Made by a program: the position numbers and the translations under genes. DNA of 40,134 bases from Actinomycetota bacterium (lineage in GTDB: Bacteria; Actinomycetota; Thermoleophilia; RBG-16-64-13), in the NCBI GenBank assembly GCA_018830645.1, contig JAHJSA010000098.1, forward strand, positions 1 through 40,134, read 5' to 3'. The notes beneath the pieces were generated by a model. That model did no database searches. It saw only the letters and a list, made by a program, of their open reading frames with translations, and was not told where the DNA came from. This document shows, piece by piece, positions 1-40,134 of the stretch. The first letter of the stretch is position 1. Every line of letters starts with the position of its first letter.

Positions 1-123
1 GCAGAAGGCCGACCCACACGGGCGCTTCGTGTCGGAGTCGATCTGGACGCCCTGGAAGGCGTGGGAGTTCGGGCAGAAGAAGGAGCCGTCGCGGTGGCTC
101 ACGATGCTGGCTTGGCGTATCAT
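1..123 (-). CDS. Partial small Cys-containing protein, left edge of window
   Basis: An open frame on the minus strand runs off the left edge from a possible ATG at 121-123. The visible 41 residues include the segments FFCPNSHAFQGV and KRPCGSAFC, a Cys-Pro and Cys-Gly pattern like half of a zinc-binding site. I do not recognise the family. No clear ribosome binding site precedes the ATG, so the start is uncertain; an internal GTG lies a few codons later. The call rests mainly on the plausible amino-acid composition and the Cys/His spacing. Confidence 0.35.
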   Translation of the reverse strand, partial: MIRQASIVSHRDGSFFCPNSHAFQGVQIDSDTKRPCGSAFC

Positions 124-186
124 CGGCAGGGTAGATGGTTCGTGCTGCGCTGACACCCGGGCATCAGCGACAGGCAGGAGAACACG

Positions 187-954
187 ATGCGGTACAGGTC
201 GACCGCGGACTCTATCGACTCGTACATCGCGGAGTTCCCGCCCGAGACTCGGGCGGTGCTGGAAGAAGTGCGGGCGCTCATCAAGGCTGCGGCGCCTGAC
301 GCGACGGAGACGATCAGCTACGCTATCCCCACGTTCGACCTGAACGGGAAGCATCTGGTGCACTTCGCGGGCTACGCGAAGCACATCGGGTTCTATCCGG
401 TACCGAGCGGGCTTGAGGCGTTCACGGAAGAACTCAAGGCCTACAAGCGTGGGAAGGGATCGGTGCAGTTCCCTCTCGACCGGCCCATGCCCGCTGACCT
501 GATCCGCCGGATCGTCGAGTTCAGGGTTGCGGAGAACAATACGCGTGGCCCAGCCACTGTCTCGCGCGGAGGTATCTCATCGATGAACAAGCTGCTTTGG
601 CTTCTTCAGATCGTTCTTGCCGTTTACTTCTTCTCGACCGGCGTCATCCACTTCATCCTTCCCGCCGGGCTCCCCGCGGCCATGAGCTGGATGTATGACC
701 TCTCGACCCCGCTGCACGTCGTGAGCGGCGGAGCGGAGATCCTCGCAGCCATCGGATTGATCGTGCCCGCGGTGACCCGGATCATGCCCCGTCTTACCCC
801 GCTCGCGGCGACGGGTCTGATGATCGTGATGGTTCTCGCCGCGGTCTTTCACTTCGGACGTGCGGAGTACACGAACATCGTGATGAACCTGGTGGTCGCT
901 GGGGTCGCCGGGTTCGTGGCGTATGGGCGATGGCGCCTCTCTCCCATCGAGTGA
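187..954 (+). CDS. DUF1801 (YdhG-like) domain fused to DoxX-like membrane domain
   Basis: The 255-residue frame joins two normally separate proteins. Residues 1-120 form a DUF1801/YdhG-like domain: an N-terminal helix with the pattern YIAEFPPETRAVLEEVR, then ISYAIPTF and KHIGFYP, all family hallmarks. Residues 133-255 form a complete DoxX-like domain with about four membrane helices, starting MNKLLWLLQIVLAVYFF. The ATG at 187 has CAGGAG seven bases upstream. The second domain has its own ATG at 583 preceded by GGAGG (568-572) about ten bases upstream. The sequence may therefore make one fused protein, a separate DoxX protein, or both. DUF1801 proteins have no settled biochemical role; DoxX-like proteins are small membrane proteins linked to redox chemistry in some cases. 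The linker at about 121-132 (PATVSRGGISS) looks like read-through 5' leader, which suggests fusion by loss of a stop codon. Confidence 0.8.
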   Translation: MRYRSTADSIDSYIAEFPPETRAVLEEVRALIKAAAPDATETISYAIPTFDLNGKHLVHFAGYAKHIGFYPVPSGLEAFTEELKAYKRGKGSVQFPLDRPMPADLIRRIVEFRVAENNTRGPATVSRGGISSMNKLLWLLQIVLAVYFFSTGVIHFILPAGLPAAMSWMYDLSTPLHVVSGGAEILAAIGLIVPAVTRIMPRLTPLAATGLMIVMVLAAVFHFGRAEYTNIVMNLVVAGVAGFVAYGRWRLSPIE

Positions 955-1031
955 AGCTCAGGGGATGAGCTACCGAGTCCTTCAGACGGAGGAAGCCGCA
1001 CTGCCGACGGACCCGATTCGAGGGGAGAGCC

Positions 1032-1166
1032 ATGACGGCAATCAGAGTCGAGGAGCCGCGCGACAGCGCCGCCGTGCGTATGGTGAACGAGAGCGCGTTC
1101 GGTCAATCGGTCGAGGCGGATATCGTCGACGAGTTGCGGCGCGCCTGCGGCGAGTTCGGGCGGTGA
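1032..1166 (+). pseudogene. N-terminal stump of a GNAT acetyltransferase
   Basis: A 44-residue frame starts at ATG 1032 behind GAGGGGAGAG. It reads TAIRVEEPRDSAAVRMVNES, then AFGQSVEADIVDELRR, the first helix and strand of a YhbS-like GNAT N-acetyltransferase, which is normally about 165 residues. The frame stops at 1164-1166 before any acetyl-CoA binding motif. The next 70 bases do not continue the family in any frame that I can see. This is most simply a deletion remnant. Confidence 0.6.
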
Positions 1167-1236
1167 TGTCCGGCGTAAGCGGTGTTGTCGAGTATCGAGA
1201 TGAGTTCGACGCGGCGGTGTAGGGGGGTACGGGTCT

Positions 1237-1815
1237 GTGAGAGCCATGTTCGCCTTGTCCGACCTGCTCGATCGGATATCGGACAGGTGGGTGCCGCTGG
1301 CCGCCGCCGTTGTGTTCGCGCTGTTCGTGGCCTTCGTGCTCCCCGCTCACACAACGGTTGGTTCGGGCGACGGCGCCGCGATCGGCTCGCCGGATCTCTC
1401 GGTCTGGTATTCAGGTGACGATCTGTATGCGATGGCCGATGCATACGGAGCCGACGGGCGCGCCGACTACGTGAGAGCCCGACTGACCTTCGACATAGTA
1501 TGGCCATTCGTGTACGTGGCGTTCCTGAGCACCGCGCTGTCCTGGGTACACCGAAGGAGGCTGGGCGGCGCTCCTCTCTGGCGCAGGGCGAACCTCCTTC
1601 CAGTGGCGGGAGGCGTCTTCGACCTTCTCGAGAACGCGGGTGCGTCTCTCGTCATGCTGCGATACCCGGATCGCACCCCCGTGGTCGACTCGCTCACCCC
1701 GCTCATGACCACGGCAAAATGGGTGACACTGGCCGTGTGCTTTCTGCTGCTGGTCTTCGGCCTGGTGTCGATCCTCTTTCGGTGGACGCGTCGTTGGGGG
1801 CGCGTGTCTGTGTGA
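1237..1815 (+). CDS. Four-helix membrane protein of unknown function
   Basis: This 192-residue protein has hydrophobic segments near residues 20-38, 85-101, 121-140 and 160-182, so about four membrane helices. Between helices 1 and 2 lies a polar stretch with WYSGDDLYAMADAYGADGR, then YVRARLTFDIVWPFVY. The Tyr-Gly-x-x-Gly-Arg and Asp-x-x-Trp-Pro residues are the most motif-like parts. The start is GTG 1237 or the in-frame ATG 1246; AGGGGGG at 1221-1227 suits either. I do not recognise a characterised family. Neighbours are unrelated accessory genes, so context gives no function. Confidence 0.7.
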   Translation: MRAMFALSDLLDRISDRWVPLAAAVVFALFVAFVLPAHTTVGSGDGAAIGSPDLSVWYSGDDLYAMADAYGADGRADYVRARLTFDIVWPFVYVAFLSTALSWVHRRRLGGAPLWRRANLLPVAGGVFDLLENAGASLVMLRYPDRTPVVDSLTPLMTTAKWVTLAVCFLLLVFGLVSILFRWTRRWGRVSV

Positions 1816-1848
1816 GGCTGAATAACGATCGGCGAAGGTGTCGCGAAA

Positions 1849-2730
1849 GTGGCGTTCAGCATAGGGAGTGAGCCACAGGGTCGCGTGGCGCCGTGTTCCG
1901 CGACCGGGGAGTGTGCGGCCGGCGTGGAGCTGCTTGTGGCCGCGAGCCGGGAACGCGAAGGGCTCGATGGGACGCTGCACCTGGAACCCCCCGGCCCGCT
2001 TGCCGGCGAGACGAACCAGTTCTGCTGTTCGGAAGACGGTGTCGTGCTCGGTGTGGTCACCCTATCGTCGGGTGCCCACGTGGAGCTGTTGGCACTGGTG
2101 CACCCCGACCACCGGCGCAAAGGCATCGGGCGAGCCCTGCTGGAGGCGGCCCGGGCCGAGTGTCGGCGCCGGGGCTTGGGTAGGGTCCTGATGGTGAGCG
2201 AGGAGTCCTCGTGTGCGGGCCCGTCGTTCGCCCAAGTCACCGGCGGCCGCTACCGCTTCTCGGAGCACTTGATGGAGGTCGAACCGGCGACCGCCTCGCT
2301 CCCGTCGGCTCCGCTTGAAGAGTCGATGACACTACGAGAGGCGGATGCGGGCGATTCGAAGAGGCTGTCGCATCTGTTCTCGGTCTGCTTCGACGATCCC
2401 GAGGAGCGTCGGCTAGAGCAGATCTCCACCTGGCTCCGCGACCCGGAGCAACGCATCTACGTCGGGTGGTTGGAGGGACAGGCGATCGCCGTGCTCAGAG
2501 CTGCCTCCAACGGGGCGACGGCGGATCTGAACACCTTCGGAGTCCACCCGGCCTTCCGTGGGCGCGGGCTCGGCCGTCAGATGCTCGAGAGCGTCCTGCG
2601 TGGCTTGCTGGGGGAGGGAGAGACCGTGCGCATCGAGGTCCAGACGGACAACGACAAAGCGCTCTCGCTGTACCTCTCCTGCGGTTTCAGGACGATCACC
2701 ACCTACCGCTACTACGAGCTGCGCACGTAG
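1849..2730 (+). CDS. Tandem GNAT-domain N-acetyltransferase
   Basis: The 293-residue protein holds two GNAT folds. The first (about 20-140) has the acetyl-CoA pyrophosphate-binding loop HPDHRRKGIGRALL. The second (about 155-293) has VHPAFRGRGLGRQML followed by VQTDNDKALSLYLSCGFR, the complete C-terminal signature with the Asn-x-x-Ala-x-x-x-Tyr-x-x-x-Gly-Phe pattern. The architecture resembles mycothiol-synthase-like and other double GNATs, in which usually one domain is catalytic. The second domain here is better conserved. The substrate cannot be told from sequence. The start is GTG at 1849; the upstream GAAGGTG is a modest ribosome site. Confidence 0.8.
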   Translation: MAFSIGSEPQGRVAPCSATGECAAGVELLVAASREREGLDGTLHLEPPGPLAGETNQFCCSEDGVVLGVVTLSSGAHVELLALVHPDHRRKGIGRALLEAARAECRRRGLGRVLMVSEESSCAGPSFAQVTGGRYRFSEHLMEVEPATASLPSAPLEESMTLREADAGDSKRLSHLFSVCFDDPEERRLEQISTWLRDPEQRIYVGWLEGQAIAVLRAASNGATADLNTFGVHPAFRGRGLGRQMLESVLRGLLGEGETVRIEVQTDNDKALSLYLSCGFRTITTYRYYELRT

Positions 2731-2750
2731 CCGGTCTTGCGCAGAGTTTC

Positions 2751-2790
2751 ATCCGGGTAATACTGACGGCATAGTTATACCCGGGTAAAA
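2751..2790 (+). promoter_or_regulatory. TACCCGGGTA palindrome and second half-site upstream of DUF2239 gene
   Basis: A perfect 10-bp palindrome TACCCGGGTA lies at 2778-2787 inside the longer TTATACCCGGGTAAAA. A second CCGGGTAA lies at 2753-2760, about 30 bases earlier. The pair sits about 90 bases before the likely DUF2239 start and downstream of the GNAT stop. It looks like an operator for a dimeric repressor. No regulator gene lies next to it and I cannot name the protein. Confidence 0.45.
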
Positions 2791-2879
2791 TGCCTCCCAC
2801 TTCCCGCCCAACGGCTGCCGAGCGCCTGCCCAGCGCCTGCCGAGCGCCATACGAGCGCTCTTCGAACCGAGGGAGACCC

Positions 2880-3509
2880 ATGCACGAGACCAGTCCATAC
2901 ACGGCGTTCGCCGATCACGAGCGGGTGGCGTCGGGAGATCGAATTCAGGCAGCGCTTGCCGTCAAGGCGCTCTTGGATTCGGGTGACCGGCGAACGATGC
3001 TCATCTTCAACGACCGCACGGGCGCCCAGGTGGACGTGGACCTCCGCGGCACGAACGAAGAGGTTGAGAAGCGTCTGCCCTCTGAACGTGCGGATGGCGA
3101 GGAGGCCGGAGGGCAGCCCGAACGCGTTCGGATGCGGCGTTCGCCAGGCCGGCCCAAGCTGGGCGTGGTGGGTCGCGAGGTCACCCTGTTGCCCCGGCAT
3201 TGGGAATGGCTGAACGCCCAACCCAGCGGCGCCTCCGTTGCCCTTCGAAAGCTTGTGGAGGCTGCGCGCCGCGACAGCGCCTTCAAGGACATCGTGCGCT
3301 CGGCTCAGGGAGCCGCTTATAGATTCATGTCCGCCATCGCTGGGAACGAGCCCGGCTTCGAGGAGGCGAGCCGCTCTCTGTTCGCCGGCAACCGGGACTC
3401 CTTCGAGAAGTACACCGAACAGTGGCCTCAGGATGTGCGCGATCACGCTCGAGCTCTTGCTGCTCCGGCGTTCGAGCCTGGTGGTGGTAGTGGCTCCCGG
3501 CCACGCTGA
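2880..3509 (+). CDS. DUF2239 family protein
   Basis: The 209-residue protein matches the DUF2239 family: TAFADHERVASGDRIQAAL near the N-terminus, a segment resembling FNDRTGAQVDVDLRG, then GRPKLGVVGREVTLLPRHW followed by the Gly-Ala-Ser-Val-Ala-Leu-Arg-Lys-Leu helix. The ATG at 2880 is chosen because GGGAGA lies close upstream and because the family starts with this Thr-Ala-Phe strand. The open frame extends 30 codons further upstream but that part is low-complexity. The function of DUF2239 is unknown. The palindrome at 2778-2787 probably controls it. Confidence 0.85.
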   Translation: MHETSPYTAFADHERVASGDRIQAALAVKALLDSGDRRTMLIFNDRTGAQVDVDLRGTNEEVEKRLPSERADGEEAGGQPERVRMRRSPGRPKLGVVGREVTLLPRHWEWLNAQPSGASVALRKLVEAARRDSAFKDIVRSAQGAAYRFMSAIAGNEPGFEEASRSLFAGNRDSFEKYTEQWPQDVRDHARALAAPAFEPGGGSGSRPR

Positions 3510-3758
3510 CCCCCACGGACACAAGTCCGACGTGTATGGGTTCGGCACGATCCCCGCCGACCTTCACGGTCTCACGGTACGTGCGCTCGAATCGTCTCCG
3601 GGTCTCGAGGACGGCCACCTGGAGCTGGTCTCAGCTTCGAGAACGTGAGATGGGTCGGGGAGAACGAGTGGTTCCCATCGGGCCGTACACCGGGAATCTG
3701 CACTAGGTGCGCGCGGCGAGCATGACATCACGGGAAGCGCTCGCGAAGGACGGCAGCG

Positions 3759-4337
3759 ATGTTCCAGCGTGACTACATCTTGCGGAACGTGGAGCAGCTC
3801 TCCTCCGTGCTGGCGAAGATCCTGAAGAGCGGGGCCGCCGGTGAACTGGAGGAGGCAGAGGTCCAGATTGCGACCGCCGGGAGACTCTTCCTAGGGTTCG
3901 ACGTAGGTCTCATCCTGAATCTGTCCGAAGAGAGTGCCTTGGCCCTTGTGAGGCAGAGGGATGACGGGGACGCAGGCGCATACGTCGTTGCTGCGGAGCT
4001 CTTCAGAGAACAGGGTGATCTGCTCGAGCTGAAGGCCGGCGCGAACGCCGGGCACGACAGCTACGTGAAGTCATTGAACATGTATGAGCGGATGCTGAGC
4101 AGCCTCCTGCGCTACTTCGAAACGACTGGAGAGTACGCGCGGGCGGAGGATGTGCTCTTTCGACGAATCGGCGACGGGGATCCTGACCTCGTCGAGCATG
4201 CGGACCTCGTCGAGCGAGGGATCGGGTTCTACCTCCGCCTGCTTTTGAAGCCCGATCAGGAGTTGGTCGAAGGCGGTCTTCCCCGCGATGAGGTAGAAGA
4301 GGGTCTGGAGACGTTGCGGGGGATGCGTGCGCGATGA
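3759..4337 (+). CDS. DUF6483-like protein
   Basis: The 192-residue, mostly helical soluble protein begins MFQRDYILRNVEQLSSVLAK, which resembles the DUF6483 family start (a Gln-x-Asp-Tyr-Ile-Leu-Arg-x-Ile/Val-Glu-Gln-Leu helix). The middle (about 100-165) contains TPR-like text: LNMYERMLSSLLRYFETT, then YARAEDVLFRR. Many Glu and Leu residues and no membrane segment or metal motif are seen. No biochemical role is known for the family. It converges with the broken kinase gene that ends at 4408; no strong terminator is visible in the 70 bases between them. Confidence 0.65.
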   Translation: MFQRDYILRNVEQLSSVLAKILKSGAAGELEEAEVQIATAGRLFLGFDVGLILNLSEESALALVRQRDDGDAGAYVVAAELFREQGDLLELKAGANAGHDSYVKSLNMYERMLSSLLRYFETTGEYARAEDVLFRRIGDGDPDLVEHADLVERGIGFYLRLLLKPDQELVEGGLPRDEVEEGLETLRGMRAR

Positions 4338-4407
4338 GCGGACTCGAGCTGTCCCGGGAGGTCAGGCGGGAGCGGACTTGAGGGTCCTCGCGTATGGCTC
4401 CGGGCCA

Positions 4408-5602
4408 CTACTGGGCAGCTACCGCCGAGACCTCGTGCGGCGGCTCTGAAACCTCGTGCGGCGCGTCCAGCGCGTCGCGCGTCCGGCGGAGGAGGTCTTC
4501 CGGCGTGAAGGGCTTCGCCAGGAACTCTATCCCCATTTCGGACGCGTCCGTCGGCAACAAGCGTGTCGCGAGGGTGGCCGGACATAAAGAGAGCCTTCAG
4601 GGACCCCTCTCGGCGCCGAGAGAGTTCCTGAGCGAGTTGATAGCCGCTTCTGCCCGGGAGCACCAAGTCGGTTAGTACAAGGTCGATCGCATCCGGATGC
4701 TCGGCGGCTGTCGCCACACCTTCCTCGAACGAGCACGCCTCGAGGACCCCATAGCCCTTGCTCTTGAGGATGCGGGCCACCAGGGAGCGGACTGCAGGCT
4801 CGTCTTCTACCACCAGGATGCACTCGCAGCCCCCGTCCGGAGCGATCGGAGCGGCGTCCCTTCTCCCGGCGGGCGCCCATACTGCGGGCTTGGAGGTGCT
4901 GGGCAGATAGATCTTCAGAGTCGTGCTCTTGCCGGTTTCACTTTCGATCGAGATCTCGCCGCCGCTCTGCTTGACGATCCCGTAGACGATCGACAGGCCG
5001 AGTCCGGTGCCCTTTTCCGCGTCCTTGGTGGTGTAGAAAGGCTCGAAGGCGTGAGTGACTGCCTCTTGAACCATTCCCGAGCCGGCGTCGGAGAAGACCA
5101 GCATCGCGTACGGGCTGGAGCCGACGTCGGGCCGACGACCGTTGGAGGCTATGTCAACGATGCTCGCAGTGGTCGTCTCGATGGAGATCTTCCCACCGTG
5201 AGGCATGGCGTCGCGGGCGTTGATGGCCAGATTCATGAGCACCTGCTCGATCTGTCCGGGGACGGCCTCCACCGTCACCGGAGAAGGATCGGACACCACC
5301 ACCAATTCGATGTCCTCGCCGGTCACCGGCCGCAGCAACCGGCACATGTCCAAGACCAATCGGTCGAGGTGGAACACCTTCGGGGCCAGCGGCTGCCGTC
5401 GGGAGAAGGCGAGGAGCTTCCGCGTGAGAGCATTCGCCCGCTCAGCAGCCGCGCGGATCTCGCTGAGTCCCTCATCGACGACGGTGTTCGCTTTCGCGGC
5501 CGGCTTGATGATGTCCGTCATCCCGATGATCACTTGAAGCAGGTTGTTGAAGTCGTGGGCGGCCCGCGCCGCCACGCGTAGGCGCGCACTGCTCGGGATT
5601 AC
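4408..5602 (-). pseudogene. 5'-truncated, frameshifted hybrid histidine kinase
   Basis: Read on the minus strand, this encodes an H-box (AAHDFNNLLQVIIGMTDI), a HATPase_c domain with N-box NLAINARDAMPHGG, G1 FSDAGSGM and G2 GTGLGLSIVYGIVKQSGG, then a response-regulator receiver with ILVVEDEPAVRS and phospho-acceptor Asp in DLVLTDLVLPGRSG. After MSGHPRDTLVAD the frame must shift at about 4548-4553 (one extra G) to continue as SEMGIEFLAKPFTPEDLLRR, which carries the conserved receiver Lys, to a stop at 4408-4410. No sensor or PAS/HAMP domain precedes the H-box: the sequence upstream runs straight into the divergent EamA gene. No good start codon is visible near 5600. Both lesions suggest a dead gene; a sequencing error could explain the frameshift but not the missing 5' part. 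Confidence 0.75.
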
Positions 5603-5704
5603 ACGGAGAGCGAGTGACGCGCCGACCGAGTCGTCCGACGTGGCGATTCTCGTGGTATCGTGACGGCTGTTACGTAGCCCCTTGTGGCTGAAAGGAACAC
5701 GCTG

Positions 5705-6751
5705 GTGTCGTCCCCTTCTCGCTCGCACGTCGTCGCGGCCTTCGCCATCATCTATCTGGTCTGGGGCACCACGTTCCTCGGCATCCACTACGCGATCGAG
5801 ACGCTGCCGCCGTTCTTCATGGGTTCCGTCCGCTACTTGATCGCAGGTGCGGCTCTCTACGGCTGGGCCCACTTCAGGAAGGCTTCACGGCCATCTGCGC
5901 ATCAATGGAAGACGGCGTTCATCGCAGGCGCCTTCTTCATGCTCATCGGCCAGGGCGGCGTTGCCTGGGGCCAGCAAAGCGTCCCAAGCGGGGTGGCGGC
6001 TGTCTTGGTGGGCACCATCCCCATGTGGATCCTTCTGCTCGAGTGGATCCGGCCGGGGGGCCGCAGACCGGGGCTCGTGGTGAGCGTCGGCCTGCTTCTT
6101 GGCTTCGTCGGCGTGGTCGTCTTGGTGGCTCCTTGGGAATCCGGGACGCAGGTGATCGATCCGCTCGGGGCTGCCGCAATCCTTCTCGCGGCGTTTGCTT
6201 GGGCGGTCGGATCGCTCTACGCGAAATCGGTGGAGTGGCCGGCGTCACATGCCCAGGCAGCGGGCATGCAGTTGTTTGCGGGAGGAGTGTTGCTGTTGGT
6301 GGCGGCGGTGATCGGTGGCGAATTGTGGGGATTGTCCCTGGTTGACGTCTCGATCACTTCCGCGCTCGCGGTGCTCTACCTGGTGGTGTTCAGCTCGATC
6401 ATCGCCTTCAGCGCGTACTCCTGGCTGCTCGGCGTGTGCCGCCCCACTCGGGTTGCCACCTTCGCCTACGTGAACCCGGTGGTGGCGGTGGGGCTGGGAT
6501 GGTTGTTCGTGGGCGAGCCGCTCACCGGGCGCATGCTGTTCGCCATGGCCATCACGATCGGAGCCGTCGCCCTGGCTTCCACCGGCACCGAGAGGGCCGA
6601 CTCCCCGGCTGCCCCGGCGATCGAGGCGCCGTGCTGTTTCGACACGTCGGAGGATCCGGACGTGGTGCCCGTCGAACTCGAGCCTGAGCCACAGGCGGCG
6701 GCGGTGAGTACTTCGGTGCGCCCCGCTGGGGTCCATCCTGCCGGAGTCTGA
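5705..6751 (+). CDS. EamA (DMT superfamily) exporter
   Basis: A 348-residue integral membrane protein with two EamA repeats and about ten helices. The first helix contains YLVWGTTFLGIHYAIETLPP, the classic DMT/YedA-like opening; repeat two ends with AYVNPVVAVGLGWLFVGEP, the typical proline-containing helix and loop. Such proteins export amino acids or other small metabolites; the substrate here is unknown. I chose GTG 5705 because AAGGA sits eight bases before it; the frame is open back to GTG 5684. A polar tail of about 55 residues (two adjacent Cys, then Asp/Glu/Pro-rich) follows the last helix and is not part of the usual family length of about 300. Confidence 0.9.
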   Translation: MSSPSRSHVVAAFAIIYLVWGTTFLGIHYAIETLPPFFMGSVRYLIAGAALYGWAHFRKASRPSAHQWKTAFIAGAFFMLIGQGGVAWGQQSVPSGVAAVLVGTIPMWILLLEWIRPGGRRPGLVVSVGLLLGFVGVVVLVAPWESGTQVIDPLGAAAILLAAFAWAVGSLYAKSVEWPASHAQAAGMQLFAGGVLLLVAAVIGGELWGLSLVDVSITSALAVLYLVVFSSIIAFSAYSWLLGVCRPTRVATFAYVNPVVAVGLGWLFVGEPLTGRMLFAMAITIGAVALASTGTERADSPAAPAIEAPCCFDTSEDPDVVPVELEPEPQAAAVSTSVRPAGVHPAGV

Positions 6752-6756
6752 CCGCC

Positions 6757-6788
6757 GGGGATGTGACGGCGTGGGGATGTGACGGCGT
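6757..6788. repeat. Two tandem copies of a 16-bp unit
   Basis: The unit GGGGATGTGACGGCGT occurs twice without gap at 6757-6772 and 6773-6788, directly after the EamA stop codon. It lies between the exporter and the TipAS fragment. No function is apparent; it looks like a slippage duplication. Confidence 0.8.
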
Positions 6789-6839
6789 GGAGGTGGCAGG
6801 CGGGGTTGTGATGACGCCGTACCCCGAACAGACTCTCAT

Positions 6840-7022
6840 CTACCCCTCGACGCGTGCCGCGTTCGCCTCGATCGCGTCGCACATGTACTGAGCCATGCCG
6901 GCGCGGGCCTTCTCGTAGGTCGCGGCGAAGCGGGGGTCGGCGACGTACATGCGGCCCAGGTTCACGTGCATCTGGTGGGAGCACGGGTAGAACCAGCGGT
7001 CGATCCGTAGTCGATGGCGCTC
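6840..7022 (-). pseudogene. C-terminal fragment of a TipAS-domain regulator
   Basis: The minus strand encodes RLRIDRWFYPCSHQMHVN, then LGRMYVADPRFAATYEK and MAQYMCDAIEANAAR, ending at the stop 6840-6842. This is the C-terminal third of the TipAS antibiotic-recognition domain found in TipA-like MerR regulators. The conserved Cys and the Trp-Phe-Tyr-Pro segment are intact. Upstream of about 7022 the frame continues for only a few unrelated codons and then meets stops; no MerR helix-turn-helix is present. It is a remnant left by deletion. Confidence 0.7.
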
Positions 7023-7110
7023 CCCCGGCGGTAGGGGGAAGGCGGTTGTGGTTTCCCCGGATCTCGGCGCAGGTTCAGCCAGGTGTCGTCACCGGTAGCT
7101 CCGGGCACTC

Positions 7111-7141
7111 CCGTGTGATGTAGTATTCAAACCGAGACTAC
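7111..7141 (+). promoter_or_regulatory. Putative promoter/operator of the MNT-HEPN pair
   Basis: An inverted repeat GTAGT (7120-7124) and ACTAC (7137-7141), 12 bases apart, overlaps a possible -10 hexamer TAGTAT at 7121-7126. It lies about 35 bases before the MNT start. Toxin-antitoxin pairs are often self-regulated through such sites, but the arms are short and no -35 is clear. Confidence 0.35.
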
Positions 7142-7176
7142 CCAGCACCCGGCGGCCTTCAAGGAGGTGGCGACTC

Positions 7177-7497
7177 TTGGATCAGCGCGTGGCCACGATT
7201 CTGGCTGAGTTGCGCGCCCGGTTTGTGGAGGTCTACGGCGACCGGATGGTTCACCTCGTCTTGTTCGGTTCCCAGGCTCGGGGAGACGCGGTCGAAGGAT
7301 CTGACATCGACGTCCTCGTTGTGCTCCGGGGCGAGGTCGAGCCGTGGACGGAGATCTCGCGCACGAGCGATATAGCCGTCGAGATCTCTCTCCGGCACAA
7401 CGTGGTGGTGTCGCGGGTCTTCGTCTCTCTCGATAGGTATCTGGAGGAGCGTACGCCCCTACTCATGAACGTGCGCCGTGAAGGGGTCCTCGCGTGA
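7177..7497 (+). CDS. MNT-type minimal nucleotidyltransferase (antitoxin of MNT/HEPN pair)
   Basis: The 106-residue protein carries the polymerase-beta-like signature GSQARGDAVEGSDIDVLV (residues about 31-48): Gly-Ser plus the two metal-binding Asp residues. A third acidic position is supplied by VEIS near residue 70. Proteins of this type can add AMP units to the partner HEPN toxin and so neutralise it. The start is TTG at 7177, supported by a perfect AAGGAGGTG (7161-7169) at ideal distance. It overlaps the following HEPN gene by four bases (GTGA), the usual arrangement for the pair. Confidence 0.9.
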   Translation: MDQRVATILAELRARFVEVYGDRMVHLVLFGSQARGDAVEGSDIDVLVVLRGEVEPWTEISRTSDIAVEISLRHNVVVSRVFVSLDRYLEERTPLLMNVRREGVLA

Positions 7498-7847
7498 ATC
7501 CCGCGCACGGGGCCATGCTTCGCAAGGCCGACGACAGTCTCCGGGTGGCTCGTCTTCTTTGCAACGAGGGACTGTACGGTTTTGCCGCAGGGCGGGCCTA
7601 CTACGCCATGTTCTACGCCGCGGAGGCTCTTCTCACGGCCAGCGACATGTCGTTTTCGAAGCACTCGGCCGTGATCGCGCGGCCACAGCACTGTGACGTG
7701 ACGAAGGACGTCCGCGACTTCGGGGTCATGCCCTTGACTTCGGTGGCCGGAGGGCCGACGGCGTTGAAGGGGTCCGCGCCTCCTGCCTGCTATTGGATTG
7801 GGCGTTCCGAACTGGAGTCCAGCGCCATGTCGGTGGAAGACAAGTAG
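7494..7847 (+). pseudogene. Truncated HEPN-domain protein (partner of MNT)
   Basis: The first 62 residues are a good HEPN domain: LRKADDSLRVARLLCNEGLY, then GFAAGRAYYAMFYAAEALL and FSKHSAVIA. Family members then continue with a further helix pair that contains the Arg-x(4-6)-His RNase motif region. Here the text after residue 62 (RPQHCDVTKDVRDFGVMP onward) is unrelated and lacks it. The protein is therefore cut in half, with a foreign tail to residue 117. The start is GTG 7494, overlapping the MNT stop. The MNT partner looks intact, so the toxin half has probably been lost. It could still fold as a decoy; I consider that unlikely. Confidence 0.65.
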
Positions 7848-7956
7848 TCGCACCGGTGCGGTCGTTGCGCGCTCGTCGGACGAGTGACGATATGATGGTG
7901 CCGGTGCAGCCTTCGCGCGGCGCCTGTTCCGTGACCGCCCCAGAGGGAGGACCTCG

Positions 7957-8700
7957 ATGCCCGAGTGGTTCCGCACCTTCTTCGATCGTGACTACCTCGA
8001 TCGCTACGCGCGCGTCACCGACGAGGAGGTCACCCAGCGGGAGGTCGACGGACTGATCCACGCGCTGGAGCTCGAGCCTCCCGCACGGGTGCTCGACCTG
8101 GCCTGCGGCTACGGCCGACACGCGGTGGTGCTGGCACGTCTGGGCTACGAAGTCACCGGTTTCGACCTCTCCTTCGACCTTCTCGCCGAAGCCGAGCTGC
8201 GGGCCCAGGGCGCGGGTGCCACGGTGCGGCTCATGGAAGGCGACATGCGCAAGCTGCCGTTCGTGCATGAGTTCGACGTCGTTGTGAACCTCTTTACCTC
8301 CTTCGGGTTCTTCGATGATGAGCGGGACAGTCGTCGCGTGATGGAAGGCGTCCACGCTGCGCTCGATGAAGGTGGGCGGCTGCTTTTGGACGTGATCAAC
8401 CGCGACGCCATCCTGCGCGATTTCCAACCGCGCCTGTGGAGAGAGACCGACGACGGCTACGTGCTCTCGGAGAGCGAGTACGACCCGGCGCGTTCGCGCC
8501 TGACCGGAAGGCAGGTGCACGTGTCCGCGAAGGGGCGGGTGGCCGAGAGCTCGTTCTCTGTGCGACTGTACTCGATGCACGAGCTGAGGGCGCTCATCGA
8601 GGCGGCCGGCTTCGAGGTGGAGTCAGTCTACGGAGGGTTCGATCTCTCCGCGTTTGAACTGGATTCGCCGCGCATCGTGATGGTGGGGCGGCGTCCGTAG
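7957..8700 (+). CDS. Class I SAM-dependent methyltransferase
   Basis: The 247-residue protein has a Rossmann methyltransferase core. Motif I is VLDLACGYGRHAVVLARLGY (residues about 45-64), the acidic ribose-binding end of strand 2 is VTGFDLS, and the Asp of motif II is in MEGDMRKLPF. Motif post-II is FDVVVNLFTSFGFF, and the C-terminal part has LRALIEAAGFEVESVYGGF. This pattern matches broad-range small-molecule methyltransferases of the UbiE/Methyltransf_25 type; the substrate is unknown. The ATG follows GAGGGAGG with good spacing. A TATGAT hexamer at 7891-7896 could be its -10. Confidence 0.88.
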   Translation: MPEWFRTFFDRDYLDRYARVTDEEVTQREVDGLIHALELEPPARVLDLACGYGRHAVVLARLGYEVTGFDLSFDLLAEAELRAQGAGATVRLMEGDMRKLPFVHEFDVVVNLFTSFGFFDDERDSRRVMEGVHAALDEGGRLLLDVINRDAILRDFQPRLWRETDDGYVLSESEYDPARSRLTGRQVHVSAKGRVAESSFSVRLYSMHELRALIEAAGFEVESVYGGFDLSAFELDSPRIVMVGRRP

Positions 8701-8771
8701 CGAGCGCTCTCGTCGGAGAACGCCCGCCCGGAGGGTCGCCGAAGCCCGAGGCCTCGGCGACCGGCGGCGAG

Positions 8772-8942
8772 TCTAGGAGGCTGCTGAAGATCGAAGCCTT
8801 GGCCCCCAGAACGCACTGGTCGGCGCGATACGGCGTCCTCAGTCACGCACGTAGCGCCGCTACGAGCGCTCCCTGCGTCCTTGCCTCGCGCGTGCCCATC
8901 GCGCCCTGGCGGCGCGGCGTCACTCTTCAGCAGCCTTTTAGA
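8772..8942. mobile_element. 171-bp nested inverted-repeat element (MITE- or REP-like)
   Basis: The ends are 18-bp inverted repeats matching at 16 of 18 positions: TCTAGGAGGCTGCTGAAG at 8772-8789 and CTTCAGCAGCCTTTTAGA at 8925-8942. Inside lie a second perfect pair, GGCGCGAT (8822-8829) and ATCGCGCC (8898-8905), and a central hairpin GTAGCGCCGCTAC (8851-8863). No reading frame of its own is convincing. It could fold as one long cruciform in DNA or RNA. It sits between the methyltransferase and the last gene of the nar operon, where it might also act as a bidirectional transcription end. No target-site duplication is obvious. Confidence 0.65.
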
Positions 8943-10295
8943 TCAGCAGGGCTTCTCCGCGCCCTTGCGCGTGTAGTACCACCAATTCAGCGCGATATTG
9001 ACGGCATAGAAGACCGCCGCCCCGTAGAAGAACGTGTTCGGAGATCCCGAACGGGCGATGGCTACACCCAGGAGCACCGAGAAGAAGAACGGACCGTAGG
9101 CCGCCACGGCGGCGGTCCAGCCGATCACGCCGCTCGCCTGACGAGGCGGGAAGCAGATGGGCATCTGCCGGAAGGTTGAGGCGTTCCCCACACCGGAGAA
9201 GAAGAACAGCATCAGCATGAAGGTGAGGAACAAGGGGAACTGGGCTGTGCTCTCCGGGTTCGTGTAGAAGGTCACGGCTACGGCGCCCACCAGCAGTCCG
9301 AGGCCGCTGATGAGGGTGAGGATGCCTCCACCCACCTTGTCGGCGATCGGCCCCGCCGCCACCCGGGCGAGCGAGCCGATCAGTGGCCCGAGGAACGCGT
9401 ACGTGAGGGGATCGGGCGCGTCGGGGAAGCCGCCGTACACCTCTTTGATGAGAAGGGGGAAGGAGGCGGCGAAGCCGGAGAATGATCCGAAGGTCATGAT
9501 GTAGAGCGAGGTCATGAACCAGGTGTGCTTGTCCTTGAAGATGTCCATCTGTTCGCGCACGTTTGCGCGCACGGGCACACTGCGGAGGATGAGCCAGCCC
9601 ACGATCCCGAAGATGACGATCAGCGGGATAGGCCAGTAGGACGCGTTCTGCAGCCACAGCTGCTTGGTGGTCTCGCCCTTGGTGAAGGTCTGCGAGGCGC
9701 CGAGTGCGCCGAACAGCGCGAAACCGATGATCCACGGCGTGACGAATTGCGTGAGACTCACGCCCAGGTTGCCGATGCCTGCCTGCACGCCGAGTGCCGT
9801 CCCCTGCATGCGCTTCGGGAAGAAGAGGCTCGTGCTCGGCATGAACGAGGAGAAGTTGCCCCCGCCGAATCCAGCTGCGAGTCCCAGGATCATCAGCACG
9901 AAGTAGGGCGTCGTGTTGTCCTGCACGGCGATCGCCCAGCCCACGCAGGGCACCAACAGCAGCAGAGTCGAGATGCTCACCACGTGCCGCGTGCCATACA
10001 TGGGCACCAGGAAGGTGTGGACGATGCGAAGGGTACCCGCTGCGAGGCCGGGCATGGCGGCCAGCCAGAAGAGCTGTGTCGTGCTGAGCTGAAAACCGAT
10101 GCCGGGCAGTCGCACCACCAGGGCGCTCACCATGAACCAGGTGGCGAAGGCCAAGACCAAGCTTGCGGTCGTGACGGTCAGGGTGCGCCAGGCTACCTTC
10201 TTGCCGGTGGCTTCCCAGAAGACGGGGTCCTCGGGCGTCCAGGTGTCCAACCAGGTACGCGATGTGCGGGCCGGTGCGGCGGGGTTCTCTTGCAT
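8943..10295 (-). CDS. narK: NarK2-type nitrate/nitrite MFS transporter
   Basis: The 450-residue protein has about 12 membrane helices. The family's nitrate-signature segments are visible: GLAAGFGGGNFSSFMPSTSL followed by FFPKRMQGTALG in the fifth-helix region, and FFSGVGNASTFRQMP in the second half. The conserved substrate-binding Arg residues of NarK proteins lie in VRLPGIGF and in the FRQMP neighbourhood. It belongs to the branch usually assigned to nitrate/nitrite exchange. It is the last gene of the nar operon; ATG 10295 follows GAGGAGA and is 1 base from the stop of the preceding narK1. Its stop lies at the edge of the inverted-repeat element. Confidence 0.9.
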   Translation of the reverse strand: MQENPAAPARTSRTWLDTWTPEDPVFWEATGKKVAWRTLTVTTASLVLAFATWFMVSALVVRLPGIGFQLSTTQLFWLAAMPGLAAGTLRIVHTFLVPMYGTRHVVSISTLLLLVPCVGWAIAVQDNTTPYFVLMILGLAAGFGGGNFSSFMPSTSLFFPKRMQGTALGVQAGIGNLGVSLTQFVTPWIIGFALFGALGASQTFTKGETTKQLWLQNASYWPIPLIVIFGIVGWLILRSVPVRANVREQMDIFKDKHTWFMTSLYIMTFGSFSGFAASFPLLIKEVYGGFPDAPDPLTYAFLGPLIGSLARVAAGPIADKVGGGILTLISGLGLLVGAVAVTFYTNPESTAQFPLFLTFMLMLFFFSGVGNASTFRQMPICFPPRQASGVIGWTAAVAAYGPFFFSVLLGVAIARSGSPNTFFYGAAVFYAVNIALNWWYYTRKGAEKPC

Positions 10296-10296
10296 A

Positions 10297-11688
<1,392 letters not shown>

Positions 11689-11692
11689 GGTG

Positions 11693-12388
11693 TCACCTTC
11701 TCGCGGCCGAGTCTCGTGGTGGGCGCCGCACCCAGATCACTAGCTGCCACGGGCGGTACAGGTAGCCCAGCGGCAGGGTGACGATGTGCACCAGCCGCGT
11801 GAAGGGGAACGTCGCCACCAGCAGGAAGAAGTTGAACGCGTGGAGCTTCACCAGCCAGGGCAGGTCGGCGACCAGGTCCGGCCGGGGCCGGAGCGTCGCC
11901 AACGACCAGAGGTACGGCGTGAACACCGCGGTGAACCAAGAGGAGCCGAACGAGTAGAGCGTGGCGGTGAGCACTCCGGTGACCATCGAGATCACCAAGA
12001 GCACGAGCACCAGCACGTCGGCGGGCTTGGTGACGGCGCGCACCCGCGGGTCGCTGTAGCGTCGCCAGGCCAATACCGCACCACCGGCGAGGGCCCACAA
12101 ACCGAGGGCCAGTCCGGTCGCCTCGAGCAGATACAGTCGCATCGGCTCGGCGTTCCAGAGCGTGATGGTGCGGGGGAGGAGCAGGGCGACGAGATGCCCA
12201 GTGAGCACGAGCACCAGCCCGTAGTGGAAGGAGATGGAGCCCCAGAAGAGCTTGCGGCTCTCCAGGATCTGCGACGAGAGGCTGGAGACCGTGTAGGGGC
12301 GGTAGAGCAGGCGGTACGCGGAGGCCACGACCGCCAATGGCACCACTGCGTACGGCACCAAGAGGAACAAGATCGTGTTCCAGTTCAC
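11693..12388 (-). CDS. narI: Respiratory nitrate reductase gamma subunit (cytochrome b)
   Basis: The 231-residue membrane subunit takes electrons from the quinol pool, or from a partner cytochrome, and passes them to NarH. Five helices are predicted. The four haem-b ligands are at His55 and His65 (FHYGLVLVLTGH) and His183 and His201 (KLHAF and RLVHIVTLP), matching the spacing in E. coli NarI. The start is GTG 12388, overlapping the narJ stop by four bases. The C-terminal tail is short and basic. Confidence 0.95.
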   Translation of the reverse strand: MNWNTILFLLVPYAVVPLAVVASAYRLLYRPYTVSSLSSQILESRKLFWGSISFHYGLVLVLTGHLVALLLPRTITLWNAEPMRLYLLEATGLALGLWALAGGAVLAWRRYSDPRVRAVTKPADVLVLVLLVISMVTGVLTATLYSFGSSWFTAVFTPYLWSLATLRPRPDLVADLPWLVKLHAFNFFLLVATFPFTRLVHIVTLPLGYLYRPWQLVIWVRRPPRDSAARR

Positions 12389-12918
12389 GTCGACCTCCCA
12401 TCTTCGGGCAGGCCAAGGGCCTTGGCCACTCCTTCGAGTACGTGTACGTAGGGGTTGTCGTCCTTCGCGGAGCGGAGACTCTTGATGATGGCTGCCAGAG
12501 CCGGGGCCAGGGCCTGATCGAGAAGAGGGGTTTCTCCCTCGCTTGGCTTGGGGTCGCTGGCCAGGTAGCGCAGCACGGGCACGAGGTGGTCGGGGAGCTC
12601 ACCGTCGAGATCGACGCCGCGCTCCGAGAGTCGGCGCGCCATCTCTACCAGGAGTTCCGCGCGGCGTTGCTCGTCGCGCCACACCTGCCACCCGAGGTAG
12701 GGTGCCGCGTCGGGGTCGAGGTCGAAGGATCGCACGTACAGCTCTTCCCAAGCCTCCAGCGGCATGCGCTCGATGTGGGCCAGGAACGTGGCGAGTTCGG
12801 CGCGCACCGCGTCTTGAGCCACCTCCTCGAGCCGTCTTCGTAGCGTGTCGAGGCTGCGGGGCGACGGGTACCGCAGTGCTTCCGCCAGGATGTCGAGGCT
12901 CGCGGCCACCGGAGTCAC
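12385..12918 (-). CDS. narJ: Nitrate reductase molybdenum cofactor assembly chaperone NarJ
   Basis: This 177-residue acidic, all-helical soluble protein contains LRYPSP near the N-terminus and LEAWEELYVRSFDLDPDAAP at about 54-73, the conserved core of the NarJ/TorD-type chaperone family (Tyr-Val-x-x-Phe-Asp). NarJ binds apo-NarG in the cytoplasm and assists molybdenum cofactor insertion before membrane attachment; it is not part of the final enzyme. Its position between narH and narI is the canonical one. It overlaps both neighbours by four bases (GTGA at each end), implying coupled translation. Confidence 0.92.
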   Translation of the reverse strand: MTPVAASLDILAEALRYPSPRSLDTLRRRLEEVAQDAVRAELATFLAHIERMPLEAWEELYVRSFDLDPDAAPYLGWQVWRDEQRRAELLVEMARRLSERGVDLDGELPDHLVPVLRYLASDPKPSEGETPLLDQALAPALAAIIKSLRSAKDDNPYVHVLEGVAKALGLPEDGRST

Positions 12919-14420
12919 CTCTCGCTCGCTTGGAGATAGCCGCGTCCCGCGGAGCCCTTGTGGGCGAGCGGGTCCACGTGTCCTTCGATCTGGGTCTCGC
13001 GGTGATACTTGGGTATCACGAAGCGCTCCTGGAACGACGCCAACGTGGTGAGCCGGTACATCTCCTCGGCTTCGCGCGCGCTGCTGCCGGCTCTGTGCAG
13101 GAGTTCCAAGGTGGCTTCGTCCACAGAGCCTTCCACGCTCTCGCGTCGCTTGAAGGCGCGCACTGCCATCATCTTGGCCAGGGCGGCTCGCACCGGCTTG
13201 ACGTCGCCGGCGCTGAACATGTTGGCCAGGTACTCGATCGGAAGGCGGGCCCGGTCCAGGTCGGCGGACAGGTCGAAGTCGGTGTGGGCTGGGTGCACGT
13301 CCGGTGCGGCCAGACCGTCTTCGTAGGTGCTCATCAGGGGGGAGAGTGGGGGCACGTAGAACATCATGGCCATCGTGCGGTACTCAGGGTGCAGCGGGAG
13401 TGCGATGCCCCACTCCTTCACGAACCGGTAGACGGGCGAGCGCCCGGCCGCCTCGATCCACCCGGGGTCCACGCCGGACGCCTCGGCCGCGGCGACGACC
13501 TTGGGATCGTGGGGGTCCAGGATGGCCGAGAGTTGCGAGTGCACCAAGTCGCCGGCGGGCACGGAGGCAGCGGACGGGATCTTGTCGGCGTCGTAGAGCA
13601 GTACGCCCACGTAGCGGATGCGGCCCACGCACGAGTGGGCGCACCCGGGCGCCTGTCCGGTCTCGAGGCGGGGGAAGCAGAGGATGCACTTCTCCGACTT
13701 GCCGGTGGTCCAGTTGTTGTACACCTTCTTGTAGGGACAGGCGGCCACGCACATGCGCCAGCCGCGGCACTTGGTGTCGTTCACCAGCACGACCCCGTCC
13801 TCGGCGCGCTTGTAGATGGCGCCCGAGGGGCAGGCGGCCACGCAGGCCGGGTTCAGGCAGTGGTTGCAAATGCGCGGCACGTAGGTGAACACCACCCGTT
13901 CCACCTCTTCGAGCTGTGCCCTGACGTGCGGCGCCACCGCTTCGAGATTCGGGTCGTTGCGGGCGTAGATGGCAGACCCCGCCAGGTCGTCGTCCCAGTT
14001 GGGCCCCGACACGATGTCGATGGGCTCGCCCGTGATCTGCGAGATGGGGATGGCCGTAGGTTGATCGGTGCCGGCGGGCGCGTCGAAGAGATCCTGGTAG
14101 CGGAAGGTGAAGGGCTCGTAGTAGTCGTCGATGGCAGGCAGGGAGGGGTTGTAGAAGAGGTTGGCCAGTCCCTTGACTCGGGAGTGCAGGCGGAGCTTGA
14201 GCTCACCCGCTCGGGTGCGCACCCAACCACCGTGGAAGTGCTCCTGGTCCTCCCAGAGGGTGGGGTAGCCGGTACCGGGTCGGGTCTCCACGTTGTTCCA
14301 CCACATGTACTCGCTGCCCCTCGGATCGGTCCACAGGTTCTTGCAGGCCACCGAGCAGGTGTGACATCCAAGGCACTTGTCGAGGTGGAACATCATGCTC
14401 ATGTGTGCGCGGACATTCAC
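12915..14420 (-). CDS. narH: Respiratory nitrate reductase beta subunit (Fe-S)
   Basis: The 501-residue electron-transfer subunit carries four iron-sulfur clusters. Cys16, 19, 22 and 26 are in KCLGCHTCSVACKNLW; further groups are CNHCLNPACVAACPSG, CRGWRMCVAACPYKK and CILCFPRLETGQAPGCAHSC. The Trp in CRGWRMC replaces one Cys, which is the known feature giving NarH its [3Fe-4S] centre. The start is GTG 14420 behind AGGAGG at good distance; nine bases separate it from the narG stop. There is no signal peptide, so the protein acts on the cytoplasmic face with NarG. Confidence 0.96.
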   Translation of the reverse strand: MNVRAHMSMMFHLDKCLGCHTCSVACKNLWTDPRGSEYMWWNNVETRPGTGYPTLWEDQEHFHGGWVRTRAGELKLRLHSRVKGLANLFYNPSLPAIDDYYEPFTFRYQDLFDAPAGTDQPTAIPISQITGEPIDIVSGPNWDDDLAGSAIYARNDPNLEAVAPHVRAQLEEVERVVFTYVPRICNHCLNPACVAACPSGAIYKRAEDGVVLVNDTKCRGWRMCVAACPYKKVYNNWTTGKSEKCILCFPRLETGQAPGCAHSCVGRIRYVGVLLYDADKIPSAASVPAGDLVHSQLSAILDPHDPKVVAAAEASGVDPGWIEAAGRSPVYRFVKEWGIALPLHPEYRTMAMMFYVPPLSPLMSTYEDGLAAPDVHPAHTDFDLSADLDRARLPIEYLANMFSAGDVKPVRAALAKMMAVRAFKRRESVEGSVDEATLELLHRAGSSAREAEEMYRLTTLASFQERFVIPKYHRETQIEGHVDPLAHKGSAGRGYLQASER

Positions 14421-14429
14421 GTCTGCCTC

Positions 14430-17400
14430 CTAGAATTCGGGCCGGTCGACCCGGCGGACGTAGACGAAGGTGTCGCGGTTCACACCTACGGGACCCCAGT
14501 AGTTGAAGGCGTAGCTGAACTGGGCGTAGCCGCCGCTCATGAGCACCGGCTTCAGTTTCACCCGGTTCAAGGAGTTGTTCATGCCGGCGCGGCGCCCCCC
14601 GCGCGACTTGCTCTTGGGCACCCCGATCGTGCGTTCGGTGGCGTGGTACACGAACACCGAGCCCCTTGGTATGCGCGACGAGACCGTGGCCCGCTGTAGG
14701 AAGACCCCGTGGTCGTTGATGAGCTCCACCCAGTCGTTGTCGGCGATGCCGAGTTCGAACGCTTCCTTGTCGTTCATCCAGACCGGATAGCCGCCGCGCG
14801 AGAGGGTCATCATGCGCAGGTTGTCGCCGAAAGTGGAGTGGATGCTCCACTTGCTGTGGGGTGTGATGTAGTTGAGGATGCGTCCGTTGCCCTCGAGCGT
14901 GGTGCGCAGCAGGTCGCCGCTCATGGTGTGGTCGGGCCGGGGCTTGTAGGTGGGCAGGTGCTCGCCCCACAGCAGGTACTGGTCGTGGTCGAGGTAGACG
15001 TGCTGCCGCCCGGTGAGCGTGCGCCACGGCACCAAGCGTTCCTTGTTCAAGGTGAACGGCGCGTAGGCGCGACCGTTGTTGATGAGTGCCGACCAGGTGG
15101 GCGTGGTGAGCACTCGACGCGGCTGCGAGACGATGTCCGCGAAGCTGATGCGGGTGTCGCGAGAACCGGCGCCGAGGTCGGTGAGGGAGAGGCCCGTCTT
15201 GTGCTCCTCGGCTTCGAAGGCACGGTGGGCCAACTCACCGTTGGAGGCCGGATCGAGGTAGAGGATCACCTCGGCCACGTCGCGCGCGGTCTCGAGTGAG
15301 GGATAGGTTGCTCCGCCCGGCCCCCGAAAGCGCCGGGGCTGGCGATCCCGCAGGTCGGCGTACATGTCGGCCACCGGGATGGTCAGGCCGTGCGCGGCCA
15401 CCCCGTTCTGCTCGACCGCGGAGCCAAGAGAGACCATGCGCTCGTAGAGGTTCACGTAGTCGCGGTCGACAACCCGGAACTTGGGCATAGTCACGCCGGG
15501 TATCGCGGGCACCTCACCGGTGCTCCAGTCGACCACCCGAGGCTGCGAGATCTCGTCGGGAGTGTCGTGCTGCAGCGGCAGCATGACCACGTCTTCCTGG
15601 GGTTCGGGGAGGTGGGTGCGGGCCAGGTCGCTCACCTTGCGCGCGATGGCCTTGAAGATGTCCCAATCGCTCTTCGACTCCCAGGCCGGCGCCACCGCCG
15701 CCTGCATCGGGTTGATGAAGGTGTGCATGTCGGTGGTGTTGATGTCGTCCTTCTCGTACCAGGTGGCGGCCGGTAGCACGATGTCGCTGTAGAGGGCGGA
15801 GGTGTCCATGCGGAAGTTCAGATCGACCACCAGGTCCATCTTCCCGATGGGGGCCTGACCCTCACAGGTGACTTCGTTCACGTGACCCGCCGCGCACTCT
15901 TCCGCTATGAGGGCCGTATGGGTGCCCAAGTAGTGCTTGAGGAAGTACTCGTGGCCCTTGGCGCTCGTGCCGATGGCGTTGCCCCTCCAGATGAACCAGA
16001 GGCGCGGCCAACTCGTCGGGGCATCGGGATCCTCCACCGCGAAGCCCAGGCGGCCGGCTTCCAGTTCGGAGCGGACGTGTTCCACCACGCCGGCGCCATC
16101 GGTGGCACCGGCGGCCCTGGCTTCCCGGGCCACCTGGAACGGGCTGCGATCGAACTGGGGGAAGAAGGGGAGCCACCCGCGCCGTACCGCGCGCACCTGG
16201 TGATCGATGGTGTGGTCGGGAGCGCCGCCCGGCAGCGAGTCGTAGGAGCCGTACCCACGCTCGTAGCGCCACTGGTCGGAGTGCACGTAGTGGAAACTCG
16301 GGCTGTTCTGGTGCCGTGGGACCATGCCCCAATCGAGCGCGAAGGCCACCGACGACCACGACGCCTGGCTCACCACCTTCTCCTGACCGACGTAGTGAGC
16401 AAGTCCGCCGCCGTTCACTCCCACGGACCCCGTGAGCATGAGCGAGACGATGGCCGCGCGGTAGATCAGGTTGTTGTGGTACCAGTGGTTCACACCGGCG
16501 CCGATGATGATCATGTTCTTGCCCTTGGTCTTCTCGCCGTTCTCGGCCCACTCCCGGGCGAACCGGGTGACGGCGTCGCGGGCGATGCCGGTGTACTTCT
16601 CCTGCCAGGCCGGCGTGTAGGGCAGGTCGTCGTCGTAGGTGGCGGGGTAGTCGCCGCCCAGACCGCGGCCCACTCCGAACTGGGCCATGGTGAGGTCGAA
16701 CACCGTGGTGACGGCCACACGTCCCTCCGCCGTCTCGACGTAGCGCACCGGGACGGACCGGGTGATCGTGCCGCCGCCTGCGCCACTCTCGGCGAAGGCG
16801 TCGAACTGTACGTCGAGCAGGGCGTCGTGCCGGTCGAGGAAGGAGAGTTCGGGCCGGAGCTCGACGCCGGTGGCGCCGTCTTCCATCTGCAGGTTCCACT
16901 TGCCTTTGTCGTCGCCGGAGGCCCAGCGGTAACCGATGGTGCCCTTGGGCGGCCGGGGCGTTCCGGAGGTCTCGTCCCACACGAGGAGCTTCCACTCCCC
17001 GTGCTCGAGGTCTTCGTGGCCGGGTAGACGCCCGGCCCGGAAGCAGCGGCCCGGGCGGAGTGGGGAGGACGTCGGATCGGCCGCCGTCTGTTCCGCCACG
17101 GGCGCCTCGGTGGGGGCATCCGCAGGGGCTCCATCGGAGCCGGCGTCGTCGATCTCCACCAGGAACGGCATGTCGGTGAAGCGTTTGAGGTAGTCGTTGA
17201 AGTAGGGCACCTGTCGCCGTGAGTAGTACTCGGTGAGGATCACGTGGTTCACGGCCATCCAGAACGCCCCGTCCTGCCCGAGATGCAGCGGCATCCACTC
17301 GTCGGCGTACTTGGACACCATGGAAAAATCGGGCGAGAACACGGTGACCTTAGCCCCAGCGTGACGCGCCTCGGCCATGAAGTGGGTGTCCGGCGTACGC

Positions 17401-18128
17401 GTCATGTTGAGGTTCGAGCCCATGATGGCGATGTGCTTGGCGTTGAACCAGTCGGCGGACTCGTGCACATCGGTCTGCTCGCCCCATATCTCGGGGCTGG
17501 CGTTGGGCAGATCGCAGTACCAGTCGTAGAAGCTCATGGCCACGCCACCCAGCAGGGTGAGGAAGCGACTACCCGCCGCGTAGCTCACCTGCGACATGGC
17601 CGGGATGGGCGAGAAGCCCACGACACGGTCGGGGCCATGCTCCTTTACCGTGTGGATGGTCGAAGCAGCTATGAGTTCAGTCACCTCGTCCCACGAAACG
17701 CGGCGCAGCCCGCCCTTGCCTCGCGCCTCCTGGTAGAGGCGGCGTTTCGCGTGATCGTCGGTGATGGAGCGCCACGCCGCCACCGGGTCCCCGTGTTCGC
17801 GCCGCGCCTGGCGCCAGAGGTCGAGCAGAGCGCCCCTGATGTAGGGGTGCTTCACCCGCAATGGGCTGTACAGGTACCACGAGAAGCTGCATCCGCGCTG
17901 GCAACCGCGGGGCTCGTACGGGGGCAGGGAGTCTTCGAGCTTGGGATAGTCGGTGGCCTGCAACTCCCAACTGACTATGCCGTCTTTGACGAACACCTCC
18001 CAGGAACAGCTACCCGTGCAGTTGACGCCGTGCGTGGTGCGCACGCGTTTGTCGTGCTGGAAGCGATTGCGGTAGAGTTCCTCCCAGCGGCGTTCCGACG
18101 CCGACTCCGTTTCCTTCGTCCATTTCAT
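14430..18128 (-). CDS. narG: Respiratory nitrate reductase alpha subunit (Mo-bisMGD)
   Basis: The 1232-residue catalytic subunit reduces nitrate to nitrite. The FS0 [4Fe-4S] ligands are His33, Cys37, Cys41 and Cys76 in [13 protein letters not shown] and EPRGCQRGC. The His in place of the first Cys is typical of NarG. The molybdenum ligand Asp206 lies in [20 protein letters not shown], equivalent to Asp222 of E. coli. ATG 18128 is chosen because GGGAGGAG precedes it and MKWTKE begins the family alignment. No twin-arginine signal is present, so the active site should face the cytoplasm. An Ala/Pro/Asp-rich insertion at about residues 340-372 ([11 protein letters not shown] region) is lineage-specific. 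The ATG overlaps the cytochrome stop by four bases. Confidence 0.97.
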
Positions 18129-18988
18129 CGCGCTCCTCCCCGGAGACGTTCGGCAGCGGTGACCCGGTGGCGTGGCCAGAACAGACCCATGAGACCGAAC
18201 AGCACGGCCGCGCCGGCCGCGCCGAGTAACCACAGCTTCCCTGCCAGAACCGATCCCGAGCCGGCGTCGGAGGCGGCCAAGTCCTCGAAGTAGGCGCCCA
18301 GATCGGCGCGTTCCTGCTCGGAGAGGGGCTTGCCCTCGTATGCGGCCAACATCACCGGAAAGCCGGGCGCCGCGAGCATGCCGCTGATGCCGGCTGTGCC
18401 TCCCGCGCGCTCGGCGAGGTCGGTGAGGTCTGTGCCGAGCAGGAGCCCGCCCCCGGCGCCGCCGTTAGCGCCTGCGCTGTGGCAGGCGAGGCAGGGTGGA
18501 GCCCCGCTCTTGAACCCTTTGGATCCTACGAAGAGGGCTTCGCCGTTGAGCGGGTCGCCGGGCTTGAGCGGCTCGGCTTCCGTCTCCTGCCCGTCTGGGG
18601 TGGTCGTCCCGGTCGTGCCGCCGCCGGCGCTGGTTGTTGTGCTCTCTCCCGAGCCCGGACTCTGCGCGGTGCCCCAGGTGGCGGTCAGGTAGGCGGTGAG
18701 GGCCGCGACATCCTCGTTGCTCAGCTGTGGGAATGCGGGCATGGCCCCGGCCCCGCCGCGGATCAGCGCCGCGACGGCGGCCTCGTCATCAAGGAATGGG
18801 TTGTCAGCCAGGGCAGGGAACGACCCGCGCCCTTCGCCCTCCCCTCCGTGGCACGCAGAGCAGCGCGCCACGTAGACCGCCGCTCCGTCGGCTGCCAGGG
18901 CTTCTCCCGTTCCCACCGAGAGCACACCAACCCAAAGAACGACAGCGACCAGCCCGCAGATCGTGTTGGTCCAGCAGGTTTGCAGCAT
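18125..18988 (-). CDS. Membrane-anchored di-haem cytochrome c, first gene of nar operon (NarC-like)
   Basis: The 287-residue protein has an N-terminal signal (hydrophobic 11-30, cleavage likely near ALAADG). It has two cytochrome c domains with CSACH at 43-47 and CLACH at 166-170, and a C-terminal membrane helix (LLGAAGAAVLFGLMGLFWP) followed by basic residues. A Gly/Thr/Ser-rich linker (about 110-135) joins the domains. Met83 in GAMPAFP is a likely distal ligand of the first haem; PGFPVM offers one for the second. The location is the outer face of the membrane. A di-haem cytochrome (NarC) leads the nar operon in Thermus, where it links to respiration; the position here suggests the same role, but relationship is not proven. 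ATG 18988 follows GGAGGAGGGGAAGG. Confidence 0.85.
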   Translation of the reverse strand: MLQTCWTNTICGLVAVVLWVGVLSVGTGEALAADGAAVYVARCSACHGGEGEGRGSFPALADNPFLDDEAAVAALIRGGAGAMPAFPQLSNEDVAALTAYLTATWGTAQSPGSGESTTTSAGGGTTGTTTPDGQETEAEPLKPGDPLNGEALFVGSKGFKSGAPPCLACHSAGANGGAGGGLLLGTDLTDLAERAGGTAGISGMLAAPGFPVMLAAYEGKPLSEQERADLGAYFEDLAASDAGSGSVLAGKLWLLGAAGAAVLFGLMGLFWPRHRVTAAERLRGGAR

Positions 18989-19129
18989 CCTTCCCCTCCT
19001 CCCCCTACGAGCTGAGCCTGCGTTCAGTTGCTCACAACGCTCGAATCAAATGCCCCAAGAGGGCCGACACCGGTCATCTGGCGCTCCCATTTGCGCCTCC
19101 GTTCCTGCCAGTTCAAGCCAACGCTCCCT

Positions 19130-19169
19130 AGTCTATGACCACGCCAGGCTGTTTGTAAAGGGGTTTGTA
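19130..19169 (-). promoter_or_regulatory. Candidate nar operon promoter with two TACAAAC direct repeats
   Basis: Read on the minus strand, TTTACA (19154-19159) and TAGACT (19130-19135) are separated by 18 bases, a good sigma70-type pair. Two copies of TACAAAC (19163-19169 and 19151-19157) lie 12 bases apart and overlap the -35. Such an arrangement suggests an activator or repressor site. No clear FNR/CRP-type TTGAT-ATCAA palindrome was found in the right position. Confidence 0.4.
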
Positions 19170-19343
19170 ATGTATTTATGGTGAAAGCAGGGCCAAGCAA
19201 ATCGCGCTGCTCCTCGTAGCTGGCCGGCGCACCCATTAAGTGCGGAACAAGCAACGAAAAACCCCCTGAGGGCGTGGTTCCGGATGGAGCCGGGCGCGCA
19301 TGGCCACGGAAGGCACTTCTGGTCCATGACCCCGCTCAGCGGC

Positions 19344-19349
19344 TATCAT
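19344..19349 (+). promoter_or_regulatory. Possible -10 (TATCAT) of leuB-like gene
   Basis: TATCAT lies 63 bases before the ATG at 19412 in otherwise GC-rich DNA. No good -35 is visible at 16-18 bases, so this is weak. Confidence 0.3.
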
Positions 19350-19411
19350 GTGCGGGAGTCTATGGCGGAGGACGCCGGCAGTCGCCGAGCGTCGAAGGCG
19401 AAGGAGTTACG

Positions 19412-20485
19412 ATGGGTTACGACATCGCAGTGATGCCCGGAGACGGCACCGGAGCGGAAGTAGTGGCAGAAGGGCTCAAGGTCCTGCGGGCGGCCGCCGA
19501 CAGAGCCGCCTTCACCTACGAGCTCACGAACTACGACTTCGGAGCGGAACGCTATCTACGCACCGGTGAGACCCTCCCGGACTCGGCCTTGGACGAACTC
19601 GCGCGTCACGACTCGATCTTCCTGGGCGCTATCGGCCATCCTGATGTCAAACCCGGCATCCTCGAGCAGGGCATCCTCCTGAAGGCCCGGTTTGCCCTCG
19701 ACCTCTACATCAACCTGCGCCCCGTGAAGCTCTTTCCAGGGGTGGAGACCCCCATCAGGGACAAGGGCCCCGCCGACATCGACTTCGTGGTCGTGCGCGA
19801 GAACACGGAAGGCCTGTACGCGGGCACCGGGGGCTTCCTCAAGAAGGGCACGGCCGACGAGATCGCCGTGCAGGAGAGCGTGAACACGCGCAAAGGCGTG
19901 GAGCGCTGTCTGCGCTACGCCTTCGACTACGCCGGCCGGCCCGATCGCGAGGGCACCCTCACTCTATGTGGCAAGACCAACGTGCTCACCTACGCGTGGG
20001 ATCTGTGGTGGCGCGCCTTCAACGAGATCGGCGACGCCGACTACCCGCACATCAAGCGTGACTACTCGCACGTGGACGCGATCGTCATGTGGTTCGTCAA
20101 GAACCCCGAGTGGTTCGACGTCATCGTCACCGACAACATGTTCGGCGACATCATCACGGACTTGGCGGCGATGATCCAGGGTGGCTTGGGCATCGCGGCG
20201 GGCGGCAACATCAACCCTGAGGGCACGGCGATGTTCGAGCCGATGGGCGGCTCGGCGCCGAAGTACGCCGGTCAGAACGTGATCAATCCGCTGGCCGCGA
20301 TCTCGTCGCTGCAGATGATGCTCGACCATCTCGGTCAGAAGGAAGCGGCGCTCTGGGTGGAGGCGGGCATCGTGCACGCCGTGAGCAAGATGGACTCGCT
20401 CGCCGCCGGTCGCATGGGCATGAGCACCAGCGACGTGGGCGACCTCGTGGCGCGGCACGTGGCGGAGGGCTCGGTCGACGCCTGA
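19412..20485 (+). CDS. leuB: 3-isopropylmalate/isocitrate dehydrogenase-family enzyme (LeuB-like)
   Basis: The 357-residue NAD-dependent beta-decarboxylating dehydrogenase starts [20 protein letters not shown]. Key elements are the substrate loop [18 protein letters not shown], the catalytic Tyr in [11 protein letters not shown], the catalytic Lys in GKTNVLTYA, and metal-binding Asp residues in [13 protein letters not shown]. The LRPVKLFPG loop differs from classical LeuB and resembles deep-branching LeuB and tartrate-dehydrogenase-like members, so the substrate is not certain. With citramalate synthase two genes downstream, oxidation of 3-isopropylmalate and/or 3-methylmalate is the most likely job. 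ATG 19412 has AAGGAG seven bases upstream. The frame is open further upstream without family similarity. Confidence 0.82.
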
Positions 20486-20532
20486 CGAGGTGCGGAGATG
20501 CACTCGGGGAGGTTGGGGGCGGTGAGCCCGCA

Positions 20533-22299
20533 GTGAGCCGCATCGTGGAAGGGCTTGGAGCTGACCCCGGGTCGACCGAGTCGCTGTGGAAGGTGGCCCT
20601 CGGCCAGGAACCGCCCGACACCGTGGTGTCCAACGCGCGGGTCTTCGACGCGGTCAGCGGGGACTTCGTGGCCGAGCGTTCGCTGTGGATCAAAGACGGC
20701 CGCATCGCGCGGGTGGCTCCCTCGGCTGAGACGCCGGCGCCCGGGGGCGTGGAGATCGACGTCGGCGGGCTCACGCTGGTGCCCGGCCTGATCGACGGGC
20801 ACACCCATGCGGTGCGGCTCTTCGTGCCGGAGTTCGTGCGTGCTCTGCTGCCCACCGGGGTCACGGGCGCCGTGATCGAGACCATGGAGTACGGTGCCAC
20901 CGAGGGCATGGCCGGCATCAGGCTCTTCGTCGACGCGCTTCGCGATCAGCCGCTCAGGCTCTACTACACCGCTCCTGCGTTGTGTGGGCTCACCCAGGAA
21001 GAGGAGCCGGCCCCCCTCACGCCCGACGAGCTCGAGGAGCTGCTCGCCGATCCGATGTGTCTGGGGCTGGGCGAGGTCTACTGGAGCAACGCGCTCCTGC
21101 CCGGCGCGCAGGGGCGGCGGGTGCGGGCCATGATGGCTCAGACGCTGGCGGCGGGGAAGGTGGTCGAAGGCCATACCGCCGGCGCGAAGGGCGCCCGGCT
21201 CGACGCCTACGTGGGTCTCGGCGTGTCGTCGTGTCACGAGCCCGTCTCGGTCGATGAGGCGCTCGAGGTGTATTCGCGGGGTCTGTTCGTCATGCTGCGG
21301 CACGGCAGCATCCGTCGCGATCTCGAGACCCTGCGCCCTCTGTTCGACCTGCCTCTCGACTTCCGCCGTTTCGCTCTCGTCACCGATTCGGTCGACCCCG
21401 TGGAGATGGCTTCCTGGGGCTACCTCGATCAGGTCGTGCGTGAAGCGCTGGCTCTGGATATCCCGCCGCACGTGGTGTACCGCATGGCCGGCACGAACGT
21501 GGCCGAGCACTTCAGACTCGAGGGCACGGTGGGCCATCTGGCGCCGGGGCGGTGGGCCGACCTCGTGGCCATACCGTCGCCCGGTGAGTTCGAGCCGGTG
21601 TTCGTGATGGTGGGTGGCACGACCGTGGCCGAGCGGGCCCGGGTGCGCGTCGCTGCGCGACCGGTGGTCGTTCCGAAGTCACTGCTGACCACGGTTCGAG
21701 TGGATGCGGCACGCGCCCTGGAGTCGGCGGGACCTCCGCCGGCTCTGCCGGCGTCGGGCCGAGTGCGTGTCATAGAGTACGTCACCAATCTCGTCACCCG
21801 CGAGACACTGCTCACTGCCTCTGAGGCGACCGAGGAGGACCTGATGCCGGTGCTGGCGATCGAGCGCACCCGGGGAGAGCGTTCCTTCTGGGGTCTTCTC
21901 AAGGGCCTTGGGCTCAGCGAAGGCGCCTACGCGACTACGGTCACCTGGGACAGCCCCGACCTCGTGGTAGTGGGCCGCGACCACCGGTCGGCCCTGACGG
22001 CGCTTGGCCGGGTTGTGGAGTTGGGGGGAGGCGGGGTGTATGCCGTGGGTGAAGAGGTGGTGGCGGAGGTCGCGTCACCGGTGTGCGGCATCGCCTCGTT
22101 GGAGCCGGCCGAGCGCGTGCGCGCGGACCTCTCCGCGCTGGTGGCGGCCCTCTGTGGGGCGGGCGTGGCCTGGGAGGATCCGCTGCTCGCGATCGACACC
22201 CTCACCACGCCGGCGATCCCGCACCTCAGGATCAGTCACCGCGGCTACGTACGGCTTCGCGACAGGGCCCTGCTTCCCCTGGAGGTGGAGGAGGGCTAG
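20533..22299 (+). CDS. Adenine-deaminase-like amidohydrolase
   Basis: The 588-residue protein belongs to the adenine deaminase branch of the amidohydrolases and matches it over its full length. The first metal site is GLIDGHTHAVRLF (His-x-His). Further ligand regions are GLGEVYWSN (Glu), VVEGHTAGAKGARLDAYVGL, GVSSCHEPVSVDEALE, and the catalytic Asp in LVTDSVDP. The substrate-binding Pro-His-Glu segment that follows the first site in true Ade is replaced (AVIETMEYGATEG), so the substrate may not be adenine. GTG 20533 is the best start, though GGGGAGG is about 20 bases away. Purine salvage does not obviously connect with the flanking amino-acid genes. Confidence 0.75.
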   Translation: MSRIVEGLGADPGSTESLWKVALGQEPPDTVVSNARVFDAVSGDFVAERSLWIKDGRIARVAPSAETPAPGGVEIDVGGLTLVPGLIDGHTHAVRLFVPEFVRALLPTGVTGAVIETMEYGATEGMAGIRLFVDALRDQPLRLYYTAPALCGLTQEEEPAPLTPDELEELLADPMCLGLGEVYWSNALLPGAQGRRVRAMMAQTLAAGKVVEGHTAGAKGARLDAYVGLGVSSCHEPVSVDEALEVYSRGLFVMLRHGSIRRDLETLRPLFDLPLDFRRFALVTDSVDPVEMASWGYLDQVVREALALDIPPHVVYRMAGTNVAEHFRLEGTVGHLAPGRWADLVAIPSPGEFEPVFVMVGGTTVAERARVRVAARPVVVPKSLLTTVRVDAARALESAGPPPALPASGRVRVIEYVTNLVTRETLLTASEATEEDLMPVLAIERTRGERSFWGLLKGLGLSEGAYATTVTWDSPDLVVVGRDHRSALTALGRVVELGGGGVYAVGEEVVAEVASPVCGIASLEPAERVRADLSALVAALCGAGVAWEDPLLAIDTLTTPAIPHLRISHRGYVRLRDRALLPLEVEEG

Positions 22300-22440
22300 G
22301 GTGACTGGCCGCGGCCTACTCACCCGCGCCGACTCGCGCGCGGCCGGGTTCGTCTGCGGCCGGGGGGCCTGCGTGGGGGCCGGCTCCCCGGGCGGCCGCA
22401 TGGGCCGCCACAAGCCATCCGTGGGCGCCCGGGATTGTGC

Positions 22441-22461
22441 TAGCCTAGGAGGCTGGTGAAG
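22441..22461 (+). promoter_or_regulatory. -10-like TAGCCT and SD segment similar to the 8772 inverted repeat end
   Basis: TAGCCT (22441-22446) follows TGTGC, an extended -10 pattern. CTAGGAGGCTGGTGAAG (22445-22461) overlaps it, contains an AGGAGG and matches the left end of the 8772-8942 element at 16 of 17 positions. AGGAGG sits only three bases before GTG 22456. Confidence 0.35.
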
Positions 22462-22482
22462 ACGTGCCCACGAGGGATCGAG

Positions 22483-24084
22483 ATGACCGCACACCGAGAA
22501 GTAGTACTCTACGACACCACGCTCCGCGACGGCATGCAGCGCGAAGGCATGAGCGTGTCGGTGGACGAGAAGATACGTATCGCCCGTCGTCTGGCGTCAC
22601 TCGGCATCCACGTCATCGAAGGTGGCTTCCCCGGATCGAACCCGAAAGACGCTGAGTTCTTCGCCCGCATGGTCGACGTGGATCTCGGAAGCACGCTCGT
22701 GAGCGCCTTTGGGATGACCCGCGGCCGCGGCGTCGCCGCGGCCGACGACCCGGTACTTCGCACTCTGGCCGAGAGTTGGGCGCCGATGTCGTGCATCGTG
22801 GGGAAGACCTGGGCCCTGCACATCGAGAAGGTGCTCAAGGTCGACAAGGCTGAGAACCTGCGCATGATCGACGAGTCGGTGCGCTTCCTCCGGGGCGTGG
22901 GCAAGGAGGTCGTGTACGACGCCGAGCACTTCTTCGACGCGTTCGGTGAACACCCGGACTACGCCCTCACCTGTGTGCGCACCGCGGTCGAAGCCGGTGC
23001 TGGAACGGTGGTGCTCTGCGACACCAACGGAGCGACGCTTCCGGAGCGCCTGAGCCACGTCGTGGGTGAGGTTGTCGCCGTGATAGGCACAGGGGCGGTC
23101 GTCGGTATCCACACGCACAACGATTCGGCCTGCGCCGTGGCCAACAGCCTCGCGGCGGTCGAGCGCGGCGTTCGGCACGTACAGGGCACCATCAACGGGT
23201 ATGGGGAGCGCTGCGGCAACGCCGATCTCTGCGCGATCGTCCCCTCCCTCAAGCTCAAGATGGGCTACGACTGCATCTCCGACGAGAACTTGGCCGACTT
23301 GACTGAGGTGTCGCACTTCGTGGCGGAGCTCTGCAACATCTCTCCCGATCCCCACCAGCCGTATGTGGGCCGCAATGCGTTCGCTCACAAGGGCGGCCTG
23401 CACGTGGCCGGCATCGCGGCGGACCCTCGCACATTCGAGCACGTCTCGCCCCCCTTGGTGGGGAACGTGCCGCACATACTGGTCTCGGAGCTCTCGGGCA
23501 AGGGCACGGTCCGCAGACGCCTGGAGGCATTGGGGGTGTCGGGCACGTCGGGCGACGACGTGGTGGGGCGACTGCTGCAGCGGTTGAAGCAGAAGGAACA
23601 CGATGGCTACCACTACGAGGCCGCCGACGCTTCCTTCGAACTGCTCCTTCTGGCCGAACTCGGCCGGCGGGTCGAGTTCTTCCGCCTGGAGAGCTTCCGC
23701 ATCATCGTCGAGAAGAGGGCCGACGGCGCTGTGATGACCGAAGCCACAATCAAAGTGCACGTCGACGGCGACCGTGTCATCCAGACAGCCGAGGGCAACG
23801 GCCCCGTGAACGCGCTCGACCGCGCCCTCCGCTTGGCCATCGAGAAGAAGTACCCTCACCTCACCGATATCCACCTCGTGAACTTCAAGGTGCGTATCCT
23901 CGACGAAGACAAGGGGACCGCCGCCGTCACCCGCGTGCTCATCGACTCCTCCGACGGGCACGATTCATGGGGCAGCGTGGGTGTGAGCGAGAACCTCGTC
24001 GAGGCTTCCTGGCAGGCCTTGATCGACTCCGTGAACTTCGGACTCCGTCGCTCTCTGACCGACGAGAGCACCGACCGCCCGTAG
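22483..24084 (+). CDS. cimA: (R)-citramalate synthase
   Basis: The 533-residue enzyme condenses pyruvate with acetyl-CoA to citramalate, opening the threonine-independent route to isoleucine. The N-terminal TIM-barrel has VVLYDTTLRDGMQREGMSVS with the metal-binding Asp and catalytic Arg, VIEGGFPGSNPKD, and metal-binding His residues in GIHTHNDSACAVAN. VQGTINGYGERCGNADL is typical of CimA rather than LeuA. The C-terminal half has the LeuA dimer regulatory domain (about 410-525), usually feedback-sensitive to isoleucine. I prefer ATG 22483 because the family starts near here; GTG 22456, nine codons earlier with AGGAGG, is a real alternative. Confidence 0.93.
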   Translation: MTAHREVVLYDTTLRDGMQREGMSVSVDEKIRIARRLASLGIHVIEGGFPGSNPKDAEFFARMVDVDLGSTLVSAFGMTRGRGVAAADDPVLRTLAESWAPMSCIVGKTWALHIEKVLKVDKAENLRMIDESVRFLRGVGKEVVYDAEHFFDAFGEHPDYALTCVRTAVEAGAGTVVLCDTNGATLPERLSHVVGEVVAVIGTGAVVGIHTHNDSACAVANSLAAVERGVRHVQGTINGYGERCGNADLCAIVPSLKLKMGYDCISDENLADLTEVSHFVAELCNISPDPHQPYVGRNAFAHKGGLHVAGIAADPRTFEHVSPPLVGNVPHILVSELSGKGTVRRRLEALGVSGTSGDDVVGRLLQRLKQKEHDGYHYEAADASFELLLLAELGRRVEFFRLESFRIIVEKRADGAVMTEATIKVHVDGDRVIQTAEGNGPVNALDRALRLAIEKKYPHLTDIHLVNFKVRILDEDKGTAAVTRVLIDSSDGHDSWGSVGVSENLVEASWQALIDSVNFGLRRSLTDESTDRP

Positions 24085-24178
24085 CATCTGGAGCCCGGTC
24101 GCCGCGTCGCTCCGGCAGGCATCGGCCGTGCCCGGCGCCGCCATCGTGAGCCTTTGCCGCGAAGCCACCGTAAGAGGC

Positions 24179-24207
24179 TTGACACCCATCTCCCCTGAGA
24201 GTACACT
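24179..24207 (+). promoter_or_regulatory. Promoter of the feo operon
   Basis: TTGACA (24179-24184) is a perfect -35 hexamer. TACACT (24202-24207) follows after the ideal 17-base spacer. It is the best sigma70-type promoter I see in the window. Transcription would start about seven bases on, next to the TTAGG palindrome. Confidence 0.75.
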
Positions 24208-24218
24208 CTACTTATGTC

Positions 24219-24232
24219 TTAGGGATACCTAA
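24219..24232 (+). promoter_or_regulatory. Operator-like palindrome TTAGG-GATA-CCTAA for an iron repressor
   Basis: TTAGGGATACCTAA has perfect 5-bp arms around a 4-base centre and begins 12 bases after the -10, at the expected transcription start. TTAGG/CCTAA arms resemble the outer arms of DtxR/IdeR-type boxes, although the spacing is shorter than in the actinobacterial IdeR consensus. Placement before feoAB fits iron repression. The regulator is not encoded in this window. Confidence 0.55.
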
Positions 24233-24236
24233 CTTC

Positions 24237-24268
24237 GAGACCCTGTAAGCCCTGAGAGCAGGGGTCTC
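24237..24268 (+). other. Hairpin in feo leader RNA
   Basis: GAGACCC (24237-24243) pairs with GGGTCTC (24262-24268) around an 18-base loop, which can pair further (TG with CA). It ends 17 bases before the feoA ATG and 7 bases before its GGAGG. It might stabilise the mRNA or affect initiation. I see no known riboswitch fold in it. Confidence 0.4.
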
Positions 24269-24284
24269 ATTGTCGGAGGCGGAG

Positions 24285-24599
24285 ATGACGCTACTGCAGG
24301 CGAAACGGAACAGGCCGGTGCGGATCCTCGAGATCCCAGACGACCGTGCCCGCGCTCAGTGCGTGAGGTTCGGCATCGGGGAAGGCACCGTGGTCGATTC
24401 CGCCGAGGCGCTCGCCTCCGGGCCCGTGCTTGTGCGGCACCGCAACCAGGAGATCTGCTTGGGGCGCGGCTTGGCCTGCCGCATCTTGGTCGAGGAAGAT
24501 CCCAGTGACACCCGGGGGCGCAGCGGCGACGGCGACGCGACGGCTGAGGCCGCGCGCGGTCGTTTTCGCGGATGGCGCCGTCGGGGTCACTCGCGGTGA
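24285..24599 (+). CDS. feoA: FeoA, ferrous iron transport accessory protein
   Basis: The 104-residue protein has a FeoA SH3-like domain at about 1-72: LLQAKRNRPVRILEI, then RFGIGEGTVVDSAEAL and GPVLVRHRNQEICLGRGLA, which ends in the usual Ile/Leu-Gly-x-Gly-Leu-Ala strand. A basic Arg/Gly-rich tail (75-104) follows and is not typical. FeoA is a small cytoplasmic partner needed for FeoB function. ATG 24285 is selected because GGAGGCGGAG directly precedes it. It overlaps feoB. Confidence 0.88.
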   Translation: MTLLQAKRNRPVRILEIPDDRARAQCVRFGIGEGTVVDSAEALASGPVLVRHRNQEICLGRGLACRILVEEDPSDTRGRSGDGDATAEAARGRFRGWRRRGHSR

Positions 24600-26473
24600 G
24601 CGGAGGCTCGAACTCACACAGCTGCCACGGGTCCCAGGTCGTACAGGCCCCGCCTGGAGCACGCAAGATCGTCCTTGCCGGCAACCCGAACGTCGGTAAG
24701 TCCCTTTTCTTCAACGCCTTCACCGGTCTATACGTAGACGTGTCGAACTTCCCTGGCACCACCGTGACGATCTCGAGCGGAGTGATGGGTGACGACGTCG
24801 TGATCGACACCCCAGGGGTCTACGGTGTCTCCTCGTTCAACGAAGAGGAGATGGTGGCCCGCGACATCATCGCCGAAGCCGACATCGTGGTGAACGTGGT
24901 CGATGCGGTGCACCTCGAACGCGATCTGTTCCTCACTCAGCAGTTGATCGACATGGCCCTCCCCCTGGTGGTCGCCCTGAATATGGTCGACGAGGCCGAA
25001 GCCCGTGGCGTAAGCGTCGATGCCGTCGCGCTGGCCGAGCGGCTCGGGGTGCCCGTCGTGCCCACCATCGCCGTGGAGCGCAAGGGGTTCGACAGGGTGC
25101 GGGCCACGTTGGACGAGGCGGTGCCCGGCATATCGGACCCGGTGCTTCAGGATCGGCTGCTCTCCCTGCTCGATCGGGTGGGGACGAAGGCGGAAGCCCT
25201 ATTGGTGCTCGAGGGTGACCCTTACGTGGCCGAACGGCATGGGGTAGAGCCTCTTGGCATGCGGGACGAGATCTACATGGACCGGCGGCGGCGGGTGAAC
25301 GACATCGTCGCGCGCGTGGTGAGCCAACGTGACCGGAGCCTTGACCTGCGCACCCGGCTGGGTCATGCCCTCCTGCGGCCGCTCACCGGCATCCCGGTGC
25401 TCCTCGTGGTGCTGTGGTTGATGTACGAGGTGATCGGTGTGCTGGTGGCCCAGACCATCGTCGGCTTCACCGAAGGCGTGGTCATGCAGGGATACGTGGA
25501 GCCCGCCCTTCGAGCGGCTGCGGCCGCCGTTGTGGGCACCGGCGTGATCTTCGAACTCATCGCGGGTGAGTTCGGCGTGGTCACCCTCACCATCACCTAC
25601 GTGCTGGGGCTGTTGCTGCCTTTGGTCGTGGGCTTCTACCTGATGCTCTCCGTGTTGGAAGACTCCGGCTATCTGCCGAGGATCGCGGCCCTCACCGACC
25701 GCCTCATGACGGCGATCGGGCTGAACGGTCGGGCCATCATCCCGATCATCCTGGGGTTCGGCTGCATCACCATGGCGACCATCACCACCCGTATCCTGGG
25801 CAACGAGCGGGAGCGCAAGATCGCGACCGCGCTGATGGCGTTCGCTATCCCGTGTTCGGCTCAGTTGGGCGTGATCGTGGCTCTGCTGGCCGCGGCCGGT
25901 GGTCTCGGGATCACCATCGCGTACGCGACCATCATGTTCCTCGTGTTCGGCCTCATCGGACTTGCGCTCTCCCGCTACCTGCCGGGCTCGTCGACCGACC
26001 TGCTCATCGATCTGCCACCGTTGCGCCTGCCGCGGCCCATGAACGTGCTCACCAAGACCTACCACAAGACGGTCATGTTTCTGCGGGAGGTCGTCCTCTA
26101 CTTCGCGGCGGGCGCGCTCCTCCTCGCCACCCTCCAGCTGACCGGCGCGCTCGAGGCGGCGCAGGTGGCATTGGCTCCGCTCACCGAGACGTGGCTCAAC
26201 CTTCCTCGGGAGACGGCGACCGCCTTCATCATGGGCTTCGTGCGCCGTGACTTCGGCGCCGCCGGTCTCTACGACCTGGGGCTTGGAGGCGCGGCCACCC
26301 TGGTGTCCCTGGTCACCATCACGCTGTTCGTGCCCTGTATCGCTTCTGTGTTGGTGATCATGAAGGAGCGGGGTCGGGCCTTCACGGTGTTCACCTGGGT
26401 GGGCAGCGTGGTACTCGCCTTCCTCGTGGGCGGGATCGTGGCCCGCGTACTCGTGCTGGCCGGGGTGGTGTGA
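24596..26473 (+). CDS. feoB: FeoB, GTP-dependent ferrous iron transporter
   Basis: The 625-residue inner-membrane Fe2+ transporter has the cytoplasmic G-protein domain with G1 GNPNVGKS (about residue 30), G2 region NFPGTTV, G3 DTPGVYGVSSFNEEE, and G4 ALNMVDEAE. A helical spacer follows, then two Gate regions: PIILGFGCITMATITTR with FAIPCSAQLGVI, and FIMGFVRRDFGAAG with LFVPCIASV. The conserved Cys in these segments lines the proposed iron path. GTG 24596 overlaps the feoA stop (GTGA), as in other couplings here; ATG 24572 is an alternative start that would overlap feoA by 28 bases. Confidence 0.94.
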   Translation: MSGGSNSHSCHGSQVVQAPPGARKIVLAGNPNVGKSLFFNAFTGLYVDVSNFPGTTVTISSGVMGDDVVIDTPGVYGVSSFNEEEMVARDIIAEADIVVNVVDAVHLERDLFLTQQLIDMALPLVVALNMVDEAEARGVSVDAVALAERLGVPVVPTIAVERKGFDRVRATLDEAVPGISDPVLQDRLLSLLDRVGTKAEALLVLEGDPYVAERHGVEPLGMRDEIYMDRRRRVNDIVARVVSQRDRSLDLRTRLGHALLRPLTGIPVLLVVLWLMYEVIGVLVAQTIVGFTEGVVMQGYVEPALRAAAAAVVGTGVIFELIAGEFGVVTLTITYVLGLLLPLVVGFYLMLSVLEDSGYLPRIAALTDRLMTAIGLNGRAIIPIILGFGCITMATITTRILGNERERKIATALMAFAIPCSAQLGVIVALLAAAGGLGITIAYATIMFLVFGLIGLALSRYLPGSSTDLLIDLPPLRLPRPMNVLTKTYHKTVMFLREVVLYFAAGALLLATLQLTGALEAAQVALAPLTETWLNLPRETATAFIMGFVRRDFGAAGLYDLGLGGAATLVSLVTITLFVPCIASVLVIMKERGRAFTVFTWVGSVVLAFLVGGIVARVLVLAGVV

Positions 26474-26474
26474 G

Positions 26475-26663
26475 GTGGCGTTGCTCGCCCGCAGACGAGA
26501 TCACGACGAGAAGTGTGATGCCCCCGCTACCGCGGCTCCAACGCAGACCTGTCCGCGCTGCGGCTCGCGATCGAGTGTCCCCTTGCTGCTCTGCCCTCGA
26601 TGCCGCGAGCCGCTCTCCCTCGGGTGTTCGGGAGACTGCTCCTCCTGCGCTCCGAAGAGGTGA
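26475..26663 (+). CDS. 62-aa eight-cysteine zinc-ribbon-like protein downstream of feoB
   Basis: A 62-residue frame begins at GTG one base after the feoB stop, with TGAGG acting as a weak, close ribosome site. It contains one lone Cys, then TCPRCGSRSS, LLCPRCREPLSLGC and GDCSSCAPKR: two Cys-Pro-Arg-Cys knuckles and a C-terminal Cys-x-x-Cys group. The first two pairs would bind zinc or iron as a ribbon. The N-terminus is charged, without a membrane helix, so this is not the known FeoB-associated Cys-rich membrane protein and not the winged-helix FeoC. I infer a role in the Feo system from position only. A hairpin directly after the stop supports it as the end of the operon. Confidence 0.65.
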   Translation: MALLARRRDHDEKCDAPATAAPTQTCPRCGSRSSVPLLLCPRCREPLSLGCSGDCSSCAPKR

Positions 26664-26681
26664 GGCGCGCGGCGACGCGCC
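26664..26681 (+). terminator. GC hairpin after feo operon
   Basis: GGCGCG (26664-26669) and CGCGCC (26676-26681) form a 6-bp stem with a 6-base loop directly after the stop codon. There is no T-run, so it may be a weak or factor-dependent terminator. Confidence 0.4.
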
Positions 26682-26767
26682 GCTCGGGTCAGGGTCGCCC
26701 ACCCACCCGAGCCGCCCGGACGCCGGCGGGCCGATGCCGTCCCTAGACCCTGCTGGGGTCGACCGGG

Positions 26768-26796
26768 TTGACAGGGCCTTCCACTCCTGGTGAAAT
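26768..26796 (+). promoter_or_regulatory. Promoter of FAH-family gene and sensor
   Basis: A perfect TTGACA (26768-26773) is followed after 17 bases by TGAAAT (26791-26796). The pair lies about 50 bases before the GTG at 26849 and is the natural promoter for the two overlapping genes downstream. Confidence 0.55.
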
Positions 26797-26848
26797 TGGC
26801 TTTGCGGGCCGTCGTCGGACCGTGGCCGATGGGAGAGGACGTTCGCCA

Positions 26849-27628
26849 GTGAAGCTCGCTCGGATCCGGTCAGCGAACCTCGTGCTCGAAGCCGAGGTGG
26901 TCGATGGAGCCTATCGAGTGGTGGGCGGCGACCGCGCGGGTATGGTGCTTCTTCCGCAGGACGTGGTCCTGCTCCCCCCAGCCGTCCCCACGAAGATCCT
27001 CGCCGTAGGCTGGAACTTCCCCGCGCATATCGACGAGATAGTGGCGCGGCTGCCCAAGGACAAGTTCAGCGACGTTCCCGACGAGCCCATCATCTTCCTG
27101 AAGCCACCGTCGAGCCTCATCGGTCACGGCGACCCCATCGTCTATCCTCGCGAGGGCACCAAGGTGGAGCATGAGGGTGAACTCTGTCTCGTGATAGGGC
27201 GGCCCGCCCGTCGGGTGTCGCCCGCGGAGGCTCCACGGGTGGTGCGCGGGTGGTGCTGCGGCAACGATGTGACCGAACGCGACCTGCAGCGCAAGGACCG
27301 GCAGTGGTGGCGGGCGAAGGGGTTCGACACGTTCGCGGCGATCGGTCCGTACCTGGAGACGGAGGCTCCCGACCCAGACGCGTACATCCGCACTCTCGTG
27401 GGCGGTGAGGTGCGTCAGGAAGGTCGTGTACGTGACATGCTCCGCCATCCGTACGAGATCGTGTCGTTCATCAGTCAGGCGATGACGCTCCTGCCGGGCG
27501 ACGTGATCATGCTGGGGACACCACCGGGAGTGTCAGAGATCCACCCGGGTGATGAGGTGGTCGTACAGATCGAGGGCTTGGACTCCTTGAGCAATCCTGT
27601 CGTGGCCGAGGACCAGGCCGGGCCGTGA
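26849..27628 (+). CDS. Fumarylacetoacetate hydrolase (FAH) family enzyme
   Basis: The 259-residue protein has the FAH fold. KILAVGWNFPAHIDE opens the domain; EPIIFLKPPSSLIGHGDPIV is the family's FxKPxxSL segment. The metal-binding acidic residues are in VEHEGELCLVIGRPARRV, followed by GWCCGNDVTERDLQ. The C-terminal part has LLPGDVIMLGTPPGVSEIHP. Members hydrolyse or decarboxylate 2,4-diketo acids, oxaloacetate or acylpyruvates; the substrate is unknown. GTG 26849 is chosen because GGGAGAGGA precedes it and the alignment starts at once. An ATG 27 codons upstream lies inside the promoter. The stop overlaps the sensor start by four bases (GTGA). Confidence 0.88.
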   Translation: MKLARIRSANLVLEAEVVDGAYRVVGGDRAGMVLLPQDVVLLPPAVPTKILAVGWNFPAHIDEIVARLPKDKFSDVPDEPIIFLKPPSSLIGHGDPIVYPREGTKVEHEGELCLVIGRPARRVSPAEAPRVVRGWCCGNDVTERDLQRKDRQWWRAKGFDTFAAIGPYLETEAPDPDAYIRTLVGGEVRQEGRVRDMLRHPYEIVSFISQAMTLLPGDVIMLGTPPGVSEIHPGDEVVVQIEGLDSLSNPVVAEDQAGP

Positions 27629-29943
27629 GCCTTCTCCGTCGCATCGTCCTGCTGAACGCCGCCGCGATGCTCGTCGTGACCGTCGTGCTCGTGGTGGGCG
27701 TGGGCATCGTGGAGGGGCAGCGGCATGCGGAGTCCGCGATGCGGGAATCCATGTTGACCGCCGACCTCGTGGTGGCCGCCATGGCTGCGGGTGACCTCGA
27801 GGGGTCAACCAAGGACCTCTCACTCCTCCTGAAGGACGTCTCGGAGCGGTTGGCTCGATCTGCAGCCGGGGCCTCCACCCCCGATCCTCTGGATATCGCT
27901 GTGACCGATGTCACCGGTCGAGTCTTCGCATCCACCGGCGAACACCCGCCCGGTGCACAGTTCGAGGGGGCGCCGGGGCCGATCGCCGACGGAGTTCCGC
28001 GAGAGCGGCAGGTGGTATTCCGGGTGGAGTCGGAGACGGGTACGCGCACCTACTGCGCCGTATCGGTGGAGTACAGGGGTTCCACCTTGGTCGTGATCGT
28101 CGAGCATCCGGAGGGCGCCGAGACCGGCTCCCTCTGGCGTGTGCTTGTCGGATTCGGGATCGCGGGGTTGACCGGGGGCGCGCTGTTGCTCGCGCTCGAG
28201 GCAGGTCTCCTCAGTCGTTGGATCGTGGCACCGTTGAGTCATCTCCGGGTCGCCATGGAATCGCTGGGCTGGGGATCGTTCTCGACGAGGCTTTCGGCCG
28301 ACCAGGGGCAGGAGATGGTCGAGGTGGCCGAGGCGTTCAACGCGATGGCGGGCAGGTTGGACGAGATGTCAGATCGAAGGCTGGAACTCGAACTGCTCGC
28401 AGAATCTCTCGGACCCGGACTGATCTTGAGCGACCCCGACGGTGTTGTGAAGTGGGCCAGTCAGCGGGCGGCGGACCTCCTGAATATCCCGGTACGAGAG
28501 ATGAAAGGGGCGCGCCTCACGACCCTCGTCTCCGATCCGGGCGTCGTGCGGGCGGCGATCCGAGAGGACGGAGGCGGCCTCACTCCGTGGGCCGACGAGC
28601 TGGTGTTAGAGGCACCCGGGGAAGAGCGTCGCTGGCTGAGTCTGCGCGGTTTCCCGCTCGTGAACGAAGACGGCAGGCGCCTCGACCATGCCGTGGTGGT
28701 GATGGATGAGTCGGGCTCGCGGGAGTGGCGCGAGGAGCAGCGCCGACTGGTGGCGGCTCTCAGCGACTCCAATCGGGTCCGCGGCGGGCTCTTCCAGCTG
28801 ATCAGGGGGGAGTTCGGCGCGCGGCTTGCCGGACTCGCTCATCATGATTGGGAGGCCCGCGAGATGCTCGCCCTGGTCGACGAACTCGGCGACATGGATG
28901 TGGGCTACCTTCGGGCCGTCATCTCCGATTGCGTCGTCGCCGACCTTGTCGATGCCGCGCTGGAATCGCGGGCCGTACTGGCAGCGAGCCGAGGCATCAA
29001 TCTCGAGGTGAGAGCCGCTCGCATCGATGTACTCGGCGACCCGGATGGTCTGGTGCGGTGCATCGGCCATGTACTCAGTGCAGCCTTCTATCTGACCAGG
29101 CATTCAGTGCTCGTGGAGACGAGCATCGATCAGGCCTCCGCGCGGGGCCGACGGGTCCGCCTCGACGTGGAGGTGCGCGACCCGGCTCTGACGCCCGATG
29201 AACTCAGAGAACTCGTATCGGGTCCCTTGGACGCGGCCGTCCTCGGTATGGGGCCGGGGGTCTTCGGGTTGGCGCTCTACTTGGCGGCGCGTCAGTCGGT
29301 GGTCCTAAGAAGTGAGTTCGAGTTGCGGGAAGGGGAGGAGGGGTCGCTGATCATCGGGGTACTCATGCCGCTCAACCCCCTCGCCCCCGAGGCTCAGACG
29401 GGAACGCCTCAGCGCCACAGCCAATGGGGAGGCGCGTTCGCCGACCCTTTGACCGGCCTGGCCTCCCGGATCACATTCGAGAGGACTCTCTCCGAGGAGA
29501 TGCATCGCGCCTCGAAAACGACTCGAAGTCTGGCGCTTCTGGCCCTCGAAGTCGACGACTTCGAGGAACTCGGCCGCGTCCACGGCAGGGACACGGGCGA
29601 CCGCCTCATCAGAGAACTCGCCGACTTGGCGAGGAGATCACTGCGCAAGGATGACCTCGCAGGCCGTGTTCGCGAGACGACGGTCATGATCCTGCTGCCC
29701 GATTCCACGGAAGCGGTGGCGAGCGCTCTCGCCGAGAAGCTCAGCTGGACCATCGGCAGGCATATCTTCGCGACTCCGGCGAATCGACCCATAGGTCGGT
29801 TCACCGTGAGCATAGGCATCGCCACCTTCCCCGAGAACGGCGCGTTCGCCCGGGAGCTCATGCTTCAGGCTGAGACCGCCCTCGCGGATGCCAAGGAAGG
29901 CGGCGGCAACCAGGTGAAAGCGGCCGGATCGCACCTCGTCTGA
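27625..29943 (+). CDS. Membrane sensor: HAMP, PAS, degenerate kinase-like and degenerate GGDEF domains
   Basis: The 772-residue protein has helix 1 at about 5-28, an extracytoplasmic sensor region to about 168, helix 2 at about 170-192, a HAMP linker (SRWIVAPLSHLRVAMESL on), and a PAS domain at about 255-365 (GLILSDPDGVVKWASQRAAD). Residues about 385-585 resemble a kinase module: GDPDGLVRCIGHVLSAAFYL aligns with the N-box but its Asn is replaced, and the Asp-x-Gly motif reads Asp-Pro-Ala. Residues 600-770 align with GGDEF domains (DPLTGLASRITFERTLSEEM), but the active-site motif is RETTV at about 683-687 before MILLP. Neither module should be catalytic. It may bind a nucleotide or act as an adaptor. 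The start overlaps the FAH-family gene. Confidence 0.8.
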   Translation: MSLLRRIVLLNAAAMLVVTVVLVVGVGIVEGQRHAESAMRESMLTADLVVAAMAAGDLEGSTKDLSLLLKDVSERLARSAAGASTPDPLDIAVTDVTGRVFASTGEHPPGAQFEGAPGPIADGVPRERQVVFRVESETGTRTYCAVSVEYRGSTLVVIVEHPEGAETGSLWRVLVGFGIAGLTGGALLLALEAGLLSRWIVAPLSHLRVAMESLGWGSFSTRLSADQGQEMVEVAEAFNAMAGRLDEMSDRRLELELLAESLGPGLILSDPDGVVKWASQRAADLLNIPVREMKGARLTTLVSDPGVVRAAIREDGGGLTPWADELVLEAPGEERRWLSLRGFPLVNEDGRRLDHAVVVMDESGSREWREEQRRLVAALSDSNRVRGGLFQLIRGEFGARLAGLAHHDWEAREMLALVDELGDMDVGYLRAVISDCVVADLVDAALESRAVLAASRGINLEVRAARIDVLGDPDGLVRCIGHVLSAAFYLTRHSVLVETSIDQASARGRRVRLDVEVRDPALTPDELRELVSGPLDAAVLGMGPGVFGLALYLAARQSVVLRSEFELREGEEGSLIIGVLMPLNPLAPEAQTGTPQRHSQWGGAFADPLTGLASRITFERTLSEEMHRASKTTRSLALLALEVDDFEELGRVHGRDTGDRLIRELADLARRSLRKDDLAGRVRETTVMILLPDSTEAVASALAEKLSWTIGRHIFATPANRPIGRFTVSIGIATFPENGAFARELMLQAETALADAKEGGGNQVKAAGSHLV

Positions 29944-29997
29944 GGGCACCGGTGCCGCTGAGAGCGGACGACATACCGCTCACGGCTCACATTCCGC

Positions 29998-30027
29998 TTG
30001 AGGCTCGGGAGCCGTTCCTGCTAGAAT
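29998..30027 (+). promoter_or_regulatory. Promoter of dnaE
   Basis: TTGAGG (29998-30003) and TAGAAT (30022-30027) are 18 bases apart; TGC before the -10 adds an extended element. The leader to the dnaE start is about 105 bases and includes the 14-bp palindrome CCCCGCGCGCGGGG at 30062-30075. Confidence 0.5.
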
Positions 30028-30137
30028 TAAGGGAGTGTCCGAGCCCGCGCTCAGGGTCAGACCCCGCGCGCGGGGGGCCGTGGCGCACGCGGGTGAGTGG
30101 GCCCCGCACGGACCCTACCGAGAGGATCTGACTGCCC

Positions 30138-33100
30138 GTGGACGTGAGCCACGTGATCGAAGCGCCTGCGGCCAAAGCCGCGTTCTGCCACCTGCACGTG
30201 CACACCGACTTCTCGGCGCTCGACGGCGCCTGCAAGATCGACGAACTCGTGGCCAGGGCCGTGGAGTACGGTATGACGGCCGTGGCCGTCACGGACCACG
30301 GCGTGCTCAGCGGCGCGGTGCAGCTCTACCAGAAGGCCGTCGCAGCCGGAATCAGGCCGATCATCGGGCTGGAAGCCTACGTGGTGGAAGACCGGTTCCA
30401 CAAGGAAGAGGGCCACAAAGAGCAGCGGTGGCATCTGACCCTCCTCGCCGCGGACGACGCGGGCTACCGGAACCTCCTCGCGCTCTCGAGCCGGGCCTTC
30501 CTCGAGGGCTATTACGGCAAGCCGCGCATGGACTACGAACTGTTGCGCGAGCACTCCGAGGGGCTGATCTGTCTTACGGGTTGTCCGGCCGGGCGTCTTT
30601 CGCGCGCCTTGGAGCACGGGAGTATGGTCGCCGCCGAAGAGGAGATCGAGCGGCTCATCTCCATCTTCGGCCGTGAGGATGTGTACGTAGAGATCCAGAT
30701 CGCCGACATCCCGGAACTTGCGCACGTCCCGGCCCGGCTCGCCGAACTCGCCGAGCGCGTGGGGTTGCCGCTGGTGGCCACGAACGATGTGCACTATCTC
30801 GCCGCGGACAACGCCGCCGCACACGACGTGCTCCTCTGTATACAGACCGGCTCTCGCCTCGAAGAGGAACGCCGTCTGCGCTTCTCGTCGCAGGAGTTCT
30901 ATTTCAAGAGCGAGGCCGAGATCCTCGAGGCGTTCAAGGACTATCCCGAGGCGGTCGCCAACACGATGCTTGTGGCTGAGCGCTGCGACGTGCACATCGC
31001 ATTCGATCAGATCCTGATCCCGCAGTACGGCGCGCCCGAAGGATACGGGAGCGAGTCCGAGTACCTTCGCGCCCTGTGCGAGGAAGGTCTTGCGGCCAGG
31101 TACGGGGACGCGCCTTCTCCCGAGGTGCTCGAGCGCCTTGAGATGGAATTGGGCGTGATCGACGCCATGGGATTCCCGCCCTACTTCCTCATCGTGTGGG
31201 ACTTCGTCTCCTTCGCGAAGCGTTCGGGCATCCCTGTGGGTCCGGGTCGCGGCTCCGCCGCCGGATCGATCGTGTCGTACCTGCTCGGCATCACCGACCT
31301 GGACCCTCTGGCCTACGATCTGCTCTTCGAGCGCTTCCTGAATCCGGCGCGCATCAGCATGCCCGATATCGATATCGACTTCTCTGTGGACGGCCGGGAG
31401 AAGGTCATCGAGTACGTGGCCGACAAGTACGGGCGCGATCGAGTCGCGCAGATCGCCACGTTCGGCACCATCAAGGCCCGCCAGGCGGTTCGTGACGCGG
31501 CTCGGGTCATGGATGTGCCGTACGCTGTGGCCGATCGCATCGCCAAACTGATCCCCGAGGGGCCGAAGGTCACGCTCGACGATTGCATGCGCGAGAAGCA
31601 GGATCTGCGCATGGAGTGCGAGGCCGACGAGACGGTGCGCAAGGTGGTCGAGATGGCGCGACCCCTGGAGGGTCTCATCCGCCAGGACTCCATCCACGCC
31701 GCGGGTGTCGTGATCTCCGACCGCCCACTTACCGAATACCTGCCCCTCATGCAGAAGGGCGCCGCCGAGGTGGTCACGCAGGTGCCCATGGGCGACGTGG
31801 AGAAGCTCGGGCTGCTCAAGATGGACTTCCTCGGCCTGCGGAACCTCGACGTGATCGCCGGGGCCGAGGCTGTGATCAGAGCCAGCGGGCATCCTGAGTT
31901 CGACCTCCCGTCGGTGCCGCTGGACGACAGCAAGACCTATCGCATGCTCGCCGCCGGCGATTCGGAAGGAGTGTTCCAGTTCGAGTCGAGTGGCATGCGC
32001 GAGGCGCTGCGGGAGGTGGGGCCCACCGTCTTCGAGGACCTCATCGCTCTGGTGGCTCTCTACCGGCCCGGCCCGATGGAGTACATCCCCCTGTACGCGA
32101 AGAACAAGCGGAGCCCCGACGCCGTGGTCTTCCCCGACCCCAGGCTCGAGCCGATCCTGCGCGCCACATACGGTGTGGCCGTGTACCAAGAGCAGCTCAT
32201 GGAGATCGCGAAGCGCATCGCCGGCTTCACGCCTTCGGAAGCCGACGATATGCGCAAGGGCATCGGCAAGAAGATACATGCGATCCTCGACCGGTTGGAG
32301 CCCAAGTTCCGCGAGGGCGCGCTGGCCAGTGGCACCACCCCAAAGGTGGTGAACCACCTGTGGTCGCTCATCGAGAAGGCCGGCGACTACTCCTTCAACA
32401 AGTCGCACGCCGCGTGCTACGCGCTGATCGCCTACCGCACCGCATACCTCAAGGCCAACTACCCCGTGGAGTACATGGCCGCGCTGATCTCGAGCGTCAT
32501 GAACACCAAGGACAAAGTGCCCTACTACGTGAGCGTGGCCAACGAGATGGGCATCGAGGTGCTGCCTCCCGACGTCTCCGAGTCGGCGCTCGACTTCCGC
32601 GTGGTCGATGGCAAGATCCGCTTCGGCCTGACCGCCGTGAAGAACGTGGGGGAGGGCGCCATCAGGCTCATCATCGAGGCGCGCGAGAAGAGCGGCCCCT
32701 TCCGCGACATCTTCGACTTCTGCGAACGCGTGGATGGCGGCGTTCTGAACAAACGGGCCATCGAGGGTCTCATCAAGGGTGGTGCACTCGACTCCACGGG
32801 TGCGTCGCGCAGGGGCATGCTGCAGGTGTTGGCTCAAGCGATGGCCAACGGCCAGAAGACTCAGGCCGACGCGGCTACCGGCCAGGGGTCGATATTCGAT
32901 CTCATGGGCGGCGACTCGGGCCCTGCCGATGACGATGCGGCGGTCTCACGCCGACCGGTTCCCATACCGGAAGAGGATTTCACGAGGGAGGAGCTGCTGC
33001 GTCTCGAGAAGGAAGCGCTCGGCATCTTCCTCACCTCGCACCCGCTGCGCGACCTGCGCCGGCAGATACGTGACGAGGCGGAGCATCTGATCCACGAACT

Positions 33101-33629
33101 TGCCGACCTGCCCGACGGGCAGGTGACCACCATAGTCGGTATGGTGGGCCGCGTGAGGAAGGTGCCAACGAAGTCGGGCGATCAGATGGCCTTCATCATC
33201 CTTGAAGGACTCGAAGGCTCTATCGAGATCACCTGCTTCCCCAAGCTGTACTCCGAAGCGCGCTCTCTGCTCGAAGAAGACCGCCTGGTGAAGATACGCG
33301 GTCGGGTCGAGCGTCGCGAGGAGAGCGAAGCAAAGCTCATCCCCTTCAGCGTCGAGCCGTTCGTCCCCAAGACCGGCACCGAACCGGTGTGCATCAAACT
33401 CGACGGCCGGCAGGTGCCGCGCACGGTTCTTGACGACCTCAAGGTGATCCTGGCCAACTTCCCAGGGCCTTGCCCGGTAGACGTGCACGTGGAGACAGGC
33501 CAGGACCACCTGCGCCTTCGGTTCGGGAAGGGCTTCCGTGTCGACCCGCAAACCAGCCTCTTCGCGGAGTTGCGAGTCTTGCTCGGGGAAGCGGGGGTGT
33601 TCCGCTACCAGCCGACCCCGACGGGGTGA
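30138..33629 (+). CDS. dnaE: DNA polymerase III alpha subunit
   Basis: The 1163-residue replicative polymerase is of the DnaE1 type. The PHP domain opens with HLHVHTDFSALDGACK, keeping the His pattern. VGPGRGSAAGSIVSYLLGI is the conserved palm region, and MPDIDIDFS holds two catalytic Asp residues (about 410 and 412). AGVVISDRPL, GLRNLDVIAGAE, SFNKSHAACYALIAYRTAYL and the C-terminal OB domain (VTTIVGMVGRVRKVPTKSGD) follow in order. No intein is present. GTG 30138 is the best start: the family begins about 15 residues later with the PHP strand. AGAGGA lies about 12 bases upstream. The gene stands alone with its own promoter. Confidence 0.97.
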   Translation: MDVSHVIEAPAAKAAFCHLHVHTDFSALDGACKIDELVARAVEYGMTAVAVTDHGVLSGAVQLYQKAVAAGIRPIIGLEAYVVEDRFHKEEGHKEQRWHLTLLAADDAGYRNLLALSSRAFLEGYYGKPRMDYELLREHSEGLICLTGCPAGRLSRALEHGSMVAAEEEIERLISIFGREDVYVEIQIADIPELAHVPARLAELAERVGLPLVATNDVHYLAADNAAAHDVLLCIQTGSRLEEERRLRFSSQEFYFKSEAEILEAFKDYPEAVANTMLVAERCDVHIAFDQILIPQYGAPEGYGSESEYLRALCEEGLAARYGDAPSPEVLERLEMELGVIDAMGFPPYFLIVWDFVSFAKRSGIPVGPGRGSAAGSIVSYLLGITDLDPLAYDLLFERFLNPARISMPDIDIDFSVDGREKVIEYVADKYGRDRVAQIATFGTIKARQAVRDAARVMDVPYAVADRIAKLIPEGPKVTLDDCMREKQDLRMECEADETVRKVVEMARPLEGLIRQDSIHAAGVVISDRPLTEYLPLMQKGAAEVVTQVPMGDVEKLGLLKMDFLGLRNLDVIAGAEAVIRASGHPEFDLPSVPLDDSKTYRMLAAGDSEGVFQFESSGMREALREVGPTVFEDLIALVALYRPGPMEYIPLYAKNKRSPDAVVFPDPRLEPILRATYGVAVYQEQLMEIAKRIAGFTPSEADDMRKGIGKKIHAILDRLEPKFREGALASGTTPKVVNHLWSLIEKAGDYSFNKSHAACYALIAYRTAYLKANYPVEYMAALISSVMNTKDKVPYYVSVANEMGIEVLPPDVSESALDFRVVDGKIRFGLTAVKNVGEGAIRLIIEAREKSGPFRDIFDFCERVDGGVLNKRAIEGLIKGGALDSTGASRRGMLQVLAQAMANGQKTQADAATGQGSIFDLMGGDSGPADDDAAVSRRPVPIPEEDFTREELLRLEKEALGIFLTSHPLRDLRRQIRDEAEHLIHELADLPDGQVTTIVGMVGRVRKVPTKSGDQMAFIILEGLEGSIEITCFPKLYSEARSLLEEDRLVKIRGRVERREESEAKLIPFSVEPFVPKTGTEPVCIKLDGRQVPRTVLDDLKVILANFPGPCPVDVHVETGQDHLRLRFGKGFRVDPQTSLFAELRVLLGEAGVFRYQPTPTG

Positions 33630-33695
33630 CCCGCGGCGCCTCTTCTGGGCGCCGACACGTGACGGGGTGACCCGCAGCGCCTCCGTCAGGGGCGC
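33620..33695. repeat. 41-bp-period duplication with hairpins at the dnaE 3' end
   Basis: GACGGGGTGACCCGCGGCGC at 33620 recurs at 33661 with one change, followed in both cases by CTC and a GC-rich arm. Copy 1 includes the dnaE stop codon and forms CGGCGCC-loop-GGCGCCG (33634-33654). Copy 2 forms GCGCC-loop-GGCGC (33677-33695). Both may serve as transcription ends, although no T-run follows. Confidence 0.65.
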
Positions 33696-33744
33696 CGCAA
33701 GGGCACAGGCGCGCGCGTTGGCTCTAGCCTCTCGGCTCGTGCGC

Positions 33745-33750
33745 TAGAAT
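33745..33750 (+). promoter_or_regulatory. -10 hexamer (TAGAAT) of his operon
   Basis: TAGAAT lies 28 bases before the hisZ ATG, preceded by GCGC. No well-spaced -35 was found: the nearest candidate, TTGGCT, is 21 bases away. No leader peptide with a His run and no T-box features are seen. Confidence 0.4.
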
Positions 33751-33777
33751 GATACGTCATCATCAGGAGGTTCCCTC

Positions 33778-35115
33778 ATGGCCCTGCTTCGCACGCCGCC
33801 CGGCACAAAGGACGTCTTGCCGACCGAGGCCGCAGAACTGCGGCTGATAGAGGACGCCGCGCGCACCGTCTTCCACGAGTTCGGATACGGCGAGGTGATC
33901 ACGCCCGCCTTGGAGTACGAGGAGGTGCTGGCCCTCTCGGAGGAGAAGGCCTTCCAGACGGGCTTCCGTCTCCTTGACGAGAGCGGGAAGGTGATGATCC
34001 TCAGACCCGATCTCACCACCCCGATCGCCCGGATGTTCGGCAGCAGGTTGCGCATGGGGGAACCGCCGCACAGAGTTTTCTCGGTGTCGGACATCTTCCG
34101 CCGCAACTCTCCTCAGCGGGGCCAGGAGAGCGAGTTCCGCCAAGCCGGTGTCGAGATGCTGGGCTCCTCGCTTCCCGAGGCCGACGCGGAGGTGCTCGCC
34201 GTGGCCTGCCGGACACTCGAGCGGTCGGGACTTCGCGACTACAGCCTCGGAGTGGGACATGTGGGCTTCTTCAAGGGACTCCTCGATACGGCCAGCGACG
34301 ACGCTTTGCTCAAAGACCGGCTCACCACAGACCTCGTACAGAAGGATCTGGTGGGGTATCGGGTTGCTCTGGACAAGGCCGCTGCCGATGGCCTTATCGA
34401 CGCCGAGGCGTGCCGGGCTCTGCTCGAGGTGCCCGATATGAGGGGTGGCCGGGAAGTGCTGGAGCGGGTCGCGGCGCATGTTCGTGATCCGGCGATGGAG
34501 GCTTCGCTCGGCCATCTCTCCGCGGTGCACGAGGTCGTGACCCGCTATGGGCACGGTGAGCGCCTGCTGTTCGACCTCGGGATCTTCCGCAACTTCGACT
34601 ACTACACGGGGATCATCTTCGAGATCTACGCTCCGGGCTTGGGGTTCACCCTGGGCGGCGGGGGTCGGTACGACTCCCTCTTGGCCGCGTACGGCGCGCC
34701 CATGCCGGCTGTGGGCTTCGGTCTCGGTCTGGACCGACTGCACGTGGCCCTGGTGGAGCAGGGCGGCGTCACGATGTCCACGGAGCCTTCGGTGCTCCTT
34801 CTCGGCGGTCTCGACGAGCACGTGGCAGTGGCCGACGCGTTGCGGGCGGAGTGTGTGGGAGTGTTCGCGCTGCCTCTGGACACGTCGGAGCAGGCGCTCA
34901 TGCGTCTGGCGGAGCAGAAGGACATACGCATACTCGTGGTTCCCGTGGAGGGTACGGCCGGCGAACGGTGGACCGTCACCGACCTTCGCGGCGGAGGAGT
35001 GAGCGAGGGCAGCTCGCTGGCCAAGCTTCCCGATGTCGTCTGCCACGCGGCCTGGGAGCACGAAGCGCCCCACGAAGCGCCCCACGAAGCGCCCGCCCGA
35101 GGTGAGCGGTCATGA
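33778..35115 (+). CDS. hisZ: ATP phosphoribosyltransferase regulatory subunit HisZ
   Basis: The 445-residue HisRS-like protein starts RTPPGTKDVLPTEAAELRLI. The motif 2 region is SVSDIFRRNSPQRGQESEFR then QAGVEMLG. FRNFDYYTGIIFEIYAPGLG replaces the Arg-Gly-Leu-Asp-Tyr-Tyr-Thr-Gly of true histidyl-tRNA synthetase. LGGGGRYDSLLAAYG follows. With the short HisG directly downstream, HisZ is the clear assignment: it has no tRNA-charging role but is needed for HisG activity and histidine feedback. A C-terminal anticodon-binding-like domain (about 340-430) is retained. The tail carries three His-Glu-Ala-Pro repeats. AGGAGG precedes ATG 33778 at good distance; the stop overlaps hisG (ATGA). Confidence 0.93.
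   Translation: MALLRTPPGTKDVLPTEAAELRLIEDAARTVFHEFGYGEVITPALEYEEVLALSEEKAFQTGFRLLDESGKVMILRPDLTTPIARMFGSRLRMGEPPHRVFSVSDIFRRNSPQRGQESEFRQAGVEMLGSSLPEADAEVLAVACRTLERSGLRDYSLGVGHVGFFKGLLDTASDDALLKDRLTTDLVQKDLVGYRVALDKAAADGLIDAEACRALLEVPDMRGGREVLERVAAHVRDPAMEASLGHLSAVHEVVTRYGHGERLLFDLGIFRNFDYYTGIIFEIYAPGLGFTLGGGGRYDSLLAAYGAPMPAVGFGLGLDRLHVALVEQGGVTMSTEPSVLLLGGLDEHVAVADALRAECVGVFALPLDTSEQALMRLAEQKDIRILVVPVEGTAGERWTVTDLRGGGVSEGSSLAKLPDVVCHAAWEHEAPHEAPHEAPARGERS
35059..35094 (+). repeat. Three tandem 12-bp repeats encoding His-Glu-Ala-Pro
   Basis: CACGAAGCGCCC occurs three times without interruption (35059-35070, 35071-35082, 35083-35094) within the last codons of hisZ. It encodes a short, probably disordered tail and is likely variable in copy number. 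Confidence 0.9.
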
Positions 35116-35762
35116 AGTCGCTTCGCATCGCGCTGTGTCGAGGCGCCATATTCGAAGACACCGCCCGCCTGCTCGAAGCGGTGGGCTTCGATCTCAGCGA
35201 CGTACGGGCCAACAGCCGCAGGCTGATCTTCGATACCGCGGACGGCACCCGCTTCATCACTACGCGCCCCACCGACGTTCCCACCTACGTGGAGAACGGT
35301 GCCGCGGATGTGGGCTTCGTCGGCAAGGATGTGCTGCTCGAGTCGAGGAAGAGCGTCTACGAGGTGCTCGACCTGAAGATCGGTTACTGCCGCATGGTGT
35401 TCGCCACTCCCGAAGGCGAGGACCGCTCGATGGAGACCTTGCGTCACTTGGGGACGTTCCGGGTCGCAACCAAGTATCCGAACGTGACGAGGGACTACTT
35501 CCAGGAGCGCGGCATCAATCCGGAAGTCATCAAGCTCCACGGGTCGATCGAGCTCGCTCCGCTCGTGGGTCTGGCCGAGGGCATCGTCGATCTCACGAGC
35601 ACCGGCACCACCATGCGCGAGAACAACCTCCAGGAGCGGTTCTGCCTGCACGAGTGTACCGCGCGCCTGGTGGTGAACCGCGTGTCTCACAAGCTGCTGG
35701 CCGCCCAGGTGAGCGAGTTGACGGGTCGCCTGCGCGAAGTCGTCGAGGCCTGCCAGCCGTGA
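35112..35762 (+). CDS. hisG: ATP phosphoribosyltransferase, short form
   Basis: The 216-residue protein is the short HisG, which lacks the C-terminal regulatory domain of the about 290-residue long form and depends on HisZ. It catalyses the first histidine step, ATP plus PRPP to phosphoribosyl-ATP. Visible landmarks are RIALCRGAIFEDTARLLEAV at the start, ADVGFVGKDVLLE in the middle, and the PRPP-binding loop IVDLTSTGTTMRENNL (about 158-173). The start overlaps the hisZ stop by four bases. The stop codon lies inside the first unit of the 17-bp repeat that leads into hisD. Confidence 0.96.
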   Translation: MKSLRIALCRGAIFEDTARLLEAVGFDLSDVRANSRRLIFDTADGTRFITTRPTDVPTYVENGAADVGFVGKDVLLESRKSVYEVLDLKIGYCRMVFATPEGEDRSMETLRHLGTFRVATKYPNVTRDYFQERGINPEVIKLHGSIELAPLVGLAEGIVDLTSTGTTMRENNLQERFCLHECTARLVVNRVSHKLLAAQVSELTGRLREVVEACQP

Positions 35763-35823
35763 AGGTGGGTAGCCCGTGAAGGCGGATAGGCCGTGAAGGC
35801 GGGTAGCCCGTGAAGGCGACGGC
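35757..35823 (+). repeat. 17-bp tandem repeat at the hisG-hisD junction
   Basis: Units of the form CCGTGAAGGCGGGTAGC start at 35757, 35774 and 35791; a partial fourth (35808) becomes the hisD start. Unit 1 differs by a T and contains the hisG stop codon; unit 2 differs at two positions. Each unit carries GAAGG, a possible ribosome site, and a GTG-AAG start-like pair, so each offers a site for the next GTG. Only the last GTG (35810) opens the long frame. Confidence 0.85.
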
Positions 35824-37162
35824 CTTGACCGCGGCCGACGTGGCGGCCGCGGTCGCGCGACTCCGCCCCTCGGGTGCTCAGGATGCCGCGGTGGCCGAGG
35901 TTGTCTCGTGGCTGGTGGAGCAGGTTCGTTCCAAGGGTGACGCCGGCCTGGTGGAAGCCACCGCCCGGCTGGACTGGCCGGGCGCGACCGTCGCGGGGCT
36001 CCGGGTCCCGGCCGCGGACCTCGCAGCGGCCGCGTACGATCTCGAGGACGACCTGCGCGCGGCGCTCGAGCTTGCCCGCGACAACTGCCGGTGGTTCCAC
36101 GAGCACGAGCTGCGCGCCTCGTGGGAAGAGGCGGGGTCTCAGGGGCAGCTCCTCGGGATCCGCTACTTGCCGGTGGGGCGCGCTGGGCTGTACGTGCCCG
36201 GCGGCCTGGGCTCGTACGCGTCGAGCGTGATCATGAACGCCGTGCCCGCCCAGGTGGCGGGGGTCACGAGCCTCTTCATCTGTACGCCGCCGGCGCGGGA
36301 CGGGTCGGTGAACGCCTCGGTCTTGGCCGCTGCGCACCTTCTGGGCGTTGATGAGGTGTATCGCGTAGGCGGCGCGCAGGCGATCGCCGCGATGGCGTAC
36401 GGCACCGAGTCGATCAGACGGGCCGACGTGATCTCGGGTCCGGGCAACGCCTACGTCACCGAGGCCAAGCGCCAGGTGAGTGGGGTCGTCGGCATCGACG
36501 GCCTTGCCGGGCCGAGCGAGGTGGTGGTCGTCGCGGCCGCCGATTGCGACCCCAGGTGGGCGGCCGCCGACCTGCTCGCCCAGGAGGAGCACGGGAGCGG
36601 GGCGTCTGCGGTGTTGGTAGCTGAATCAGCCGAGGTGTGTGCCGGGGTGGCTTCGGAGGTCGAGCGTCTTCGCGACGAGTATGGACGCGGCGGTTCCTCG
36701 GGGTCGGGCGACGGCTCGGCGCCGGGGCGCGGCTCGGCGTCCGGTGGCGGCCCGCCGTCCGGTGGTGCGCTGCACGCCTTCTTCCCGGCGTCGGGTGAGC
36801 CCTTCCAGGAGCTGGCGGTGGCCTTCGTGAACGAGTATGCGCCGGAGCATCTCGAGATCCACCTGAGAGACCCACGGGCGTTCCTCGACCGGGTGCAGGC
36901 GGCGGGCGCCGTGTTCGTTGGGGCCCACACCCCGACGGCCTTCGGAGACTACGTGGCCGGGTCGAACCACGTGCTGCCGACCGGGGGCGCGGCCCGCTTC
37001 TCGTCCGCCTTGTCGGTCGACACGTTTGTGCGCCGCATGTCGGTGATCGAGGTGCCACCGGACGCCGCCCGTCTCCTCACGCCTCCTCTCGCGCGCATCG
37101 CCCAGAGCGAGGGCTTCGGGTTCCACAGGATCTCGGCGGAGCAGCGCTCGGGGAGGGCGTGA
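35810..37162 (+). CDS. hisD: Histidinol dehydrogenase
   Basis: The 450-residue zinc enzyme oxidises L-histidinol to histidine in two NAD-dependent steps. Recognisable parts are YLPVGRAGLYVPGGLGSYAS, VYRVGGAQAIAAMAYGTESI, ISGPGNAYVTEAKRQVSG, GIDGLAGPSEVVVVA, LLAQEEHG (metal-site region), and FVNEYAPEHLEIHL with the catalytic Glu-His pair. A Gly/Ser/Pro-rich, low-complexity segment (about residues 293-322) is inserted where other HisD proteins have a short helix and loop. GTG 35810 follows the AAGGCGGG of the preceding repeat unit. Confidence 0.95.
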   Translation: MKATALTAADVAAAVARLRPSGAQDAAVAEVVSWLVEQVRSKGDAGLVEATARLDWPGATVAGLRVPAADLAAAAYDLEDDLRAALELARDNCRWFHEHELRASWEEAGSQGQLLGIRYLPVGRAGLYVPGGLGSYASSVIMNAVPAQVAGVTSLFICTPPARDGSVNASVLAAAHLLGVDEVYRVGGAQAIAAMAYGTESIRRADVISGPGNAYVTEAKRQVSGVVGIDGLAGPSEVVVVAAADCDPRWAAADLLAQEEHGSGASAVLVAESAEVCAGVASEVERLRDEYGRGGSSGSGDGSAPGRGSASGGGPPSGGALHAFFPASGEPFQELAVAFVNEYAPEHLEIHLRDPRAFLDRVQAAGAVFVGAHTPTAFGDYVAGSNHVLPTGGAARFSSALSVDTFVRRMSVIEVPPDAARLLTPPLARIAQSEGFGFHRISAEQRSGRA

Positions 37163-37288
37163 GGCCTGTGCTATCCTGCCTCGGGTGGCCCCGCGGATAT
37201 CACCGCTTCGTGGGCGTCGCTCCGGCGATGTATGTCACCGCACGGGGGTGCGGCTCTTGGCAGCGGTACCGCATTGGAGGGAGGGCAC
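37163..37288 (+). promoter_or_regulatory. hisD-hisB intergenic leader with -10 and hairpin
   Basis: TATCCT (37172-37177) preceded by TGTGC looks like an extended -10. The RNA would contain the strong hairpin CCGCAC-GGGG-GTGCGG (37238-37253), then GGAGGGAGGG before hisB. hisC, often located here, is absent. An ATG at 37230 opens only a short frame without His codon runs. Confidence 0.4.
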
Positions 37289-37900
37289 GTGACCGCCGAA
37301 TCATCTGATCATCCCGCTCGCACGGCGTTCGTGGAGCGTCGCACCAAAGAGACGGACGTCTCCGTCCGCCTCGGGCTCGATGGTGACGGGGTCGGCTCCG
37401 TGGAGACCGGCATCGGGTTCCTCGACCACATGCTGGAGCTCTTCGCCGCCCACGGGCGTTTCGATCTCGATATCAAGGCAAGCGGCGACCTGCAGACCGG
37501 TGGACACCACACCGTCGAAGACGTGGGCATCTGCCTGGGCACGGCGCTCTCCCAGGCCCTTGGCGACCGCCGGGGCATCACCCGGTACGGCAGCATCCAG
37601 CTTCCCATGGACGAAGCGCTGGCCCTCGTGAGTCTCGATATCAGCGGGCGGCCTTTTCTCGCCTACAACGCCGACCTCTCGCACTCGAGCATCGGTGGGT
37701 TCGACACCGACCTCGCGCTGGAGTTCTTCCAGGCGGTTGTGAGCAACGCCCGTATCACCCTCCACGTGCGTCTCCTGGCGGGCTCCAACCCGCACCACGT
37801 GATCGAGGCCATATTCAAAGGATTCGGTCGCGCGCTCGACGAGGCGACCTCGCTCGACCCACGTGTAGAGAGCGTGCCATCGACCAAAGGGGTGCTGTAG
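37289..37900 (+). CDS. hisB: Imidazoleglycerol-phosphate dehydratase
   Basis: The 203-residue protein is the single-domain HisB. It dehydrates imidazoleglycerol phosphate using two Mn sites built from repeated His motifs: FLDHMLELFAAHGRFDL, GGHHTVEDVGICLG, LSHSSIGGFDTDLALEFF, and GSNPHHVIEAIFKGFGRAL. All expected His and Glu residues are present. There is no N-terminal histidinol-phosphatase domain. GTG 37289 is supported by GGAGGGAGGG directly upstream; the open frame extends 19 codons further without similarity. hisH begins five bases after the stop. Confidence 0.96.
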   Translation: MTAESSDHPARTAFVERRTKETDVSVRLGLDGDGVGSVETGIGFLDHMLELFAAHGRFDLDIKASGDLQTGGHHTVEDVGICLGTALSQALGDRRGITRYGSIQLPMDEALALVSLDISGRPFLAYNADLSHSSIGGFDTDLALEFFQAVVSNARITLHVRLLAGSNPHHVIEAIFKGFGRALDEATSLDPRVESVPSTKGVL

Positions 37901-37905
37901 CGGCG

Positions 37906-38520
37906 GTGTTGTATGTTGTGGATTATGGATCGGGGAACCTCCGCTCGGTGCAGAAGGCGTTCGAGCACGTGGGATTCGCCGCTGAGGTCGGCGATGATCC
38001 GCGGAAGGTGCGAAGCGCCGCGGGTATCGTGTTGCCGGGGGTGGGCGCGTTCGGCTCCGCCATGGAGGGATTGGAGTCGCGCGGCCTGATCGAGGTGTTG
38101 CGTGAACGGGTCGAAGCAGGCGTGCCGTTTCTGGGTGTGTGCCTGGGCCTTCAACTGCTCTTCGAGAAGAGCGAGGAGAGCCCGGGCGTCGCGGGGCTCG
38201 GCCTTCTGCGGGGCGACGTGCGGAGATTGCCCCCCGGCACCAAGATCCCGCACATCGGCTGGAACCAGGCGGAGATCGTGCAGGATTCCGACCTGTTCCA
38301 GGACGTCCCCGACCTCAGCGCGTTCTACTTCGTGCACAGTTACGTCGTGGTGCCCGAACGTCCGGCGGACGTGCTCACGATCACGGAGTATGGCACCACC
38401 ACCTTTGTGTCGGGGGTCGAGTCAGAGAACGTCACGGCGGTCCAGTTCCACCCGGAGAAGTCGAGCAGACTCGGTCTCAGGGTGTACGAGAACTTCGCGC
38501 GACGCGTAGCCGGTGGGTAG
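37906..38520 (+). CDS. hisH: Imidazole glycerol phosphate synthase, glutamine amidotransferase subunit
   Basis: The 204-residue class I glutaminase supplies ammonia to HisF. It starts LYVVDYGSGNLRSVQKAFEH; the oxyanion and nucleophile region is PFLGVCLGLQLLFEKS with the active Cys near residue 81, and the His-Glu of the triad are in VQFHPEKSSRLG. LPGVGAFGSAME and HIGWNQAE are also conserved. The start is GTG 37906, followed by TTG; the ribosome site is weak (AAAGGGG about 15 bases away), so coupling to hisB is likely. hisF, its partner, is two genes downstream. Confidence 0.95.
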   Translation: MLYVVDYGSGNLRSVQKAFEHVGFAAEVGDDPRKVRSAAGIVLPGVGAFGSAMEGLESRGLIEVLRERVEAGVPFLGVCLGLQLLFEKSEESPGVAGLGLLRGDVRRLPPGTKIPHIGWNQAEIVQDSDLFQDVPDLSAFYFVHSYVVVPERPADVLTITEYGTTTFVSGVESENVTAVQFHPEKSSRLGLRVYENFARRVAGG

Positions 38521-38563
38521 ACGTATCCCGGCCGCGCCGCGCCCACACGAGGGGGCAGCACTC

Positions 38564-39301
38564 ATGCGTATCTTCCCGGCAATCGACATCCAAGGTGGGC
38601 GCTGTGTGCGCCTGCGCAGGGGCGACTTCCTCGACTCCACGGTCTTCAGCGATGATCCCGTGGATGTGGCGGTGATGTGGGAGAAGGAGGGGGCACGTCA
38701 CCTCCATGTGGTCGACCTGGACGGTGCCCGCACGGGTGAGCTGCATCACCTCGACTTGGTGCGGCGCATTGCGGAGACAGTCTCTATTCCCGTGCAGTTC
38801 GGTGGGGGTCTTCGCTCCGAGGCGGCATTGGCCTCGATCTCCGCGACACGAGTGCAGCGTGTGATCATCGGCACGAACGCGTTGCTCGACCAGGCGTTCC
38901 TTGATGCGGCGCTGGCGGGGTGGGGTGAACGGCTCGTTGTGGCCGTGGACGCATCAGACGGCTATGTGAGCACCCACGGATGGCGCGAGAAGACGGGCAT
39001 GACGGCGCAGACGTTCGCCCGTCATCTTGCTGAGATGGGCGTGAGGGAGATCATCTACACAGATATCTCCCGCGATGGGATGCTCGGGGGCATCAACATC
39101 CGTGCCACTGAGAACCTGGCACGAGAGGCGCCGGGCGTGCAGATCATCGCGAGCGGCGGGCTTTCGGCTCTGAACGACCTGAGGGCGCTCAAACTCCTCG
39201 AGCCGTTGGGTGTGACCGGGGTCATCGCCGGGCGCGCCCTCTACGAAGCAGCCTTCACTCTGCAGGAAGCTCTGGCTGTGCTCGACGGCTCGGAGACCTG
39301 A
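38564..39301 (+). CDS. hisA: Phosphoribosylformimino-AICAR-phosphate isomerase
   Basis: The 245-residue TIM-barrel enzyme performs the Amadori isomerisation of ProFAR. It starts [20 protein letters not shown], with catalytic Asp8. The second catalytic Asp is in [14 protein letters not shown], and the phosphate-binding loops are VQFGGGLRS and [11 protein letters not shown]. Actinobacterial PriA enzymes with a double HisA/TrpF role are similar in length; I cannot decide from sequence whether this one also has TrpF activity. ATG 38564 follows GAGGGGG. Only one base separates it from hisF. Confidence 0.95.
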
Positions 39302-39302
39302 G

Positions 39303-40073
39303 GTGCACCTGAAGCGCGTCATCCCCTGTCTCGACGTCGACAAGGGCCGCGTGGTGAAGGGCACCAACTTCGTGGACATCCGCGACGCCGGCGACCCGGT
39401 GGAGTTGGCCGCCCACTACGATCGGGAGGGCGCCGACGAGCTGGTGTTCCTCGACATCACGGCCAGCCACGAGGCGCGGAACACCATCATCGACTTGGCT
39501 CGACGCTGCGCCGAGGAGCTCTTCATCCCCTTCACCATCGGCGGGGGTATCCGGAGTGAAGACGACGTCCGCGCACTGCTTCGGGCGGGTGCGGACAAGG
39601 TCTCGCTGAACTCGGCGGCCTTGAAAGACCCCGGACTGATCGAGTCGTGCGCGCTTCGCTTCGGCTCGCAGTGCGTGGTCTTGGCGATCGACGCGAAGCG
39701 GGTGAGCGCGCCCGGTGAGAGGCCTCGCTGGGAGGTGTTCCTGAACGGCGGCCGCATCGCCACCGGCCGGGACGCGATCGAGTGGGCACGGGAGGCCGTC
39801 GCACGCGGAGCTGGCGAGATCCTCCTCACCTCCATGGATCGCGACGGCACCAAGGACGGCTACGAGCTCGAGCTCACCCGCGCGGTGGTGCAGGCGGTGC
39901 AGGTGCCGGTCATTGCCAGCGGCGGCGCCGGCGACCTCGATCACTTGGCGCAGGTGATCCTCGAGACCGACGCGGACGCCGTGCTGGCCGCGTCGATCTT
40001 CCACTTCGGCGAATACACCATCCGTGAGGCCAAGGAGCGCATGGCTGCCGCCGGCCTCCCCGTTCGTCTCTGA
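39303..40073 (+). CDS. hisF: Imidazole glycerol phosphate synthase, cyclase subunit
   Basis: The 256-residue TIM-barrel cyclase uses ammonia from HisH to form imidazoleglycerol phosphate and AICAR. It starts [20 protein letters not shown] with catalytic Asp11; the second catalytic Asp is in [14 protein letters not shown] (about residue 181 by my reading of the frame is the Met-Asp pair). Phosphate loops [10 protein letters not shown] and [11 protein letters not shown] are intact. The start is GTG 39303, one base after the hisA stop, with GGAGACC just upstream. Confidence 0.96.
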
Positions 40074-40081
40074 GCCCGATC

Positions 40082-40134
40082 GTGGCCTCGCGCACCAACG
40101 CGCCCCGCCCCGACGGACCGCGCGCCGACGCGCC
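40082..40134 (+). CDS. Possible start of next his gene (hisI?), cut by right edge
   Basis: From GTG 40082 the frame stays open to the window end, encoding 17 Pro/Arg/Ala-rich residues, too few to identify. hisI often follows hisF, which is the only reason for the suggestion. No convincing ribosome binding site precedes it. Confidence 0.25.
   Translation, partial: MASRTNAPRPDGPRADA

Follow-up and report, generated by a model that had tools for sequence, protein, structure and literature searches.

Pseudo-kinases and inactive GGDEF domains are each already known as receptors. LapD-type receptors are membrane proteins with a HAMP domain and two inactive output domains (a degenerate GGDEF and a degenerate EAL domain), and in these traits the protein described here is alike. 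DivL signals without kinase activity, its kinase fold sensing a phosphorylated response regulator (PMC4211667). In SgmT, an inactive GGDEF domain binds c-di-GMP via its RxxD motif and thereby positions the kinase (PMC3509222). ATP hydrolysis was reported for a degenerate GGDEF domain joined to a DHH/DHHA1 phosphodiesterase (PMC10333796). No paper on a chain pairing a dead kinase with a dead GGDEF domain was found in the open-access literature. A conserved chain with neither module active would offer a natural test of two-component and c-di-GMP wiring by binding alone. Such a chain is proposed here, in four genomes of one family.

The gene was studied in a DNA stretch of 40,134 nucleotides (the window), a single contig of a 3.87-Mb draft genome. 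A first-pass annotation had described a HAMP-PAS sensor with two inactive output modules, and the open reading frame was confirmed, as were both named domains with Pfam. The layout is TM–extracytoplasmic domain–TM–HAMP–PAS–histidine-kinase-like module–GGDEF, as follows.

27625..29943, + strand: sensor gene, GTG start, 772 aa (orthologues aligned)
27625..28206, + strand: TM1, extracytoplasmic mixed alpha/beta domain and TM2 (aa 1-194; AlphaFold secondary structure)
28207..28362, + strand: HAMP domain (aa 195-246; Pfam E 9.3e-9)
28384..28707, + strand: PAS domain (aa 254-361; Pfam PAS_9 E 1.3e-7, PAS_4 E 6.6e-7)
28717..28920, + strand: DHp-like helical hairpin, shortened (aa 365-432; alignment with same-genome kinases and model)
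28921..29379, + strand: CA/HATPase-like domain (aa 433-585) with shortened lid and partial G2 (GPGVFGLALYLAAR)
29434..29913, + strand: GGDEF domain (aa 604-763; Pfam E 1.5e-28)
29644..29655, + strand: I-site RKDD (RxxD, aa 674-677)
29671..29685, + strand: A-site RETTV, standing for GG(D/E)EF (aa 683-687)

Residues 1-194 are the structured part that evolves fastest, both by per-segment identities and by dN/dS (0.23, window versus G001, the orthologue of the same genus). Sequence searches of the PDB and Pfam with the extracytoplasmic domain gave no convincing match; sCache_3_2 was hit weakly in one orthologue (E 0.076-0.13) and not in the window copy. A resemblance to the Cache domains of CitA/DcuS type is only an impression.

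The kinase-like module was aligned with some 20 kinases encoded in its own genome. At the phospho-acceptor site, where HisKA-type kinases of this genome read SHE, SHD or AHD, the His of the H-box is replaced by Asp381 (28765-28767), a loss that the first-pass annotation had overlooked. It had rightly reported two other losses, of the N-box Asn and of D-x-G: the former is Ala486 (29080-29082), with Ala in all four known copies, and the latter site (aa 517-521, 29173-29187) reads V-R-D/D-P-A and lacks the Gly. The F-box is absent as well, as is most of the ATP lid, and G2 survives in part (GPGVFGLAL in the window copy), within a segment FGLxLYLAAR that is invariant in the four copies. The residue set of an active histidine kinase is not present, and what is left would be a kinase-like pocket stripped of its nucleotide motifs.

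The fold of this module seems to have outlived its motifs. No Pfam family was matched by aa 365-585 of the window copy, and HATPase_c was matched weakly (E 0.016) in one of the four orthologues, the window copy being missed. A profile built from the four orthologous stretches detected by sequence the GacS kinase (7z8n, E 1e-4) and CusS (7zp0, E 0.0035) in the PDB. Since the full-length AlphaFold model had a mean pLDDT of 58.7, the separate domains alone were used. The model of the kinase-like module, built from the four sequences alone, reached a pTM of 0.71 with a pLDDT near 90 in the CA part; DHp is uncertain, with a low pLDDT (46-62). Foldseek placed RetS first (6dk7, E 3.3e-11), followed by CpxA, ZraS, GacS and CusS; 289 PDB chains were matched at E<=0.001, those listed being histidine kinases. 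VIA-align gave Z scores of 15-17 for histidine kinases, with HprS (Z 17.2, 206 residues, rmsd 5.6) and DivL (4q20; Z 17.0, 200 residues, rmsd 5.8) among them. The module is thus modelled as a histidine-kinase fold with a DHp hairpin followed by CA.

In the GGDEF domain, RETTV aligns in register with GG(D/E)EF of 11 paralogues from the same genome, nine of which are canonical, which bears out the earlier reading of this motif. Within the DxDxFKxxND segment of the window copy, Glu642 stands where the metal-binding Asp would be, and Gly650 replaces the guanine-binding Asn. All three features of an active diguanylate cyclase (A-site, metal-binding Asp and guanine-binding Asn) are therefore missing from this copy. 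The A-site reads RERTV in G001, RGGTF in G013 and RGNAF in G012; the metal-binding Asp is kept in G012 and G013, the guanine-binding Asn only in G013. The GGDEF fold is retained (Foldseek, DgcB 6tts, E 2.6e-12, TM 0.87 by target), so that both folds proposed for comparison in the first-pass annotation were found.

The three orthologues are 83% (G001), 45% (G013) and 41% (G012) identical to the sensor. G013 and G012 represent two further genera, and the four copies span three genera of one family. The frame is open, with no stop codons, in all four genomes, and the phospho-acceptor site reads D, D, Q and E. Catalytic residues of both modules are lost in every copy, and judged by these residues both modules appear inactive, as had been claimed. 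For the pair of window and G001 copies, dN/dS amounts to 0.10 in the DHp-like hairpin, 0.09 in the CA-like domain, 0.17 in the GGDEF domain, which is more loosely constrained than the CA-like domain, and 0.15 overall, while neighbouring enzyme and transporter genes range from 0.06 to 0.09. Measured in this way, constraint on the pseudo-kinase is similar to that on the active neighbour genes, although its dN and dS are both higher than theirs. Because the losses are common to all orthologues and the gene is under purifying selection, they are old and do not reflect recent decay.

Homologues with intact motifs would imply such decay; a sample of about 760 genomes from the order, class and phylum yielded none. 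The pseudo-kinase profile was run against three overlapping genome sets: 18 from the order, 299 from the class and 396 from the phylum. Apart from the four copies it returned just weak matches (E 1e-5 to 1e-8), which were judged by coverage and frame lengths, and not by individual annotation, to be ordinary kinases. A two-module profile was searched in 399 and 396 genomes, the four best candidates per genome being scored, and beyond the four copies its matches cover the GGDEF part. Two of them, in G356 and G027, extend further upstream; read by eye, both look like membrane proteins that carry a HAMP-like segment and a GGDEF-type motif of canonical form, and no kinase module could be recognised in them.

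Given the two retained folds and the lack of an intact-motif homologue, a scaffold or receptor is the best reading, as first proposed. The nucleotide binding proposed with it held only in part, RxxD being present in three of the four copies and the motifs of the kinase pocket being lost. The sensor is best explained as a membrane-anchored, non-catalytic signalling adaptor (probability roughly 0.6), a reading drawn from the four known sequences, in which unusual residues might still support catalysis. Since both modules are under selection in four genomes despite the loss of catalytic residues, it probably acts by binding partners. The extracytoplasmic domain, HAMP and PAS would pass conformational signals into the pseudo-histidine-kinase module, which would neither take nor pass on a phosphoryl group and could instead bind a partner, for example a response regulator or a second kinase. 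The pseudo-GGDEF at the C-terminus would make no c-di-GMP and may serve as a docking or dimerisation domain; in copies that keep RxxD, including that of the window, it is possibly a c-di-GMP-sensing input. No partner was identified, and no partner gene adjoins the sensor gene. A hybrid kinase (HisKA, HATPase_c, receiver) is encoded in the window at 4259-5869 on the - strand, about 22 kb from the sensor, and is a possible partner.

It is somewhat unlikely that the protein is primarily a c-di-GMP receptor, in which binding at the RxxD I-site switches or localises the pseudo-kinase in the manner of SgmT or PopA. The window copy does combine a degenerate A-site with an intact RxxD, as expected from the sequence of such I-site receptors, and SgmT provides a precedent. 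The motif is RKDD in the window and G001 and RATD in G013, and every copy has Lys at the secondary I-site position. The ligand is also probably at hand: the genome encodes 16 GGDEF domains, most of those aligned being canonical, and one protein that reads as GGDEF-HD-GYP, from which c-di-GMP production is expected. The latter (L002, G000:C59:16872-17579) carries GGDQF followed by an apparent HD-GYP domain in a single 532-aa frame. Against this reading stands G012, where the site is GKND; the last D is invariant but the primary Arg has become Gly, and c-di-GMP binding therefore cannot be the function common to the four, unless the site moved. Moreover, RxxD occurs in all 11 aligned GGDEF paralogues of the genome, so its retention may simply be inherited, and constraint is looser on the GGDEF domain than on the CA-like one. 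Overall, the sensor may bind c-di-GMP, but not as a conserved trait. The genome encodes another GGDEF protein (L006, G000:C97:28638-29108) whose A-site is broken (GGRLA) and whose RxxD is intact, and G001 contains a match of equal size, a 691-aa frame.

More speculative, and unlikely as it stands, is a lineage-specific receptor made wholly of disabled enzymes, in which the pseudo-kinase and the pseudo-diguanylate cyclase would merge an extracytoplasmic signal with c-di-GMP and, through contact alone, pass the outcome on to a kinase or response regulator acting as partner. If true, this two-module receptor would join two-component and c-di-GMP signalling without catalysis.

The gene neighbourhood bears on the proposal that the sensor detects the substrate or product of the FAH-family enzyme encoded just upstream and is coupled to it. 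The flanking features are as follows.

22456..26473, + strand: CimA/LeuA-like synthase, FeoA and FeoB, upstream flank (Pfam)
26849..27628, + strand: FAH-family gene (PF01557; Pfam E 3.6e-61; start backed by the G012 orthologue)
30138..33629, + strand: dnaE, downstream flank (Pfam; kept at every orthologous locus)

The longest open reading frame of the FAH gene begins at 26768; the alignment with G012 backs 26849. The FAH stop and the sensor start have four bases in common, GTGA (27625-27628), an overlap of the length that the first-pass annotation had stated, and this overlap is identical in the window, G001 and G012, all three genomes showing both genes, even at 41% sensor identity. The order FeoA-FeoB-FAH-sensor-dnaE is likewise the same in G001 and G012, and the G013 contig starts inside the sensor and runs on into dnaE. 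The FAH-sensor pair thus recurs in two other genomes. A close FAH orthologue (at least 53% identity) is nevertheless present in 14 of the 18 family genomes, 11 of which have no sensor. In these 11 it lies next to CimA, except for two in which it lies next to the FeoAB genes following CimA. The place behind it is filled in seven by a DUF985 cupin-type ORF (PF06172), assigned by Pfam in one (E 4.8e-38) and by the common EGG(Y/F)(Y/F)RETY motif in the others; these ORFs lie between FAH and dnaE at L104, L105, L109, L111, L112, L113 and L114. In three other sensor-less genomes the gap between FAH and dnaE is near-empty (149-178 bases).

The contents of the slot that follows FAH seem exchangeable, and FAH, being kept without the sensor, does not depend on it. 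This weakens coupling to FAH as the main explanation. Evidence for a ligand was not found in the sequence, searches of PDB and Pfam having allowed no ligand domain to be assigned, and the GTGA overlap may point to shared expression and not to a shared metabolite. Of the earlier suggestion, the conserved overlap therefore stands, and the sensing of a related metabolite is quite improbable. No relevant report on an operon of FAH and a diguanylate cyclase was found among open-access papers. From FeoB to dnaE no terminator-like site was found, which says little at this G+C content, and Rfam gave no RNA elements over the window. A sigma-70-like match lies between sensor and dnaE (29998-30027; two matches in the scanned region versus 0.6 expected), and dnaE may therefore have its own promoter.

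Still less probable is that one module retains another activity, either ATP hydrolysis by the pseudo-GGDEF, for which the DHH/DHHA1-linked protein (PMC10333796) is a precedent, or nucleotide binding in a remodelled CA pocket, as the invariance of FGLxLYLAAR might suggest. None of the four copies has kept the N-box, D-x-G, F-box or lid, and the metal- and guanine-binding residues of the GGDEF domain are replaced or vary among copies. A recently decayed gene without function, as loss of all catalytic motifs might be read, can be ruled out for practical purposes by the frame open in three genera, the losses common to the four copies and the dN/dS values.

Compared with known systems, the adaptor proposed here shares features with several of them. 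RetS of Pseudomonas has receiver domains and no GGDEF domain, unlike the sensor. Its kinase region was the best Foldseek match of the kinase-like module, at a sequence identity of about 20%, and the RetS-GacS co-complex in the PDB (7n0e) indicates that RetS contacts another kinase. LapD is listed among degenerate EAL receptors; its second dead domain is an EAL that binds c-di-GMP, whereas that of the sensor is a kinase module. DivL of Caulobacter has, like the sensor, a PAS input and a DHp-CA fold without the phospho-acceptor His (structure match Z 17.0). DivL differs in that it retains the N, G1, F and G2 boxes, with Tyr in place of His, and has no GGDEF domain; the sensor is devoid of the N-box, D-x-G, F-box and lid and carries a GGDEF domain at its C-terminus. 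SgmT of Myxococcus likewise joins a histidine kinase module to a C-terminal GGDEF domain with a broken A-site and an RxxD I-site; its kinase is active (H336 is needed), and it is a cytoplasmic protein with a receiver domain, whereas the sensor has a dead kinase module and no receiver and is predicted to be membrane-bound. By analogy with these proteins, the most likely reading is that the sensor combines, in dead forms, a kinase part of DivL or RetS type with an SgmT-type GGDEF domain.
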